This document shows, in pieces, positions 1 through 64,000 of a stretch of 64,000 nucleotides of DNA. Position 1 is the stretch's first letter. Each line of letters starts with the position of its first letter. Both the position numbers and the translations under genes were made by a program. This stretch comes from Granulosicoccus sp. (GTDB taxonomy: Bacteria; Pseudomonadota; Gammaproteobacteria; Granulosicoccales; Granulosicoccaceae), in contig JALZUD010000004.1 of the NCBI GenBank assembly GCA_023301725.1, positions 62,001-126,000 of the forward strand, in the 5' to 3' direction. Below the pieces are notes generated by a model, which saw nothing but the letters and a program-made list of their open reading frames with translations, was not told the origin of the DNA and did no database searches.

Positions 1-1
1 A

Positions 2-1039
2 CAGAACTATACACCTGAAGATTCCGAGCAAATGATGTACTACAAGGAAAGTAAAAGCGGGCAAATTTTGCAAGAAGGTATCAATGAAGCAGGTGGTATG
101 GCTGACTGGATTGCTGCGGCCACGTCTTACAGCGTGCACGGCGTGCCAATGATTCCTTTTTTCATCTACTACTCCATGTTCGGATTTCAGCGAGTCGGTG
201 ATCTTGCCTGGGCGGCGGGTGACTCGCGCGCACGAGGTTTCATGTTGGGTGGCACAGCAGGGCGCACCACTCTCAATGGCGAGGGACTACAACACGAAGA
301 CGGTCACTCGCATATTCTTGCGAGCACCGTGCCTAACTGCATCAGCTACGACCCAACATTCAGCCATGAAGTTGCGGTTATCGTTCATAACGGCTTGCAA
401 CGCATGTTTGTTGATCAAGAAGATGTGTTTTTCTATATCACGTTGATGAATGAAAACTATCAGCATCCCGATATGCCTGAAGGCTCTGCAGAAGGCATTA
501 TTCGCGGCTTGTATTGTCTGGACAAAGCAGCAAGTCCAGCGGCTAAGCATGTCAACTTAATGGGCTCAGGTACTATTCTGATGCAAGTGATCAAAGCGGC
601 TGACATGTTGAAAGAGCATTTTGGTGTCAGCTCTGATGTGTACTCAGCAACCTCATTGAACGAGCTGGCCAGAGACGGACAGGATGCGCTTCGTTGGAAC
701 AGATTGAACCCATTAGGTGAAGAAAAAATACCTTACGTAACGCAAGTGCTGAGTGATGCCAAGGGGCCGGTTATCGCAGCTACCGATTACATGAAAAACT
801 ACGCAGAGCAGATCCGCGAGTTCGTGCCTCAGTCTTTCACCGTACTAGGAACCGACGGTTATGGTCGATCAGATAGTCGTGAAAACCTGCGTCGTTTCTT
901 TGAGGTGGATGCTGAGCATATTGCTGCGGCCGCCATGGTATCGCTGTACCGCGAAGGTACAGTCAATAAGGCAGATCTTGAAAAGGCGCTGAAGCTGTTT
1001 AAGGTAGACGGCAGCAAACCTAATCCTAGAATTTCCTGA
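2..1039 (+). CDS. aceE: Pyruvate dehydrogenase E1 component (homodimeric type), C-terminal part
   Basis: This is the 3' end of a gene that begins before the window; the frame is open from base 2. It is the thiamine-diphosphate E1 subunit that decarboxylates pyruvate and reductively acetylates the lipoyl groups of E2. The visible 345 or so residues match the C-terminal third of AceE: an acidic start leading into YYKE and GQILQEGINEAGG, then the block with FFIYYSMFGFQR, GDLAWAAGDSRARGF and GRTTLNGEGLQHEDGHS, which is typical of the homodimeric gammaproteobacterial E1 rather than the alpha/beta type. aceF follows 68 bp downstream on the same strand, so this is the usual aceE-aceF-lpd order. Identity is secure; only the N-terminal part is missing. 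Confidence 0.97.
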   Translation, partial: QNYTPEDSEQMMYYKESKSGQILQEGINEAGGMADWIAAATSYSVHGVPMIPFFIYYSMFGFQRVGDLAWAAGDSRARGFMLGGTAGRTTLNGEGLQHEDGHSHILASTVPNCISYDPTFSHEVAVIVHNGLQRMFVDQEDVFFYITLMNENYQHPDMPEGSAEGIIRGLYCLDKAASPAAKHVNLMGSGTILMQVIKAADMLKEHFGVSSDVYSATSLNELARDGQDALRWNRLNPLGEEKIPYVTQVLSDAKGPVIAATDYMKNYAEQIREFVPQSFTVLGTDGYGRSDSRENLRRFFEVDAEHIAAAAMVSLYREGTVNKADLEKALKLFKVDGSKPNPRIS

Positions 1040-1107
1040 ATAGCGTGTCGTCATGACAATCACCCTACAAACACAACAAATGCATAGTAAGCAAGCAGGA
1101 GAACAAC

Positions 1108-2391
1108 ATGTCAGCGCTTGAGGTTAAGGTACCTGATATCGGCGATTTTACCGATGTACCCGTCATCAGTATCCTGGTGGCAGTGGGAGACACGGTGAGT
1201 GAAGAAGATCCACTGTTGGAGCTGGAAAGCGACAAGGCAACTCTGGAGGTTCCCAGTCCTGCTAACGGTGTTATTAAAGAAATCAAGGTAGCCGAGGGTG
1301 ATGTTGTCTCTCAAGGCAGCCTGATTTTTATCTTTGATTCTGCAGCAGCACAGGCTCCTGCAAGTGCACCAGCTAGCGAGCCTGCACCTGCTAAAGCTGA
1401 AGCCACTCCGGCAGCTACGCCAGTTGCCGCTCCAGCGCCGCGTACGGCTAGTGGTGCAATCGACGAAGCAGGATTTGCCAAAGCACATGCTTCGCCTTCG
1501 GTTCGCGCTTTTGCTCGTCAGCTAGGTGCTGATCTGTCACAGGTCAAAGGCAATGGCCGAGCAGGTCGTATTTTGCGTGAAGACGTCACTGCCTGGTTTA
1601 AAGGCTCAGGTGCGGGCGCAGGTGCTGCAGGTGCTGCCATGTCCGGTGGTGGTATGGGTATTCCGCCCATTCCAGCGGTTGATTTTTCAAAGTTTGGTGC
1701 TGTCGAAGATGTCGATATGTCTCGCATCAAGAAGCTATCAGGGCCAGCCTTGCATCGCAGCTGGTTGAATATTCCGCATGTCACGCATAACGAAGCAGCT
1801 GACATAACGGATCTAGACAAGTATCGCAAAGACATGGATACGCACGCCAAAACTGAAGGGTATCGAGTCACTTTGCTCACTTTTCTTATCAAGGCAAGTG
1901 TTTCGGCCTTGAAAACGCATTGGGAGTTCAACAGCTCACTGCATCCTGATGGCGACAAGCTTATTAAGAAATCGTACTACAACATTGGCTTTGCAGCAGA
2001 CACGCCGAATGGCCTAATGGTTCCTGTCATCAAGGATGCGGATCGAAAAGGTTTGGTCGAGATTTCCAAAGAATTAGCTGATCTGTCACTGCAAGCTCGC
2101 GAAGGCAAGCTAAAGTCCCAAGACATGCAAGGAGCAACATTCACCATCTCTTCATTGGGTGGTATTGGCGGCACCAGTTTTACGCCAATTGTAAATGCTC
2201 CAGAAGTAGCCATTCTTGGCCTCACTCGCTCCAAACTTGAGCCGGTATGGGACGGCGAACAATTTGTTCCTCGTAACATGCTACCCATGTCGCTGAGTTA
2301 CGATCATCGCGCTATTGATGGTGCATTAGCCGCGCGTTTCGCCTCCACTTTGAAGCATCTGCTTGGCGATGTTCGCCGGCTGATGCATTGA
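1108..2391 (+). CDS. aceF: Dihydrolipoyllysine acetyltransferase, E2 of pyruvate dehydrogenase
   Basis: E2 core of the PDH complex; transfers the acetyl group from lipoamide to CoA. The 427 residues show one N-terminal lipoyl domain (about 1-75, lipoylated Lys43 in ESDKATLEVPS), an Ala/Pro-rich linker (about 85-120), a peripheral-subunit-binding domain (about 128-166, ASPSVRAFARQLG) and the CoA acyltransferase domain to the end, with the catalytic SYDHRAIDG motif (His400, Asp404). E. coli E2 carries three lipoyl domains, so this one is short; the extra lipoyl domains lie on the neighbouring E3. An AGGAG ribosome site precedes the ATG. The lpd gene starts 16 bp downstream, so the two are surely cotranscribed. 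Confidence 0.97.
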   Translation: MSALEVKVPDIGDFTDVPVISILVAVGDTVSEEDPLLELESDKATLEVPSPANGVIKEIKVAEGDVVSQGSLIFIFDSAAAQAPASAPASEPAPAKAEATPAATPVAAPAPRTASGAIDEAGFAKAHASPSVRAFARQLGADLSQVKGNGRAGRILREDVTAWFKGSGAGAGAAGAAMSGGGMGIPPIPAVDFSKFGAVEDVDMSRIKKLSGPALHRSWLNIPHVTHNEAADITDLDKYRKDMDTHAKTEGYRVTLLTFLIKASVSALKTHWEFNSSLHPDGDKLIKKSYYNIGFAADTPNGLMVPVIKDADRKGLVEISKELADLSLQAREGKLKSQDMQGATFTISSLGGIGGTSFTPIVNAPEVAILGLTRSKLEPVWDGEQFVPRNMLPMSLSYDHRAIDGALAARFASTLKHLLGDVRRLMH

Positions 2392-2407
2392 TAGAAAGGA
2401 GATAAAA

Positions 2408-4465
2408 ATGGATATCAAGGTTCCAGATATTGGTGACTTCTCCAAAGTACCAGTGGTGAGTGTTTTAGTGGCTGTGGGTGATGTAGTGGAGAAGGAAGAT
2501 CCGCTGATCGAGCTGGAAAGCGATAAAGCGACAATGGAAGTACCTTCCCCGGTGTCAGGAACCATCACACGTATCGATGTGAAAGAAGGCGATGAAGTCG
2601 GAGAAGGTAGCGTTATTGTGGGCATCGATACCGCCGATGAAGCACCTCAAGTTGAAGTTGCCTCCTCCAGCTCAGGTGCGGTGTCTAGTCAACGTGCTGC
2701 CTCTGGTTCACAAGGAGAATTAGAAGTTGTCGTGCCGGACATTGGCGAATTCAACAATGTACCTGTTGTGTCTATATTGGTATCAGTTGGCGATAAAGTA
2801 TCTCTAGAAGATCCGCTTATTGAGTTGGAGAGTGATAAGGCGACGTTGGAAGTGCCTTCTCCAGCTGAAGGTACCATCGTTGACATCAAGCTAAAGGAAG
2901 GTGACAACGTTTCTAAAGGTTCATTGATCCTGACATTGTCAACGGGCAAGGTAGCATCTGCTGCAAGCGCCGCCACAGCACCTGCCGCAGCGGCCACTGC
3001 CGCGAACGCAGACGCTGCACCAAGCTCGCGGCCAACTGCCCCTAAAACGGGTGACATACATGCCGAAGTGCTAGTTCTCGGCTCAGGCCCTGGTGGCTAT
3101 ACAGCCGCATTCAGAGCAGCAGATCTAGGCTTAAAGGCTGTGCTTGTTGAAAAATATTCCACACTCGGTGGTGTTTGCCTGAACGTGGGTTGTATCCCGT
3201 CAAAAGCCTTGCTGCATAGCGCCAAGGTCATCACTGAATACGAGCACATGGGGGAGCACGGCTTCAGCTTTGTTCGTCCTGAGATAGATCTGGACAAACT
3301 ACGTAGCTGGAAGGATGGCGTGGTATCCAAACTGACGGACGGGCTCAAAGGTCTGGCTAAAGCGCGTTCTGTAGAGGTGGTACACGGCACCGGGCAATTC
3401 GCTGGACCGAACACATTAAAAGTGATGACAGAGAACGGTGAGAAGCTAATCAGTTTCGATCAGTGCATTATTGCCGCGGGTTCAGAGCCTGTAACATTGC
3501 CTTTCATTCCACATGACGACAAACGTGTGCTTGACTCCACCAGCGCTCTGGAACTGGAAGATTTTCCAAAGCGAATGCTGGTGCTAGGCGGAGGAATTAT
3601 CGGCCTTGAAATGGCCACTGTCTATGAAGCATTAGGGGCGAAAGTCTCTATCGTAGAGTTGATGGATCAGATTATCCCTGGCGCAGACAAAGATATCGTC
3701 AAGCCTTTGCATACTCGAATCAAGGGTCGTTACGAAAACATTTTCCTGAAGACAAAAGTGACGGCAGTTGCGGCTACTAGTGAAGGTATGAAGGTTACCT
3801 TTGAAGGTCCTGATGGCGAGCACACCGATGTATTTGACAAGGTGTTGGTATCAGTTGGACGTAGACCCAATGGTTCCACCTTAGGCTTGTCCAATAGTGG
3901 TGTGAATGTCGACGAGCGTGGTTTTATTCATGTAGATAACCAGCAGCGAACCAACGTGCCGCATATTTTCGCAATTGGAGACGTTGTAGGTCAACCTATG
4001 TTGGCTCATAAAGCGGTGCATGAAGGCAAAGTGGCGGCTGAAGTTTGTGCCGGTATGAAGCGCTTTTTTGATGCTCGAGTCATTCCATCTGTTGCTTACA
4101 CTGATCCGGAAGTTGCGTGGGTTGGTTTAACAGAGAACGATGCTAAGGCTCAGGGCATCAAAGTAGGTAAAGGTGTTTTCCCTTGGGCCGCAAGTGGCCG
4201 TTCGCTTAGCATGGGACGTTCTGAGGGCGTAACCAAACTATTGTTTGATGTGGAAACTGATCGTCTGCTGGGTGCAGGCATTGTTGGGCCGCACGCAGGC
4301 GACTTGATAGCTGAAGCTGCTCTGGCTATCGAAATGGGTTCTGACGCGACAGATCTGGGTCACACGATTCACCCGCATCCAACGCTCTCTGAAACCATCA
4401 ATTTTGCAGCTGAAATGTTTGAGGGCACGATAACAGACCTCATTCCGCCTAAGAAAAAGCACTGA
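2408..4465 (+). CDS. lpdA: Dihydrolipoamide dehydrogenase (E3) with two N-terminal lipoyl domains
   Basis: Flavoprotein that reoxidises dihydrolipoamide with NAD+ in the PDH complex. At 685 residues it is much longer than a plain E3 (about 475). The excess is two lipoyl domains: about 1-76 (Lys40 in ESDKATMEVPS) and about 104-178 (Lys144 in ESDKATLEVPS), each followed by a flexible Ala/Ser-rich linker. The flavoprotein part starts near residue 215 with the FAD motif GSGPGGYTAA, the redox disulfide Cys257/Cys262 (GGVCLNVGCIPSK), the NAD motif GGGIIGLEMA and the C-terminal HPHPTLSE base. E3 proteins with one lipoyl domain are known in Neisseria and relatives; two is less common. AGGAG precedes the ATG. 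Confidence 0.96.
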   Translation: MDIKVPDIGDFSKVPVVSVLVAVGDVVEKEDPLIELESDKATMEVPSPVSGTITRIDVKEGDEVGEGSVIVGIDTADEAPQVEVASSSSGAVSSQRAASGSQGELEVVVPDIGEFNNVPVVSILVSVGDKVSLEDPLIELESDKATLEVPSPAEGTIVDIKLKEGDNVSKGSLILTLSTGKVASAASAATAPAAAATAANADAAPSSRPTAPKTGDIHAEVLVLGSGPGGYTAAFRAADLGLKAVLVEKYSTLGGVCLNVGCIPSKALLHSAKVITEYEHMGEHGFSFVRPEIDLDKLRSWKDGVVSKLTDGLKGLAKARSVEVVHGTGQFAGPNTLKVMTENGEKLISFDQCIIAAGSEPVTLPFIPHDDKRVLDSTSALELEDFPKRMLVLGGGIIGLEMATVYEALGAKVSIVELMDQIIPGADKDIVKPLHTRIKGRYENIFLKTKVTAVAATSEGMKVTFEGPDGEHTDVFDKVLVSVGRRPNGSTLGLSNSGVNVDERGFIHVDNQQRTNVPHIFAIGDVVGQPMLAHKAVHEGKVAAEVCAGMKRFFDARVIPSVAYTDPEVAWVGLTENDAKAQGIKVGKGVFPWAASGRSLSMGRSEGVTKLLFDVETDRLLGAGIVGPHAGDLIAEAALAIEMGSDATDLGHTIHPHPTLSETINFAAEMFEGTITDLIPPKKKH

Positions 4466-4487
4466 TTAAAATTCAGTTGGGCCTCGT

Positions 4488-4520
4488 GGATCTAAGCGCT
4501 TAGGATAGGCTCTTAGATCC
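4488..4520. terminator. Inverted repeat between lpdA and phaA
   Basis: A perfect 9-bp inverted repeat, GGATCTAAG (4488-4496) and CTTAGATCC (4512-4520), encloses a 15-base loop that shares bases with a second palindrome, TAAGCGCTTA (4493-4502). Only a short, mixed T-run follows on the + strand, so it is not a strong intrinsic terminator. It could terminate weakly or set expression of phaA relative to the PDH genes. Confidence 0.4.
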
Positions 4521-4549
4521 TTCTAAAAGAATACAAGGAATATCAAATC

Positions 4550-5725
4550 ATGAACGATGTTGTTATCACGTCCGCTGCACGTACTCCCATTGGCTCGTTC
4601 AATGGAGCCCTGTCGTCTGTCTCTGCAGTTGATTTAGGCACTGTGGCAATCAAGGAGGCACTTGCTCGCGGTTCTATCTCAGCTGATGATGTCAGTGAGG
4701 TGATTTTTGGTCATGTGCTCACCGCAGGATGTGGGCAAAACACAGCACGTCAAGCAGCCATGCACGCAGGTATTCCCGCTTCACGAACTGCGCTTACCAT
4801 CAACCAAGTGTGTGGTTCGGGCTTGCGAGCAGTTGCCATGGGTTATCAGGCCATTTTGGCAGGGGATAGCAGTGTCGTCGTTGCTGGTGGGCAGGAGAGC
4901 ATGAGTTTATCTGCGCACTGCGCGCACTTACGAAACGGCTACAAGATGGGTAACGCTGAGTTCATAGACACGATGATCAAGGATGGTTTATGGGATGCTT
5001 TCCATGGTTATCACATGGGCACAACAGCTGAAAATGTCGCTGCCAAATGGTCAATAGACAGAGAACAGCAAGATGCATTTGCAGCCGCCTCTCAACAAAA
5101 AGCTGAAGCTGCACAAAAGGCTGGAAAATTCGCCGATGAAATCACGCCGGTCACTATTAAGTCCCGTCGTGGAGATACAGTGGTTGATGCAGACGAATAC
5201 ATCAAAGCAGGCACTACCGCAGAGAACCTTGCCAAGCTTCGCCCGGCTTTCTCCAAAGAGGGTTCTGTGACTGCTGGCAACGCGTCTGGTCTGAATGATG
5301 GCGCAGCCGCTCTGGTCATGATGTCAGCTGAAGAAGCGAAGAAGCGCGGAGCTCCCGTTCTTGCCCGTATTGCGAGTTGGGCAACTGCCGGTGTTGATCC
5401 GGAGATCATGGGCTCTGGACCCATTCCTGCCAGTCACGCGGCATTGAAAAAAGCCGGTTGGGCTGTGTCTGATCTGGATTTGATTGAAGCCAATGAGGCC
5501 TTTGCCGCACAAGCTTGTGCGGTGAATAAGGATATGGGCTGGGACTCGTCAAAAGTTAATGTTAATGGTGGTGCGATTGCACTTGGCCACCCTATTGGTG
5601 CTTCAGGTGCGCGCGTATTGATTACCTTGTTGCATGAAATGAAGCGCACAGATGCTAAGAAAGGTCTTACTACGCTGTGTATTGGCGGTGGTATGGGTAT
5701 AGCCATGTGTGTTGAGCGTGACTAA
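4550..5725 (+). CDS. phaA: Acetyl-CoA C-acetyltransferase (beta-ketothiolase)
   Basis: Condenses two acetyl-CoA to acetoacetyl-CoA, or runs in reverse. The 391 residues are full length for a biosynthetic thiolase, with the three catalytic elements visible: Cys88 in [10 protein letters not shown], His347 in [14 protein letters not shown], and Cys377 in CIGGGMG. An AAGGA box lies upstream of the ATG. phaB follows after 61 bp, so together they make (R)-3-hydroxybutyryl-CoA for polyhydroxybutyrate; no phaC synthase lies in the window. An atoB-like degradative role, or recycling of the acetoacetate released by the carnitine operon at 16542-20937, is also possible. Confidence 0.94.
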
Positions 5726-5786
5726 ACGTACGCCAACTAAGCATTAAAAAACGACTAATAAAATCATTCATACAGGAGAGGAGAGC

Positions 5787-6512
5787 ATGTCTAAAGTTGC
5801 GATAGTTACAGGTGGTACGCGAGGAATTGGTGCAGCGATTTCCTTGGCACTGCAGGCGCAAGGTTACAAAGTAGCAGCGAACTACGGCGGCAACGATGAG
5901 CGCGCTAAAGCATTTTCCGAAAGCAGCGGTATCCCTGTTTACAAGTTTGATGTTTCCAATTTTGAGGCCTGTGAAAAAGGTGTCAAGCAGGTTGAGGCGG
6001 ATTTGGGAGGCTCGGTTCATATTCTTGTAAACAACGCGGGCATAACGCGTGACGGCACTTTGCACCGCATGGATCAGGCCTCTTGGCAAGCTGTTGTCGA
6101 CACCAATCTGGGGTCATGCTTCAACATGAGCCGAGTCGTTATTGACAACATGCGTGAGGCGTCTTTCGGCCGTATTGTGAACGTGGGTTCCATTAACGGT
6201 CAGGCAGGCCAGTACGGTCAGGTCAACTACGCAGCGGCAAAATCTGGCATACATGGTTTCACCAAAGCTCTTGCACAAGAAGGCGCTGCTAAAGGCATCA
6301 CTGTTAATGCTATTGCGCCAGGCTATGTCGATACCGATATGGTGCGTGCTGTGCCTGAGAATGTTCTTGAGAAGATCATCAAGGGCATTCCTGTAGGGCG
6401 TTTAGGTACGGCAGACGATATCGCGCGTACTGTAGTTTTCCTTGTTGCTGAAGAAGCTGGTTTCATCACAGGTTCAACCATTTCAGTGAACGGTGGTCAG
6501 CATATGTACTAA
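5787..6512 (+). CDS. phaB: Acetoacetyl-CoA reductase (SDR family)
   Basis: NADPH-dependent reduction of acetoacetyl-CoA to (R)-3-hydroxybutyryl-CoA. The 241-residue short-chain dehydrogenase has the N-terminal cofactor motif GGTRGIG, the NNAG motif, a catalytic Ser in the VGSINGQAGQ segment and Tyr148/Lys152 (YAAAK). The length and the segment GQYGQVNYAAAKSG match PhaB more closely than FabG. A strong GGAGAGGAG ribosome site stands before the ATG. It sits directly after phaA and completes the first two steps of polyhydroxybutyrate synthesis. FabG-like activity cannot be excluded from sequence alone. Confidence 0.92.
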   Translation: MSKVAIVTGGTRGIGAAISLALQAQGYKVAANYGGNDERAKAFSESSGIPVYKFDVSNFEACEKGVKQVEADLGGSVHILVNNAGITRDGTLHRMDQASWQAVVDTNLGSCFNMSRVVIDNMREASFGRIVNVGSINGQAGQYGQVNYAAAKSGIHGFTKALAQEGAAKGITVNAIAPGYVDTDMVRAVPENVLEKIIKGIPVGRLGTADDIARTVVFLVAEEAGFITGSTISVNGGQHMY

Positions 6513-6747
6513 GGCGGGATTGCTGGCAAGTCGTAAGCGGGCGGAATCTGCTCGGTTGCGACTAGCCTGTGAAAGTGGGCTGGTATCGCTGCCATGGCAA
6601 CCACAGGATCGGTATTCTTGCTCAATGTCGTTAGGTAGTCGCAGCAAGGTCGTTTGGGGTGTGTGCCTGAGAAAATAATGTTTGTATCCGGATTTTATTT
6701 AACGCAGAATACGGGTTCAATAGAGTTTTCCACGGGAGTGGTTTTCA
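6513..6747. other. Intergenic region between phaB and comD
   Basis: No convincing gene is present in these 235 bases. A loose dyad, CCTGTG (6566-6571) and CACAGG (6602-6607), encloses a TGCCATGGCA palindrome; it may end the pha transcript. The last part is AT-richer and probably holds the promoter of the comDE unit, but I cannot place -35 and -10 boxes with confidence. Confidence 0.35.
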
Positions 6748-7245
6748 GTGACGGTCGATGAAAAAATCGTAGCAGACCTTGTTAATAACAACGTCGAATT
6801 TGTTACCACGGTGCCCTGCAAGCAGCTTGCAGGAGTCATCGAACGTATAGAGGCAGAACCTGCCATTTATCACATTCCGTCCAACAAGGAAGACGAAGGA
6901 ATGGGGCTATGTGCAGGTGCGTACATGGGTGGCAAGCGCCCAGCCATCATTATGCAAAATACAGCTATTGGCGTCACTATAAACACACTGGTCACGCTAA
7001 CGCAGTACTACCGCATGCCGTTGCCCATGATCATCAGCTATCGCGGTGAGCTTGGTGAGCCCGTCGCCTGTCAGGTGGAAATGGCTGTTCATACCAAAGC
7101 GCTGTTGGCGCAGCTCAATATCCCCACATACCACTTTCATAAAGAGAGCGATGTTGACGAATTCGACAAAATTCTGAAACACACGTTTATGTGCAACAAG
7201 CCGGTGGCCATTCTCACTGATGCTTCATTCTGGAACGGGTACTGA
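6748..7245 (+). CDS. comD: Sulfopyruvate decarboxylase, alpha subunit
   Basis: Half of a split thiamine-diphosphate decarboxylase that converts 3-sulfopyruvate to sulfoacetaldehyde and CO2. The 165 residues are the pyrimidine-binding domain: the N-terminal VTTVPCKQLAG segment, the glutamate in the SNKEDEGMGLCAGA motif that activates the cofactor, and QNTAIGVTINTL. The start is a GTG with GGAG about 10 bases upstream. comE begins 3 bp after the stop codon. The close relative phosphonopyruvate decarboxylase is normally a single longer chain, so the split arrangement favours ComDE. Substrate is inferred from family and context. Confidence 0.85.
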   Translation: MTVDEKIVADLVNNNVEFVTTVPCKQLAGVIERIEAEPAIYHIPSNKEDEGMGLCAGAYMGGKRPAIIMQNTAIGVTINTLVTLTQYYRMPLPMIISYRGELGEPVACQVEMAVHTKALLAQLNIPTYHFHKESDVDEFDKILKHTFMCNKPVAILTDASFWNGY

Positions 7246-7248
7246 GCC

Positions 7249-7815
7249 ATGATTAGATCTGAGATTCTTAAAGAGCTGATACCTGTTATTTCTGACCATT
7301 TTGTAGTGTGCAACATTGGCCTTCCTAGTCAGGAAATGCACATGCTGGACGATCAGCCAACCAATTTTTACATGTTGGGCACTATGGGCTTGTCCTCTTC
7401 TATTGGTCTTGGTCTGGCATTGGCTCAGAAGCAAACCATCATCTCCATTGACGGTGATGGGTCGGTGTTAACTAACCTTGGTACTTTGCCTACTATTGCC
7501 AACAATGTTGCTGATAACTTCATTTTATTGATTATCGACAACGGTAGTTATGGCTCCACAGGTGACCAGCCCACCTACGCAGGTATGAAGACCTCGCTAA
7601 CAGCGGTCGCCACCGCCTGTGGGTGTGAAAACGTTATCGAATGTGCTGCTGAAGATACAAAAGATGTCATGGTCAAAGCTATAGCGTCCAAAAAAATGAC
7701 TATCATCGTGAGCAAGTGTGAGTCGGGTAATGTAAAAGTACCTGTTATCACTAAAGACCCTGTGGTCATCAGAGATCGCTTCATGACGGCTTTGGCGGCA
7801 AGAAACGCATCGTAG
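7249..7815 (+). CDS. comE: Sulfopyruvate decarboxylase, beta subunit
   Basis: Carries the diphosphate-binding domain of the thiamine enzyme. The 188 residues contain the TMGLSSSIGLGLALA segment and the metal/ThDP motif that runs from GDGSVLTNLG to IIDNGSYG, followed by GDQPTY. It pairs with comD, 3 bp upstream, as in the ComDE enzymes of methanogens (coenzyme M synthesis) and of marine bacteria that degrade sulfolactate. In an aerobic bacterium the second role is far more likely. An FMN-dependent hydroxyacid dehydrogenase follows after 41 bp. Confidence 0.86.
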   Translation: MIRSEILKELIPVISDHFVVCNIGLPSQEMHMLDDQPTNFYMLGTMGLSSSIGLGLALAQKQTIISIDGDGSVLTNLGTLPTIANNVADNFILLIIDNGSYGSTGDQPTYAGMKTSLTAVATACGCENVIECAAEDTKDVMVKAIASKKMTIIVSKCESGNVKVPVITKDPVVIRDRFMTALAARNAS

Positions 7816-7856
7816 TTTTCAGTTAAGCGCAATTGCCCACTTATTAGGAGCAATCA

Positions 7857-8990
7857 GTGTCGCGTATTCACTCAAGTTCTGATGCGCGACGCCTTGCAAA
7901 GCGTCGCCTGCCTTGGATGGTATTTGATTATATCGACGGGGCAGCTGGCAATGAATATGCAGAAGGTGCTAACCGGAAGCTGCTGCAGGCGTTGCAATTG
8001 CAGCCACGCATACTCAATAACGTAGAGCACCGAAGCCTGGCTGTCGATGTTTTTGGCAAGGTTGCAAAACTTCCATTCGGCGTTAGCCCTATTGGCATGT
8101 GCAACCTGGCGTCCCCCAAGGCCGATGAATGGTTGGCAAAGCATGCGGCTACTCACCATATACCTTGTGGTGTTTCTACCGCGGCGTCGTCGTCCTTGGA
8201 GTCCATGGCGCAATGGTCGGAAGGCCATGCCTGGTTTCAGTTGTATTTTAGTGGTAACGAGCAATCATCACGTGCGCTGGTGGAGCGTGCGCAAGTGGCT
8301 GGCTATGAGACCCTCGTCCTGACTGTTGATGTGCCCGAAGTGGGGCGTCGGCCACGTGAGCTGCGACGTGGCTTTAAAATGCCTTTTGCCATGGGGCCAG
8401 CTCAGGTTCTAGACTTTGCGCTACACCCTCGATGGTCACTTGCCACGTTGTTGCATGGCAAGCCAGAGCTTGCCAATTTTGGCGGCAAGTATGGCGAATT
8501 TGAGCGTACCGCTAGCCGTGCAGGTGCTGACTGGTCGCTACTTGAAAGAATCCGCAGCTGGTGGAAAGGTAATCTGGTCGTGAAAGGCGTGTTGTCCGCA
8601 GAGGATGCGGTACGCTTAAAAGCCTGTGGCGTTGATGCAATACAAGTGTCGAGCCACGGTGGTCGGCAATTGGATAGTGGGCCTGCGCCTATTCAGTGTT
8701 TAGCACAAATTCGTCAGGTGCTAGGGGCAGAGTACCCGCTGTTTTATGACAGTGGTTTACGCTCTGGTGAGGACATTGTCAAAGCCTATGCCTGTGGTGC
8801 AAGTTTTGTGTTTTTTGCAAGGCCGCTGCTATTTGCAATGGCGGCTGAAGGCCAAAAGGGACTCGACACTTTAAGTGATGTATTGGCCACAGAAGCCAGC
8901 CTGACCCTCGCGCAGCTAGGTGTTACTGGCTTGGATCAAGTGGGTATGAACTCCTTGGTGAACGCAGGGGATGTTCTGGCGAGTGCCTAA
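7857..8990 (+). CDS. FMN-dependent alpha-hydroxyacid dehydrogenase, candidate sulfolactate dehydrogenase
   Basis: A 377-residue member of the L-lactate dehydrogenase (LldD)/glycolate oxidase family: an FMN TIM barrel with an N-terminal DYIDGAAGNE segment, FQLYFSG near the active site, the LVVKGV lysine and the catalytic His267 in SSHGGRQLD. The GTG start is supported by TTAGGAG ending 6 bases upstream. These enzymes oxidise 2-hydroxyacids to 2-oxoacids, passing electrons to quinone or cytochrome. Directly behind comDE, the natural substrate would be 3-sulfolactate, giving sulfopyruvate, the ComDE substrate; a membrane-associated sulfolactate dehydrogenase (SlcD) does this in Roseovarius. Lactate or mandelate specificity remains possible. 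Confidence 0.8.
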   Translation: MSRIHSSSDARRLAKRRLPWMVFDYIDGAAGNEYAEGANRKLLQALQLQPRILNNVEHRSLAVDVFGKVAKLPFGVSPIGMCNLASPKADEWLAKHAATHHIPCGVSTAASSSLESMAQWSEGHAWFQLYFSGNEQSSRALVERAQVAGYETLVLTVDVPEVGRRPRELRRGFKMPFAMGPAQVLDFALHPRWSLATLLHGKPELANFGGKYGEFERTASRAGADWSLLERIRSWWKGNLVVKGVLSAEDAVRLKACGVDAIQVSSHGGRQLDSGPAPIQCLAQIRQVLGAEYPLFYDSGLRSGEDIVKAYACGASFVFFARPLLFAMAAEGQKGLDTLSDVLATEASLTLAQLGVTGLDQVGMNSLVNAGDVLASA

Positions 8991-9039
8991 TGTGCTGTTT
9001 TTTCGAAAGCAAACGTGCGTCGTGTTGAGTCTACAAACG

Positions 9040-9081
9040 AAATCATCGACGACAGGTGCGATACCTTACCGCCGATGATTT
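9040..9081. terminator. Inverted repeat between convergent genes
   Basis: AAATCATCG (9040-9048) and CGATGATTT (9073-9081) form a perfect 9-bp stem with a 24-base loop. It lies between the stop codons of the hydroxyacid dehydrogenase (+) and the GlyGly-CTERM gene (-), where a bidirectional terminator is expected; the A/T ends of the arms give each strand a short T-run. Confidence 0.45.
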
Positions 9082-9114
9082 TGAGCCGATAGTTTGAGCT
9101 GTCAGCCCGAACGA

Positions 9115-10620
9115 TCAGATCTCGTGTAATTGCTTCTCACGATGTCTAAATCCAAAACCAGCAAGACCTAATAATAAAAGACTTATGAAGGACATTGAGC
9201 CACCACTACTACTGCTGGCGTTAACGTTATCAAAAGACCTTTGTGTATCGGTAGTTTCAGAAGGATTAGCGTCAGGGTTTTCGTCTGACGGGTTGCCAGT
9301 TACTGTTTCCGGTCCACTGTCTGTCTCAGTGCTTGTTTCTGTCTCTGTCTCTGTCTCTGTCTCTGTGCCAGTCGATGTGTTACCGTTATCAGGCGTCGAG
9401 TTATCCGGATTTTCAGCAGGTGTTTCATCTACCTGCGCCTCATCCACATTCGTTGCCGGATCACCTGTGCCTGTACGCGCCAGGTTGTAACTATCGCAAT
9501 AGTCCGTAGATACAACGATATTCAATCGTGGCTCTAATCGAGTACCTGTACCGTGCAGAGTATTGTCGCTCGGTGTTTCGCTAGTGAGCAACAGAGTTCG
9601 TGTGCCACTGTTGAGCACCGAATCATCTATCGATAAGTCAAAAAACTGGTTCGTAGCATTGTTGTCTGTGTGTGAATTTAGCTGGGCGAGTGCAACTGGC
9701 ATGTCTGAGGCTGCTGTATTGCTGTCCCAGTTATCGTGACTACCCAGGTATACAGACAGATCAACGTTTGACTGCTGGCTGGCAAGCGTAAGCGTGGCCG
9801 AGCCGGTTACATTTTCTGGGTAGTTGAATCTCAGTAATGTTCTTAATTCATCCACCTGAAGGCTCTCGCCTTGAATGACTACTTCAGAACTGCTGACGTG
9901 TACACTCTCGCTGGCTGGAATCGACAGAACATTGGCAAAGCAACTACTCGCATTCTGTGTGTGACCTGCAATGGCTAATTCTGATCGCTGAGGAGATTGT
10001 GGCGTGGCATCGAAGTCCGCTACATTGAAATTAGTGTTTTCGTACTGGTACAAAGCGAAGCGGTCAACCGCATGACCATTCGAGCGCCCTGCAATTTCGA
10101 TCGTGTAGTCACCTGCGGCAAAAAATTGCCTGATAGGCAAACTTTGCCCATCTACGGTTCGAGCATCCCAGGACCATTTGGCGACTTGGCCCATGAAAGC
10201 TTTGGTCCATCCATCCAGAAAATGCTCACCATTGATATTTTGTGCACCCTCGGAGAATCGAATCCAGCCATCATTATGTTCAGTTGGATCAAGGCCTATG
10301 GTGTTGCGTGATCGCCAGCGAAACTCGTAGTTACCCGGCGTGGTGACGGTGAAGTGATAAGTGACTGCATCGCCCCGATCAGCTTCATCTTTTCTGAAGT
10401 TGTTTTGACCACGCCAGGCTCGGTAGCTATCACCGCTGAAGCCAAAGATAGAAGTCTCAGTAGACCAATCACCACCGGCCACTTCAGATTCGATTTCGAC
10501 AACCAGCCGGCCACCGGTTTCAGTAAATGGGTTGTTCGAGCTGTCTGCCAGAGCGTTTGATGCGCCTATTGTACCTACTGCTATGGCTACGCCAATAGTT
10601 ACTAGTTGTTGCTTGATCAC
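9115..10620 (-). CDS. Secreted protein with GlyGly-CTERM sorting signal, function unknown
   Basis: I chose the GTG at 10620 as start because GGGAG lies 7 bases upstream and a clean signal peptide follows (MIKQQLVTIGVAIAVG, cleavage after NALA). The 501-residue product has a beta-rich N-terminal region (about 25-190, Trp-, Gly- and Asp-rich, resembling carbohydrate-binding sandwiches), a middle beta-rich domain with one Cys pair, an acidic Thr/Glu and Pro/Asn linker, and a C-terminus reading SSSSGGSMSFISLLLLGLAG followed by FGFRHREK. That tail (Gly-Gly, hydrophobic helix, basic end) fits GlyGly-CTERM, which rhombosortase cleaves for surface display or type II secretion. No catalytic domain is recognised. 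Confidence 0.82.
   Translation of the reverse strand: MIKQQLVTIGVAIAVGTIGASNALADSSNNPFTETGGRLVVEIESEVAGGDWSTETSIFGFSGDSYRAWRGQNNFRKDEADRGDAVTYHFTVTTPGNYEFRWRSRNTIGLDPTEHNDGWIRFSEGAQNINGEHFLDGWTKAFMGQVAKWSWDARTVDGQSLPIRQFFAAGDYTIEIAGRSNGHAVDRFALYQYENTNFNVADFDATPQSPQRSELAIAGHTQNASSCFANVLSIPASESVHVSSSEVVIQGESLQVDELRTLLRFNYPENVTGSATLTLASQQSNVDLSVYLGSHDNWDSNTAASDMPVALAQLNSHTDNNATNQFFDLSIDDSVLNSGTRTLLLTSETPSDNTLHGTGTRLEPRLNIVVSTDYCDSYNLARTGTGDPATNVDEAQVDETPAENPDNSTPDNGNTSTGTETETETETETSTETDSGPETVTGNPSDENPDANPSETTDTQRSFDNVNASSSSGGSMSFISLLLLGLAGFGFRHREKQLHEI
9342..9365. repeat. Hexanucleotide tandem repeat (TCTCTG)4
   Basis: Four perfect TCTCTG units, preceded by the imperfect TTTCTG unit, lie inside the GlyGly-CTERM gene and encode the alternating Thr-Glu linker. 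Because the unit is six bases, slippage changes linker length by two residues without shifting the frame. Confidence 0.9.
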
Positions 10621-10932
10621 CGATGTTCTCCCGGTTTTGATTAACAATACGAGTATGATACGCACTGAAAATTAGGAGTGTAGTGATCTACTTCGAACTT
10701 TGGGTGTGACATAGTCCGTACTATCATTCGCACTATGGCAAGAGCTGACTTACTTCACATTCGCGCACTCGGTTTGCAAGTGCGCGAATGTGGCCGTGAC
10801 ATAAAACTCTGCTCAGCCTGGCTAGTAATGTCAAATGGTTAGACTAAATGCATCCGAGCGTAAAGGAGTAGAGGCGCAAACAACAGTATTCAACGCCAAT
10901 CCGTTCAGGCCGCTTCAGAGCGAGATTAAGAC
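10621..10932. other. Intergenic region of 312 bases with a long hairpin
   Basis: No gene is visible here. It contains the promoter region of the GlyGly-CTERM gene (- strand) and the 3' flank of yghU (- strand). The outstanding element is the 14-bp perfect inverted repeat at 10756-10792, listed separately. Confidence 0.5.
10756..10792. repeat. 14-bp perfect inverted repeat
   Basis: CACATTCGCGCACT (10756-10769) and AGTGCGCGAATGTG (10779-10792) are perfect reverse complements separated by 9 bases. The stem is GC-rich, but neither strand has a T-run after it, so it is not a classic intrinsic terminator. It sits about 140 bases after the yghU stop codon and about 135 bases before the start of the GlyGly-CTERM gene, so it may terminate yghU with Rho, or act as an operator or RNA structure. 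Confidence 0.75.
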
Positions 10933-11808
10933 CTAGCTGGCATCGCCTATTTTATCTTGAGTCTGAGTGTCGAAGTCAGCTGCACTGTGTCTTTCATGTA
11001 GTTGCGATGCCGGTTCACCGAATGTTCTGTTAACCATGCAGCCGCGTTTTACAGGCTCTCTCTCAGCAATGGCATTAGCCCAGCGGTTCAGATGCTTGTA
11101 GGACGTTGCATCAAGGAAATCGACAGCGTCGTACACATTGCCTAAGATAACTTGGCCGTACCACGCCCAAATCGCAATATCTGCGATAGTGTAGTCGTCT
11201 CCACAGATGTATGTGTTGTTTGCCAGCTGCTGCTCAAGGACGTCAAGTTGGCGTTTGGTTTCCATCGTGAAACGATCAATACAGTATTCAATTTTCACAG
11301 GTGCGTACACGTAGAAATGCCCGAAGCCTCCACCAAGATAGGGAGCACTACCCATTTGCCAGAAAAGCCAATTCATGCATTCGGTTCTTCCTGCTGGGTC
11401 TTTAGGTATGAACGCATCGAATTTTTCAGCCAAATATAGAAGAATGGAGCCTGACTCGAATAAGCGCGTGGGTGGGTTGGTACTGTGGTCAAGTAAAGCT
11501 GGAATTTTGCTGTTAGGGTTTATTGCTACAAAGTCGCTACCAAACTGTGCCCCTTCACCGATGTTAATGGTATACGCATCGTATTCAGCGGCATCAATAC
11601 CTTTAGCCAACAGCTCTTCGAGCATGACAGTAACTTTCACGCCATTGGGTGTTGCCAATGAGTAGAGTTGAAGATCATGTTTGCCCACAGGTAATGTCTT
11701 TTCGTGGGTGGAACCTGCGATTGGCCGATTGATGCTTGCCCACTGGCCGCCACTCTCACTTTCCCATTTCCATACATCTGGTGGGGTATATTCTGTGTCA
11801 GTACTCAT
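10933..11808 (-). CDS. yghU: Glutathione S-transferase family disulfide-bond oxidoreductase, YghU-like
   Basis: Cytosolic glutathione-dependent disulfide reductase of the Nu-class GST family. Starting at the ATG at 11808 it has 291 residues, like E. coli YghU (288), with the family N-terminus (YTPPDVWKWE, INRPIAGSTHEKTLPVGKH), the thioredoxin-fold segment LYSLATPNGVKV, the glutathione-contact motif NPNSKIPAL and FESGSILLYLAEKF, and the helical C-terminal domain (FGHFYVYAPVKIEY). An upstream in-frame ATG would add a 24-residue tail with no family support. It is divergent from the Hsp70-like gene. Confidence 0.93.
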   Translation of the reverse strand: MSTDTEYTPPDVWKWESESGGQWASINRPIAGSTHEKTLPVGKHDLQLYSLATPNGVKVTVMLEELLAKGIDAAEYDAYTINIGEGAQFGSDFVAINPNSKIPALLDHSTNPPTRLFESGSILLYLAEKFDAFIPKDPAGRTECMNWLFWQMGSAPYLGGGFGHFYVYAPVKIEYCIDRFTMETKRQLDVLEQQLANNTYICGDDYTIADIAIWAWYGQVILGNVYDAVDFLDATSYKHLNRWANAIAEREPVKRGCMVNRTFGEPASQLHERHSAADFDTQTQDKIGDAS

Positions 11809-11975
11809 CTGTTTTCGTTGCCTGTTGAATGAATGTAAATAGTAGGTACACTTCCTACTATAAACAATATGCAACGCCAAGGTTAGCTCGAACGTTAAGA
11901 AATCATTGCGTGCCTATTGTTGTCAACGACTATCTGGTTATTGCATGCCAGCCCTCACTCAGGAAGAATACTTTT

Positions 11976-13235
11976 GTGCTAAATCGCATTGCCGGAATTG
12001 ACTTTGGCACTTCAAACTCAAGTGTTGGAATTTTTCGTAATAACCAACCCGATTTGCTCGATATTAACGGCGAAGGTACGGCTACGCCCAGTGCAATTTT
12101 CTACCCCGATGAGGGAGTAGAGGCGGCGTTTGGCAAACGCGCGGTGAACCTCTACACACAAGGAGTGGAGGGGCGCCTACTGCGGTCTCTGAAGTCTGTG
12201 TTGGGCACCTCGCTCATGCAAGAAAAAACCCAAGTGCGGAATCGCCGTGTCGCCTTCTCCGCCATTATCGAAGACTATTTCATGTTCCTTAATACTCAAC
12301 TGGAACAACAGACTAGTCAGCGGGTGGATAGCGTAGTTTTAGGGCGCCCAGTGCACTTTGTTGACAACGATCAGAAGCGCGACATACAGGCTCAGGAACA
12401 ACTGGCTGTCATTGCTAGAAATGCAGGCTTCGAACACATAGAGTTCCAACTCGAGCCCATTGCCGCAGCGCTGCATTATGAAAGCACATTAGCCAAAGAG
12501 GAGCTGGTGGTTATTATCGATATCGGTGGAGGTACAGCAGATTTCAGCGTGCTGCGTTTGTCTCCTGAGCATCATGCAAAGGCCAATAGACAAGACGATA
12601 TATTGACCACTATGGGGGTACACATTGGAGGCACAGACTTTGATCGCTTGTTAAGTTTGCACAGCGTAATGCCGTCGTTGGGCTACGGCTCGCTAGTACA
12701 AGGGACCAACAGAGCGCTGCCAGGTTCACTTTATTTTGATCTTGCCACTTGGCATAAAATTCCTCTTCTATACCAGCGGCAAGTTCAAGCGAAAGTGCAG
12801 CAGATGTTATTAGATGCGCAGTATAAGCAACGCGTTAAAGCGCTGAAAACGATTATTGATGAAAGGCTAGGGCACTCACTTGCACGCGCTGTCGAGATAG
12901 CCAAAATCAATTTGTCTGAATCGGCTAAAGCCGATATTCAACTGTTCGATGATGAAGAATTACTGGTTGATGTAGCTGCCACTCGAGTTGACATGCAAGT
13001 AGCGATCGAGAGTGATGTGGAGAAGCTGCGAGCGTGTGTTGCGCAGGGGCTGAACGAGGCGCAATTGACACCTGCTGATGTTGTTAATGTGTTTTATACC
13101 GGCGGCTCTTCAGGAGTACCGTATTTACGTTCTGTGTTTGAGCAAATGATGCCCCAAGCTAGCCACACACATGGTGATGCATTTGGTAGCGTGTGCCTTG
13201 GACTCACTATTGATGCGGCGCGACGTTTTGCGTGA
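11976..13235 (+). CDS. yegD: Hsp70-family protein, YegD-like
   Basis: An actin/Hsp70-fold ATPase of the short DnaK-like group without a substrate-binding domain. I place the start at the GTG at 11976: AGGAAG lies 9 bases upstream, and the ATPase fold then begins at once with AGIDFGTSNSSVG (phosphate-1 loop, residues 6-18). The reading frame is open back to 11829, but that extension is basic, unlike the family, and runs into the yghU 5' region. Phosphate-2 is IIDIGGGTADFSV and the adenosine motif is FYTGGSSGVPYLRS. The 419-residue length is close to YegD (about 450). Chaperone-like function is inferred; the client is unknown. Confidence 0.88.
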   Translation: MLNRIAGIDFGTSNSSVGIFRNNQPDLLDINGEGTATPSAIFYPDEGVEAAFGKRAVNLYTQGVEGRLLRSLKSVLGTSLMQEKTQVRNRRVAFSAIIEDYFMFLNTQLEQQTSQRVDSVVLGRPVHFVDNDQKRDIQAQEQLAVIARNAGFEHIEFQLEPIAAALHYESTLAKEELVVIIDIGGGTADFSVLRLSPEHHAKANRQDDILTTMGVHIGGTDFDRLLSLHSVMPSLGYGSLVQGTNRALPGSLYFDLATWHKIPLLYQRQVQAKVQQMLLDAQYKQRVKALKTIIDERLGHSLARAVEIAKINLSESAKADIQLFDDEELLVDVAATRVDMQVAIESDVEKLRACVAQGLNEAQLTPADVVNVFYTGGSSGVPYLRSVFEQMMPQASHTHGDAFGSVCLGLTIDAARRFA

Positions 13236-13377
13236 TAGTTGTTGGGGGGTACTAGGAGGGCTCGATTTGCAAGAATCCTCATGTGAATTTTTGAGCAGGT
13301 AATTTGTCAGAGGCTAAACGTTCAGTGTTAATCTGAACAACCCCCCCACACTTCTCTAGCTAGAGCACATCGTCACT

Positions 13378-14376
13378 ATGGTCAGATTTGGAATTCTATC
13401 CACAGCGAAAATTGCACGCGAACTGGTTGCTCCCGCTATTTTTAAGGCAAGCAATGCGCGTATTGAGGCAATTGCTTCTCGCGATATCAAAAAGGCCAGA
13501 CGCCTTGCCAGTAACTACAATGCCCCGCTGGCCTTTGGTAGTTACGAGGAGTTGCTTGCCTGCGATAAAATAGACGCGGTGTACATTCCGCTACCCACGT
13601 CTCAACATGTTGAATGGACAGTGAAGGCGGCAGCGGCTGGCAAGCACGTTCTGTGTGAAAAACCCATTGCATTAAAAGCCTCAGATATTAAACGTTTGAT
13701 CAAGGCGCGTGACAAGGCAGGTGTAGTGGTCTCTGAAGCGTTTATGGTCACCTATCACCCTCAGTGGCAAAAAGTTAAGGCGTTGTTGGCCAAAGGTCTC
13801 ATTGGTCAATTACGCATGATAGACGCATCATTCTCGTACTTTAATACCGATGCCAGCAATATGCGCAACGTACCAGAACTGGGTGGTGGTGCCTTACCGG
13901 ATATTGGCGTTTATCCAGTAGTTGCTGCCCGCTATGCCACTGGACTGGAACCCTTGTCTGTGAGCGCAAGCGTTGAATTTGACCCTCAGTTCCATACTGA
14001 TAGGTTCGCTATGGCAAATCTGACATTCGACGGCTTTGATATGCGTATGTATGTGTCTACGCAAATGGGCAATCGTCAAACTATGGTGTTTCATGGAGAC
14101 AAGGGTTTCATAGAGCTAACGGCCCCTTTTAACTCGAACCTGTACGAGGGTGATGAGATCAGAGTTCACAATCAAGCACACAGCGAAACACAGGTTTTTC
14201 GCTATACAGGGCTTGACCAGTATTGCTGTGAAATCGAGGCCTTTGCAAATCGCGTAGGATCCAGTAAAAAGCAGATATTTTCTCTCGAAGACTCTATGTT
14301 GAATCAGGCGGTCATCGATGCTATTTACCGGTCTGGAAAAAGTGGCAAGCCTGTAACACTCAAACAGGCTTCGTAA
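13378..14376 (+). CDS. Gfo/Idh/MocA family NAD(P)-dependent oxidoreductase
   Basis: A 332-residue sugar/inositol-type dehydrogenase. The N-terminal Rossmann domain starts with RFGILSTAKIA, continues with YIPLPTSQHVEW and has the diagnostic CEKPIAL motif (Lys in EKP). The C-terminal domain has GGGALPDIGVYPV, where the catalytic Asp and downstream Tyr/His region normally lie. The family oxidises or reduces a hydroxyl of a sugar, cyclitol or trans-dihydrodiol; closest impression is the dihydrodiol/xylose dehydrogenase branch. No sugar operon surrounds it, so the substrate is open. A small unknown gene follows immediately. Confidence 0.88.
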   Translation: MVRFGILSTAKIARELVAPAIFKASNARIEAIASRDIKKARRLASNYNAPLAFGSYEELLACDKIDAVYIPLPTSQHVEWTVKAAAAGKHVLCEKPIALKASDIKRLIKARDKAGVVVSEAFMVTYHPQWQKVKALLAKGLIGQLRMIDASFSYFNTDASNMRNVPELGGGALPDIGVYPVVAARYATGLEPLSVSASVEFDPQFHTDRFAMANLTFDGFDMRMYVSTQMGNRQTMVFHGDKGFIELTAPFNSNLYEGDEIRVHNQAHSETQVFRYTGLDQYCCEIEAFANRVGSSKKQIFSLEDSMLNQAVIDAIYRSGKSGKPVTLKQAS

Positions 14377-14380
14377 CTTG

Positions 14381-14686
14381 ATGCCAATTAAAGCACCCAC
14401 CGGTTACACCGTGCAAATCAGCTGTCGACATCCTCACATATCAGCACGCATATACACATTGCTGAGCTCTAGTGAGCATGATGAAAATTTTCTCACCGAA
14501 AATGACTACGATGTGTATGAATGCAGTGATGAGCTGGAGATTATTAGCGTATCCAGAATTGATCAACTACAAGTGCAGGTCGAGTACGAATCTGAAAATA
14601 CGCCCGTCGGGCATCAAAACTTTGTTAGTGCTCTGACGGGGTTTCCGGACACCAGTGTCAGAGTGCTGGAAGAGGAGAAGCTGTAG
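14381..14686 (+). CDS. Small hypothetical protein, 101 residues
   Basis: Begins 4 bp after the stop codon of the Gfo/Idh/MocA gene at an ATG (an adjacent TTG at 14378 would add one residue). The product is acidic (pieces such as SSSEHDENFL and YDVYECSDELE), without signal peptide or membrane segment, and looks like a small alpha/beta cytosolic protein. I do not recognise the family. Its placement in a 365-base stretch with no competing reading frame, and its position in the operon, are the support for it being real. Confidence 0.6.
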   Translation: MPIKAPTGYTVQISCRHPHISARIYTLLSSSEHDENFLTENDYDVYECSDELEIISVSRIDQLQVQVEYESENTPVGHQNFVSALTGFPDTSVRVLEEEKL

Positions 14687-14740
14687 CCCGATCTGCAACT
14701 CTAGTTACAGCAGCTTGAGTGGTATCTGTACCCTAGCGCC

Positions 14741-15166
14741 CTAGCGGTGCGACAAAATGGCATTCCTGAGAACTTCAGGGCTGGACTCGCCTTTGACAAT
14801 ATAGTTGGCAACAGCACTGTACTTAGATGCCTTGTCTTTGTCCGCGTCATCGTCAGATGTGGAATACATCAGTACAACTGTGGGTTGTAGCTTAATATCG
14901 TGTGTGTGTAAATCCAATGCCTCGATAAATTCCCATCCGTTCATTAGAGGCATGTTGATATCAAGGAAGATAGTAATAGGGCCTGATATACCGGGATGTA
15001 ACACTGCAAGCTCTTCGGCAGGGCTTGTCAGTAACTCGATGCCTTCATTGCCGCTGGCAACTTCTAGTAATACGAGTTCAAGGTCGGTCTTTGCCAGTTG
15101 GCGTTTAAGCAGATAGCGATCTTCTGGGCTATCGTCAACGATCATGACAGTGTAAGAGGTAGTCAT
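14741..15166 (-). CDS. Single-domain response regulator (Rcp1-like receiver)
   Basis: A 141-residue stand-alone receiver domain with no output domain. Acidic pocket Asp11/Asp12 (IVDDSPEDR), phosphoacceptor Asp69 (FLDINMPLMNG), switch residue Ser102/Thr103 (MYSTSDD) and conserved Lys125 (IVKGES) are all present. The DDSPEDR start and the IFLDINMP core are typical of receivers that partner phytochrome-like or hybrid kinases. It lies 14 bp after the sugar epimerase gene on the same strand. Output must be by protein-protein contact; the membrane hybrid kinase at 35244-37148 is a possible but unproven partner. Confidence 0.9.
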   Translation of the reverse strand: MTTSYTVMIVDDSPEDRYLLKRQLAKTDLELVLLEVASGNEGIELLTSPAEELAVLHPGISGPITIFLDINMPLMNGWEFIEALDLHTHDIKLQPTVVLMYSTSDDDADKDKASKYSAVANYIVKGESSPEVLRNAILSHR

Positions 15167-15180
15167 TTAAGTAACCGCGT

Positions 15181-16392
15181 TTAAAGTACGTGCAGTGTAT
15201 CCCAGCAGGCTCCCATAGTGTGGTAATCCGTCTTGCCAGGAGGAGACTTAATCGTGTCGTAAGAGCCACCATCGCGTCGTTTTACGCGGAACCATGCTCC
15301 ATGCTGATGATCAATAAGGTGTTGCCAGCTATAGTTCCATAGTAGGTTGTAGTAGTCCACGTACGTAGTGTTCTGCGTAACTTTGTACAAGCGCCAAGCT
15401 GCTGCTTGCGCCTCTGCATGAACCCAGAAATATTTATCAGTGCTTGCAAACGAGTTATCTGGTTTAATCCCGTACACTAATCCGCCATGCTCGTTATCCC
15501 ATCCTTTCGTCATTGCAGTATCAAATAATTCTATCGCCCGACGTACCCAGATGTCGGTGGGCTTATGTTGATTGAGCTGAAGCAAAAGCTTGCTCCATTC
15601 AACTTGATGCCCCGGCTGAAACCCCCATGGTTTGAACAGATCGTCAGGCTTGTCGATGTTATATAACATGTCACTTTTCCAGCTGACGTCGTAGTGCTCC
15701 CAAATCAAGCCATCATGGGCCGATGCAAGATCGATGGCAAAACGTTGTGCTAGCTGACAGGCTCTGTCCAGATAGCGTTGCAAGCCTGTGGCCTCGAACG
15801 CTGCAATCAATGCCTCGCACATATGCATGTTTGCATTTTGCCCTCGGTAGTCATCAAGCACATCGAGAGTGCCGTTGCGTTCGTCGGCGTACGCATTAAA
15901 ATCTGGCTCCCAGAAATGTGATTCCATCAACTGCCAGATTTCATCAATGTGTACCTCAGCTTCAGCAATGCCTGCTTGTAAACAACTGGAGGCAGCTAAC
16001 ATGACAAATGCGTGGCCATATGCCATGGCGCGATTGTCAGTAACGATACCGTCCTGTACCAACCAAGCATAGTGGCCTGCGGGCTGACGATGCACTCGGG
16101 TGAGAAAATCCAGACCACTACGTGCCCACTCGCGATAGTGTTTGGTGTTGTAGTGGCGGTATGCATTGGCGTAATTGATGACAAAACGCGTGGAGCTGAC
16201 CAAATGCCTAGTGCCCCTGTCGTACACCGAACCATCATCTAAAAAGCACTGATGAAAGCCCCCATCGTTCGCGCGAGCATTAGCCTCGTAAAAGTCGAGA
16301 ATAGAATGTACGTGTTGATTTAAAAAACTCGCTGAACAGAAATCTGGTGCTTCGGGTGTGTGCATGGCGTTCAAAGCGTCGCTGGTTGGCAA
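15181..16392 (-). CDS. AGE-family sugar epimerase/isomerase (N-acylglucosamine 2-epimerase or mannose isomerase type)
   Basis: A 403-residue (alpha/alpha)6-barrel protein of the AGE/cellobiose-epimerase superfamily, the same length as YihS and D-mannose isomerase. Visible conserved stretches are NANMHMCEALIAAFE, the active-site His in PGHQVEWSKLLLQL, HAEAQAAAWRLY and the C-terminal WFRVKRRDG. These enzymes interconvert aldoses and ketoses or 2-epimers through histidine general acid/base chemistry. Mannose isomerase (mannose to fructose) or the related sulfoquinovose isomerase are the best guesses, not epimerisation of acyl-amino sugars. A second ATG, ten codons in, is an alternative start. 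The receiver gene downstream (14 bp) is probably cotranscribed. Confidence 0.86.
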   Translation of the reverse strand: MPTSDALNAMHTPEAPDFCSASFLNQHVHSILDFYEANARANDGGFHQCFLDDGSVYDRGTRHLVSSTRFVINYANAYRHYNTKHYREWARSGLDFLTRVHRQPAGHYAWLVQDGIVTDNRAMAYGHAFVMLAASSCLQAGIAEAEVHIDEIWQLMESHFWEPDFNAYADERNGTLDVLDDYRGQNANMHMCEALIAAFEATGLQRYLDRACQLAQRFAIDLASAHDGLIWEHYDVSWKSDMLYNIDKPDDLFKPWGFQPGHQVEWSKLLLQLNQHKPTDIWVRRAIELFDTAMTKGWDNEHGGLVYGIKPDNSFASTDKYFWVHAEAQAAAWRLYKVTQNTTYVDYYNLLWNYSWQHLIDHQHGAWFRVKRRDGGSYDTIKSPPGKTDYHTMGACWDTLHVL

Positions 16393-16541
16393 TGTTGGTC
16401 TTTCAAAGAAAGCTGTGGGTAAGCTACCATAGCCCTACCGGTTCTCGTGGTTAGGAACGCCTTGTCAGGAGGGCCTGATGCGGTTGACCCTATGTGGACC
16501 CACCCAATACACGCCTAAATGCCTCAGGAGAGAACAAATCA

Positions 16542-17450
16542 ATGCCGCTATCAATGAATAAGGACGTGTTTATCACCTGCGCTGTTACGGGTGCTGGAGC
16601 CACACAAGATAAGAGCCACCTGGTACCACGTTCACCCGAGCAAATTGCGGATAGTGCCATAGCGGCTGCAAAAGCCGGTGCTGCCATTGTCCACTGCCAT
16701 GTGCGTGACCCTGAAACAGGTGCGCCACGCCGCGACCTCGCATTGTATCGCGAGCTTACCGAACGCATTCGTGCGGCAGATGTGGACGTGGTGCTTAACC
16801 TGACGGCAGGTGTGGGTGGCGATATGGTGTTTGGCCACACCGAGCAACCTTTGCCATTGATTGAAGGTACCGATATGGCAGGTGCGTCTGAGCGTGTTGC
16901 GCACGTGCTGGCGTGTCGTCCTGAGATCTGTACGCTGGATTGTGGCACGATGAATTTTGCTGAGAGTGACTATGTCATGACTAACACGCCAGGCATGCTC
17001 AGAGCGATGGGTAAGATGATGACTGAGGCGGGGGTGAAACCGGAAATCGAGGCGTTTGATACTGGGCATCTATGGTTTGCAAAAAACCTGGTTGAAACTG
17101 GAATTCTCGAGGCGGATGCACTGGTGCAGTGCTGCATGGGTGTGCCTTGGGGTGCACCTGACGACTTGAATACGTTCATGGCCATGGTCAACAACATTCC
17201 GGATACATGGACGTGGTCGGCTTTTGCATTGGGTCGTCATCAGATGCCGTATGTGGCAGCTTCAGTGTTAGCTGGAGGTAATGTACGCGTGGGTCTAGAA
17301 GATAATCTAATGATTAATCGTGGCGAGCTTGCCACCAATGCTCAATTGGTTGCGCGCGCAGTTACCATTATCGAGTCATTGGGCGCCAACGTCATTGGGC
17401 CTGAACAGGTTCGTCAAAAACTAAATCTGCAAAAGCGAGATCCTGAGTAA
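16542..17450 (+). CDS. Beta-keto acid cleavage enzyme, probably 3-dehydrocarnitine cleavage
   Basis: A 302-residue BKACE-family (formerly DUF849) Zn-dependent TIM barrel. It condenses a beta-keto acid with acetyl-CoA and splits it; here 3-dehydrocarnitine plus acetyl-CoA should give betainyl-CoA and acetoacetate. Visible motifs are FITCAVTGAG at the start, AGAAIVHCHVRDPETG (metal-binding HxH) and the C-terminal GGNVRVGLEDNL. I chose the ATG at 16542, with AGGAGA ten bases upstream; an upstream frame extension to 16494 lacks support. The carnitine dehydrogenase/thioesterase gene starts 5 bp downstream, which fixes the substrate with fair confidence. Confidence 0.88.
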   Translation: MPLSMNKDVFITCAVTGAGATQDKSHLVPRSPEQIADSAIAAAKAGAAIVHCHVRDPETGAPRRDLALYRELTERIRAADVDVVLNLTAGVGGDMVFGHTEQPLPLIEGTDMAGASERVAHVLACRPEICTLDCGTMNFAESDYVMTNTPGMLRAMGKMMTEAGVKPEIEAFDTGHLWFAKNLVETGILEADALVQCCMGVPWGAPDDLNTFMAMVNNIPDTWTWSAFALGRHQMPYVAASVLAGGNVRVGLEDNLMINRGELATNAQLVARAVTIIESLGANVIGPEQVRQKLNLQKRDPE

Positions 17451-17455
17451 AAAAC

Positions 17456-18931
17456 ATGAAAACAGTTGCTTGTCTAGGGGGTGGAGTTATCGGCGCTGGC
17501 TGGGTCGCACGTTTGTTGGAAAATGGCATCGATGTGCGCTTGTACGATCCCGCCAGCAATGCCAAAAACAGTGTGCAGGCAGTGCTTGACAACGCTGAGC
17601 ATGCCTATGCAAAACTGACTATGGCGCAACGGCCGGTAAAGGGTGTGCTTCTCTGGTGTGAGCAAATAGAAGAAGCTGTGAGTGGCGCTGATCTCATCAT
17701 TGAAAGCGTGCCAGAGCGTTTGGATGTCAAACAGGCGGTATATGCAGAAGCTGAACGCTATGCGGCTGTTGACGCCCTCATTGCGTCCTCCACCTCTGGA
17801 ATCATGCCCAGTGATCTACAAGCTCAAATGCAGCATCCAGAGCGTTTGATCGTGGCGCACCCTTTTAATCCTGTGTACTTGCTGCCTGTGGTTGAAGTGG
17901 TTGGTGGGAAGGCAACTACCACAGCCACCATCGAAAAAGCACAAACGTTCTATCGTGAACTAGGCATGAAACCTGTTCACGTGCGCAAAGAAATCGAAGC
18001 CTTTGTTGCCGACAGACTACTGGAGGCAATCTGGCGAGAATCGCTCTGGCTCATAAAGGATGGCATAACCACCACTGAGGAACTTGATGACATCGTGCGC
18101 TATGGCTTTGGATTACGTTACGCGCAAATGGGTGTTTTCGAAACCTACCGTATTGCCGGTGGCGAGGCAGGGATGCGGCATTTTCTCGCCCAATTTGGTC
18201 CGTGCTTAACCTGGCCATGGACCAAACTGATGGACGTGCCAGAATACAACGATGAGTTGGTTGACCTCATCGCTGGCCAATCAGATGAGCAAAGCGGACA
18301 TTATTCTATCCGTGAGCTAGAGAGAATAAGAGACGATAATCTGGTTGCAATTCAGCAGGCACTTAAAGCTAATCAATGGGGCGCAGGCCTTGTATTGGCA
18401 GACTACGAAAAGACATTGTTTGACAAGGGTGCAAGTCAAGACAGGGCGGAATCAACTATTGATACTTCGCAACCCATACAGACGTCGAGGCGACGTATCC
18501 CACCTGATTGGACCGACTATAACAATCACATGAATGAAGCGCGCTACCTACAGTGTTTTGGTGATGCGACAGACTCATTTATGCGCATGATAGGGTGCAA
18601 TGCAGCATACATTGACAAAGGCAAATCATTTTTTACAGTCGAGACTCATATTCGCCACTTGGACGAGGTACGTGTTAACGAAACTATCTATACCACCACG
18701 CAAGTGCTCAAAGGGGAAGGCAAAAAAATGCACCTCTTTCATCATCTGTACCACGACGATGGTCGTCTGTTAGCCACAGGAGAGCATATGCTGCTACATG
18801 TATCATTGGAATCAAGGTCGGCGTGTTTGCCCGAGGAGGCAGTAGCTGCAGCGCTTGCGGATATAGCCACTCAACACGGTGTATTACCATTGCCAGAAGG
18901 GGCGAGTAGAGCCGTGGGGCAAGCGCTATGA
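17456..18931 (+). CDS. lcdH: L-carnitine dehydrogenase fused to betainyl-CoA thioesterase
   Basis: A 491-residue fusion. Residues 1-320 are a 3-hydroxyacyl-CoA-dehydrogenase-like enzyme: NAD motif CLGGGVIGAGW, the active-site segment IVAHPFNPVYLLPVVEVV, and the helical domain with FVADRLLEAIWRE. Residues from about 340 are a hot-dog thioesterase (PPDWTDYNNHMNEARY, ATGEHMLLHV). Together they oxidise L-carnitine to 3-dehydrocarnitine and hydrolyse betainyl-CoA to glycine betaine, the step before and the step after the BKACE enzyme encoded 5 bp upstream. Such fusions are known for bacterial LcdH. The stop codon overlaps the next start as ATGA. Confidence 0.9.
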   Translation: MKTVACLGGGVIGAGWVARLLENGIDVRLYDPASNAKNSVQAVLDNAEHAYAKLTMAQRPVKGVLLWCEQIEEAVSGADLIIESVPERLDVKQAVYAEAERYAAVDALIASSTSGIMPSDLQAQMQHPERLIVAHPFNPVYLLPVVEVVGGKATTTATIEKAQTFYRELGMKPVHVRKEIEAFVADRLLEAIWRESLWLIKDGITTTEELDDIVRYGFGLRYAQMGVFETYRIAGGEAGMRHFLAQFGPCLTWPWTKLMDVPEYNDELVDLIAGQSDEQSGHYSIRELERIRDDNLVAIQQALKANQWGAGLVLADYEKTLFDKGASQDRAESTIDTSQPIQTSRRRIPPDWTDYNNHMNEARYLQCFGDATDSFMRMIGCNAAYIDKGKSFFTVETHIRHLDEVRVNETIYTTTQVLKGEGKKMHLFHHLYHDDGRLLATGEHMLLHVSLESRSACLPEEAVAAALADIATQHGVLPLPEGASRAVGQAL

Positions 18932-20091
18932 ACTTTGCGCTTACAGAAGAGCAGCAAATGATTGTTAAAACCACGAAAGCCTTCGTGGAAGCTGAGCTCT
19001 ATCCACACGAAAAATCCATAGAAGCCACGGGTGTGCTTGATATGGATCTGGTTCGACAGATTCAGAGCAAAGCTATTGATGCCGGTTTGTACGCGGCCAA
19101 CATTCCTGAAGAATTTGGCGGTGCAGGACTGGATACCCCCAGCTGGTTACTGTACGAAAAAGAACTGGGGCGCGCCAACTATGCGCTGCATTGGACAGCT
19201 GTGGCACGCCCGTCAAACATACTGTGTGCGGGCACACCCGATCAGCGAGCCAGATACCTTGCACCTTGTGTAGCGGGTAAAAAATGGGACTGCCTCGCCA
19301 TGACGGAGCCCGGAGCTGGGTCTGATCTTCGAGGTATGAAGGCGACAGCGGTAGCTGACGGTGATGATTGGGTGCTTAATGGCAGTAAACACTTTATTTC
19401 GCACGCTGATATAGCCGACTTTGCTATTTGTTTTATGGCTAGCGGTGAAGAAGATACCCCTAGAGGTAAAAAGAAGTTAATTACCGCATTTTTTGTTGAT
19501 AAAGGCACTAAGGGTTTTAGCGTGCTTGATGGCTATAAAAACGTGTCGCATCGTGGCTATACCAATTCAGTTCTGCAATTCGATAATTGTCGCATTCACA
19601 AAGAACAAATGTTGGGAGAAGTGCATAAGGGCTTTGATGTCGCTAATGACTGGCTGGGTGCTACGCGCTTGCAAGTGGGTGCCAGCTGCTTGGGCCGTGC
19701 TGAGCGCGCCTTTGAATATGCTGTTGACTACGCCGCCAATAGACATCAGTTCGGGCAGCCCATTGGTAAGTTTCAAGGAGTCTCTTTCAAACTGGCTGAT
19801 ATGGCCATGGAGATGAAGGCCAGCGAGCTGATGATTCTTGAGGCTGGTTGGAAGTATGAACAAGGGACTGCAACAGATGCTGACATGGCGATGGCTAAAC
19901 TGAAAGCCACTGAAATGCTTGCCATGGTGGCTGATGAGGCAATACAGATTCATGGTGGCATGGGCTTAATGGAAGACCTGCCGTTGGAGCGAATATGGCG
20001 TGATGCGCGTATCGAACGAATCTGGGAAGGCACCTCTGAAATCCAGCGTCACATAATTTCGCGTGCCTTGTTAAGAGCCAAAGGCGCGTAG
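18928..20091 (+). CDS. Acyl-CoA dehydrogenase, probably gamma-butyrobetainyl-CoA dehydrogenase
   Basis: A 387-residue FAD acyl-CoA dehydrogenase with the family signatures AMTEPGAGSDLRGM, RHQFGQPIGKFQ, QIHGGMGLMEDLPLERIWRDARI and IWEGTSEIQRHIISRALL. It overlaps lcdH by four bases (ATGA) and precedes a CaiD-like hydratase, so the predicted reaction is gamma-butyrobetainyl-CoA to crotonobetainyl-CoA, feeding the hydratase. It resembles CaiA in size and setting; CaiA normally works as crotonobetainyl-CoA reductase in anaerobic E. coli, whereas an aerobe would run it in the oxidative direction. Substrate is inferred from the operon. Confidence 0.88.
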   Translation: MNFALTEEQQMIVKTTKAFVEAELYPHEKSIEATGVLDMDLVRQIQSKAIDAGLYAANIPEEFGGAGLDTPSWLLYEKELGRANYALHWTAVARPSNILCAGTPDQRARYLAPCVAGKKWDCLAMTEPGAGSDLRGMKATAVADGDDWVLNGSKHFISHADIADFAICFMASGEEDTPRGKKKLITAFFVDKGTKGFSVLDGYKNVSHRGYTNSVLQFDNCRIHKEQMLGEVHKGFDVANDWLGATRLQVGASCLGRAERAFEYAVDYAANRHQFGQPIGKFQGVSFKLADMAMEMKASELMILEAGWKYEQGTATDADMAMAKLKATEMLAMVADEAIQIHGGMGLMEDLPLERIWRDARIERIWEGTSEIQRHIISRALLRAKGA

Positions 20092-20139
20092 CAGCATTCA
20101 ACGTACATTCCTAGTAAATACATCTCTCAACACTATTTT

Positions 20140-20937
20140 ATGACTATGGCAGACGCGACAAGCCCGATAAAAACAACTGTTAATGGTGCTGTTCTGGAGG
20201 TCACACTTGATCGACCAAAAGCCAACGCTGTTGACCTTGCTACCAGTCGAATCATGGGGGAGGTTTTTCAGGATTTCCGCGATAACCCGCAATTGCGTGT
20301 TGCCATCATTACGGGGGCTGGAGCAAAATTTTTCTGCCCTGGATGGGATCTGAAATCTGCAAACGATGGTGATGCTGTGGATGGTGACTACGGCGTCGGT
20401 GGATTTGGAGGCTTGCAAGAACTCCCCGGTCTCAATAAACCGGTCATTGCTGCAATCAATGGCATTTGTTGTGGGGGAGGGTTGGAGATAGCACTGTCGT
20501 GTGATCTTATTCTTGCGGCTGAACACGCAAGCTTTGCATTGCCGGAGATCAACTCTGGCACCGTCGCTGATGCTGCGAGCATTAAACTCCCCAAACGCAT
20601 TCCCTACCATGTTGCTATGGAGATGTTGCTTACCGGGCGTTGGCTAGATTCTGCAGAAGCTGCGCGCTGGGGCATTGTTAACCATGTGTATGCAGCTGAT
20701 GAACTAATGAACGAGGCGCGTATATTGGCTCAACGCTTGGCTGATGGCCCACCACTGGTCTTTGCTGCTATTAAAGAAATTGTGCGTGATGCAGAAGATT
20801 CAAAGTTTGCCGATGCGCTTAACAGAGTCACCAAGCGCCAACTGCCCACCGTTGACAAGCTCTATGGGTCGGAAGATAACCTAGAAGGCTTTAAAGCGTT
20901 TGCAGAAAAGCGGGACCCAGTCTGGAAGGGGCGTTAG
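20140..20937 (+). CDS. caiD: Crotonobetainyl-CoA hydratase (CaiD-like)
   Basis: A 265-residue crotonase-fold enzyme that adds water to crotonobetainyl-CoA to give L-carnitinyl-CoA. Unusually close agreement with CaiD as I remember it: EVTLDRPKANAVD near the start, FRDNPQLRVAIITGAG, FCPGWDLKSA, and the identical C-terminal tail AFAEKRDPVWKGR. The oxyanion-hole segment is GICCGGGLEIALSCD and the acid/base Glu lies in FALPEINSG; downstream the usual GIVPDSGG is replaced by GTVADAAS. The gene ends a + strand operon with the BKACE, LcdH and acyl-CoA dehydrogenase genes. A CoA-transferase or ligase (CaiB/CaiC) is not in the window. Confidence 0.87.
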   Translation: MTMADATSPIKTTVNGAVLEVTLDRPKANAVDLATSRIMGEVFQDFRDNPQLRVAIITGAGAKFFCPGWDLKSANDGDAVDGDYGVGGFGGLQELPGLNKPVIAAINGICCGGGLEIALSCDLILAAEHASFALPEINSGTVADAASIKLPKRIPYHVAMEMLLTGRWLDSAEAARWGIVNHVYAADELMNEARILAQRLADGPPLVFAAIKEIVRDAEDSKFADALNRVTKRQLPTVDKLYGSEDNLEGFKAFAEKRDPVWKGR

Positions 20938-21000
20938 TTCGGGCACAAGTGGCTCTCTATTTGCCTGCTATAGTACCGACTTTCAAACACGCTGCCCCTC

Positions 21001-22419
21001 ATGGAAAATAACGTCAGTAGTCGTTCAACACTTACCAAAGCGTTGAGGCTGAATTTAGACGAAAAAAAGTACGGCACAATTGCTGAAATCGGGGCTGGGC
21101 AGGAAGTTGCGCGACAGTTCTTTTTGGCAGGTGCGGCTGCTGGTACTGTGGCTAAATCTATTTCTGCCTACGATATGCAGTTTTCTGATGCCATCTACGG
21201 CACGCAGGAAGGCGGCAGGTACGTCAGCAAGGCACGCGTCAAAGCCATGTTGGATAAAGAATTTGAACTGGTGGTGTCGCGTCTGAGTAAAACGCGACCC
21301 CGAGCCTCACGGTATTTTTCGTATGCTGCGACTGTATCTGCGAAAAGCTTCAATCGCACAAATGAATGTCATGCCTGGTGTGGTATTCGCGTGCAGATGT
21401 ACCCGCAGGCTGAGCCATCGGATATTATCGTGCATGTGCGCATGCTTGAGGATACTGCTGAGAAACAACAAGATACTCTAGGTGTTTTGGGCATTAACCT
21501 CATCTATGGGGCGTACTATTACTACGAAAACCCTCGCATGTTAATCGACTCACTTACCGATAGTTTGTCGAGTGGCGTCATCGAGATCGATTCCATCGAG
21601 TTCAAAGGTCCCTACTTTGAGGATATGGGTAACCGGGCTACAAACCTGTACCTGATCAGAAGTTGGAAAACACGCGCCATTATGTTTACCCCAGACGGTC
21701 AGGTAGCGGTGCCTGCCGAGATGCTCTACAAGAAAAACGTGCTGACCACGCGCGGCTCATTCAAGCCAGTTACTAAGTTGAACAGCAACATGATTCAGCA
21801 AGGTTTTGAGGAGTTCAAACAATTAGACGATGTCGATGATGACAATACGATTGTGCTTGCAGAGATATCACTGAACGATAGCTACGGCAAAGATCTACTT
21901 GTGCCCGAAGAAGATTTGGTGACACGAGTTGAGCTGCTAAATGAACTTGGCTACAGCGTTATGGTGTCAGACTACACGCGCTACTTTTCTTTAAGAGCGT
22001 ACTTTCGTCAGTACACAGCACGACAGATTGGCATCGTGCTGGGAATGGTCAATATCAAAGAAATATTTGACGAAAAAAAATACGTGGGAGTTGAGGGAGG
22101 GATTCTAGAGGGGTTTGGTAAATTGTTTCCTGACAACACTCGCTTGTTTGTTTATCCCGAGCTAGATGCCAGTAACAGTAATAGCTTGCACGACTTTACT
22201 GATATCAAAGTGCAGGACAATATGCGCTACCTCTATCAACATTTACTAGAGAATGAATTCATCACAGGCATTGAATGTAGTGATACGTCTCTTCTGGAAA
22301 TTTATTCGCGTGATGTATTGTCCCAACTACCCAATGGTCGGGGTAGTTGGGAGTCGCAGTTGGCTGACACAACGGCGCAACGCATTATTGAAGGTAAGTT
22401 ATTTGGCTATCGTGGTTAA
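21001..22419 (+). CDS. Conserved protein of unknown function, 472 residues
   Basis: I recognise this as a conserved cytosolic-looking family but cannot assign a function. There is no signal peptide and no membrane span. Well-formed segments include YGTIAEIGAGQEVARQFF, AGTVAKSISAYDMQFSDAIYG, GVLGINLIYGAYYYYENP and MLYKKNVLTTRGSFKPVT, with a nearly repeated IGIVLGMVNIKEIFDEKKYV further on. The GAGQEVAR stretch is reminiscent of a nucleotide-binding turn, but no full Rossmann or P-loop pattern follows. I recall homologues being labelled TonB-dependent receptor, which the sequence does not support. It starts 63 bases after the carnitine operon and may be read through from it. Confidence 0.75.
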   Translation: MENNVSSRSTLTKALRLNLDEKKYGTIAEIGAGQEVARQFFLAGAAAGTVAKSISAYDMQFSDAIYGTQEGGRYVSKARVKAMLDKEFELVVSRLSKTRPRASRYFSYAATVSAKSFNRTNECHAWCGIRVQMYPQAEPSDIIVHVRMLEDTAEKQQDTLGVLGINLIYGAYYYYENPRMLIDSLTDSLSSGVIEIDSIEFKGPYFEDMGNRATNLYLIRSWKTRAIMFTPDGQVAVPAEMLYKKNVLTTRGSFKPVTKLNSNMIQQGFEEFKQLDDVDDDNTIVLAEISLNDSYGKDLLVPEEDLVTRVELLNELGYSVMVSDYTRYFSLRAYFRQYTARQIGIVLGMVNIKEIFDEKKYVGVEGGILEGFGKLFPDNTRLFVYPELDASNSNSLHDFTDIKVQDNMRYLYQHLLENEFITGIECSDTSLLEIYSRDVLSQLPNGRGSWESQLADTTAQRIIEGKLFGYRG

Positions 22420-22437
22420 CGCATTGTAGGGTGATTA

Positions 22438-23430
22438 CTACGCGTTAACATCAACGACTACTCGTCCGCGAACCTGTCCTTTTAATATCTGCTTACCAAG
22501 CTCTGGTAGATCACTCAGGGTGGCAGGTGTGACCATAGCTTCCAGTTTTTCCATGGGCAGTGATTGTGTCAATCGTTGCCAGGCGCGTAAACGATTGTCA
22601 AAGGGTTGCATGACAGAGTCGATACCAAGAAGATTCACACCGCGTAACAAAAACGGGATAACTGTGGCCGGAAGTTGAGCGCCTCCAGCAAGCCCCACGG
22701 CTGCGACTGATGCGCCGTATTTCATCTGTCCTAGCACTCTTGCCAGCATGTCGCCGCCAACAGCATCTACGCAGCCAGACCAGCTTTCAGCTTCCAATGG
22801 TCGTTTCACTGTTTCGTTGATTTCGCTGCGATCAACGATGGTTGTGGCGCCTAGAGAGCGCAAATAGTCAGCGGCTTCAGGCCTGCCTGTTACTGCCGCC
22901 ACTTCAAAACCCAGATTGCTCAAGATAGCAACGGCCACTGAACCGACACCACCTGCGCCCCCTGTTACCAGCACAGGCCCTTGGTCAGGCTCTAAGCCAT
23001 GATCCTGAAGTGCCATAACCGCCAGCATAGCCGTAAAGCCTGCAGTGCCCACAGCCATTGCTTGCTGCGTGCTGATGCCTTCGGGCAGCGGCACTAGCCA
23101 TTCACCCTTAACGCGAGCTTTTTGCGAGTAGCCACCCCACCAGGCCTCTCCAACACGCCATCCAGTGAGCACCACTTTGTCACCTTGTTTGTAATCCTTG
23201 TTAGATGACTCAGCTACAGTACCGGCAAGATCAATTCCCGGAATATGTGGATAATTTCTTACCAATCCGCCGCCTGGGCCGACGCACAGACCGTCTTTGT
23301 AATTCAGCGTGGAGTAGTCCACGTCGATGGTTACGTCGCCTTCGGGTAAACGAGATTCGTCGAGTTGTTGAACGCTGGCTGATGTTTTTCCATCGTCATT
23401 TTTTTCTACCAGTAGTGCCTGAAAGCTCAT
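22438..23430 (-). CDS. acuI: Acryloyl-CoA reductase, MDR family
   Basis: NADPH-dependent zinc-free medium-chain reductase that turns acryloyl-CoA into propionyl-CoA, detoxifying acrylate made from DMSP or 3-hydroxypropionate. At 330 residues it matches the AcuI/YhdH group closely: STLNYKDGLCVGPGGGLVR, HIPGIDLAGTV, VVLTGWRVGEAWWGGYSQ, NADPH motif VTGGAGGVGSVA, and the end ILKGQVRGRVVVDVNA. It is convergent with the unknown gene upstream in the window and divergent from the bicupin gene, with a 97-base shared promoter region. AcuI is broadly distributed, so it does not alone prove DMSP use. Confidence 0.92.
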   Translation of the reverse strand: MSFQALLVEKNDDGKTSASVQQLDESRLPEGDVTIDVDYSTLNYKDGLCVGPGGGLVRNYPHIPGIDLAGTVAESSNKDYKQGDKVVLTGWRVGEAWWGGYSQKARVKGEWLVPLPEGISTQQAMAVGTAGFTAMLAVMALQDHGLEPDQGPVLVTGGAGGVGSVAVAILSNLGFEVAAVTGRPEAADYLRSLGATTIVDRSEINETVKRPLEAESWSGCVDAVGGDMLARVLGQMKYGASVAAVGLAGGAQLPATVIPFLLRGVNLLGIDSVMQPFDNRLRAWQRLTQSLPMEKLEAMVTPATLSDLPELGKQILKGQVRGRVVVDVNA

Positions 23431-23527
23431 GCCTGATTCCGTGTGTTTGAGAGTTTATCTAGCCTTGACTTTAGCAGTTCTTGAGCCTGTGGTATCGTCA
23501 CGAGAAAATATCTCTAGAGAATAGCGC

Positions 23528-24658
23528 ATGACATCTTTGACAGCCAAGCAGGCCAATGAACGACTGATAAAAAGAGAGGACTATGTTTCCTGTTCAGTCG
23601 CCTTTATTGATTGCAAAAAGCCAGGCTCGCATCTCAAGGAAAACTATTCGATCATTGGCCCCGGGGTGACCTCATCAGCCGATCAGATCATCAACTTGCC
23701 AGAGCCTCATGGTTTTAATGTAGGCGCGGCGGCTATGCCCAATGGCATCACTAATAATTTGCATATCCATTTCACGGCCGAGGTATTCATTGTACAAAAA
23801 GGTGAGTGGACTTTTCGCTGGGGTTCCAATGGAGAACATTCATTTGTTGGAAAAGAGGGAGATATTCTGTCAGTGCCCACTTGGATGTTCCGCGGGTTTA
23901 CCAATGCCGGCTGCGATGACGGCTGGTTGTTCACGGTGCTAGGAGGCAACAACACAGGCGGTGTCATATTTCACCCCGACATCATTCGTGAAGCAGAGCA
24001 ATTCGGTCTGTATATCTCGAAGCAAAATACATTAATCGACACGACTAATGGCGACCCGATACCACAGCCCGATTCAACCACACCACCCATGCCTGATGAA
24101 TTCGTTGCCCAACTCAGAGATGTCTCACCAGAGAGTATGCAACAGCGGCTACTCACTGAATCGGCACGTGAATTTCGTGCAGGTTTCATAGATGCCAGCT
24201 TGCCCGATTGTGGGGCTGAGCTTGCGCCAGTGATTGGCGCGGGCTTAACGCAGAATCGTGAGCATCATGCGCCTATTACGAACCCACATGGGTTTTCTCT
24301 TGAATGGCTACGCATGCAGCCTAAGCAACAACTCAGTGCGTTTTCGCTGGATGAAAAAATGGTTTTAATCATGCGCAAAGGGGCTATGCGCGTGTTCTTT
24401 AATACAGAACAAACTGTGTACGTCGATGTTAACGCCTGGGATACTTACTCTATTCCAGAAGGCGTTGTACGTTCAATTCAAAATCTTGGTGGCGAAGTCG
24501 CTGAAGCCTTGATAGTGGTGAGTGGTGATCAGAGAAAGTACCCGGAATTTTCAAAAGATACACATGCGGCGGCAGCTGCTAACGATCGTGCACTAGATGC
24601 AGGTGGGTTTGTCGCACCTGCATGCCTACTGCCTTCTTACGCTATGGCTAAAGCTTAA
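23528..24658 (+). CDS. Bicupin-family protein, substrate unknown
   Basis: A 376-residue two-cupin protein. The first cupin (about 60-150) keeps the metal motif HIHFTAEVF (HxHxxxE) and GDILSVPTWMFRGFTN, where the usual second-motif His is Phe, leaving a 2-His-1-Glu metal site. The second cupin (about 240-340) has the fold pattern (FSLEWLRM, MRKGAMRVFF, YSIPEGVVRS) but no metal histidines, so it is probably structural. There is no signal peptide. Ring-cleaving dioxygenases and sugar-binding proteins share this layout. trhO follows after 14 bases. Divergence from acuI suggests, weakly, a role in three-carbon acid or DMSP metabolism. Confidence 0.75.
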   Translation: MTSLTAKQANERLIKREDYVSCSVAFIDCKKPGSHLKENYSIIGPGVTSSADQIINLPEPHGFNVGAAAMPNGITNNLHIHFTAEVFIVQKGEWTFRWGSNGEHSFVGKEGDILSVPTWMFRGFTNAGCDDGWLFTVLGGNNTGGVIFHPDIIREAEQFGLYISKQNTLIDTTNGDPIPQPDSTTPPMPDEFVAQLRDVSPESMQQRLLTESAREFRAGFIDASLPDCGAELAPVIGAGLTQNREHHAPITNPHGFSLEWLRMQPKQQLSAFSLDEKMVLIMRKGAMRVFFNTEQTVYVDVNAWDTYSIPEGVVRSIQNLGGEVAEALIVVSGDQRKYPEFSKDTHAAAAANDRALDAGGFVAPACLLPSYAMAKA

Positions 24659-24672
24659 AGTAACAGCCCACT

Positions 24673-25515
24673 ATGCAAACTAGCGATGATAAAAACCCTA
24701 TAGTCAATCTGTCAGGCTATCGGTTTGTATCCTTGGATGAGCCAGAGCAATTGCAGACGACGCTACGTGGCTCTCTTATGCAAACTGGCATCAAAGGCGC
24801 AGTCATACTGGCGAAAGAAGGAATTAATGTGAGCATTGCAGGTTCTCGCGTGCAAACTACAGCAGCTGTGAGCTGCCTGAATCAACATGTGGCAATAAAG
24901 GATCTTTGGCTGAAAGAGAGTTTATCTCCAGTCATGCCACACAAACGATTACGCGTGCGAGTTAGGGCTGAAATCATTGCGTTTGATGGAGAGGAATCGG
25001 ATCGATTACAAAGCACACGCCCTCCGGCTCCAGCGTTATCACCACATCAGCTGGACAGCTGGCTAGCCAGCGAAAAATCGATGGTATTACTCGATACCCG
25101 TAATGATTACGAAATTGTCTCCGGCACCTTTGCTTGTGCCACACACCTCAATATCAAGCACTTTCGGCATTTCAAAGAGGCTATCCACAAAGCACTGGCA
25201 GATGGTGAACTGGATAAGTCAGAAGCTGTAGTCACTTTTTGCACAGGAGGTATACGTTGTGAAAAGGCTGCTCCATGGCTATTGGCCGAAGGTTTTCGGG
25301 AGGTGTATCAGTTAGAGGGAGGTGTGGTCAATTATCTACAGCAAACCAATGAGTCGCACTGGCAAGGTGATTGTTTTGTGTTCGACAACCGCGTTGAACT
25401 TGATAAAAAATTGCAACCGACAGGTTCTGGCTTATGCGATCACTGTCAACTGGCTGTGAAGCCCAATCAGCCCTGCAAGTGCCAGCTAGGGCCTCATTAT
25501 CACGCAACGTATTGA
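24673..25515 (+). CDS. trhO: tRNA uridine-34 hydroxylase (rhodanese-like)
   Basis: TrhO (YceA) makes 5-hydroxyuridine at tRNA position 34, using oxygen. The 280 residues have the N-terminal acylphosphatase-like domain (GIKGAVILAKEGINVSIAG), a rhodanese domain with DTRNDYEI and the catalytic loop CTGGIRC (Cys190 to Cys196, then EKAAPWLL), and a C-terminal Cys-rich tail (LCDHCQLAVKPNQPCKCQ). The length is shorter than E. coli TrhO (350) but normal for many homologues. It begins 14 bases after the bicupin gene, probably in the same transcript, without an obvious functional link. Confidence 0.9.
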   Translation: MQTSDDKNPIVNLSGYRFVSLDEPEQLQTTLRGSLMQTGIKGAVILAKEGINVSIAGSRVQTTAAVSCLNQHVAIKDLWLKESLSPVMPHKRLRVRVRAEIIAFDGEESDRLQSTRPPAPALSPHQLDSWLASEKSMVLLDTRNDYEIVSGTFACATHLNIKHFRHFKEAIHKALADGELDKSEAVVTFCTGGIRCEKAAPWLLAEGFREVYQLEGGVVNYLQQTNESHWQGDCFVFDNRVELDKKLQPTGSGLCDHCQLAVKPNQPCKCQLGPHYHATY

Positions 25516-25522
25516 TAGGTCC

Positions 25523-25560
25523 ACACTGGTCATGCATTGGCAGCGATGTATTACCAGTGT
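25523..25560. terminator. Inverted repeat between convergent trhO and ThDP enzyme genes
   Basis: ACACTGGT (25523-25530) and ACCAGTGT (25553-25560) form an 8-bp perfect stem with a 22-base loop, placed 8 bases after the trhO stop codon and 20 bases from the stop of the opposing gene. A bidirectional terminator is the natural reading, although T-runs are short. Confidence 0.45.
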
Positions 25561-25580
25561 TGTATTAACCACGTGATCCA

Positions 25581-27227
25581 CTAGCTTGGAATTTCATCAA
25601 AGAGTGCGTCTTCAATAAGGATCATTGTAGGTGCATTGTTTTGTGCGGCTTTTTGCAATGTTCTTGAAAAAGCATGCATAGATTTTAACCTCAGTGCCTG
25701 CCATTGGAACGCTGTAGCAATGGCTAAAAAATCAGGTGCCATGAGTTCAACACCTACAGCTTCGATCGATTTGGCCTGCATAAAGTTATTGATTTCCTTG
25801 TAGCCGCCATTCTCATGAACAATAACAATAAGATTCAACTTTGCGTCAATGGCGCTTGCCAGTTCTGCCAAGCAGAATTGCAAGCCACCATCACCGCAAA
25901 TGGCGACGATTTGCCGATCACCGCTAACAGCTTGCGCAGCACCGATAGCGGCAGGCAGAGCATATCCTAAGGTGCCAAAACCCATAGCAGAGTTAAACCA
26001 AGAGCCAGGTGTGTTCATGCCAAATGCACTGTTGCCCGCATAGATAAGCTGAGTGGAGTCGCCAACTATAATAGTGTTCTGCAGTGATTCGCGAATACAC
26101 ACTAGTGCCTGAATATAATGTTGTTCACGAGCATTGAGTGATTCTAACGCTTGATTGTTAGCTGTAGCTGATAATTGTTGACCAGAGTATTTCTGTGTTT
26201 CAGGTTTATTTTCAAGCGAAAGAACAGAATCGAGTAATCCACAACACGTAGCATTGGCATCACCTACAAGCGCTAATTGAGGTTGATGACTCCGCTGCAT
26301 TTGCTGAGCATCGATATCAATACGAATGAAAGTTCCTGATATTGAAAATTGACCATTCTCAAAAAAATCATAATCAGTGGTGCCCATCTCGGTACCCACT
26401 CCCAGAACAACATCAGCTTGCGCTATCAAAGCGCGCACAGCTGGCAAACTGGCAGAGGCAGAAACTGCAAGTGGATGCGTCGTGGGCAAAATGCCGCGGG
26501 CATTTACCGTCATAATAACCGGCGCGACGAGTTGTTCGGCGAGCGCTTGTAGCGCCTTTACTGCGTGTTGCGCACCGCCGCCAGCTAAAATAACTGGGCG
26601 AGCACTTTCAATAAGCAATTGTGCTGCTTGATTGACCAACATAGGGGATGCAACCGATGAATATGCATTCTGCATCAGTACCTTGTTTATAGGTTTGATC
26701 ACCTTTTTTTCAACATACGCAGCACTCAATACATTAATAGGTATTTCAATATGCACTGGGCGAGGGCGTTCACTATTGAACACTGCAAATGCACGAGCGA
26801 GCACTTGTTTTAACTCGCTAGGCTTGTGTAGCGTATGGCTAAATGCGCAAACACCATCAACTAAGGCTTGCTGATTAGGTAGCTCGTGGAGCCAACCATC
26901 GCCCGACCCCATATTCCCGTGAGAATTGACTGATGAAATGACCAGCATAGGAATAGACTCTGACCAGGCTTGGGCCATGGCAGTTATCATGTTGGTCATG
27001 CCGGGCCCACTAATGATGAAGCAAACACCGGGCTTGTTACTCACACGAGCATAGCCATCGGCCATAAACCCAGCCCCTTGCTCATGGCGCGGAGTAATGT
27101 GTTGGATGTTGCTGCCCGCCAGATGACGATACAACTCCAGCGTATGCACCCCGGGAATGCCGAAGACACACGACACGTCGTATTGCGCTAGGCATTGAAT
27201 TAATGTGCTGGCAGTGGAGGGCGTCAT
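25581..27227 (-). CDS. Acetolactate-synthase-like thiamine diphosphate enzyme
   Basis: A 548-residue three-domain ThDP enzyme of the IlvB/benzoylformate decarboxylase superfamily. The N-terminal domain has the cofactor-activating Glu in PRHEQGAGFMADGYAR, the middle domain RPVILAGGGAQHA, and the C-terminal domain the ThDP motif GDGGLQFCLAELASAI ending in HENGGY. I use the ATG at 27227; a TTG 30 bases further upstream is an alternative, and neither has a clear ribosome site. There is no IlvN regulatory subunit next door, so biosynthetic acetolactate synthase is unlikely; a catabolic decarboxylase or lyase is more probable. The gene is isolated between trhO and a diguanylate cyclase. Confidence 0.82.
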   Translation of the reverse strand: MTPSTASTLIQCLAQYDVSCVFGIPGVHTLELYRHLAGSNIQHITPRHEQGAGFMADGYARVSNKPGVCFIISGPGMTNMITAMAQAWSESIPMLVISSVNSHGNMGSGDGWLHELPNQQALVDGVCAFSHTLHKPSELKQVLARAFAVFNSERPRPVHIEIPINVLSAAYVEKKVIKPINKVLMQNAYSSVASPMLVNQAAQLLIESARPVILAGGGAQHAVKALQALAEQLVAPVIMTVNARGILPTTHPLAVSASASLPAVRALIAQADVVLGVGTEMGTTDYDFFENGQFSISGTFIRIDIDAQQMQRSHQPQLALVGDANATCCGLLDSVLSLENKPETQKYSGQQLSATANNQALESLNAREQHYIQALVCIRESLQNTIIVGDSTQLIYAGNSAFGMNTPGSWFNSAMGFGTLGYALPAAIGAAQAVSGDRQIVAICGDGGLQFCLAELASAIDAKLNLIVIVHENGGYKEINNFMQAKSIEAVGVELMAPDFLAIATAFQWQALRLKSMHAFSRTLQKAAQNNAPTMILIEDALFDEIPS

Positions 27228-27452
27228 TGGTGAAACCGGTGAGTTGCTGCTTTTCAACTTGTATCATATCAAATGGCGACACACACACCTGACGCTAGTT
27301 TCTGGGCGTTATCTATAAGGCGAAAACGACAAGTACCAGAGGCACTATGGTGTAAAGATCAAGCATCTGCAGTCTATCCATCAGACGGTGATTAAAACTA
27401 TGGATGACGAGCCACGACAGGCGTTGGAGCGCTTGATTGCTAAAACGCAGAG

Positions 27453-28520
27453 TTATGTATCATGCCAAGTACGTGCTGCATTCTTTCGAATATCAATCAC
27501 GTTCAAGTGCTTTCTATTACTCAAAGTCACACGATTTCTACCTAGACGCTTTGCTTCATAGAGGTGGTCATCTGCGCGTTTGTTCCATTGTTGCCAATCT
27601 TCGCCTTGGCGCAGTTGCGCGGCACCAACACTAATGGTCATTGAATCGCCGGGTATGATGTCGGCAAGCTCTATTTTACGACGCAGACGTTCTGCAATTT
27701 TATAGGCTTCCTTTTCATGTGTTGCTGGCATGAGAATCAGGAATTCCTCGCCGCCGGTACGAAAGGCTTTGTCAGTATCGCGCAGGTTATTGTCAAAAAT
27801 GGATGCCAGTTCGGTCAGAGCCAAGTCGCCGGCTTCGTGACCAAACCTATCGTTTATTGATTTGAAATAGTCGATATCGACCGCCAGTAAAGTCGCCGCT
27901 TGCGAATGAGCCTCGTACAGCGAAACTGCTTCCTGCAAGGTATCTTTCATGCTTAATCTGTTGAGTAAGCCAGTTAACGGGTCGCGCAGTAGTCGCTGTT
28001 GCAAGCGTGAATTCAGCTGATCTATGGTTCTCACCAGAATGAATGAAAATAGACTGATTGCTATGAGTGTGGCTGCTATGCGTGTTGAATATTCAGGACC
28101 CAGATAGCGGATGGCTTGCGGTACTGCCATGGTAAGAATGAATAGATTGACATAAACTGCTCGGTGTCTGGATAGCATGCAATAGCAAGCAATAATGGCG
28201 GGATAGCACCAAAGGCTCGCAACTATAGCGTTGTGTTGGAACACAACGCTCATGAGTACCATACCGGGGAGTACAAGTCCGTAGGTGGTTACATTTTCAT
28301 GGCATCGGCTGTTTACAACGAGATATACATTCAGCGCTAATAAGACAAGTACGTAGCTTGACACCAGAGCAACTGAGGTATTGCCATCTACAAAATTCAA
28401 GATGGTAAGGGGTAAGAGCAGGCAAAGTGCCGCTTTTGCAACGCCTAGCGTTGCCTTGGCGCGGAAATCAGTGTTGCCCAGTAGTGCAGAGACTTGCGTA
28501 CCTTGCTGATCCGGTTCCAT
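27453..28520 (-). CDS. Membrane diguanylate cyclase (GGDEF)
   Basis: A 355-residue inner-membrane protein that makes cyclic di-GMP. Residues about 20-170 contain five or six hydrophobic segments with short loops. The GGDEF domain begins near RDPLTGLLNRLSMKD and holds the active site GGEEF in RTGGEEFLILMP. An RDTD motif sits exactly five residues before it, the canonical RxxD inhibitory site, so feedback control by c-di-GMP is expected. The tail is basic. It stands just downstream of the Liv operon on the same strand but behind a hairpin, so it may have its own promoter. Confidence 0.93.
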   Translation of the reverse strand: MEPDQQGTQVSALLGNTDFRAKATLGVAKAALCLLLPLTILNFVDGNTSVALVSSYVLVLLALNVYLVVNSRCHENVTTYGLVLPGMVLMSVVFQHNAIVASLWCYPAIIACYCMLSRHRAVYVNLFILTMAVPQAIRYLGPEYSTRIAATLIAISLFSFILVRTIDQLNSRLQQRLLRDPLTGLLNRLSMKDTLQEAVSLYEAHSQAATLLAVDIDYFKSINDRFGHEAGDLALTELASIFDNNLRDTDKAFRTGGEEFLILMPATHEKEAYKIAERLRRKIELADIIPGDSMTISVGAAQLRQGEDWQQWNKRADDHLYEAKRLGRNRVTLSNRKHLNVIDIRKNAARTWHDT

Positions 28521-28637
28521 GTCAACTCCTTCTCTAGCAACACCAACGGTTATAACCGCCGTTTGCTGAATAATGGAGTGACTACCGCAAAAACGATGCC
28601 ATGTTTGCTGAGTCGTAGAGCGTGTGTGTATCAGTGT

Positions 28638-28660
28638 GGGGCCCTACTGAGTTGGGCCCC
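28638..28660 (-). terminator. GC-rich hairpin after livM
   Basis: GGGGCCC (28638-28644) and GGGCCCC (28654-28660) form a perfect 7-bp stem with a 9-base loop, about 24 bases after the livM stop codon on the - strand. There is no T-run, so it may protect the 3' end of the transcript or act as a Rho-assisted terminator. Confidence 0.5.
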
Positions 28661-28683
28661 GACGTGAAGTTGTATCAATAATA

Positions 28684-30000
28684 CTAGCCGTGGCCGGTGC
28701 GTTCTGGAATTAATCCTCGTGGGCTGAAACGTAGTGCCAGTAGCAATATTAGCCCCATGGTCATCAAACGCATATGCTGTGCAGAATCAATTAGGTGTGC
28801 ACGAAGTGCGCTACCGGCATCCATATTTGTGGTGATTTGCTCCATCAGCCAGATGCCCAGTGGCTCTGCCTGAATCCAGAAGTACCAGATAAGGAAACCA
28901 CCCAACACTGCACCCCAATTGTTGCCAGAGCCTCCCACGATGACCATGACCCAGATGAGAAAAGTAAAGCGTAGCGGTTGGTATGAGGCCGGTGTTAACT
29001 GACCATCAAGTGTCGTTAGCATGGCTCCGGCAACTCCGATAATCATTGAACCCAGGATGAAAACTTGTAGGTGCCGCGCTTTTACATTCTTACCCATGGC
29101 GCTGGCAGAAACTTCATTGTCTCGTATGGCTCGCATCATGCGCCCCCATGGCGATCGAAGTGCTTTTTCAGAGAGGTACAAAACGATAAGTAGCACAACG
29201 GTAAACAAGCTTGCGTAGCATAGCTTGACAAAAATACTGGAGAACGTAACGGGCTCGACGCCTAGCTTGGTGCACCAGTTGATAAACCATTCACTGCGCT
29301 GCAAGTTAATTTCATAAGGCACAGGCCGTGGCAGCGCAACTACGTTCTTTACTCCACGCGTCAACCAGTCTTCGTTTTTGAGGCCCGCCACAATGATTTC
29401 TGAAATGCCCAGCGTGGCAATTGCCAGGTAATCCGTGCGCAACCCTAAGGTGATTTTGCCCACTATCCAGGCTGCACCGCCAGCAAATAGACCGCCTATT
29501 GGCCAAGACAGCAAAACGGGTAAACCAAACCCACCCAGATAGCCGGTAGCTGCAGGATTAACGCGTTCTATGGCGTCGGTGGCTGGATCGAAAATGCTGC
29601 GTGTTACAGCATAGCCAACAACAATGACGATGATGAGTGCAAGCATTCTCAGCTTGCCTTGTGCCAAGGATCTGAAGGTGAACACAGCTGCCGCGATAGT
29701 GACTATCAAGGTCAGGCTGCCTAAGGCAACCCCTGTTCCGCCAGCGGACCAGGCTTCCACGACAGGCGGCATTGAAATCAACATAGCGGCTAGTCCACCA
29801 AGGGCTGCGAAACCCATGACGCCCACATTGAAAAGGCCCGCGTAACCCCATTGGATGTTGACACCAAGCGCCATTACTGCCGAGATAATGCACAGGTTCA
29901 GTATGGACAGTGCCAGGTTCCAGCTCTGCATTTGACCAACCAGTACAATCAATGCTGCCATGATCAGAAAGTACGTCAGGTTACGAAGTGCGCCTTTCAT
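28684..30000 (-). CDS. livM: Branched-chain amino acid type ABC transporter permease, LivM-like
   Basis: Inner-membrane permease subunit of a HAAT-family importer. I start it at the ATG at 30000, which overlaps the livH stop codon as ATGA; reading further upstream would run 40 residues into livH. The 438-residue product is hydrophobic throughout, with about ten membrane segments, and carries the conserved YAGLFNVGVMGF start region, LRTDYLAIATLGISE, and the cytoplasmic EAA-like loop RAIRDNEVSASAMGKNVKARHLQ that docks the ATPases, followed by IVGGSGNNWGAVLGG. An insert of polar residues between about 110 and 190 makes it somewhat longer than compact LivM proteins. Confidence 0.93.
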   Translation of the reverse strand: MKGALRNLTYFLIMAALIVLVGQMQSWNLALSILNLCIISAVMALGVNIQWGYAGLFNVGVMGFAALGGLAAMLISMPPVVEAWSAGGTGVALGSLTLIVTIAAAVFTFRSLAQGKLRMLALIIVIVVGYAVTRSIFDPATDAIERVNPAATGYLGGFGLPVLLSWPIGGLFAGGAAWIVGKITLGLRTDYLAIATLGISEIIVAGLKNEDWLTRGVKNVVALPRPVPYEINLQRSEWFINWCTKLGVEPVTFSSIFVKLCYASLFTVVLLIVLYLSEKALRSPWGRMMRAIRDNEVSASAMGKNVKARHLQVFILGSMIIGVAGAMLTTLDGQLTPASYQPLRFTFLIWVMVIVGGSGNNWGAVLGGFLIWYFWIQAEPLGIWLMEQITTNMDAGSALRAHLIDSAQHMRLMTMGLILLLALRFSPRGLIPERTGHG

Positions 30001-31010
30001 ACTCCGGTCCCCTTGAATATTCCATGCGGTCTGATTAGCAACACCAGTAGCAAAATGATGAAACTCACAGCGAATTTGTAGTCTGTTGAAAGAAGCTGGA
30101 TAAGCCCATTTATTTCCCAATGCTCAGGAACCAAATGCCCAATGAATCTCTTGTAAGCGTAGGTGATGGTGATTTCAGAAAACGCGATCACAAAGCCACC
30201 TGCTATGGCACCCAGTGGATTACCAAGCCCGCCAACAATGGCCGCAGCGAAGATAGGCAGTAACAGCTGAAAATAGGTGAAAGGTTTAAAGGATTTATCG
30301 AGCCCGTACAGAGTGCCTGCGATGGTGGCCAGTGCAGCTGCAATGATCCACGTGATAGCGACAACGCGATCTGGATTAATCCCTGAGAGAAGCGCAAGAT
30401 CTTCGTTGTCAGAATAAGCACGCATCGATTTTCCTGACCGGGTTTTATTGAGAAACCAGAACAGAGCGATTACTACAATAATCATGGTGAAAAAAGTAAT
30501 GCCTTGACTGAGTTTGATAGAGACTCCTTCAGCCAGGCCAGTCATTTCTTTAAAATCCCGGGCGCGAATAATGAAACGCTCGCCATCAGCAAAGTTCTGG
30601 TCGTCCGGGCCGATGATGAATCGTACTATGCCGTTGGTAACGAACATTATGCCCACTGAAGCTATAAGGTATATCACTGGATCGGCGCGCTTGGCTCGAT
30701 AGAAGCGATACACGAGCCGATCACTGAGCAGTACAAAAAGCGCGCAGAACAAAATGCCGAACGGTAATGCCAACAGAGCGGTTGGCAGAGGTCCCAGGTT
30801 GATTCCCATGGACTGAAACCACCAGGTGAATAAGATAACGACCATAGTGCCGAAGGCCATGGTGTCGCCATGAGCAAAGTTGGAGAAACGCAGTATTCCA
30901 AACACAAGCGTGACGCCGAGAGCCCCTAGTGCAAGCTGACTGCCGTAAGCTAGTGCAGGCACTAAGACAAAGTTTGATAACAACGCAAAAGCGTTTAGCC
31001 AGTTTTCCAT
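29997..31010 (-). CDS. livH: Branched-chain amino acid type ABC transporter permease, LivH-like
   Basis: The second permease of the importer, 337 residues and about eight membrane segments. Family marks are GALGVTLVFGILRFSNFAHG near the start, YRAKRADPVIYLIASVGIMF, the ATPase-docking loop MRAYSDNEDLALLSGINPDRV, and AAIVGGLGNPLGAIAGG. It starts 1 base after the livF stop codon and overlaps livM by four bases, so the order of translation is livG, livF, livH, livM behind livK. The permeases do not tell the substrate. Confidence 0.93.
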   Translation of the reverse strand: MENWLNAFALLSNFVLVPALAYGSQLALGALGVTLVFGILRFSNFAHGDTMAFGTMVVILFTWWFQSMGINLGPLPTALLALPFGILFCALFVLLSDRLVYRFYRAKRADPVIYLIASVGIMFVTNGIVRFIIGPDDQNFADGERFIIRARDFKEMTGLAEGVSIKLSQGITFFTMIIVVIALFWFLNKTRSGKSMRAYSDNEDLALLSGINPDRVVAITWIIAAALATIAGTLYGLDKSFKPFTYFQLLLPIFAAAIVGGLGNPLGAIAGGFVIAFSEITITYAYKRFIGHLVPEHWEINGLIQLLSTDYKFAVSFIILLLVLLIRPHGIFKGTGV

Positions 31011-31011
31011 A

Positions 31012-31716
31012 TCAACCTCCGAGAAAACTGCGACGAACTTCTGGGTCGTTCATTAAAGCTTGCCCTGTATCGGTGAAGCGGTTTTGGCCCTGTACAAGGA
31101 CATAGCCTTTGTCAGCTATGTTCAGAGCCTGACGAGCATTTTGTTCAACCATAAGAATCGAAAGGCCGGTACGAGCAATATCGATAATCAAGTCAAATAG
31201 CTCGTCCATAACAATGGGCGAGACTCCGGCGGTAGGTTCATCCAGCATGAGTAGTTTTGGTTTTGTCATTAGTGCACGGCCCACAGCCACTTGTTGACGC
31301 TGACCACCGGAGAGTTCACCGGCATTTTGCAAACGCTTTTGTCGCAGAATAGGGAACAGGTCGTACACTTCTTCCATAGTGCCGTTGATATCGTCGCGCC
31401 GAAGAAACGCCCCCATCTCAAGATTTTGCTCAACAGACATGGAAGGAAAAATGTTGTTGGTTTGCGGTACAAATGCCATGCCTTTGGCTACTCTGGCCTG
31501 TGGTGTCAGAGTGGTGATGTCCTCGCCATCGAGAGTCACGACTCCCGTATGAATAGCGAGCATGCCAAACACTGCTTTCATGGCTGTTGATTTTCCAGCA
31601 CCGTTCGGCCCCACGATAACAGCAATTTCGCCCTTCTCGACAGCAATAGTGCAGTCATGAAGGATGTCCACGCTGCCGTAGCCGCCGGTCATGCCTTTTG
31701 CTGATAGATAACTCAT
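31012..31716 (-). CDS. livF: Branched-chain amino acid type ABC transporter ATPase, LivF-like
   Basis: A 234-residue ATP-binding subunit. Walker A is GPNGAGKST (residues 36-44), the signature is LSGGQRQQVAVGRAL, Walker B is LLMLDEPTAG, and the switch histidine region is replaced by the usual LivF MVEQNARQAL, where Gln/Asn follow Glu. All motifs are intact. It overlaps livG by four bases (ATGA), so the two ATPases are translationally coupled and should form the heterodimer that drives LivHM. Confidence 0.94.
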   Translation of the reverse strand: MSYLSAKGMTGGYGSVDILHDCTIAVEKGEIAVIVGPNGAGKSTAMKAVFGMLAIHTGVVTLDGEDITTLTPQARVAKGMAFVPQTNNIFPSMSVEQNLEMGAFLRRDDINGTMEEVYDLFPILRQKRLQNAGELSGGQRQQVAVGRALMTKPKLLMLDEPTAGVSPIVMDELFDLIIDIARTGLSILMVEQNARQALNIADKGYVLVQGQNRFTDTGQALMNDPEVRRSFLGG

Positions 31717-32489
31717 GAGGCTTTTTTGTTTTTGAGGCCAGTGCCTAAGTAGGCTTCGATAACTTGCTCATTGGCTTTGATCTCTGCCAATGTGCCTTGT
31801 GCCAATACACTGCCTTCGGCCATGACTATTACTGGGTCACAAAGTTTGTCTATAAAGTCCATATCGTGCTCGATGACGCAGAATGTATAGCCGCGTTCTT
31901 GATTCAATCTGATTATGGCATCACCTATCGTATTGAGTAGTGTGCGGTTAACACCAGCTCCTACTTCATCGAGAAAGACAATTTTTGCATCGACCATCAT
32001 GGTTCGACCTAGCTCTAGCAGTTTTTTCTGACCGCCGGACAAATTGCCGGCCAACTCATTTGCAACATGAGAAATTTCAAGAAACTCGATGACCTCATCT
32101 GCTTTGGCCATGACTTGCTTTTCATGGTCTTTGACTTTACGAGAGTCAAACCAGACATCGCGCAAACTTTCACCGGGTTGGGCATCTGGCACCATCATAA
32201 GATTTTCGCGAACGCTCAAGCTAGAAAACTCATGCGCGACCTGAAACGTTCTTAGCATACCTTTATGAAACAGCTCGTGTGGCTCAAGCCCTGTAATGTC
32301 TTCGCCAGCTAAGTGCACGCTTCCCGCACTGGGTTTATGTACACCAGCAATGACGTTGAACAAGGTTGTCTTGCCAGCACCGTTGGGGCCGATCAGACCC
32401 GTGATGGAGCCTGCGGCAATTTCTAGAGATGCATTGTTGACGGCTGTGAATCCACCAAATTTCTTGCTTAGACCTTCTACCTTGATCAT
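31713..32489 (-). CDS. livG: Branched-chain amino acid type ABC transporter ATPase, LivG-like
   Basis: A 258-residue ATP-binding subunit, started at the ATG at 32489 because the family sequence (MIKVEGLSKKFGGF) begins there; the frame is open 13 codons further without support. Walker A is GPNGAGKTT (34-42), the signature is LSGGQKKLLELGRTM, the switch is VIEHDMDFI. Walker B reads VFLDEVGAG where LivG proteins usually have LDEPxAG; the proline after the catalytic Glu is Val. The Glu itself is kept, so ATP hydrolysis should not be lost. It follows livK after a terminator-like hairpin. Confidence 0.92.
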   Translation of the reverse strand: MIKVEGLSKKFGGFTAVNNASLEIAAGSITGLIGPNGAGKTTLFNVIAGVHKPSAGSVHLAGEDITGLEPHELFHKGMLRTFQVAHEFSSLSVRENLMMVPDAQPGESLRDVWFDSRKVKDHEKQVMAKADEVIEFLEISHVANELAGNLSGGQKKLLELGRTMMVDAKIVFLDEVGAGVNRTLLNTIGDAIIRLNQERGYTFCVIEHDMDFIDKLCDPVIVMAEGSVLAQGTLAEIKANEQVIEAYLGTGLKNKKAS

Positions 32490-32561
32490 GTGTTGCGGAT
32501 CTCTCTTTTCATAGCTACATCTTGCCAACTTTGTCTGATATTTTTGCTAAAAATTCTTGCC

Positions 32562-32592
32562 AAAATAAAAAGGCGGCCCGAAAGCCGCCCGT
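32562..32592 (-). terminator. Intercistronic terminator between livK and livG
   Basis: GGCGGC (32572-32577) and GCCGCC (32584-32589) form a GC-rich stem with a 6-base loop; read on the - strand it is followed by TTTTTATTTTG. This is a good intrinsic terminator 27 bases after the livK stop codon. Partial read-through would give much livK message for the abundant binding protein and less for the membrane subunits. Confidence 0.8.
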
Positions 32593-32618
32593 TTACATCA
32601 CATCACAGCTTTTAGAAA

Positions 32619-33806
32619 CTATCGGTATCCGACAGTTTGAAGTGCTTCGTCCTGAATTTCAATTTCACGGTAGTTACCAGCACTTTCGCCGCCACCGATT
32701 AGCTCTACGTTGGATGCACCGACATAGTCAACTTCTCCACCAGCAGCCAGAATTTCAAGAGCTTTGTCGAGTTGGCCAGGAAGAATTAGCTCGCCAGGTG
32801 CATTGGCTACATCCATCACGCTGTCTTTGTACATTTGCGGATCAGTTGAGCCTGCTGCCTGCATAGCCAGTAGCAGAAGCGCTGCTGCATCGTAGCTCTC
32901 GGCTGCGAATGGTGATGTTGCATCGAATCCTTCAGCAAGCTCCGCAAACATACCAGCGCCTTCACTGTCAGTGCCTGGAGCCTGACCGAACGAACCGTTG
33001 AGGTCTGGACCAATGGCAACAGGTAGTGAGTCACCAACCATGCCATCGGGTAGCACGAAAGTATCAAATGCGCCAGTGTCGATAGCGCCTTGGATGATGC
33101 CCTTACCGCCACTGTCGAGGTAGCCTGCTACAACCAGAATTTCTCCACCAGCTGATGCTAGGGCTCCAACTTCAGCTGAGTAGTCAGCTTTGTTGTCTTC
33201 GTGTGAGCTTGAAATGGTTACTGTGCCACCGGCTTCTTCAAACGCGCTTTGGAAGGCATCAGCCAAGCCTTTGCCGTAATCGTTGTTGGTATAGGACAGG
33301 GCAACTTCTTTGAAGCCGCGCTCCATGATGATGTTGCTCATGACCACACCCTGACGTGCATCAGAAGGCGCTGTGCGGAAAAACAAGCCGTTATCTTCAA
33401 TAGTAGACAGTGCAGGTGAGGTGGCTGACGGTGAAATCATGACCATACCGTTTGGCATAGCAACGTTAGTTAATGCCGCGGTTGTTACACCAGAGCAGTC
33501 GCCGCCGACAACACCAGCTACTTTGTCAGAAGTGATGAGACGCTCAATGGCTGAAGTAGCCGCTGCAGCATCAACACATGTCGTGTCTGCGCGAATGGCT
33601 GTGACAGTTGAGCCGTCCATAAATTTGCCGGATGCGCTGATTTCAGCAATCGCAGCTTCTGCCCCCGGTGCCATATTGGCAACCAGAGATTCAAGGGGGC
33701 CGGTGAGACCCAGAAATACGCCAATTTTGACCTCTTCCGCTGAGGCAACACCTGCCGCTGCGCCAAGACTCAAGGCTACAGCTGAACTTACAAGCAATTT
33801 TTTCAT
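32619..33806 (-). CDS. livK: Periplasmic substrate-binding protein of the Liv-type ABC transporter
   Basis: A 395-residue type I periplasmic binding protein (leucine/isoleucine/valine-binding fold). A clear signal peptide, MKKLLVSSAVALSLGAAAG, is cleaved after VASA. The mature part begins EEVKIGVFLGLTGPLESL, with the ligand-site region ISPSATSPALS and the hinge segment ALSYTNNDYGKGLADAF. The gene is the first of the importer operon, with a 214-base upstream region for its promoter. The family also binds amides, urea, and aromatic or dicarboxylic acids, so branched-chain amino acids are only the default guess; the gene symbols here denote family, not proven substrate. Confidence 0.92.
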   Translation of the reverse strand: MKKLLVSSAVALSLGAAAGVASAEEVKIGVFLGLTGPLESLVANMAPGAEAAIAEISASGKFMDGSTVTAIRADTTCVDAAAATSAIERLITSDKVAGVVGGDCSGVTTAALTNVAMPNGMVMISPSATSPALSTIEDNGLFFRTAPSDARQGVVMSNIIMERGFKEVALSYTNNDYGKGLADAFQSAFEEAGGTVTISSSHEDNKADYSAEVGALASAGGEILVVAGYLDSGGKGIIQGAIDTGAFDTFVLPDGMVGDSLPVAIGPDLNGSFGQAPGTDSEGAGMFAELAEGFDATSPFAAESYDAAALLLLAMQAAGSTDPQMYKDSVMDVANAPGELILPGQLDKALEILAAGGEVDYVGASNVELIGGGESAGNYREIEIQDEALQTVGYR

Positions 33807-34020
33807 AGTGTAATAAACTCCATATTAGTGGCCTCTAGCGCTAAACAGACGTAAAAGCTAAGGTTTGTGATTGCGCCGTCACGAGACTGTTGCCAGCGCG
33901 TCGCTAGTATAACTCGGGTTGGCACTCATGTACTAAGACTAGTTTTACTCAAAGTACGACATAGGTCTGGTTTTTGACTGTGTGTGCTAAATCCTCAGCG
34001 CGTTTTCTACGAATGTTTAC

Positions 34021-35208
34021 ATGAATGTACTCAGCACCCCTTTTGGCAGCCTTAAGCTCCGCCGATGGCCATCGACGACTGATCGTTCACTGCGCGCGTG
34101 GGATGCCGCTGATGAATTGCTGATAAAGCACGTTCACGAGTCTATCGATCTCGAATCATTAGCTACCGGGCGACTGCTTATCTGCAACGATGCCCATGGC
34201 GCATTGAGTTGCGCCTTGCACAGTTTTGCGCCAACGAGTTGGTCGGATTCGTTATTGGCACTGACAGCCTTGAAAAGAAACTGGAAGTCCAATAATTTGC
34301 CGGGGGAGCCAAAGAGGCTTGAGTCAACGAATTTGCCCGTTGGCCCTTTGGATGTGGTGCTGATCAAAGTACCCAAGACACTGGCTTTACTCGACGATCA
34401 GCTTGCGCAAATTCGCCCCTTGTTGCATCCGAATAGTGTGGTGGTAGCTACCTGCATGTTGAAATACTTGAACAACTCTTCGTTTGCATTGTTCGAAAAA
34501 CATATAGGCGCTGTGCAAACGTCGCTGGCTGTAAAAAAATCACGTCTGTTGTTCAGCACAGTAGAGCAAAGTGCGGCGACTTCTGTGCCAGCCCATCCAT
34601 CAAGTCAGGCATCAAAATACCCGGATCGTTACACAGATCAGGATCTGGATTTGTCATTGCTTAATTACGCCAATGTATTTTGTCGAGATCATGTGGATAT
34701 TGGCTCCAGACTATTTATCGAAAACATGCACATGCTGCCGCAAAGCTCAGATGTTTTGGATCTGGCGTGTGGTAACGGTATTCTGGGTTTGTGTGTGCAG
34801 CGATCTCAGCCACAGGCCAAAGTCACTTTCGTTGATGAGTCCTACCATGCGATCGCTTCTGCTCGTGAAAACTATGCCAGCATGTTCAGCGGCGAGGATG
34901 TCGAAGCTAAGACCAGTTTTCTGATTGGTGATGGTCTTGAGGACATTGAGTCTTTGTCGCTTGATCTGATCGTGTGTAATCCACCGTTTCATATTCAGCA
35001 CGCGTTGACAGCTGATACTACTCTAGCCTTCATCAAGGCTGCATCACGCTGTTTGAGATATGACGGTCAACTGTGGATCGTAGCTAATAAGAATTTACCT
35101 TATCAATACACCTTGAAACGATACTTCAAGAAGCTCAATATTAAAGCGCAGAATCGTCGCTTTGCTGTTTATTGCGCAAGCGATCCAAAGGTTGGTAGCG
35201 CTGACTAA
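34021..35208 (+). CDS. rlmG: 23S rRNA (guanine-1835-N2) methyltransferase
   Basis: A 395-residue two-domain methyltransferase of the RsmC/RlmG group. The N-terminal pseudo-methyltransferase domain has the RlmG-type segments RAWDAADELL, LICNDAHGALSCAL and VLIKVPKTLALLDDQL; the C-terminal catalytic domain has ANVFCRDHVDIGSR, the SAM motif DLACGNGILGL, VTFVDES and the base-flipping motif NPPFH (320-324). These agree with E. coli RlmG (378) rather than RsmC. It methylates G1835 of 23S rRNA before subunit assembly. The gene stands alone, between livK (divergent) and the kinase gene (convergent). Confidence 0.92.
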   Translation: MNVLSTPFGSLKLRRWPSTTDRSLRAWDAADELLIKHVHESIDLESLATGRLLICNDAHGALSCALHSFAPTSWSDSLLALTALKRNWKSNNLPGEPKRLESTNLPVGPLDVVLIKVPKTLALLDDQLAQIRPLLHPNSVVVATCMLKYLNNSSFALFEKHIGAVQTSLAVKKSRLLFSTVEQSAATSVPAHPSSQASKYPDRYTDQDLDLSLLNYANVFCRDHVDIGSRLFIENMHMLPQSSDVLDLACGNGILGLCVQRSQPQAKVTFVDESYHAIASARENYASMFSGEDVEAKTSFLIGDGLEDIESLSLDLIVCNPPFHIQHALTADTTLAFIKAASRCLRYDGQLWIVANKNLPYQYTLKRYFKKLNIKAQNRRFAVYCASDPKVGSAD

Positions 35209-35243
35209 AGCTCGTTATCCCTGCGTAAGTAGAGATTTATCGG

Positions 35244-37148
35244 TTACTTTTTTTCCAATATCGATCCAATTTTTTCGTAAAGCTGAGTATTCGTAAAGGG
35301 CTTTTGAAGATGCGGCAGATGGTCTTGAACAACCGATGTACGACTACCATCACCGCTTATAAACAACACGGGAGTGTTTGGGTGAGTTTCGAGTATGCGC
35401 TCATAAGCCTCGTACCCAGTTAATATCGGCATCATCACATCAAAAAGACATAAATCCACGGAGCCCTGAACGGTGCGCATGATATTGACTGCGTGCTGGC
35501 CATCAAGAGCAACTAGAACTTGATGACCATTTGCTTCAAGTGATTTTCGCGCTAAGTGGCGTATTCCAGGTTCATCTTCAGCAAGTAAAACGGTCAGATT
35601 AGATGGCACCTTGTTTTCACTCAGGAAAACGTCACTATCAGTGTCAATGCTTTCGATGGGGGAGACCAGTTCGCTGACAGGGAATTCAGCATAGATACGT
35701 GTGTAGCGATTGGGTTTGCTTTTGACGTACACCGAGCCTTGATGAGTTTTTACAACGTTGTACACCGTGGACAAGCCCAGGCCTGTGCCTTTACCAATAG
35801 CTTTAGTGGTAAAGAATGGTTCAAAGATTCGGCTGATAGTACTTTCGTCCATACCTGTGCCGTCATCGGATACTATTAATTGTGTACGTTCGTAACCCGC
35901 TTCGCCCGTGTTTCCGTGGGGATCTTCAGATGACAAGGAACGCGTGCTTATTGTGATAGTTCCGTGTTCACTTATGGCATCTTTTGCATTAACTACAAGA
36001 TTGATGATCACTTGTTCTAACATGGTTCTATCCGCATAAATCGAGCGAATATCTGGATCCAGATCATGTATTAGTTTTGTATTGGGTGCCAGTAGGCGCG
36101 ATACCATAGGATTCAATTGAGTGATAACGTCATTGAGAGACACCGCTTTGAACTCTGAAGGTTGCCCTCTGCGAAAAGCCAGTAAATGGTCAATGAGTTC
36201 ACCTGCTTTTAAAGCTGCTTCTTCAATTCTGTCGAGAGGTTCCCGTTGCTTTTCAGATTGATTGCCAACACTTTTGGCTATCTCGGCGTAGCCCAGAATG
36301 ATTTGTAGATGATTATTGAAATCATGTGCAATGCCCGACGAAAGCTTCCCGAGTGCCTCAAGGCGCTCGTTGGCTAACAGACCGTGGTGTCGACGTATTC
36401 CTTCAATATGGCGAACTTGAAGTGAGGCGTAAGCGATAATCGGAATAGCCCACAATTGCAAATTGCCGGAAATCGGTGCGATTGATGAAGCTTGCGCGGC
36501 GTTTGTTAAATTGAGGTAACAATCGACAAGACTCTCCATAATTAGAAAAGCCAAAGCAATCATGACTGGCCAACGTATTTGACGTTTGCTTGTGGCTATT
36601 CGAACAAAACAATAAATGAGTATTGCAATGACCAGTAGCTCGGACATCACATCCAGGTAGGGTCTGTAAATCTCTATCACACTAGCGTCAGTGCCAACAA
36701 ATGTCGAAAGCACTGGCAGTGCTGCACACACCAAAACAAACGTTACGAAGCTTGCGCACAGTGTGATAAAACGTTTTGTCAGTCGTGCTTGTCTGATAAC
36801 AAAATGCAGAAATGCTGCGCACAAAAGAAAACGCCCCGTATCGCTTAGCAGGTTCTGCGATGCATCCCAGCAGATAGCCGAACACAAATGCACGGGAGCT
36901 GTGCTGAATACCGCTAATGACACGTTGGCAAACGCGCTGAACTCAGCGATGAACTGTATAACAACACTAGTCATCAGCAGCCCGTCAGCATTGGGCTTGA
37001 ACATGTCGTAGCACAGCGCAAGATAGAGGCCAAACGCGCCCCAGAATATCGATCCCAGCAGATGCGGGGTGACGTTGTTTATGGCTGGTCCGCGGCCACC
37101 ACCGGTTAGTGCAAGTATGTCCAGTATATGTGAGAAGAATTCAGTCAC
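35244..37148 (-). CDS. Membrane hybrid sensor histidine kinase with C-terminal receiver
   Basis: A 634-residue protein. Residues about 20-245 hold seven or so membrane segments and form an unrecognised sensor region. The kinase core follows: phosphoacceptor His275 in [18 protein letters not shown], an N box with [20 protein letters not shown] and [15 protein letters not shown]. The HDFNNH H-box marks the family of NtrB/HDFNN kinases. The receiver at about 515-634 has AEDEPGIRH, phosphoacceptor Asp570 (LFDVMMP) and a terminal LQKPF lysine. There is no PAS or HPt domain. The HerA-like ATPase gene ends 2 bases upstream, so the pair must be cotranscribed. Confidence 0.92.
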
Positions 37149-37150
37149 AC

Positions 37151-39580
37151 TTATTCACTTACTGGAATCCAGAGCAGAATGATATCGTCGATAGAGATGT
37201 CAGTTTTTTCAAGGCCGACGGCTAATGATGTGATGTCACTTGATTTGTCATCCCACTCCTGCTGTATCTCAAACAGATCTTCACCCAGAGTGTCTTCCAG
37301 AGCTTGTCTATCTTCTATGAGTTCCTCGTAACGATTTTCTGCGGTTTTCAGTCGCTCCTCGGCCTTTGCAATCATGCGTCCTTTGCTTTGGCTGCGTCGC
37401 AATCCGGTGGTTATCATCGAGCGCGTGCTACGTCGACCTCCTAGCAAACTACCCAATAAGCCACCTGCAATATCCATAACCTGATTACTTTTCTGCTCTT
37501 TGCGTCTTATGGCTGCATCGAACTGAATCTCGCGCACTTTATCTTCGGATTTTTGAATAGCGATATTGATTCGATCAATTTTCTTAGTCAGCATTTGACG
37601 AATTTTGTCAGCATCAAGATCTGCCTTGTCGTCAGCAAATTGCGCACAGCGCTGTTCGAATTCCTCTGCGCTTTCACCAATACGAGAATAAAGCTTTAGC
37701 GTCTTGTTGCGGTATAGCTCAATACTCTCCTCACGATACAACTCGTTCTTGATATCAGTTTGTGCTGCACGAAAGTAGGTCTTGTTAGCTATTTTGGTGT
37801 CTGTTGACGGCATGACATAAACGGCATTGGCAGGGGCCTCGGAGAGTAGATCTCGCTCATCGTAGTCCACACGAATAGCTTTATCAGCATCTACTGGCCC
37901 GTTTAAGGGAGTAATTATCGCCTCCCATGTGGCCTCGTGACGTAAATCTGCTTTGGTATCGTCGAACAACAAATTGACCCTAACCGCCAGTGCCGCTTGC
38001 AGTCTTGTTCCAGAACTCTGGGCGCCAATAGTTTCAATGAAGCTTGCAGCCGGATCAAGGTAGCGCACTTGAATACCATCAGCTGCACGAGGGCGCAGTA
38101 GCGTCTCGTTCGCGCCTGCTGTTGCTGACGCGCCAGCAGCGTTGTCAGTGTTGGCCGACTGGGAGGTAAGTGCGGCTGTTCTTTGTTCATCACTAACCAG
38201 AGTCTCAATTTGACCCCGGGTTAGTGGTCCTGCAAGGTAGGACATCGCCCAGCGAGTGGCAAAGTGTTGAGGTTTGTCAGCACGCGTAGAGTGCAAGATG
38301 AATTCCCGTTTGCCCAGCGATGACAGACTTGCACTTATGGCATTAATGTCAACGTTGCCGTCAGAGGCATTCATGCCATCGAGAAGACGCTGTTTGTCTC
38401 TGTCGGTTTGTAGCCTGCCAATGAGCCAGGTGCCAGCGTTGGAGATAGCCTTGTAATCGATATCCACAGGGTTTTGCGTAGATAAAACTAAGCCGACTCC
38501 AAAAGCACGCGCTTGTTTTAAAATGGTGAGTATGGGTTTTTTTGAAGGCGGCATACTCACGGGCGGCACGTAGCCAAATACTTCATCGATGTAAATCAAT
38601 GCTCGTAAGTTGCTAGTGCCTTGTTGTGCCCGCATCCATGTCACCATTTTTGATAATAGAAGCGTCACAACAAACTGCCGCTCTGTTTCATCAAGGTGCG
38701 AAAGTGTCACAATGGCGGCCTGCGTCTTACCTGATGGCGAATACAGCATGGATTGAATATCCAGTGCCTGTCCCTGATTCCAGCTTGCAAAAGCTGGAGA
38801 GGCTGCTAAGCCATTGATCTTCAGAGCCAGCTTCACCCGATCTGCAATGGGGAAAAAGGTGTCTAGATCGATAACGCCCAACTTGCGCATAGGCGGCTGC
38901 TGAATCAAGCCAATGAGCGTGGCCAGATCCATGTCTTCGTTTTTCTGCCATTTCCAACTAATCAGATTAGCGAGCAGAATGTGTTCACGACCACTCAGAG
39001 GGTCGCTCTTGATCCCCACCAGTGTCAGTAATGAGGAGACGATGCCTTCGATTTCATCTTGGAGTATCTCAGGATCTGTGCCGGCTGCGGGTGCATTCAT
39101 GGACCCAATAACGTTGATGGGTATGCCCGCGCTCGAGCCTGGTGTATAGAGAGAGAATTCAACGTTGTCCTGCAATGCCTGCATGCGTGGCGGTTCGATA
39201 CCGGCATTGTGTAAACCTTGCTTCCAGCGATCTGCCACGGCTACAGCCGCTTCAATTTTTTTCTCAGGATCAGGCTCATCGTTCATCCATGGCATGAAGT
39301 CGGTTGGCAAGAGATTGGGAAAACCGAGCATCAGGTTGCCCATATCACCCTTAGGATCGATAATTAGCGTAGGGATTCCCTGTTGCAATGCTTCTTCGAG
39401 CATGACAATACCTAAGCCGGTTTTACCCGAACCCGTCATGCCGACAATAACGCCGTGTGTGGTCAAATCTTGCGAGTTCAGAAAAACCGGATTTTTGTCA
39501 GCTGTATTTTTGCCAGCCGGGTTTTTGCCGGAATTACTGTGCCCTAGATAAAAGTGTTTGTCAGGCGTGTCTGTAGTCAT
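37151..39580 (-). CDS. HerA/DUF87-type P-loop ATPase with coiled-coil C-terminus
   Basis: An 809-residue ATPase from the ATG at 39580 (an upstream frame extension of 17 codons has no support). Residues about 30-45 hold a repetitive Gly-Lys-Asn-Pro segment; Walker A is GMTGSGKTG; Walker B is ALIYIDEVFGY; later LSTQNPVDIDYKAISNAGTW matches the HerA/FtsK-like sensor region. The second half is different: an Ala-rich stretch, then a long charged coiled coil (about 640-800) interrupted by a Gly/Arg-rich GGLLGSLLGGRRSTR segment. Such DUF87 ATPases translocate DNA or sit at membranes. It directly precedes the hybrid kinase gene (2-base gap). Function unknown. Confidence 0.82.
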   Translation of the reverse strand: MTTDTPDKHFYLGHSNSGKNPAGKNTADKNPVFLNSQDLTTHGVIVGMTGSGKTGLGIVMLEEALQQGIPTLIIDPKGDMGNLMLGFPNLLPTDFMPWMNDEPDPEKKIEAAVAVADRWKQGLHNAGIEPPRMQALQDNVEFSLYTPGSSAGIPINVIGSMNAPAAGTDPEILQDEIEGIVSSLLTLVGIKSDPLSGREHILLANLISWKWQKNEDMDLATLIGLIQQPPMRKLGVIDLDTFFPIADRVKLALKINGLAASPAFASWNQGQALDIQSMLYSPSGKTQAAIVTLSHLDETERQFVVTLLLSKMVTWMRAQQGTSNLRALIYIDEVFGYVPPVSMPPSKKPILTILKQARAFGVGLVLSTQNPVDIDYKAISNAGTWLIGRLQTDRDKQRLLDGMNASDGNVDINAISASLSSLGKREFILHSTRADKPQHFATRWAMSYLAGPLTRGQIETLVSDEQRTAALTSQSANTDNAAGASATAGANETLLRPRAADGIQVRYLDPAASFIETIGAQSSGTRLQAALAVRVNLLFDDTKADLRHEATWEAIITPLNGPVDADKAIRVDYDERDLLSEAPANAVYVMPSTDTKIANKTYFRAAQTDIKNELYREESIELYRNKTLKLYSRIGESAEEFEQRCAQFADDKADLDADKIRQMLTKKIDRINIAIQKSEDKVREIQFDAAIRRKEQKSNQVMDIAGGLLGSLLGGRRSTRSMITTGLRRSQSKGRMIAKAEERLKTAENRYEELIEDRQALEDTLGEDLFEIQQEWDDKSSDITSLAVGLEKTDISIDDIILLWIPVSE

Positions 39581-39707
39581 ATCAGGTGTCTGGCTCGTGG
39601 CAGGTTGGGCACACTCAGTATAGAAGCACATGCTCGCACTTGCTTGTTTAGCCCCTGTGAAGTGCTGTTATGCTGTGTAGCCTTCCTTCGCTTAATTGCT
39701 TGAATCC

Positions 39708-40607
39708 ATGTCAGCATTGATAAACTTGAATCCACCTGTTGCCTCGGTGCAATGGCTGTTAGAGCATCTCGACGATCCGGATATCCGAGTAGTTGAGGCA
39801 TCATGGCACATGCCTGCTACTGGCCGAAATGCCCGTGAAGAGTTTGCCCTGGTGCATATTCCAGGATCTGTGTTCTTTGACATCGATGAGCATTCCGCGC
39901 CAAGTACCTTGCCACACATGTTGCCCGACGCCAAGACTTTTGCAAAGGCTGTGGCTGCTATGGGTATTGGAGCTACTGATAAAATAGTGGTATACGATTC
40001 CATCGGGTTGTTTTCCGCAGCAAGAGTCTGGTGGATGTTTCGCCACTTTGGGGCGTGCAATGTGGCTGTACTCGATGGCGGTTTGCCTGCGTGGAAGCGC
40101 GCTGGCGGGCAGGTTCAAGGCTTGGCAGATGTGGTATCGGGCAATAGTACATGCGAGTTCATACCACCAGTAACACAGTCAAAATCCATCACTGCGGTGG
40201 TTGATGCTGATGATGTGAAGCGCGCCACCTCGCAAAACGACACATTCATTATCGACGCTCGTTCTGCGAATCGATTTACTGCTCAAGAGCCTGAGGCTCG
40301 CCCGGGGCTTGCCAGCGGACACATTCCCAACAGCGTAAACGTACCGTTCACCAGTTTGCTTGACGATACGGGCAGTTTGAAAAGTAAGGCTGAGCTAACA
40401 GCAATTTTTGATGCCATTGGCCTGCGGCCACATCATCATGTGATCACCACTTGTGGTTCGGGAGTTACCGCTGCTGTGATTATTCTTGCGCTCACGCACA
40501 TCAACTATTCTGGAGCCGTTTCTCTATACGACGGCTCATGGACAGAGTGGGGCAGTTTGTCAGATGTGCCGGTTGCTTCTGGTGCATCAACCAGAGCGCA
40601 GAGTTAG
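39708..40607 (+). CDS. sseA: 3-mercaptopyruvate sulfurtransferase (tandem rhodanese)
   Basis: A 299-residue two-rhodanese-domain enzyme that transfers sulfur from 3-mercaptopyruvate to thiol acceptors or cyanide. The start at 39708 gives the family-like N-terminus; an upstream TTG adds four codons only. The first domain (about 15-130) lacks the catalytic Cys; the second has ARSANRFTAQEPEARPG and the active loop CGSGVTA with Cys249, where Gly-Ser-Gly points to mercaptopyruvate rather than thiosulfate. Its stop codon overlaps that of mnhG on the opposite strand (TTAG shared). Confidence 0.9.
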   Translation: MSALINLNPPVASVQWLLEHLDDPDIRVVEASWHMPATGRNAREEFALVHIPGSVFFDIDEHSAPSTLPHMLPDAKTFAKAVAAMGIGATDKIVVYDSIGLFSAARVWWMFRHFGACNVAVLDGGLPAWKRAGGQVQGLADVVSGNSTCEFIPPVTQSKSITAVVDADDVKRATSQNDTFIIDARSANRFTAQEPEARPGLASGHIPNSVNVPFTSLLDDTGSLKSKAELTAIFDAIGLRPHHHVITTCGSGVTAAVIILALTHINYSGAVSLYDGSWTEWGSLSDVPVASGASTRAQS

Positions 40608-40960
40608 GAGTTTGTATTTTTTTTAGTCTTGCTGCTATTGTTATGCATAGCTGCATCGTCCATGAGCGTTCGATCCCAAAGCGGTGTGCCGCGCCGGTAG
40701 GCCGCGCGGCCTATCAGATGAGCCGCGACCGGTGCCGTTAGCAACATGAAAGAGATAATAAGGATTGCTTTCGCGATAACTAACGATGACGCAAAGTGTA
40801 TTGACACGCCCAGAACGATAAGTCCGACGCCCAGTGTGCCCGCTTTGGTCGAGGCGTGCATACGAATCAAGACGTCGGGTAGTCTCAGCAGCCCAAGGCC
40901 TGCAATAGCGGCAAAGAAGCCACCTGCCAAAATGAGTACGCTCACTATAGAATCATTCAC
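40604..40960 (-). CDS. mnhG: Na+/H+ antiporter subunit G
   Basis: A 118-residue membrane protein with three hydrophobic segments and the MnhG/PhaG signature GLLRLPDVLIRMHASTKAGTLG. Its GTG start overlaps the mnhF stop by one base (TAGTG), marking translational coupling. It is the last gene of the mnh operon, converging on sseA with overlapping stop codons. MnhG is a small accessory subunit of the antiporter. Confidence 0.94.
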   Translation of the reverse strand: MNDSIVSVLILAGGFFAAIAGLGLLRLPDVLIRMHASTKAGTLGVGLIVLGVSIHFASSLVIAKAILIISFMLLTAPVAAHLIGRAAYRRGTPLWDRTLMDDAAMHNNSSKTKKNTNS

Positions 40961-41319
40961 TATTGGGTCTCTCCGCTATCGACCGTACTCTCAGTTTTGT
41001 TGTGATCAGTTTGTCGTGTTGGCGAATCCAATGCCTGATCAAGAGGTAGCTGTTCATTGGTCTCGAGGTAGCGAGCAAATGCCACAGTAGCGAGAAACCC
41101 TACCAGTGCCAAGGCGAGGCCCAGATCCAGATAGGCAGCATTGTCGAGACTTAACGCCAGTAAAGAGGTAATGGCGACTAGCAGTACGGTGATGAAATCT
41201 AGCGATACGATACGATCAGCCACTGTAGGGCCTTTCAACATTCGAACACACCCTGCCACCATTCCAAAAAGAGTCAGTGCAAGCGCGCCATCGATTGCCA
41301 CTTCGAGAGAAGGTATCAT
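40960..41319 (-). CDS. mnhF: Na+/H+ antiporter subunit F
   Basis: A 119-residue membrane protein with three membrane segments and the family core RMLKGPTVADRIVSLDFI, in which the Arg/Asp pair is conserved in MnhF/MrpF. The hydrophilic C-terminal tail (about 90-119) is longer than in many homologues. It overlaps mnhE by four bases and shares one base with the mnhG start. Confidence 0.94.
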   Translation of the reverse strand: MIPSLEVAIDGALALTLFGMVAGCVRMLKGPTVADRIVSLDFITVLLVAITSLLALSLDNAAYLDLGLALALVGFLATVAFARYLETNEQLPLDQALDSPTRQTDHNKTESTVDSGETQ

Positions 41320-41789
41320 CGCATCGCCTCCAGTACCCGTTTTTCCATTCCGTTTTTAATTTCCATCTTGAATGTTTCTGGGTCATCTACAAACATGGCG
41401 TGTACCAGCAGATGTGAGCGGTCTTCGGTGATGTCGACAGATAAGGACCCAGGAGTCAGTGATACCAGATTGGCCAGTACAGTGACTTCAGCATCTGTTT
41501 TAGCACTAAGCGGTACTGCGATGAGAGCTGGCTTACTTTTCTGAACGGGCGTAAGCACATCCCAGGTTACGCTCAAGCTAGACACGATCAACTCCCAGAG
41601 AAAATACAGGATGAGCTTGACACCATCAAAGAGCATGCTGCAATACCGATTGTCTTTGTATAAAGGCTGCAAGACAAAGATCACGCCATAGCCAATAATA
41701 AATCCGGTGAGGAGGCTAGGTAGGCCGAAACCGCCATTTAATATAGCCCATACAAACGCAAGCACCAGATTAGTGGCAAATGGCGTCAT
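41316..41789 (-). CDS. mnhE: Na+/H+ antiporter subunit E
   Basis: A 157-residue subunit with N-terminal membrane helices (LVLAFVWAILNGGFGLPSLL) and a cytoplasmic ferredoxin-like tail (LVSLTPGSLSVDITEDRSHL). LTPGSLSVD is the most conserved MnhE stretch. It overlaps both neighbours by four bases. Confidence 0.94.
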   Translation of the reverse strand: MTPFATNLVLAFVWAILNGGFGLPSLLTGFIIGYGVIFVLQPLYKDNRYCSMLFDGVKLILYFLWELIVSSLSVTWDVLTPVQKSKPALIAVPLSAKTDAEVTVLANLVSLTPGSLSVDITEDRSHLLVHAMFVDDPETFKMEIKNGMEKRVLEAMR

Positions 41790-43309
41790 TGTGTATTCTC
41801 CATAGTGGCTACTGGCTCTCTTGGAAGTACGGATTCGAGATAGGCGCTGGGTTCAAGCAAACTATTTGCTGCAGTGTCTGATAAATCGATGATGGATCCA
41901 GGTAGCAATCCAAACCCGAGCATGAGTGCAGACAATGCAAGTACAGGCGCCCACGTGAACGAATCAGGTGTACTTGGTGCTCGTGTGTTGGGCCCCGGAG
42001 TGAGCGGGCGTGCTTTCCAGAATGCCTCAGACCAGATGCGAACCAATGGTATGAAAGTGAGTAGGCTGGCTAACAAGACAAACGCGATAACAAGGTATGA
42101 CTCGTGAGACAAGCTGGCGTTAATGATAAGAAGCTTTGCCCAAAAGCCTGACAGTGGAGGAATACCAATCAAAGCCAGTGCGGCAAATAGAAAAATCATC
42201 GAAAAACCGGGTCGCTCTTTATACAGGCCACCCAGTTCTGATAACTCGTACGTTCCACCTAATTTGCCAATGACGCCTGCAATCATAAACAGCAATGCTT
42301 TTATTAAAATGCCATGCACCATGTAAAAAATGGCAGCACCCATGGCCAAAGGCGATCCTAGGCCCAAGCCGATTAACATGAAGCCGATTGAGCCAATCAC
42401 GTGAAAAGCCAGAATACGTCGGATATCGCTGTGGGTCATCGCCCCGAACACGCCCAAGATCATGGTGAACAAGCCCATGAATAGTAATGTGGAGCTGATG
42501 GCAACATGTTCGCCGGGAAATACCAGAGTGAAGACACGCATTAGAGCGTAGATACCCACTTTGGTCATTAATGCTGCAAACAAAGCGCTAACACTGATCG
42601 GTAGCGTGTGATAAGACGCGGGGAGCCAGAAATATAAAGGAAATACGGCGGCTTTGATACCGAAAGCAATTAAGAAAAAGACCGCAACTACCGCGACCAG
42701 TGACTGGTTTTCTACCAATGGTACACGTTGCGACAAGTCGGCCATGTTCAACGTACCAGTGAGCCCATAGAGAAGGCCAATTGCCGTGAGCAATAGCACT
42801 GTGGATATCAGGTTGATAGCAACGTATTTGACAGCTCCATCGAGTTGTACCTTGTTACCACCCAACACGAGTAGCGCAAACGATGAGATCAACATGACTT
42901 CGAACCAGACATAGAGGTTAAACAGATCGCCTGTCAAAAAAGCACCCACAACGCCTGCAATAAGCATGTTGAGGAACGTGTAGTAACCACCTTCAACGCG
43001 CTCATCTGAGATGTCTGAGATAGAGAAAACGCTGATTGATGTAGCGACAATGGCAACAACAACTATTAGCAAGGCGCTGAGCATATCTGCAATCAGTGTG
43101 ATGCCCATGGGTGCTTGCCAACCCCCCATCTGATTGGAGATCGGGCCGTAGTAGGAAACACAATACAGTTGTACCAGGCTTACCAGCAGCAATAGACAAG
43201 AGCCTGCCACGCTAACCATGCCGCGCGCGCGGGCCGATCCTGGCCAGATGAAACTGATCACAGAAGTAAACATGGGGATAAGCACACAGCAGATCAGTAG
43301 ACCGTTCAC
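41786..43309 (-). CDS. mnhD: Na+/H+ antiporter subunit D
   Basis: A 507-residue membrane protein with about fourteen segments, related to NuoN/NuoM proton-pumping subunits. Conserved ion-path pieces are FNLYVWFEVMLISSFALL (Glu in helix 5), GIKAAVFPLYFWLPASYHTLP (Lys and Pro of the broken helix), and AALMTKVGIYALMRVF. It is one of the two large putative ion-translocating subunits, with MnhA. It overlaps mnhC and mnhE by four bases each. Confidence 0.95.
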   Translation of the reverse strand: MNGLLICCVLIPMFTSVISFIWPGSARARGMVSVAGSCLLLLVSLVQLYCVSYYGPISNQMGGWQAPMGITLIADMLSALLIVVVAIVATSISVFSISDISDERVEGGYYTFLNMLIAGVVGAFLTGDLFNLYVWFEVMLISSFALLVLGGNKVQLDGAVKYVAINLISTVLLLTAIGLLYGLTGTLNMADLSQRVPLVENQSLVAVVAVFFLIAFGIKAAVFPLYFWLPASYHTLPISVSALFAALMTKVGIYALMRVFTLVFPGEHVAISSTLLFMGLFTMILGVFGAMTHSDIRRILAFHVIGSIGFMLIGLGLGSPLAMGAAIFYMVHGILIKALLFMIAGVIGKLGGTYELSELGGLYKERPGFSMIFLFAALALIGIPPLSGFWAKLLIINASLSHESYLVIAFVLLASLLTFIPLVRIWSEAFWKARPLTPGPNTRAPSTPDSFTWAPVLALSALMLGFGLLPGSIIDLSDTAANSLLEPSAYLESVLPREPVATMENTQ

Positions 43310-43668
43310 GACGGCTCCTCACTGTTGGTGCGTTGTTCGGCAAGGTTCATTGCATCTACATCTACTGTGCCAATTGCCTGGAAAGCCTTGAGTGCCAGTA
43401 TCAGCGTAAACGACACTAGTCCGAATCCAATGACAATAGCTGTGAGCACAAGTGCCTGCGGTAACGAATTCGCGTATTGCGCGCCGCCTCCATCTACGAT
43501 GAGCGCTGGCGCTCCGGGTGTTAAGCCACCCACTGTAAAGATGACAAGATTAGCCACGTTACTGATCAGCACTAAGCCGAAAAGAAACTTGACCAGATTA
43601 CGACTTAACATGAGCCATACGCCTGTTGACATGAGAACACCAACCAGGATACTCAGCAAGATCTCCAT
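43306..43668 (-). CDS. mnhC: Na+/H+ antiporter subunit C
   Basis: A 120-residue NuoK-like subunit with three membrane helices (SILVGVLMSTGVWLMLSRN, LISNVANLVIFTVG, LVLTAIVIGFGLVSFTLIL). The ALVLTAIVIGF stretch is the family hallmark. The gene starts right behind the mnhB stop and overlaps mnhD by four bases. Confidence 0.95.
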   Translation of the reverse strand: MEILLSILVGVLMSTGVWLMLSRNLVKFLFGLVLISNVANLVIFTVGGLTPGAPALIVDGGGAQYANSLPQALVLTAIVIGFGLVSFTLILALKAFQAIGTVDVDAMNLAEQRTNSEEPS

Positions 43669-44088
43669 TTAGAGCTCTTCCTCCATAGCTATCACCATGC
43701 CCGAAACACCTCCAACGACCACCAGGTAGACCCCGATATCAAACAGGAGGGGCGTGCCCAAGGCCAAGCCTTTGTCGGTTTCAGTAGCGCCAATAAATAT
43801 CCACATGCCGGTCAGAAAAGAGTTGTCTTGTAATAACGGTAAAATTCCAGAGACCATAGCCAGTAGCAGTCCGATAAGGACAAAGGTGCGCGGATCAACT
43901 CTGATCAAACGTCGCATCAGTGCTGGTCCTTCTGCTAGCCCATAGACGATAAGCCCTGCAGCGGCCACAAGTCCTCCGATAAAGCCCCCCCCCGGTTCGT
44001 TATGTCCACGCCAAAGAAGGTACAAGGAAAAAAGTAACATCAACCCAACCAATAGACGGCTGATCGTGCTGAGTATTAGCGAGTTCAT
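43669..44088 (-). CDS. mnhB: Na+/H+ antiporter subunit B
   Basis: A 139-residue membrane protein with four segments. The near-N-terminal [19 protein letters not shown] is diagnostic for MnhB/MrpB. It is a free-standing copy; a related MnhB-like N-terminal domain is also present as the C-terminal end of MnhA, as usual. It overlaps mnhA by four bases. Confidence 0.95.
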
Positions 44089-46403
44089 GATGTTGGACCT
44101 TGTGGATGAGCACGGACCTTGAGCAGTGCAATGACAGCCATCGCGGCGGTTGCTACAACAGCCACTTCTCCCAGTGTGTCGAGTGCTCTAAAATCGACAA
44201 GAATGACATTGACTATGTTGCGTCCATAAGCTTTTGTCAGGCTGTTTTGCTCGAAAAATTCAGTAACTGTCATATCCAGTGGTGCTAGCGATACGCCCAG
44301 CGTAATCACCATCATTACAACGCCTGCACCTATGGCGATGGCTGCGTCCCGAAATCCACCTGCGGTACCGGGGTGTTGTTCACCTGGGAAGCGTGGAAGC
44401 TTGACCAGAACTGTGGCTATGAGAACAACAAAAAGTGTTTCCACCATAAGCTGCGTTATCGCGACATCGATAGCACCGAATATCAGAAAGATCACGGCGA
44501 TACCACTGCCAACAATACCCAGACCACAAATTGACAATAGGCGAGAGCCACTCAAAGCCACAACCAAGGATGCACAAATCATCAGAACGACAATAATGCC
44601 TAGCAAAGGGCTTATTCTGGACACGTTGGATAGGTCTAACTGCACTGACTGGAAGAACATGGTGCCAGCTGCAGCAAATAAGAACACAGTGAATACAATC
44701 GTGAGGTAATGGCTAAGCGAGCCAGTCTGCATACGCCCAGTAAGAAGGCCTGCCACCGACTTGGTGCGTGTTAGGCACCATTCGTACGCAGAGTCACCGG
44801 TCGTTGGCAGTTTCTCGACCAGGCTGTTTATACCGGCAGCTACCCGATCCAGCTTCAAGCACATGATCACACCCAGAATCACAGTAATAATGCTGAGTAT
44901 CAGAGGCCCGTTCACCCCGTGCCAAAGGTATAGGCTCACCTCTGTTGGAGTCGCTAAAATGCTCACAACCGCAGGCTCAATAATGTAGCTGGAAATAAAA
45001 GCTGGAAATACACCTGTCAGTAAACCAGCAACAGCCAGTATCGCTGGACCACCCCACATCAATACAGAGACCTCCTTTGGTGTGCGGCTGACCGAAGATT
45101 TACCGCCGAGGAATACACGAAATACGAACGTCACTGCGATGGCAACCATCATGGCGTTAGCAGCGACAGCTGCACCCACAATAAGCCACGGTTGGTCTGC
45201 CAAAGTCAGGGCTGCTTCGTACTTGAGTTCTTTACCGATAAAACCTAAGAAAGGGGGTAAGCCTGCCATTGACAGTGCTGCAAGTGATGCCACTATCGCC
45301 GTTATTGGCATGTGCTTGATTAGTGATCCCACTTGGTGAAAGTCTCTGGTTCCTGTGCCTTTGTCGACGTTGCCAACGGCAAGGAACAAAGCACATTTAT
45401 AGAACGCGTGAACCAGCAAAAAGGTGACAGCTGCAACGGCTGCTATCCGCTGATCAGATGCGAGAAAAAGAGTGAGGGTGCCCAGAGCCATGACTGTTGT
45501 CCACGCAAGCATTAGCTTCATGTCGCTCTGCCGTAAAGCCATCATTGACGACCATACAGCGGTGATGGCGCCGGCGATGCTCAAGGTGTAAAACCAAAGA
45601 TCGGTTCCTCCTAAAGAGGGCTGCAGCCGCATCATCAGATAGATACCAGCTTTCACCATTGTTGCGGAGTGTAGGTAGGCGCTCACTGGTGATGGCGCTG
45701 CCATGGCATTAGGAAGCCAGAAGTGAAATGGAAATTGGGCAGATTTGGTAAAAGCGCCAATTAAAATGAGAGCCAAAATAATCGGGTATTGATCATGCTG
45801 CGTTATTACAGCGCGATGTTCAATCATCTCTGATAGTAGATAGGTGCCCGATACATTGGCAAGCATGATCACACCCACTAACAGAACAAGACCACCGCCG
45901 CCGGTAACTAGCAAAGCTTGCAGGGCTGAGCGTCGCGCCTTTGCGTTTTCGTAGTCGAAACCAACCAGCAAAAACGACGTTATCGTGGTCAGCTCCCAGA
46001 ACACAAATAACAGTATGACGTTGTCTGCTGACACGAGTCCGAGCATGGCAAGCATAAAGGCTAACAACAGCCATTGCAGTCGTGCGTGACTGGCATGATG
46101 CTTAAAGTATCCGAAAGAATACGTTACTACCAGAACACCGATTCCGCTGATGAGCATGCCAAACATCAAGGTAAGCCCATCGACTCGAAATGCCAGTTCT
46201 ATTCCTAATCGCGGCACCCATTCGGCGTTGAAAACCCATGGTAAACCAGACGCAACAAGCGGAATTAACGAGCTGTAGGCGAAAAGAAAAACGCCAGCAG
46301 TCAGCAGTGCGCAGCTGAAAGCGAGCATGGTGGCTCTTGGAACACTGGGCTCGTCTTTATCGCCATCGTTGGAATCTGTGCCAGTGGTGGATTTAGCAGA
46401 CAT
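44085..46403 (-). CDS. mnhA: Na+/H+ antiporter subunit A
   Basis: A 772-residue subunit, started at the ATG at 46403; an open extension of 18 codons upstream reads as an Ile/Thr-rich stretch with no family match. The NuoL-like part has [55 protein letters not shown] and [13 protein letters not shown]; the last 200 residues contain the fused MnhB/MbhDE-like helices ([20 protein letters not shown]). It opens the seven-gene mnhABCDEFG operon, in which successive genes touch or overlap. The complex exchanges cytoplasmic Na+ for H+ and supports pH and salt tolerance, as expected in a marine organism. Confidence 0.94.
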
Positions 46404-46572
46404 GTTTATGGTTGTTATTGTGGCGGCCAGAGTGAAAGTGCACGAAATGCGCCGCAAGCGACGTGGTGCTCACATGATAGCTACATGGGCACTAAGAGGC
46501 GTAAGAAAACATCGAATAATAAGAGGTGCCCGAACTTAAGTTAGCTTAGCATCGATTTATTCGAGTTCTTAG

Positions 46573-46600
46573 CTTGCTTGGATCAAACTCACCGAGCAAG
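46573..46600 (-). terminator. Stem-loop after the AlgE-like gene
   Basis: CTTGCTTGG (46573-46581) can pair with CCGAGCAAG (46592-46600) with one G-T pair. It lies 6 bases after the stop of the AlgE-like gene on the - strand and could end that transcript before mnhA. A second dyad, TCGAATAA (46512-46519) with TTATTCGA (46557-46564), lies nearer mnhA. No T-run follows either. Confidence 0.4.
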
Positions 46601-46606
46601 ACTCAG

Positions 46607-47905
46607 TTAGAAGTTGTATTCCACTTCCAATCGGGCTATCCATGCATCATCTCGTCCATCGCTGAACGCGTCACCAGGAACAAATCTGCCACTGGTCATT
46701 ATGAGGTTGAGCTGTTTATTGTGTTCGTAGTTAACAACAAGATCAGCTCCAATTCCTAAATCGTCATCAAGGCCCAGTGGCTCAAATTCAATGTCACTGC
46801 CCCGTAAATTATCTTCGATTTCGACTTGTTGGTAACTGTGCACTGCAATGTCAGCAGTCCATTTTTTCGTGATCGTTGCACCTACGCCTGCGGTGAGAAT
46901 GCGTATGTTGGTGAGTTCAGGATCCAGAACCTCACCCAAATACCGAAACGTTGTTTTGTTATTGAGCGCGAAATCGTTGCCGTGCAGTCCTGTCTGCCGA
47001 AAACGCTCATCACGTTCACCACCACTGGCGTGGGATACCGCTAGTGTAAACGTTGGTTCCCAAGCAACATTTGCAGTCCAGTTCAATCCAAGCTGCACCG
47101 CCTGTCCTTGGAGGTCTATGTCTGAATTGGAGTCAGGGTCAGTTTCGGTACCATCCATTGCTGTTGCGTGAAACCAGTATCTCCACGACGAACCCTTGGG
47201 TTGTACGATTGCCTGCAAGCCTATCCAGGTGCTATCAAAGTCGGGTGAATCACCAAAAGCATCACCAGCTCGTTGAATGACGTAGGGCGTCCAGATGGTA
47301 TTCTTGTTTGGACGTAATTTCAAGGCACCATACGTGTTGTCTATTTTATCTACGCGATCTAGCGTGCTAGCCTCGAACCAGTCTTCGCGAGTTTGCGATA
47401 GTTCCAGTTCTGTGTTGCCAAAGTCGAAGGATAGCCTAAGTCCGTCTAAGTCTTCATCCCAGATGAACTCCATAGGATCATCAAAACTTTGTCTTCCAAG
47501 ACGAAATCGTAAATTGTCGCCAGCGTTGACTTGCAGAAATAATCGCTCTAGATCATAGGCGAACGTTTCATCATCGTTGTTGAGCTCGCTACGACTAAAG
47601 CGCCGACTGCTCAGTTGGAGTCTGCCGACTAGACTGGCCCACTTTCCTAATGATTGTTTTGCATCAAGAGTAAGTTCTAGTTCAACTTGCCCAGTATCAC
47701 GTTCGTTAATAAAGTCAGCATCTTGTGCCTCAGTGCGCGCCAGATTCAGATCCAGTGAGGCGTCAAACTCGGGTGCAGAAATTGACTGAGAATTGGCGCT
47801 CTGTACGGTTAGCAGCAACGCACTCACTATTAGCCAAGTAGGCACATGTGGCTGCTTTGCCAAGCGAGAGGTTCGGCTGACCATATAGGGAGTTTTTAGT
47901 GGCAT
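46607..47905 (-). CDS. Outer-membrane beta-barrel, alginate-export (AlgE) family
   Basis: A 432-residue porin-like protein. After a longish N-terminal stretch, a signal peptide (TWLIVSALLLTVQSANSQS) leads to alternating polar and hydrophobic beta strands, ending in the C-terminal aromatic VEYNF that BamA recognises. AlgE-family marks are ERLFLQVNAGDNLRFRLGRQ, FIWDEDLDGLRLSF and GQAVQLGLNW. It should let an anionic or small polar solute through the outer membrane; no alginate synthesis genes are nearby, so export of alginate is not implied. The true start may be the Met eight codons in. Confidence 0.83.
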   Translation of the reverse strand: MPLKTPYMVSRTSRLAKQPHVPTWLIVSALLLTVQSANSQSISAPEFDASLDLNLARTEAQDADFINERDTGQVELELTLDAKQSLGKWASLVGRLQLSSRRFSRSELNNDDETFAYDLERLFLQVNAGDNLRFRLGRQSFDDPMEFIWDEDLDGLRLSFDFGNTELELSQTREDWFEASTLDRVDKIDNTYGALKLRPNKNTIWTPYVIQRAGDAFGDSPDFDSTWIGLQAIVQPKGSSWRYWFHATAMDGTETDPDSNSDIDLQGQAVQLGLNWTANVAWEPTFTLAVSHASGGERDERFRQTGLHGNDFALNNKTTFRYLGEVLDPELTNIRILTAGVGATITKKWTADIAVHSYQQVEIEDNLRGSDIEFEPLGLDDDLGIGADLVVNYEHNKQLNLIMTSGRFVPGDAFSDGRDDAWIARLEVEYNF

Positions 47906-47941
47906 GGTGTTGATAATAGTGGGTTGCGTATCCGGTCAGGC

Positions 47942-48997
47942 CTATTCCAACCCCAACTGCGTGCGTGTGAGAATAAACCAGTGGTCAGTACTTTTTTTTC
48001 TGGAGTCACCCTCGTCGCGTACGAACATTATGCCACCGTTGATTGGCGTTAGTCCTTCAACGTTATCAAACAACTTGTTGGATTTGCTGCGATACCGTAC
48101 TGGATCTTGCAGGGATTGAGCATTGAGTGCCCACAAAGAAAAGTGTTTCTTTTTGCCAGTTTCACGCTTGCCAACCAAGAGAAGCTGGTCGGAGAGGTCG
48201 TCGTAAGCCATGGCTCTGATACCTTGTTTGTCCAGATCAACAGTGAGCAACGTGTTGTTGAAGTCGGGTGCGGCCCCCTCAAGGTACTCAACAGGATTAT
48301 TCAGTGCCACAATAATGGCGTTGTTATCAATTGTTGGCGTTCTTAGTCCAATAAGCAGGCGATGACGTTTTCTGTCGTACGCTAAGCCTTCAATGTTAAT
48401 TTTGCTTGAATCATCTCGCTTACTGCCTTCGGTGACAGCTGTCAAATCAGGTACCTGTAGGTCTAGCTGTTCATAAAGGTCCTGACGCATGAGAGCACTG
48501 GTGATGTTTGCGCCATCGCGTGTCAGTAGCACCAGTTTTTCGCGCAATGGCAGACGGCCACGACTTGCGTTCTCATGTGACCCTATGACAAAGAAACGTT
48601 GAGAGGAGAGTTTCGCAATTCCCTCAAGATCATCAAGCGGACCGATCAGACGTCGCTTTATGAAGCCGTCAGCGGTTGCCTGAGGATACTCGGAGATTTG
48701 AAAGTTATCAAATGACGCATTGTTGATGGTGATTCTTCTGAGTGGCGAACCAGATTCATCGTTTATCACCAATAGTGTGCCATCCTCTAGAGCCGTAATT
48801 CCGGAGGGTTCGTTCAAGGAATTAAATCGTCCGGAGGCTTCTGGCTTAGCGATTTTCTGCGGATATTGCAGGTTATTTGCTGCCGCATGTGGGTTAACAC
48901 AGGCCAGAAGAATTAGGCCTATAGACAAAGATACCGCTGCCATTTTCACAATGGCAGCAGCGTTTGTAATTTTGTGGTCTGCGAGGCTACAGCGCAT
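47942..48997 (-). CDS. Secreted DUF3616 family beta-propeller-like protein
   Basis: A 351-residue exported protein with a hydrophobic N-terminus (MAAVSLSIGLILLACVNPHA) and a repeated beta-propeller pattern: NEPSGITALEDGTLLVIND, IGPLDDLEGIAKL, KINIEGLAYDRKRHRLLIGLR and KLFDNVEGLTPINGG. The spaced D/N-x-EG motifs are typical of DUF3616 and phytase-like propellers, in which the acidic residues bind calcium; catalytic function is not established for DUF3616. LLAC could be a lipobox, but cleavage after NPHAAA is as likely. It lies 36 bases upstream of the AlgE-like gene on the same strand, probably as one transcript. Confidence 0.8.
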   Translation of the reverse strand: MRCSLADHKITNAAAIVKMAAVSLSIGLILLACVNPHAAANNLQYPQKIAKPEASGRFNSLNEPSGITALEDGTLLVINDESGSPLRRITINNASFDNFQISEYPQATADGFIKRRLIGPLDDLEGIAKLSSQRFFVIGSHENASRGRLPLREKLVLLTRDGANITSALMRQDLYEQLDLQVPDLTAVTEGSKRDDSSKINIEGLAYDRKRHRLLIGLRTPTIDNNAIIVALNNPVEYLEGAAPDFNNTLLTVDLDKQGIRAMAYDDLSDQLLLVGKRETGKKKHFSLWALNAQSLQDPVRYRSKSNKLFDNVEGLTPINGGIMFVRDEGDSRKKSTDHWFILTRTQLGLE

Positions 48998-49048
48998 GGG
49001 TGAATTCTGATTTTAAAACAAGCGCTATTTCAGTCTTGAACAATCAGT

Positions 49049-49942
49049 TTAGGATGGCAGCGCTGGAGACAGCAAGAACTCGCCATACCAATTCAATGCC
49101 ACCAGAGTTACTAGTGACAATACGGTGATGATGGTTCCGGCCATAAAAGAGGTGTAGGAGTAGTACAAAAATCGGTATTTCTTGTCAGCGGTGACACCAA
49201 GGTCGTGGATGTGAGCAATCATGCTGCGATAAACGCGCTGTGGATTAGTTAGCATAGTGGTCATTGCTTCTATGTACTCAGATTCGCGCAGGTCTGAGAA
49301 CTCTTCGAATACGAGTAGGCGTGCCTCGTCGCGCATGAAATCATTCATGCTGAATTTACTGCGGCTGATTTCTGGTCTGGCCGCAAACACCGCAAATGTG
49401 GTGGCAGTGGCACAAGTGATCAGGAACACAATGATCGGAATGATGTACAAACCATTTATGGACACCAGATGAGTGCCAGAGATGATCAACATGGACATTA
49501 ACAAACCGTTAAGCGAAATCATGATGTTCGCTTTGGTTGCGGCCAATGCCAACATATCTAACTGCGAGCGGTAGGCATTACGCAGTAGGGTGTCAATTCC
49601 TCGACTGCCTTTGTTTAGATCAAAGACGTTTTCCGAGACTTTAGGTTTTTGTCTAGCTCTGTTCTTTGCGGTTTTGTTACCCGGTTTTTTGCTAGCAGGT
49701 TTGTTTGACTCTTGTTTGGACACATCAGTGCTTATGTCGGAATCGAGTTTCGCAGGAAGTATTGTTCGATCCTCTGTTGCAGGTGTGTTCATCACGCGCA
49801 GAGTTGGCTGCCCATCCTTGGCGTCTTTATCGGTGCGCGGTGCAACCATTTGTGTAATCCTTTTTTCCGTCTTTTTGCCAGTCATGCTAATTACATTCCA
49901 TTTGAACTTGGTCTGCCATAGCTTTTTCGGATGTATTTCCAA
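49049..49942 (-). CDS. PycTM-like (DUF5706) transmembrane protein, possible orphan Pycsar effector
   Basis: A 297-residue protein. The first 110 residues are polar and Lys/Arg-rich; then comes the PycTM core: DTLLRNAYRSQLDMLALAAT, KANIMISLNGLLMSMLI, a second membrane helix IIPIIVFLITCATATTFAVF, a polar stretch with RDEARLLVFEEFSDLRESEY, and a last helix FMAGTIITVLSLVTLVAL. The ATKANIMISLN signature and the helix plan are those of DUF5706. In Pycsar defence PycTM perforates the membrane when a cyclase makes cCMP or cUMP; no such cyclase is next door. The start may instead be at 49885 or 49849. Confidence 0.72.
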   Translation of the reverse strand: MEIHPKKLWQTKFKWNVISMTGKKTEKRITQMVAPRTDKDAKDGQPTLRVMNTPATEDRTILPAKLDSDISTDVSKQESNKPASKKPGNKTAKNRARQKPKVSENVFDLNKGSRGIDTLLRNAYRSQLDMLALAATKANIMISLNGLLMSMLIISGTHLVSINGLYIIPIIVFLITCATATTFAVFAARPEISRSKFSMNDFMRDEARLLVFEEFSDLRESEYIEAMTTMLTNPQRVYRSMIAHIHDLGVTADKKYRFLYYSYTSFMAGTIITVLSLVTLVALNWYGEFLLSPALPS

Positions 49943-50264
49943 ATCAGCGTAGATGCTCAGTTAAATGTCTCCAACAATTGAGTGGCTCTAAAAAAGCCGC
50001 TCGTTAAATAAAACTTGCTTGTTGTGAGAATTCTGCTAAGTGCATCTGCAGTTTAGTTATTTATTGCTTATGGATTTAAAGTAGCACCTAACCATTACCA
50101 ATTATAGGGTAATTTTCCACAATACTTGAGTGTAATGGTTGCTTTGAGACTTCCGTTGACTTTGTAGGTGTAGTTTATTGTCAACTGGTTCCGGCATTGG
50201 CGCATCCTTGCGTCCGTATAACTTATCAGTTCACGAGCTGTTGGTTGGAATTCAAATGACTTAC
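49943..50264. other. Intergenic region of 322 bases, AT-rich
   Basis: No gene is visible on either strand. The side next to the PycTM-like gene has an imperfect dyad, GAGTGGCT (49980-49987) and AGCCGCTC (49995-50002). The rest is AT-rich and should hold the promoter of the PycTM-like gene and the 3' flank of the FAD/GcvT gene, both on the - strand. Confidence 0.5.
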
Positions 50265-52832
50265 TTAACTTCTAGGTTTCAGGTTTTCTGGATCGTATAG
50301 TGGCTTATACCCAATAGATTCAACCACAACGGGATATTGCTCACCAAAATATTCGATAAGCAGTTCTGTACCAGGTGTGCAGTATTCGTAAGGCAGGTAC
50401 GCCAACGCTATGTTCTTGCCAACACTTGGACCATAGACAATGCTGGTGGTGTACGACCGCCGCCCACAAGAGTCAATGAGTGTCTGGCATGAATCTTTGT
50501 CCATTACTGGACAAATGCCAACTGGGTATCGGTTGACGCCTGTTGAATCTGTTATGCGAGTCATCGTTAATGTACAGAGCATGGCGGGCTGGTGTTCTCG
50601 TGCACGTTGCTCCATGTAAGCGTCCTTGCCCATAAAGTCAGCAGCTTTCACTTTGGGTCTGGCAAGATCAGCCTCAAGCAAGTTGTACTCTGTGAGTAGA
50701 TCCGAATTTTGCAGCCGAAGGCTTTTCTCCAAGCGTCGGCTATTCGCATAGGTTTCAATACCGATAGGTGTGACGCCCAACGCCGCTAGTGCATCCCATA
50801 CTTTTAGGCCATCGTCGTAAGTGAAATGTAGTTCCCAGCCTTGTTCGCCAACGTATGAAATCCGAAATGCGGCAATTGACACACCATCAATTGTTAGTGT
50901 TCTGACAGCTGCGAACGGAAAGTTCTCAAGACTCAACGCGCTTGGGTCGTCGACAGCTTTTGCAAGAGTAGTACGAGCATTCGGGCCCCAGATGCCTAAG
51001 CACGCATAATCTGTTGTTCGATCCTCGATAACGAGATTGGTGAGTTGCTTATCGGCGCTTATTCTTTGCAGCCATACGAAATCCCTGTTACCCGATGCGC
51101 CTCCATCAATGATTCGGAAGTGATCGCTCGCCATACGGATCACCGTTAGATCTGCACGAACTCCACCTGTGTGATCAAGAAAGTGCGTGTATACACCCTT
51201 GCCTATGGCTGTATCGCTGCCTACTTTCGCAACGCACGTGAACTCCATAAGCGCCTCTGCATCCACACCACGAACATCGTAGATGGCAAAGTGTGACAAG
51301 TTAACCATGCCAACATCTTCAGAGAGTTGCAGATGCTCAGCGTTTGAAACTGGCCAGAAATGTCGGGAGTCCCATTCGTTGAGTCGCTCAGGAATCTGGC
51401 CGCTAAATTTTTCCAGTAGGTGATTGTTGCTGGCATAGCCGTGTGCTCGTTCCCAGCCAGCGGCTTCCATGAAATGTCCGCCAAGCCCTACCTCACGCTC
51501 ATAAAAAGGACTCCGGTGCAGCCCACGACCTTTGGTGTAAGGCTCACGTGAATGGACTGCCGGGTTATAGATTTTGAATGCAGTTTCGTAGCAGCGATCA
51601 TGAATGTATTGCTCTTCCTGCTGAAATGGGTAGTAGCGCGTTACGTCTACACCAAAGTGGTCAAATTGGGTAACACCGTCGGTCATCCAGTCGGCAATGA
51701 GTTTGCCGGTGCCAGGGCCATCTTTAACCCACACTGACACGGCATACCACAGACCTCTGACTTTGGCCGATTCACCCACTGATGGGCCGCCATCGGCTGT
51801 GACTTGTAACAAGCCATTGAAAGAGCGTTTTTCGTCGTAACCTAACTCGCCAAGAATAGGTGTGAGTTCCATCGCTCGCTCCAAGGGCGCCATGATGTGC
51901 TCCATATCAAGATCGCGTTGCGAGGGAGACAAACGACAATCTTCCTTTTCCAGAATATCGCGTGGGTGGCACAAGCGAGGTTCAGTTTCTTCGTAATAAC
52001 CCCATTCAATCATTCCGCCCTCGGAAGTTGTCGGGTCTCCTGTGTCTCGCAGGTACGCCGAGTTGCCTTGATCGCGTAATAAGGGATACCCGATGTCTTT
52101 GCCGGTTCCTTCGAATTCTTTGTAGGGTCCAAACCAGAGCAGGGGATGGTCTACTGGCATGACGGGCAAATCTTCGCCTGCCATCTGTGCAATCAAGCGG
52201 CCCCAGAGGCCTGCGCAAACAACGACATAATCTGCTTCGATATAACCTCGGGTGGTTTCCACACCGACAATGCGCCCGTTCTCAATTTTCAGGTCTGTCG
52301 CTGAGGTGTTGGCGAAGGATTGCAGCTTGCCTGTCTCTACCGCAGCCTCTACGATCTCGCCTGTGACGACTTGAGATCTTGGAACAACTAGGCCTGCATC
52401 CGGGTCCCATAGCGCCCCTTGAATAACATCCTCTTCTAATAAAGGCATTTTCTCTTTGGCTTCGGCGGCGCTGATCATTCTGGCGTTGGTGCCGAAAGCT
52501 TTTCCCGAGGCTACCTTACGCTGCAATTCAGCCATCCGATCGTCGTCGCCTTTACGAGCTACCTCCAACCCCCCAACCTTGGCGTAGCGACCCATTTTTT
52601 CAAAAAATTCGATGCTATACATCGTGGTTTGGCAGGTCATCTGATCGTGGGCTGTGGCGTAGCAGAAATCAGATGCGTGAGCTGTGGAACCAATATCGGT
52701 AGGAATCGCTGATTTATCGATACCCACGATATTGTCCCAACCTCGTTCAATCAGGTGGTGGGCGACTGATGCCCCCGTGATTCCACCTTGACCAATGATG
52801 ACAACTTTAGCTTTTGCGGGAAAACTGGCCAT
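50265..52832 (-). CDS. FAD-dependent dimethylglycine/sarcosine dehydrogenase-like fusion with GcvT domain
   Basis: An 855-residue two-part enzyme. Residues 1-420 are a DAO-type flavoprotein: dinucleotide motif IGQGGITGASVAHHL, then His52 in GSTAHASDF, the position where dimethylglycine dehydrogenase links FAD covalently, and DHPLLWFGPY. Residues from about 430 are a GcvT/aminomethyltransferase domain (GDVRG-like IYDVRGVDAEAL, SYVGEQGWELHF, and IGIETYANSRRLEKSL) that passes the released C1 unit to tetrahydrofolate. Substrate could be dimethylglycine, sarcosine or a related methylamine. It stands alone, but the carnitine operon makes glycine betaine, the precursor of dimethylglycine. No signal peptide. 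Confidence 0.88.
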   Translation of the reverse strand: MASFPAKAKVVIIGQGGITGASVAHHLIERGWDNIVGIDKSAIPTDIGSTAHASDFCYATAHDQMTCQTTMYSIEFFEKMGRYAKVGGLEVARKGDDDRMAELQRKVASGKAFGTNARMISAAEAKEKMPLLEEDVIQGALWDPDAGLVVPRSQVVTGEIVEAAVETGKLQSFANTSATDLKIENGRIVGVETTRGYIEADYVVVCAGLWGRLIAQMAGEDLPVMPVDHPLLWFGPYKEFEGTGKDIGYPLLRDQGNSAYLRDTGDPTTSEGGMIEWGYYEETEPRLCHPRDILEKEDCRLSPSQRDLDMEHIMAPLERAMELTPILGELGYDEKRSFNGLLQVTADGGPSVGESAKVRGLWYAVSVWVKDGPGTGKLIADWMTDGVTQFDHFGVDVTRYYPFQQEEQYIHDRCYETAFKIYNPAVHSREPYTKGRGLHRSPFYEREVGLGGHFMEAAGWERAHGYASNNHLLEKFSGQIPERLNEWDSRHFWPVSNAEHLQLSEDVGMVNLSHFAIYDVRGVDAEALMEFTCVAKVGSDTAIGKGVYTHFLDHTGGVRADLTVIRMASDHFRIIDGGASGNRDFVWLQRISADKQLTNLVIEDRTTDYACLGIWGPNARTTLAKAVDDPSALSLENFPFAAVRTLTIDGVSIAAFRISYVGEQGWELHFTYDDGLKVWDALAALGVTPIGIETYANSRRLEKSLRLQNSDLLTEYNLLEADLARPKVKAADFMGKDAYMEQRAREHQPAMLCTLTMTRITDSTGVNRYPVGICPVMDKDSCQTLIDSCGRRSYTTSIVYGPSVGKNIALAYLPYEYCTPGTELLIEYFGEQYPVVVESIGYKPLYDPENLKPRS

Positions 52833-52947
52833 AAAACGCCTGCCTTAAAATGCGGATAAACGAGCAGGAACTATACCCATTTATAATTGCTGGGCCACGC
52901 GCCGCCACTGTTTATAGCGGCGTTTGTCTGTCCCGACGCGACAGTGG

Positions 52948-54849
52948 CTAAGGTAAGTCAAGTTTCATTACGCCAAATAGGTCAGTACCATCCTCAAGCC
53001 GATACGTATTGCGATTCACTTGCCACAGGGTTTGCGGGTCGCTACTGGCGCGGGCTATCACTCGAACGAATACACGCCCTTGGGGAAGTATTGAGCTGTT
53101 CACACGATAGCTGACCACACCGTCGCTCACATCAGCAATGCCAACGTCGCTAAACACGGTTGAGTCTGCTTCAAAAAAGGGCGATGTAGAGATAATCAGA
53201 TCGTAGCTCAGAGTGTTTTGCTGGGTAACATCAAATGCTGGTTCCCACTCAAGCATAATCGTACCGCCTTCGTCTATTTCTGGATCTTTGCGAATTTCAG
53301 GCTCCATTGGCACGCCAAAATTCTGCGTAATATCGGTATAAAGATCATTAACTATCGATACAAAGCGCTCTGGGCTGTTCGGCTCAAATCGCACATGTGC
53401 GCTATCTGGCAGTTTGGTTAAGTGAGGCTCTACTGCATTATTGAGGTTTGATGCGTGCTGTAGGATCTGCGCATCGCTGTAGTAATTTGCGCGCAATTCA
53501 TCAATCGCTCGAACCAGTAATGCGTGTGTTCCGGGTAAACGATAGTAGCGATCTACAAAATCACTGTTTTGTCCACGAGCATAGCCATAGAACTTACGCT
53601 TCTGCAGTTGTGCATTGTCGAGTGAATTGGTCAGAGTAGGCTCTGGCTCAAATGTGCCGTCATAGTCCCAAGGCAAGATATAAAAGCGTTCTGTACCTGC
53701 TGGGTTGTACAAATAGAAATTGTGTGTGATGGCATCAGTTTGATGCAAGATCAGGTTAGTGGCTAACCACGTCAGGATGTTATTGTGATTGAAGTGCTGC
53801 TCAATCACTGAGTCGAGGCTGCGCTCAGGATCAACCATTGCTTCGAGCATTTTTACCACCATGCGGTGGTCTTTACCGTTCTCGATTTCTAATCTTGATT
53901 CAAAGGCTTTGTCATCGAGTGGCTTGCCAGTCTCATCCACCTGAACGCTGTTCAGGTCACCTTGTGAGAAACGGAAGAATTCGATTTTATACAAATTGTC
54001 GTCTTCGCCCAGACCACGGTTGTTGACGTATTCCTTGCCGATAAATTCGGTATGGGTAAATAGGCCAAAGTCTTCCAAACCCTGTCCGTTGTCTAGCCAC
54101 AAGTTGACAAATTGTGAGCGTAACGAAGGGAAGTGTGGCACTGATTGGAAGAGGTCAAACGCGAGTTTGTTTTTGATGCGCGAAGATTCAAAGGGGTTTT
54201 TATTGAGCTGTAGACGTCGCTCTCCGCGCCAAAGGTCATCTTTGCTGTTCAGTTTAAGTCGAAAGGATTTCTGTGGTCCAAAGCGTGCTGTGTTTCCGCG
54301 TTGACGTAGTGTGGCGTTGGTTGCCAAGCCATCATCGGGTAAATCTTCGCCAGATGCGTGTATGTCAATTTCAACCTTGAAGTCGTCATTGCCATTGATA
54401 TCTGCAAGTACATCATCGAGAGTGCAACCTGACTGGTTATCGATAGTACAGATGCCTTGGGTAGTATTAGCTATGCGAAGATCGAGTCGGACAACGTTGT
54501 TGAGATCGTACCCGTCTTGCAAATAGAACGCGTTGAAATCCCCAATATCAGTGGGGTGGGGAACGAACACACTGTTTTGACGATAAACGGGAGGGTTGAT
54601 AGTGACGCCCGTGTCACCATTAGGGTTGAGCATAACCAGCTCGTTGTCGTTTGAATTCTGGTTATCGTCTGGGTTTTGATTGTTGTCGCCCCCATCAGGA
54701 TTAATAACAGGGTTGGTTCGTTCAGAATCAATGTCGGCACCGTTTGCATCGTTGGATGCTAAAGGCGTTGCATCGTCAGCAACACCACACCCGTTTAATG
54801 CGAGTAGAAATAGTACGGCTGCTAGGTATTTTGTTGAATGAATGGCCAT
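52948..54849 (-). CDS. CotH-kinase family lipoprotein (copy 1)
   Basis: A 633-residue lipoprotein: signal peptide with lipobox LNGC (Cys21), an acidic Asn/Asp-rich linker (about 30-85), then the CotH domain: LRQRGNTARFGPQKSFRLKL, LYKIEFFRFSQGDLN, the active-site-like LPWDYDGTF segment and a Fn3-like C-terminal domain (about 520-620). CotH is an atypical protein kinase fold that in Bacillus phosphorylates spore-coat proteins; members in Gram-negatives are uncharacterised. The gene is the downstream member of a tandem pair, with its near-identical neighbour at 55025-57010. With a lipobox, it should sit in a membrane facing the periplasm or outside. Confidence 0.87.
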   Translation of the reverse strand: MAIHSTKYLAAVLFLLALNGCGVADDATPLASNDANGADIDSERTNPVINPDGGDNNQNPDDNQNSNDNELVMLNPNGDTGVTINPPVYRQNSVFVPHPTDIGDFNAFYLQDGYDLNNVVRLDLRIANTTQGICTIDNQSGCTLDDVLADINGNDDFKVEIDIHASGEDLPDDGLATNATLRQRGNTARFGPQKSFRLKLNSKDDLWRGERRLQLNKNPFESSRIKNKLAFDLFQSVPHFPSLRSQFVNLWLDNGQGLEDFGLFTHTEFIGKEYVNNRGLGEDDNLYKIEFFRFSQGDLNSVQVDETGKPLDDKAFESRLEIENGKDHRMVVKMLEAMVDPERSLDSVIEQHFNHNNILTWLATNLILHQTDAITHNFYLYNPAGTERFYILPWDYDGTFEPEPTLTNSLDNAQLQKRKFYGYARGQNSDFVDRYYRLPGTHALLVRAIDELRANYYSDAQILQHASNLNNAVEPHLTKLPDSAHVRFEPNSPERFVSIVNDLYTDITQNFGVPMEPEIRKDPEIDEGGTIMLEWEPAFDVTQQNTLSYDLIISTSPFFEADSTVFSDVGIADVSDGVVSYRVNSSILPQGRVFVRVIARASSDPQTLWQVNRNTYRLEDGTDLFGVMKLDLP

Positions 54850-54957
54850 ATATAGCGCGTCCTTGCTGGGGATTAGCGCGGAGTTTATGGCATCAACTGG
54901 TTGAAAATTGTGCAGTTACACTCGAAATCAGCAATCTGTGTGCTGGTTGTCGAGCAA

Positions 54958-54999
54958 CCCGGCACGCAGACTGCGCTCTCATGCGCTTCGCCCGCCGGG
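54958..54999. repeat. Structured spacer between the CotH genes
   Basis: CCCGGC (54958-54963) and GCCGGG (54994-54999) enclose a smaller GCGC/GCGC dyad. It lies between the two tandem CotH genes and may act as a weak terminator or processing site on the - strand transcript. Confidence 0.35.
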
Positions 55000-55024
55000 A
55001 TGGGTAATTTTACCTCAGTGCTCT

Positions 55025-57010
55025 CTACGGCAGGTCTAGCTCCATTACGCCGAATAAATCTGTACCGTCTTCCAGGCGGAAGATATTTTTGTTGGTCTGC
55101 CAGAAAACATCAGGATTGCTGCTGGCTCTGGCGATAACGCGAACATACACTCTTCCTGACGGCAATATTGAGGTGTTGATCGGGTAACTGACCAAACCCT
55201 CACTCACATCTGCAATGCCGGTATCACTGAAAACAGTTTGAGCAGGTTCAAATCCAGGCGAGGTAGAAACAATAAGATCGTAAGTTAATGTGTTTTGCCT
55301 GGTGACATCAAACCCTGGCTGCCACTCAAGTTGCACAATGCCGGTTGCGTCAATGACAGGGTTTTCCATTATTACAGGTTCCATCGGGACGGCATAGTTC
55401 TGGGTGATGTCGGTGTATAGATCGTTGACTACTGACACGAAACGTTGCGGGCTGGCGGGTTCAAAACGGACATTAGCGCTATCTGGGAGTTTTGTCAGGT
55501 GAGGCTCAACTAAGGCATTGAGAACGGATGCACGTTGCAGAATCTGCGCGTCACTGTAGTAATTTGCGCGCAACTCATCCACCGCTCTTACCAGCAAATC
55601 GTGTGTTCCCGGCAAACGATAAAAGCGATCGACAAAATCACTGTTTTGTCCGCGCGCATAGCCATAGAATTTTCGTTTTTGAAGCTCTGCGTTGTCGATC
55701 GAGTCGGTTAGTGCAGGTTCTGGCTCAAAGGTGCCGTCGTAGTCCCACGGCAGAAAGAAAAACCGCTCTGTACCGGCTGGGTTGTATAAGTAGAAATTGT
55801 GGGTGATGGCATCGGTTTGATGCAAGATTAGATTGGTCGCCAACCACGTCAGAATATTATTACGATTAAAGTGCTGCTCAATGACAGAATCAAGGCCGCG
55901 ATCAGGATCTACCATCGCTTCAAGCATTTTTACCACCATGCGATGGTCTTTGCCGTTTTCGATTTCCAGTCGTGATTCAAAGGCATCCTCGTCGAGCGGT
56001 TCTCCATTCTCGTCAACTTGCACGCTGTTCAAATCGCCTTGTGAAAACCGGAAAAACTCGATTTTGTACAGATTGTCGTCCTTGCCCAGGCCGCGGTTGT
56101 TAACGTATTCCTCACCGACGAATTCTGTGTGAGTAAACAGGCCAAAGTCTTCTAATCCTTGCCCGTTGTCCAGCCACAGATTCACAAACTGTGAGCGTAA
56201 TGATGGGAAGTGCGGCACGGATTGGAAAAGGTCAAACGAGAGTTTGTTTTTTATACGCGAGGATTCGAACGGGTTTTTATTCAGCTGAAGTCTTCGTTCT
56301 CCACGCCACAGAACCTCTTTGCTATCAAGTTTGAGTCGGAAGGATTTCTGCGGTCCGTTGCGAGCGGTGTTTCCGCGTTGACGCAACGTGGCGTTAGTCA
56401 AAAGGCCGTCATCGGGTAAGCTGTCACCAGAGGCATGTATGTCAATTTCAACCTTGAAATTATCATCGCCATTGGTATCGGCGAGCACATCAGCAAGCGT
56501 ACAACCTGATTGGTCGTCAATGGTGCAAATGCCTTGGACCGTGTTGGCAATACGCAGGTCAAGGCGTATGACGTTGTCTACAGCGTAACCGTCTTGCGTA
56601 TAAAATGCGTTGAAATCGCCAATGTCGGTTGGATCAGGTACGAACACACTATTTTCGCGATAAGTGGGCGCATCGATAGTGACGCCGGTGTCCCCGTTGG
56701 GGTTGAGAAATACCGCGTCGTCGTCCGAATTTTGACCGTTGGTATCGCCATTATCGTCTGGAGTTTCTCCAGTGGGCGGAGTGGTCTCAGGTTGCACATC
56801 GTTGCCGCTGTCAGTGCCAGGGTTTGTCGTGCCACCGTCAATTGAATCATCGCCAGGATTTTCGGTGTCCGAGCCTGCGCCGGAGGCATCGTTAGACACT
56901 TGCGGCAATGCATCGTCTGCTATTTCACAAGCGCTTAGTGCCACAAGAAGCACTGCCGCGAATGCGAATCGTGATGGCGTCTTCAACATTGTGTTTACCG
57001 TTTTATCCAT
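55025..57010 (-). CDS. CotH-kinase family lipoprotein (copy 2, upstream)
   Basis: The upstream member of the tandem pair. From the ATG at 57010 it has 661 residues with lipobox LSAC (Cys28); an ATG at 56989 gives a shorter leader, and the long frame upstream to 57130 is implausible. The linker (about 35-110) is longer than in copy 1 and rich in Asp, Asn, Gly, Pro and Thr. The CotH domain is the same as copy 1 almost word for word (LRQRGNTARNGPQKSFRLKL, LYKIEFFRFSQGDLN, LPWDYDGTF), with the same Fn3-like end. High identity over the whole domain indicates a recent tandem duplication, with divergence mainly in the linker and leader. Confidence 0.87.
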   Translation of the reverse strand: MDKTVNTMLKTPSRFAFAAVLLVALSACEIADDALPQVSNDASGAGSDTENPGDDSIDGGTTNPGTDSGNDVQPETTPPTGETPDDNGDTNGQNSDDDAVFLNPNGDTGVTIDAPTYRENSVFVPDPTDIGDFNAFYTQDGYAVDNVIRLDLRIANTVQGICTIDDQSGCTLADVLADTNGDDNFKVEIDIHASGDSLPDDGLLTNATLRQRGNTARNGPQKSFRLKLDSKEVLWRGERRLQLNKNPFESSRIKNKLSFDLFQSVPHFPSLRSQFVNLWLDNGQGLEDFGLFTHTEFVGEEYVNNRGLGKDDNLYKIEFFRFSQGDLNSVQVDENGEPLDEDAFESRLEIENGKDHRMVVKMLEAMVDPDRGLDSVIEQHFNRNNILTWLATNLILHQTDAITHNFYLYNPAGTERFFFLPWDYDGTFEPEPALTDSIDNAELQKRKFYGYARGQNSDFVDRFYRLPGTHDLLVRAVDELRANYYSDAQILQRASVLNALVEPHLTKLPDSANVRFEPASPQRFVSVVNDLYTDITQNYAVPMEPVIMENPVIDATGIVQLEWQPGFDVTRQNTLTYDLIVSTSPGFEPAQTVFSDTGIADVSEGLVSYPINTSILPSGRVYVRVIARASSNPDVFWQTNKNIFRLEDGTDLFGVMELDLP

Positions 57011-57204
57011 GTTTGTAACTGTACCAATGGCCGTCTCATTCCGTAGAGATTTTGAACAGCGTGAACGCCGCCTGCTTAAGACACTAGCTGCATTTATTCG
57101 TAAATCAAGAGGAATTGACTCTATCCTCAATATTGTGAACTATTAGCCACTCGTAAAAGTGGTTTTAAGACCAGCTGTACGCTTCGTCATAGTCGGTACA
57201 CTTC

Positions 57205-58083
57205 TTACTCTACCGCCCAGAACGCGTTCACAATCGGATTCTCCAGATTGCGGCTGCGAGTAAACAAGCCAACTTCATAGGCCTTGAGTTTCGGCTGTAC
57301 ATCAACAACAACTACATTGCCAGATAGAGAGCTGTTTTCCAGCACTATCTGCGGCACTACTCCCATTCCCAAACCAAGGCTAACCATGCTGACTATGGCT
57401 TCATTGCCAGCTACCTGTGCATAGACTTTCGGGATGATTTTTTGCATTTTAAACCAAGCATTCACTCGACTCCTCGCAAGGCCTCGGGCGGATAAAATCA
57501 TTGGTACCGAGTTCCATTCAATAGTTCCGTGTGAATCTAAGGTAGGTATATTTCGATCTGGCCGGTCCAACGGAGCGATGAATACCAGTGGTGACACAAT
57601 GAGCGGACGAAATGCGACGCCACGTGGCAGCGAGCTGGGGTAAGCCGCAATAGCGACATCTTCTTTGCCTGCGACAATTCTATCAATCGCATCTTCCGGG
57701 TCACCAGTGAGCAGCTTGATTTCAATCTGCGGGTAGGCGGGTCTGAACTGCTCAAGAAGTTTAAAGAGGATGCTGTGACTAGCGGTAACTGAGCAGTAAA
57801 TACTCAGTTCACCTTTTAACGGGCTGTTTGTGTCTCCCAATTCTCGTTTTAGTTGGTTGAACCGCAAGAGTGCATCACGAGCGTAGGATTCAAAAATCTG
57901 TCCTTGGCTGGTCAAGGCGACTGAGCGGTTATCGCGCAGAAAAAGCGCTGCGCCCAAGTCGCTCTCCAGTTGTTGAATGTTGCGTGAAAGGCTTGACACG
58001 CTAGTGTTGCTATTCAACGCTGCGCGTCCAAAATGCAGGGCATTGGCGAGCGCTAAAAACTGATTAAGTGTCTTTGGGTTCAT
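57205..58083 (-). CDS. ilvY: LysR-family regulator, IlvY-like
   Basis: A 292-residue LysR-type regulator. The N-terminal winged helix-turn-helix ([43 protein letters not shown]) is followed by the inducer-binding domain (about 90-290, [19 protein letters not shown]). It is divergent from ilvC, exactly as ilvY is in E. coli, where acetolactate or acetohydroxybutyrate bound to IlvY activates ilvC. The family cannot be assigned to IlvY by sequence alone; the arrangement gives the call. Confidence 0.88.
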
Positions 58084-58209
58084 AAGGCCAGAAGTGGGGC
58101 GGCAGGTAGTGTTGCAATAACTGAAACGTATTGTCTCAAATATATCAATTTACTGTACACCACGATTAGGCTATCGTGTCAACAAGCCCTGAAACTGCAG
58201 AATCTACTG
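58084..58209. promoter_or_regulatory. Divergent ilvY/ilvC control region with candidate operator
   Basis: The 126 bases between the divergent start codons contain CAATA (58115-58119) and TATTG (58129-58133), a dyad with nine bases between the arms, in line with the T-N11-A-type sites of LysR regulators. It lies near the ilvY start, so it could serve both autorepression and ilvC activation. I cannot place the promoter boxes. Confidence 0.4.
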
Positions 58210-59700
58210 ATGTCCAATTCCACACACTCCGCTAATTATTTCAACTCATTGCCGCTGCGTGAACAACTCGAGCAACTCGGCAAATGCCGTTTCATGCATC
58301 TCAACGAATTTGAAGAAGGTGTCGAGGCTCTAAAAGGCAAGAAGCTGGTGGTTATCGGATGCGGTGCCCAGGGCCTTAATCAGGGGCTCAACCTGCGCGA
58401 CAGCGGTTTGGACGTGTCGTACACATTGCGCGAGCAGGCCATCAGCGAAAAACGTCAATCGTGGAAAAATGCCACAGAAAACGGCTTCACTGTAGGCACC
58501 TATGAAGAGCTTATTCCCACAGCTGATGTGGTGTTAAACCTGACGCCGGACAAGCAGCACACCTCTGTAGTGAAGGCGGTGATGCCATTAATGAAGCAAG
58601 GCGCTTGTTTGTCTTATTCGCACGGTTTTAACATTGTTGAAGAAGGCGTGAAGATCCGCGACGACATCACTGTCATTATGGTGGCGCCTAAGTGTCCCGG
58701 TTCTGAGGTCCGGGCAGAATATGTTCGTGGCTTCGGCGTACCAACTCTCATTGCTGTGCATGAAGATAACGATCCACGGGGCCATGGTCTGGCATTAGCG
58801 AAGGCATATGCTGTGGGCACCGGTGGCCATAAGGCGGGTGTTCTCATGTCATCCTTCATTGCTGAGGTCAAATCTGATCTCATGGGCGAGCAAACCATCC
58901 TTTGTGGCATGTTGCAAACGGGTTCTTTGCTGTGCTTCGACAAGATGGTGAAAGAAGGCGTTGACGCAGCTTACGCATCTAAACTTATTCAGTATGGTTG
59001 GGAGACTGTCACTGAAGCGCTAAAGTACGGTGGCGTGACGAACATGATGGATCGTTTGTCGAACCCAGCAAAGATTCGCGCATTTGATCTTGCCGAGCAA
59101 ATGAAAGACATCATGCGTACGCTGTATCAAAAGCATCAGGACGACATCATGACAGGTCATTTTTCGCAAACGATGATGACCGACTGGGCTGCAGACGATA
59201 AAGATTTGCTAAATTGGCGTGCAGAAACAGCTGAAACAGCTTTTGAGAAAACACCGGCTGGCGGTATGGAGATTCCCGAGCAGGAGTATTTTGACAATGG
59301 CATTCTGATGGTTGCCATGGTTAAGGCTGGGGTTGAGCTTGCTTTTGAAACCATGACCTCAGCAGGCATTATCGCTGACTCCGCATACTACGAGTCGCTG
59401 CATGAAACGCCGCTCATTGCCAATACCATTGCGCGAAAGAAGTTGTACGAGATGAACGCAACTATCTCTGACACAGCAGAATACGGCTGTTATTTATATA
59501 ACCACGCTTGTGTTCCTCTTCTAAAAGACTTCATGACAACAGTGGGTACTGATGTGATTGGCCGTGGCTTACAACTCGATGACAACGGCGTAGATAACGC
59601 GCGCTTAATTGAAGTGAACGCTATCATCCGGGCACATCCAGTTGAAGCTATTGGTGCTGAGCTGCGTGGTTATATGGCAGACATGAAACGCATCATCTGA
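58210..59700 (+). CDS. ilvC: Ketol-acid reductoisomerase, class II
   Basis: Converts acetolactate or acetohydroxybutyrate to the dihydroxy acids in valine/isoleucine synthesis, with NADPH and Mg2+. The 496 residues are the long, class II form of enterobacteria (491), not the 330-residue class I. Visible: cofactor motif [15 protein letters not shown], then [39 protein letters not shown], and the duplicated knotted C-terminal domain ([18 protein letters not shown] with the metal-binding Asp/Glu). The ilvY-like gene is divergent. The following ABC gene starts 36 bases later and may be read through. Confidence 0.96.
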
Positions 59701-59735
59701 TTAACTGATTAACTTTAAAAGAGAGTCATTATATT

Positions 59736-61169
59736 GTGAGCTCCATTGCGCTCGACAACTTGTCTGTCGATTTTGACGAGCGATTCCAGCTGAGCGGTAT
59801 CAGCTGGAAGATTGAGGCCGGGCAGCAATGGATGCTCAGTGGTGCTAATGGCTCAGGCAAGTCTGCACTAGCTGCCGTGTTAAGCGGTGCAGGCAAGGTC
59901 ATTGGTGGCAGCATTTCGGGCGTGCCTAAGAAAGTGGCTGTTGTGTCGTATGAGGCGCAACAGGCGCTCATTGCCGCTGAGCTGCGCAAGGATGACGCAG
60001 ACATCATTGATGTCATCTCTGAAGGCACACCGGTTTATGAGATCCTTGAGGCCGTTTGCACCGACTCAGCACTAGCAGAAAAGCTTGTTGACAAATTTGG
60101 TTTGCAAGGGTTGTTGAAACGCTCATTTCGCAAGCTATCAACGGGTGAGACGCGCAAGGTCATGCTGATACGAGCATTAGCTTGCAAACCAGATTTATTG
60201 GTTCTCGATGAACCTTTTGATGGCTTGGACACTCAGATGCAGCGAATGCTTAATGAACACCTCAGCGGTTTGTCTTCATCAACGCCTATGATATTGGTAC
60301 TCAATCGATTTGATGAATGCCCTGAGTTCGTATCGCACATTGGCTACATGAACAACGGTCGATTGGATTCGATAGTAGAGCGCTGTGATGACGCCGCCTT
60401 CGGCGAGCTATATCGTCTATTGCATCTCAAGACCCCAGATTTACAGATCCCTCCGGCTGATCCCGCTTTCGAACTGCCCGCACTCGATCCAGAGGAGCCG
60501 TTGGTTGCATTACACGAAGTGAGTATCAAGTACGTTGATGACGTTATTTTCAGCGATGTGTCGTGGACCATCAACGCGGGTGAACATTGGCAACTGACTG
60601 GCCCCAATGGCAGTGGCAAAACTGGCTTGCTGTCACTGATTACTGGCGACCACCCCCAATGTTATGTCAACAACATTAAGGTATTCGGTTTTCAACGTGG
60701 TCAGGGCGAGAGTATCTGGCAGATCAAACAATACATTGGTTATGTATCCACGGCTCTACAGTGGGAGTACCGCGTGAGTGCCAGTGTGCGTAACGTTATA
60801 ATTTCGGGCTTTTACGACAGCATAGGTTTGTACAGTAAGGCCACAGAGGTACAACGTAACATTGCCGATCAATGGCTAACTCTCCTAAATATGCAAGAGC
60901 GGGCAGATCAACCTTATACTTCTCTGTCTCACGGTGACCAGCGTCTTTTGCTTATTGCCAGAGCAATGGTTAAGCATCCGCCCTTGTTAATTCTTGATGA
61001 GCCCGCTTTGGGCCTTGATGATATGAACAGGCAGCTCGTACTTGCATTAATCGAGAAGATTTGTTCTGGGTCTTCAACAACTGTGCTATATATCAGCCAC
61101 CATTCGTCCGATCAGATCCAAGGCATTGAACATCATTTAGCAATGCAGCCACGCGAGATTAACTTATGA
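59736..61169 (+). CDS. modF: Double ABC ATPase, ModF-like
   Basis: A 477-residue soluble protein with two ABC domains, like E. coli ModF (490). Domain 1: Walker A GANGSGKSA, signature LSTGETRKVMLIRAL, Walker B LLVLDEPFDGLD. Domain 2 (from about 265): Walker A GPNGSGKTG, signature LSHGDQRLLLIARAM, Walker B LLILDEPALGLDD. Both signatures depart from LSGGQ (LSTGE, LSHGD). No membrane segment is present. The GTG start has GAGAG ten bases upstream. Its stop overlaps the start of the glutamate-synthase-like gene (ATGA), so they work as a pair. ModF is linked to molybdate use in some species, but no modABC is here; the true role is unclear. Confidence 0.84.
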   Translation: MSSIALDNLSVDFDERFQLSGISWKIEAGQQWMLSGANGSGKSALAAVLSGAGKVIGGSISGVPKKVAVVSYEAQQALIAAELRKDDADIIDVISEGTPVYEILEAVCTDSALAEKLVDKFGLQGLLKRSFRKLSTGETRKVMLIRALACKPDLLVLDEPFDGLDTQMQRMLNEHLSGLSSSTPMILVLNRFDECPEFVSHIGYMNNGRLDSIVERCDDAAFGELYRLLHLKTPDLQIPPADPAFELPALDPEEPLVALHEVSIKYVDDVIFSDVSWTINAGEHWQLTGPNGSGKTGLLSLITGDHPQCYVNNIKVFGFQRGQGESIWQIKQYIGYVSTALQWEYRVSASVRNVIISGFYDSIGLYSKATEVQRNIADQWLTLLNMQERADQPYTSLSHGDQRLLLIARAMVKHPPLLILDEPALGLDDMNRQLVLALIEKICSGSSTTVLYISHHSSDQIQGIEHHLAMQPREINL

Positions 61170-62749
61170 CAGTTCGGTACTATTTTCAGATTTTGGTCGT
61201 TGCGGTTCCTTTGACGGTACTGTTGCTTAGCTTACTATGGCCACCCATAGCCTGGTTGTTTGTTGTATTGGTGCCCATAGCGCTGGTGGGCCTTCAAGAC
61301 CTATTTCAGACCAAGCAAACCATTAGACGGCTCTACCCGGTTATCGGGCGCTTCCGCTATATGTTTGAGGCTGTCCGCCCTGAAATCCAGCAGTACTTTG
61401 TTGAATCTGACACCAGTGGAAAACCGATTCCTCGAGAATTTCGATCACTGGTCTATCAAAGAGCTAAGGGTGCTCGTGATACCCGCCCATTCGGTACCAT
61501 CTTCGACGTTAACCGCGCCGGCTACGAATGGATAAACCATTCAATGGCGCCGGTGCATCCAAGCACAACCGACCCGCGCGTATTGTTCGGTGAAGACCGT
61601 TGTGCCAAGCCTTACTTAGGCTCAGTTTTTAACATTTCAGCCATGAGCTACGGTGCGTTGAGTAACAGTGCCATACGTGCACTAAACAAAGGCGCGAAGC
61701 TGGGTGGCTTTTCGCACAACACAGGTGAAGGTAGTTTAAGTCCTTATCATCTGGAAGCTGAAGGCGATATCGTCTGGCAAATTGGCACAGGTTATTTTGG
61801 TTGCCGTAACGAAGAGGGTGGGTTTGATGAGACCCTCTTTAAAGCAAATTCTGCCAAAGAATCAGTCAAGATGATCGAAATCAAGCTCTCGCAAGGAGCA
61901 AAGCCTGGCCATGGAGGTATCTTGCCTGCTGCCAAGCTGACCGCAGAAATTGCCGAAATACGTGGTGTGCCTATGGGTAAAGATGTCGTCTCCCCGGCAG
62001 CTCACACCGCATTTTCAACGCCCCAGGGCCTATTGGAGTTTGTTACCAAACTACGTGAATTGTCAGGTGGCAAACCGGTTGGTTTTAAGTTATGCATTGG
62101 TCGCCGCGATCAATTCCTATCGATCTGTAAGGCCATGCTGGAGACCGGCATGATGCCCGATTTCATTACCGTCGACGGTGGTGAGGGCGGTACAGGCGCT
62201 GCGCCCACAGAGATGACCAATTCAGTAGGTACGCCACTTCGTGATGGCTTGGTGTTTGTGAATCAAGCGTTGATTGGTATCGGGCTTAGAGATAAAACCC
62301 GGCTAATTGCGTCAGGCAAAATGCTATCCGCGTTTCATATATTGCGCATGGTTGCGCTGGGTGCTGATGCCGCCAATTCGGCTCGTGGAATGATGATGGC
62401 GCTGGGTTGCATTCAAGCCAGAAGTTGCAACACTGATCATTGCCCAACAGGTATTGCTACGACCAACCCGGTGCGTGCAAAAGCTTTGGTAGTGTCTGAT
62501 AAGGCTTCACGTGTTGCCAGTTTCCATAAAGGCACAGTGCATAATCTGATGGAGCTAATTGGCGTTGCTGGAATGGAGTCGCTGAGCGAACTACGGCCAT
62601 GGCACATCAATCGCCGCATTCAAGGCACGGACGTTAAAACCTATGCCCAGCTCTACCCGCAAATTACCGCCAATTGCCTGCTTGATGAGAACACAATTCC
62701 TGAAGATTGGAAGGACGATTGGTCGCGCGCAAACTCGCAGCGGTTTTAA
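61166..62749 (+). CDS. Membrane-anchored FMN/3Fe-4S glutamate-synthase-like protein
   Basis: A 527-residue member of the GltB central-domain family. One or two N-terminal membrane helices (VVAVPLTVLLLSLLWPPIAW, LFVVLVPIALVGL) precede the FMN TIM barrel: FNISAMSYGALSNSAIRALN, GAKPGHGGILPAAKLTAEIA, DFITVDGGEGGTGAAP. The 3Fe-4S ligands follow the exact glutamate-synthase spacing C-x5-C-x4-C (Cys415, 421, 426). There is no glutaminase domain, so ammonia or another acceptor must be the partner. The gene overlaps the ModF-like gene by four bases. Actual reaction unproven; free-standing members occur in many bacteria. Confidence 0.84.
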   Translation: MTVRYYFQILVVAVPLTVLLLSLLWPPIAWLFVVLVPIALVGLQDLFQTKQTIRRLYPVIGRFRYMFEAVRPEIQQYFVESDTSGKPIPREFRSLVYQRAKGARDTRPFGTIFDVNRAGYEWINHSMAPVHPSTTDPRVLFGEDRCAKPYLGSVFNISAMSYGALSNSAIRALNKGAKLGGFSHNTGEGSLSPYHLEAEGDIVWQIGTGYFGCRNEEGGFDETLFKANSAKESVKMIEIKLSQGAKPGHGGILPAAKLTAEIAEIRGVPMGKDVVSPAAHTAFSTPQGLLEFVTKLRELSGGKPVGFKLCIGRRDQFLSICKAMLETGMMPDFITVDGGEGGTGAAPTEMTNSVGTPLRDGLVFVNQALIGIGLRDKTRLIASGKMLSAFHILRMVALGADAANSARGMMMALGCIQARSCNTDHCPTGIATTNPVRAKALVVSDKASRVASFHKGTVHNLMELIGVAGMESLSELRPWHINRRIQGTDVKTYAQLYPQITANCLLDENTIPEDWKDDWSRANSQRF

Positions 62750-62808
62750 ACGATATTGAGTTCGTGGCGTAGCTTGGGGGTCTGTCTTGTACGTTGCTGT
62801 CTTGTGCG

Positions 62809-64000
62809 TTAAAGACAGGCCGCTAAAACCTCAATCGGGTGCAGTACACGTCGCTGCGTATTGTCTCGAATCTGCGCCTGACAGCTAAAACCATTGGCAA
62901 CAATGACTGTGTGTTGATCTGCTTGTTTGACCGCCGGACCTAATGCGCGATCGAACAGGTATTGGCCGATATGGCGCGTTTTGCTTCGCATCCCATAGCT
63001 ACCCGCCATGCCACAGCAGCCGCTCTCCACTTCGTGCACGTGCTCACAACAGGCATCCATTAGTTGTCTGTCACTGTCAGCTAAACCTAATGACTTATCG
63101 TGGCAGTGCAGGTGAATGACCGCCTGTTTGAGTTTGCGTTGCAAAGTCATCTGTTGACCAGCCAGAAAAGCACTGACCGATTGGCAGCGTACGCTCAAAT
63201 CATGAGCCATTACATCGTTAGGGAACATGCGTAACAGCTCATCCTTGAAAACGGATAAGCACGAGGGCTCAAGCACTAGTACTTTTGCCTGGTTAGGCAG
63301 CGTGGAATAAAAGCCGTCGATTATTGATTGCAGCTGCCGCGCTGCCTGATCCAGTAGGCCTACCTCATATAGGGGCCTGCCGCAGCAAAAGTGCTCACGT
63401 GCTACAGCCACACGCCAACCCGTTTTTAGCAAAACCTGTACGGTACTCTGGGCAATAGCTGGGCGGTAATGTGTATTTACAGAATCACTCCACAGAACTA
63501 CAGCTGGAGCATCGGGTTGGCCAAACCAGTAGAAGTTCTTATCTTGATAATTGCTTGTCTGACGAGCCCACTGGGTAAAACTTTGTGTAGCAATGGTGGG
63601 TAGCGTTTTGTCGTGGTCGATACCTGCAAGTCGTTTGAACAACGATCCTGTTATTCCTCGTTGCAGTACATTAGCGGTTAGAGGTGCCTTTGCCAGATAC
63701 GGCAACCACTGACCGATTCGGTTGATGAGCTGATGGTGAAGTGGGCGTTTTTTATCAACATAATGACGTTGCATGAACTCAGCTTTGTAGCTGGCTATAT
63801 CTACTCCCGTGGGGCATTCGCTTTTACAGGCCTTGCATGACAAGCAATGTTCCATGGAATCAGCGACGTCTGTATCTTTCCAGCCGCTTTTCAAGACATC
63901 ACCGCGCACTAGCTCATGTAAAAGATGCGCTCGTCCTCTAGTGGAATACTTCTCTTCGTTCGTGGCCTGATAGCTGGGGCACATGGCTCCAGTGTGAGCC
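62809..64000 (-). CDS. FAD/Fe-S oxidoreductase (D-2-hydroxyacid dehydrogenase type), C-terminal part
   Basis: The gene continues beyond the right end of the window; 397 residues are visible. It is the iron-sulfur end of large YdiJ-like FAD-linked dehydrogenases: the edge reads GAMCPSYQATNEE, which belongs to the first [4Fe-4S] site, then HCLSCKACKSECPTGVDI (CxxCxxCxxxCP), and two CCG-type heterodisulfide-reductase motifs, FCCGRPLYEVG and SGCCGMAGSYG. Such proteins oxidise D-lactate, D-2-hydroxyglutarate or similar acids, feeding electrons to the respiratory chain. The FAD domain should lie off the window. It is convergent with the glutamate-synthase-like gene. Confidence 0.88.
   Translation of the reverse strand, partial: AHTGAMCPSYQATNEEKYSTRGRAHLLHELVRGDVLKSGWKDTDVADSMEHCLSCKACKSECPTGVDIASYKAEFMQRHYVDKKRPLHHQLINRIGQWLPYLAKAPLTANVLQRGITGSLFKRLAGIDHDKTLPTIATQSFTQWARQTSNYQDKNFYWFGQPDAPAVVLWSDSVNTHYRPAIAQSTVQVLLKTGWRVAVAREHFCCGRPLYEVGLLDQAARQLQSIIDGFYSTLPNQAKVLVLEPSCLSVFKDELLRMFPNDVMAHDLSVRCQSVSAFLAGQQMTLQRKLKQAVIHLHCHDKSLGLADSDRQLMDACCEHVHEVESGCCGMAGSYGMRSKTRHIGQYLFDRALGPAVKQADQHTVIVANGFSCQAQIRDNTQRRVLHPIEVLAACL

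Follow-up and report, generated by a model that had tools for sequence, protein, structure and literature searches.

CotH of Bacillus is a spore-coat kinase (Pfam PF08757; PDB 5jd9 and 5jda). Two aspartates are each required for the activity of the B. subtilis enzyme, as both the D228Q and the D251A substitutions yield an inactive protein (PMC7821199). CotH-domain proteins have also been described as invasins in Mucorales (PMC9973265) and, under the name of Sfz6, in stalk-forming Zetaproteobacteria (PMC8250860). Protein phosphorylation outside of the bacterial cytoplasm has been little explored.

Here, we analyze two tandem genes, designated A and B, located in a 64,000-nucleotide stretch of DNA from a marine Granulosicoccus sp. 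(contig JALZUD010000004.1, positions 62,001 to 126,000), the whole of which is referred to as the window. By sequence, A and B genuinely belong to the CotH family, of which they represent an exported form with an Fn3 tail. We propose, with moderate confidence, that they are long-standing paralogous CotH-type atypical kinases, anchored to the outer membrane, which would phosphorylate Ser and Thr residues of envelope or surface proteins with periplasmic or leaked ATP.

The tandem genes and their domains

A previous sequence-only reading of this DNA had described two long CotH lipoproteins following each other. This organization was recovered, since A and B are intact open reading frames, both containing a PF08757 domain and each a lipobox. 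The features of the locus are as follows.

50265..52832, minus strand: FAD oxidoreductase/GcvT enzyme, downstream of A
52948..54849, minus strand: copy A, CotH-family lipoprotein, 633 aa (ORF; PF08757 E 2.6e-43)
52951..53334, minus strand: Fn3-like C-terminal domain of A, aa about 506-633 (homology to B)
53401..54309, minus strand: CotH kinase domain of A, aa 181-483 (Pfam PF08757)
53665..53667, minus strand: Asp395 of A, equivalent of B. subtilis CotH D251 (alignment to 5jd9)
53734..53736, minus strand: Asp372 of A, equivalent of B. subtilis CotH D228, catalytic (alignment to 5jd9)
54787..54789, minus strand: predicted lipobox cysteine of A (LNGC, Cys21), +2 residue Gly (sequence pattern)
55025..57010, minus strand: copy B, CotH-family lipoprotein, 661 aa (ORF; PF08757 E 5.1e-45; 5jd9 match E 1.2e-11)
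55028..55411, minus strand: Fn3-like C-terminal domain of B, aa about 534-661 (predicted model; Z up to 9.7 versus Fn3 domains)
55463..56386, minus strand: CotH kinase domain of B, aa 209-516 (Pfam PF08757)
55742..55744, minus strand: Asp423 of B, equivalent of B. subtilis CotH D251 (alignment to 5jd9)
55811..55813, minus strand: Asp400 of B, equivalent of B. subtilis CotH D228 (alignment to 5jd9)
56927..56929, minus strand: predicted lipobox cysteine of B (LSAC, Cys28), +2 residue Glu (sequence pattern)
57205..58083, minus strand: LysR-type regulator, directly upstream of B, same direction (beside the CotH locus in G024 and G025 too)

The start of B is at position 57010 or, possibly, at an ATG at 56989. 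In both proteins, the lipobox cysteine is followed by an acidic linker rich in Asp, Asn, and Gly, a conserved pre-kinase segment, the CotH domain, and the C-terminal Fn3 domain. The PF08757 scores of 149 and 155 bits were far above the gathering threshold of 23.8, with positions 1-294 and 1-299 of the 322-position profile covered. The solved structure of Bacillus CotH (5jd9) was matched by the family profile at an E value of 2.1e-25, and the kinase-type Lys, the Glu, the catalytic Asp, the Asn five residues on, and the metal-type Asp were aligned. The assignment to the CotH family was thus upheld. In this order, the residues are K194, E268, D372, N377, and D395 in A and K222, E296, D400, N405, and D423 in B. 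Equivalence of the two key aspartates to D228 and D251 was established through the 5jd9 alignment and through their spacing, rather than through the B. subtilis sequence itself; the spacing is 23 residues in A and B, as between D228 and D251.

The kinase domain was modeled with low confidence by AlphaFold (two runs, five sequences; mean pLDDT of 35 to 41), and the Foldseek and VIA matches of the models lay mainly over the Fn3 part. There, the C-terminal model forms an Fn3-type beta sandwich (VIA-align Z of 9.7 over 104 residues, rmsd of 3.4), with pLDDT values mostly between 70 and 90. The predicted fold therefore agrees with the Fn3-like domain proposed earlier, although the Pfam fn3 profile did not match A or B. 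Both copies, and likewise their orthologues, display the sequence pattern of outer membrane lipoproteins, namely, a lipobox after a hydrophobic leader and no Asp at position +2 (Gly after LNGC in A and Glu after LSAC in B). This pattern argues for the lipoprotein assignment and for a predicted location in the outer membrane. Among the homologues, two styles of anchoring were found, consisting either of a lipobox and a linker or of a signal peptide and fn3-like repeats.

Genes adjoining CotH in Granulosicoccus

The window genome contains four CotH genes and Granulosicoccus genomes contain zero to five; across the class, few genomes have any (24 of 370 sampled). The best homologues of A and B were found on Granulosicoccus MAG contigs JALZWO010000020.1 and JALZVU010000012.1. 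The homologues comprise one subfamily of 41 members and a distant group of four other CotH proteins. CotH genes are in tandem in G041, too, and in G020, where the two form a sister pair of their own (support 100/99). Another CotH lipoprotein gene of the window genome is directly preceded by a gene for a copper-amine-oxidase-like protein with an Ig domain (L084:7125-8786), an arrangement conserved in G024 (L099).

No phosphatase or Ser-rich substrate gene was found among the neighbors of A and B. A functional tie with the FAD/GcvT enzyme was rejected, since this enzyme occurs throughout the genus, full-length or nearly so in almost all genomes, and adjoins CotH only in the A/B clade; the enzyme is probably unrelated to A and B in function. 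Farther from the tandem genes, the window encodes a membrane protein with a PycTM (Pycsar effector) domain (49049-49942; E 8.5e-23), which stays beside the locus in G024 and G025 and has a homologue adjoining another CotH gene (L092, 3923-4786); no cyclase was seen among the neighboring genes examined. It also encodes an exported protein with weak, below-cutoff similarity to DUF3616 and SdiA-regulated proteins (47942-48997); in three species, synteny places its gene next to that of an alginate-export-type porin, which lies at 46607-47905 in the window.

Genes surrounding 40 CotH loci and the window were clustered, and the CotH genes were divided into 14 clades according to our own grouping of the tree. 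One neighbor stood out by its recurrence: an exported calcineurin-like metallophosphoesterase (PF00149) adjoins CotH in 12 cases, at 11 loci and in 6 of the 14 clades; one is encoded at L085:5769-7406 and the 11 others at L066, L079, L083, L088, L090, L091, L094, L097, L098, and L102. These 12 genes are more than half of the 22 members of this metallophosphoesterase family in the genus, against about 0.07 (0.065) expected within 3 kb by chance, a comparison that does not provide a true probability, as the metallophosphoesterase genes are related to each other. In G027, a 13th gene is located one gene away from a fragment of CotH. Since the paired genes may be convergent, divergent, or in tandem, the association does not reflect a single fixed layout. 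In the window genome, the CotH gene of contig 27 has a metallophosphoesterase beside it, whereas A and B do not. Distances between kinases and between phosphatases were correlated (Mantel r of 0.75; 0 of 20,000 shuffles), a result confounded by species relatedness. The linkage was not found outside the genus in 22 CotH-bearing genomes.

The metallophosphoesterases, which often carry two or three C-terminal repeats (FSRTD...RWI...WID...CA), contain the motifs GDQG, GDLGY, GNHEN, WHK, and HxHAYS, presumably resembling those of purple acid phosphatases; Pfam supports PF00149 only, and no solved structure was matched at E values up to 1. Exported CotH proteins and metallophosphoesterases could conceivably form modules for reversible envelope phosphorylation in Granulosicoccus, A and B being stand-alone kinase members, but we regard this proposal as doubtful. 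If true, Gram-negative bacteria would possess a system of kinases and phosphatases acting at the cell surface. Taken alone, A and B are of moderate interest; it is the linkage to phosphatases that merits experiment.

Other neighbors of CotH point to phosphorus and polysaccharide metabolism. In the sister clade of A/B, genes for a VTC polyphosphate polymerase and a DUF4956 protein are located directly downstream of CotH (L075:3905-5656 and L086:6289-7794). A PhoD-type phosphatase gene is divergent from CotH in one further clade (L096:7435-9015, with orthologues in L081 and L078), and three of the four strongest matches of the PhoD family search lie at CotH loci. GH16 glycoside hydrolases adjoin two CotH genes (L074:1038-3812 and L086:1619-3382) and carry fn3-like modules similar to those preceding many CotH domains. 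These associations, together with the metallophosphoesterases, would fit an extracellular phosphorus or polysaccharide system in which CotH, as a distant relative of Fam20-type kinases, would phosphorylate a glycan or a polyphosphate or matrix component rather than proteins. For A and B, this alternative is unlikely: neither VTC nor PhoD was found in the window genome, and no polysaccharide enzyme adjoins the two genes except for the porin mentioned above, four genes away. The earlier remark that no polyphosphate polymerase or coat-protein gene is near was correct for the A/B locus and, for VTC, extends to the whole assembly (94% complete).

Kinase-type residues and age of the duplication

Loss of the ATP-binding residues in both copies had been raised as an objection to the kinase assignment; Lys, Glu, Asp, Asn, and Asp are retained in both. 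Among 45 homologues, the Glu, the Asn, and the metal-type Asp are invariant and the catalytic Asp is present in 44, and the kinase-type Lys is found in all 41 subfamily members. A and B are thus probably catalytically competent kinases. The dN/dS ratios (about 0.05 to 0.09 for the A-B, A-G024, and B-G024 comparisons) indicate that both copies are maintained under strong purifying selection.

This conservation bears on two other readings. The kinase fold might have been retained for binding rather than catalysis, A and B acting as adhesins or scaffolds in the manner of the Mucorales CotH ligands of host receptors. The predicted surface anchoring and Fn3 modules would suit such a role, some Mucorales CotH proteins bind GRP78 (PMC9973265), and kelp is a habitat of members of the genus (PMC9238374). 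Pure scaffolds usually lose catalytic residues, whereas these positions are among the most conserved in the family, making this role quite unlikely. AMP transfer and glutamylation are established for other atypical kinase-fold families, and this general precedent could extend to A and B as a non-kinase transferase activity. We find this improbable, as the closest characterized relative, CotH, phosphorylates Ser and Thr, and both copies keep the two aspartates on which its activity depends.

Competent kinases maintained by selection remain our preferred reading, and the paralogy of the two copies is long-standing. A and B are identical at 73.5% of DNA positions, 77 to 79% of protein positions, and 39% of four-fold degenerate sites, with Ks values of 2.7 (NG86) and 1.7 (YN00). 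By comparison, Ks was 0.7 to 1.3 for three flanking orthologue pairs between the window genome and the nearest species (G024), the LysR pair being saturated. By region, identity is 41% in the leader and linker, where differences had been said to gather, 82% in the pre-kinase segment, 90.6% in the CotH domain, and 72% in the Fn3 domain; the description of the last two domains as nearly identical therefore holds for CotH and fails for Fn3. The longest exact run common to A and B is 23 nucleotides, indicating no recent gene conversion, and no conversion tract was visible.

G024 and G025 have one CotH gene at the syntenic position. In the larger tree, B groups with the G024 gene (98/90); a second tree unites A and B, with indecisive support (80/77). 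The two trees conflict on the order of duplication and speciation, the distances among the three genes being almost equal. The A/B duplication roughly dates back to the split from the nearest sequenced species or is older still, and the recent duplication claimed by the sequence-only reading is contradicted by the DNA divergence and by Ks values above those of flanking orthologues. A recent duplication in tandem, serving gene dosage, or a contig assembled twice would account for the tandem order, the single copy in G024 and G025, and the second tree, but is scarcely credible given the saturated synonymous sites, the short shared runs, and the larger tree. An assembly artefact, the other objection raised, is excluded by the divergence of the copies and by the fact that two other MAGs have orthologues in synteny.

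Proposed role and comparison with known systems

In the mechanism that we propose, A and B would follow the lipoprotein export route, acquire a lipid anchor, and reach the outer membrane, as suggested by the lipobox and the lack of Asp at +2. The flexible acidic linker would tether the kinase to this membrane, and the distal Fn3 domain could bind a partner or the matrix. The phosphate donor may be ATP, either periplasmic or leaked by cells, and the acceptors would be Ser or Thr residues of envelope or surface proteins. At related loci of the genus, the exported metallophosphoesterase might reverse or balance phosphorylation, any link to A and B being equally conjectural. The source of ATP, previously considered puzzling, is answered in part by the literature: the periplasm of E. 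coli contains steady-state ATP at 24 ± 3 µM per 10^10 bacteria, and ATP is also present in outer membrane vesicles (reviewed in PMC7432876).

Granulosicoccus genomes encode as many as five exported CotH proteins, whose catalytic residues are intact and whose genes are recurrently linked to those of exported phosphatases. On this basis, the genus offers a concrete system for studying whether surface phosphorylation takes place in Gram-negative bacteria, from what donor, and on what substrates.

Similar to A and B, the Mucorales CotH invasins are secreted, often anchored, and present in many copies (PMC9973265); unlike A and B, they are fungal and GPI-anchored. Sfz6 is a Gram-negative CotH-domain protein with a proposed link to extracellular structures but has an SH3 architecture, no lipobox-Fn3 arrangement being described (PMC8250860). 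VTC-DUF4956-CotH clusters occur within the genus itself (L075 and L086), whereas the A/B locus has no VTC gene. Unlike Bacillus CotH, A and B belong to a Gram-negative genus that is not known to sporulate and are predicted to be exported as lipoproteins. No CotB- or CotG-like substrate gene was noticed beside them, and they add an N-terminal linker, the conserved pre-kinase segment, and a C-terminal Fn3 domain to a kinase domain that shares with the spore-coat enzyme a significant profile match, the aligned catalytic residues, and the 23-residue spacing of the two aspartates.
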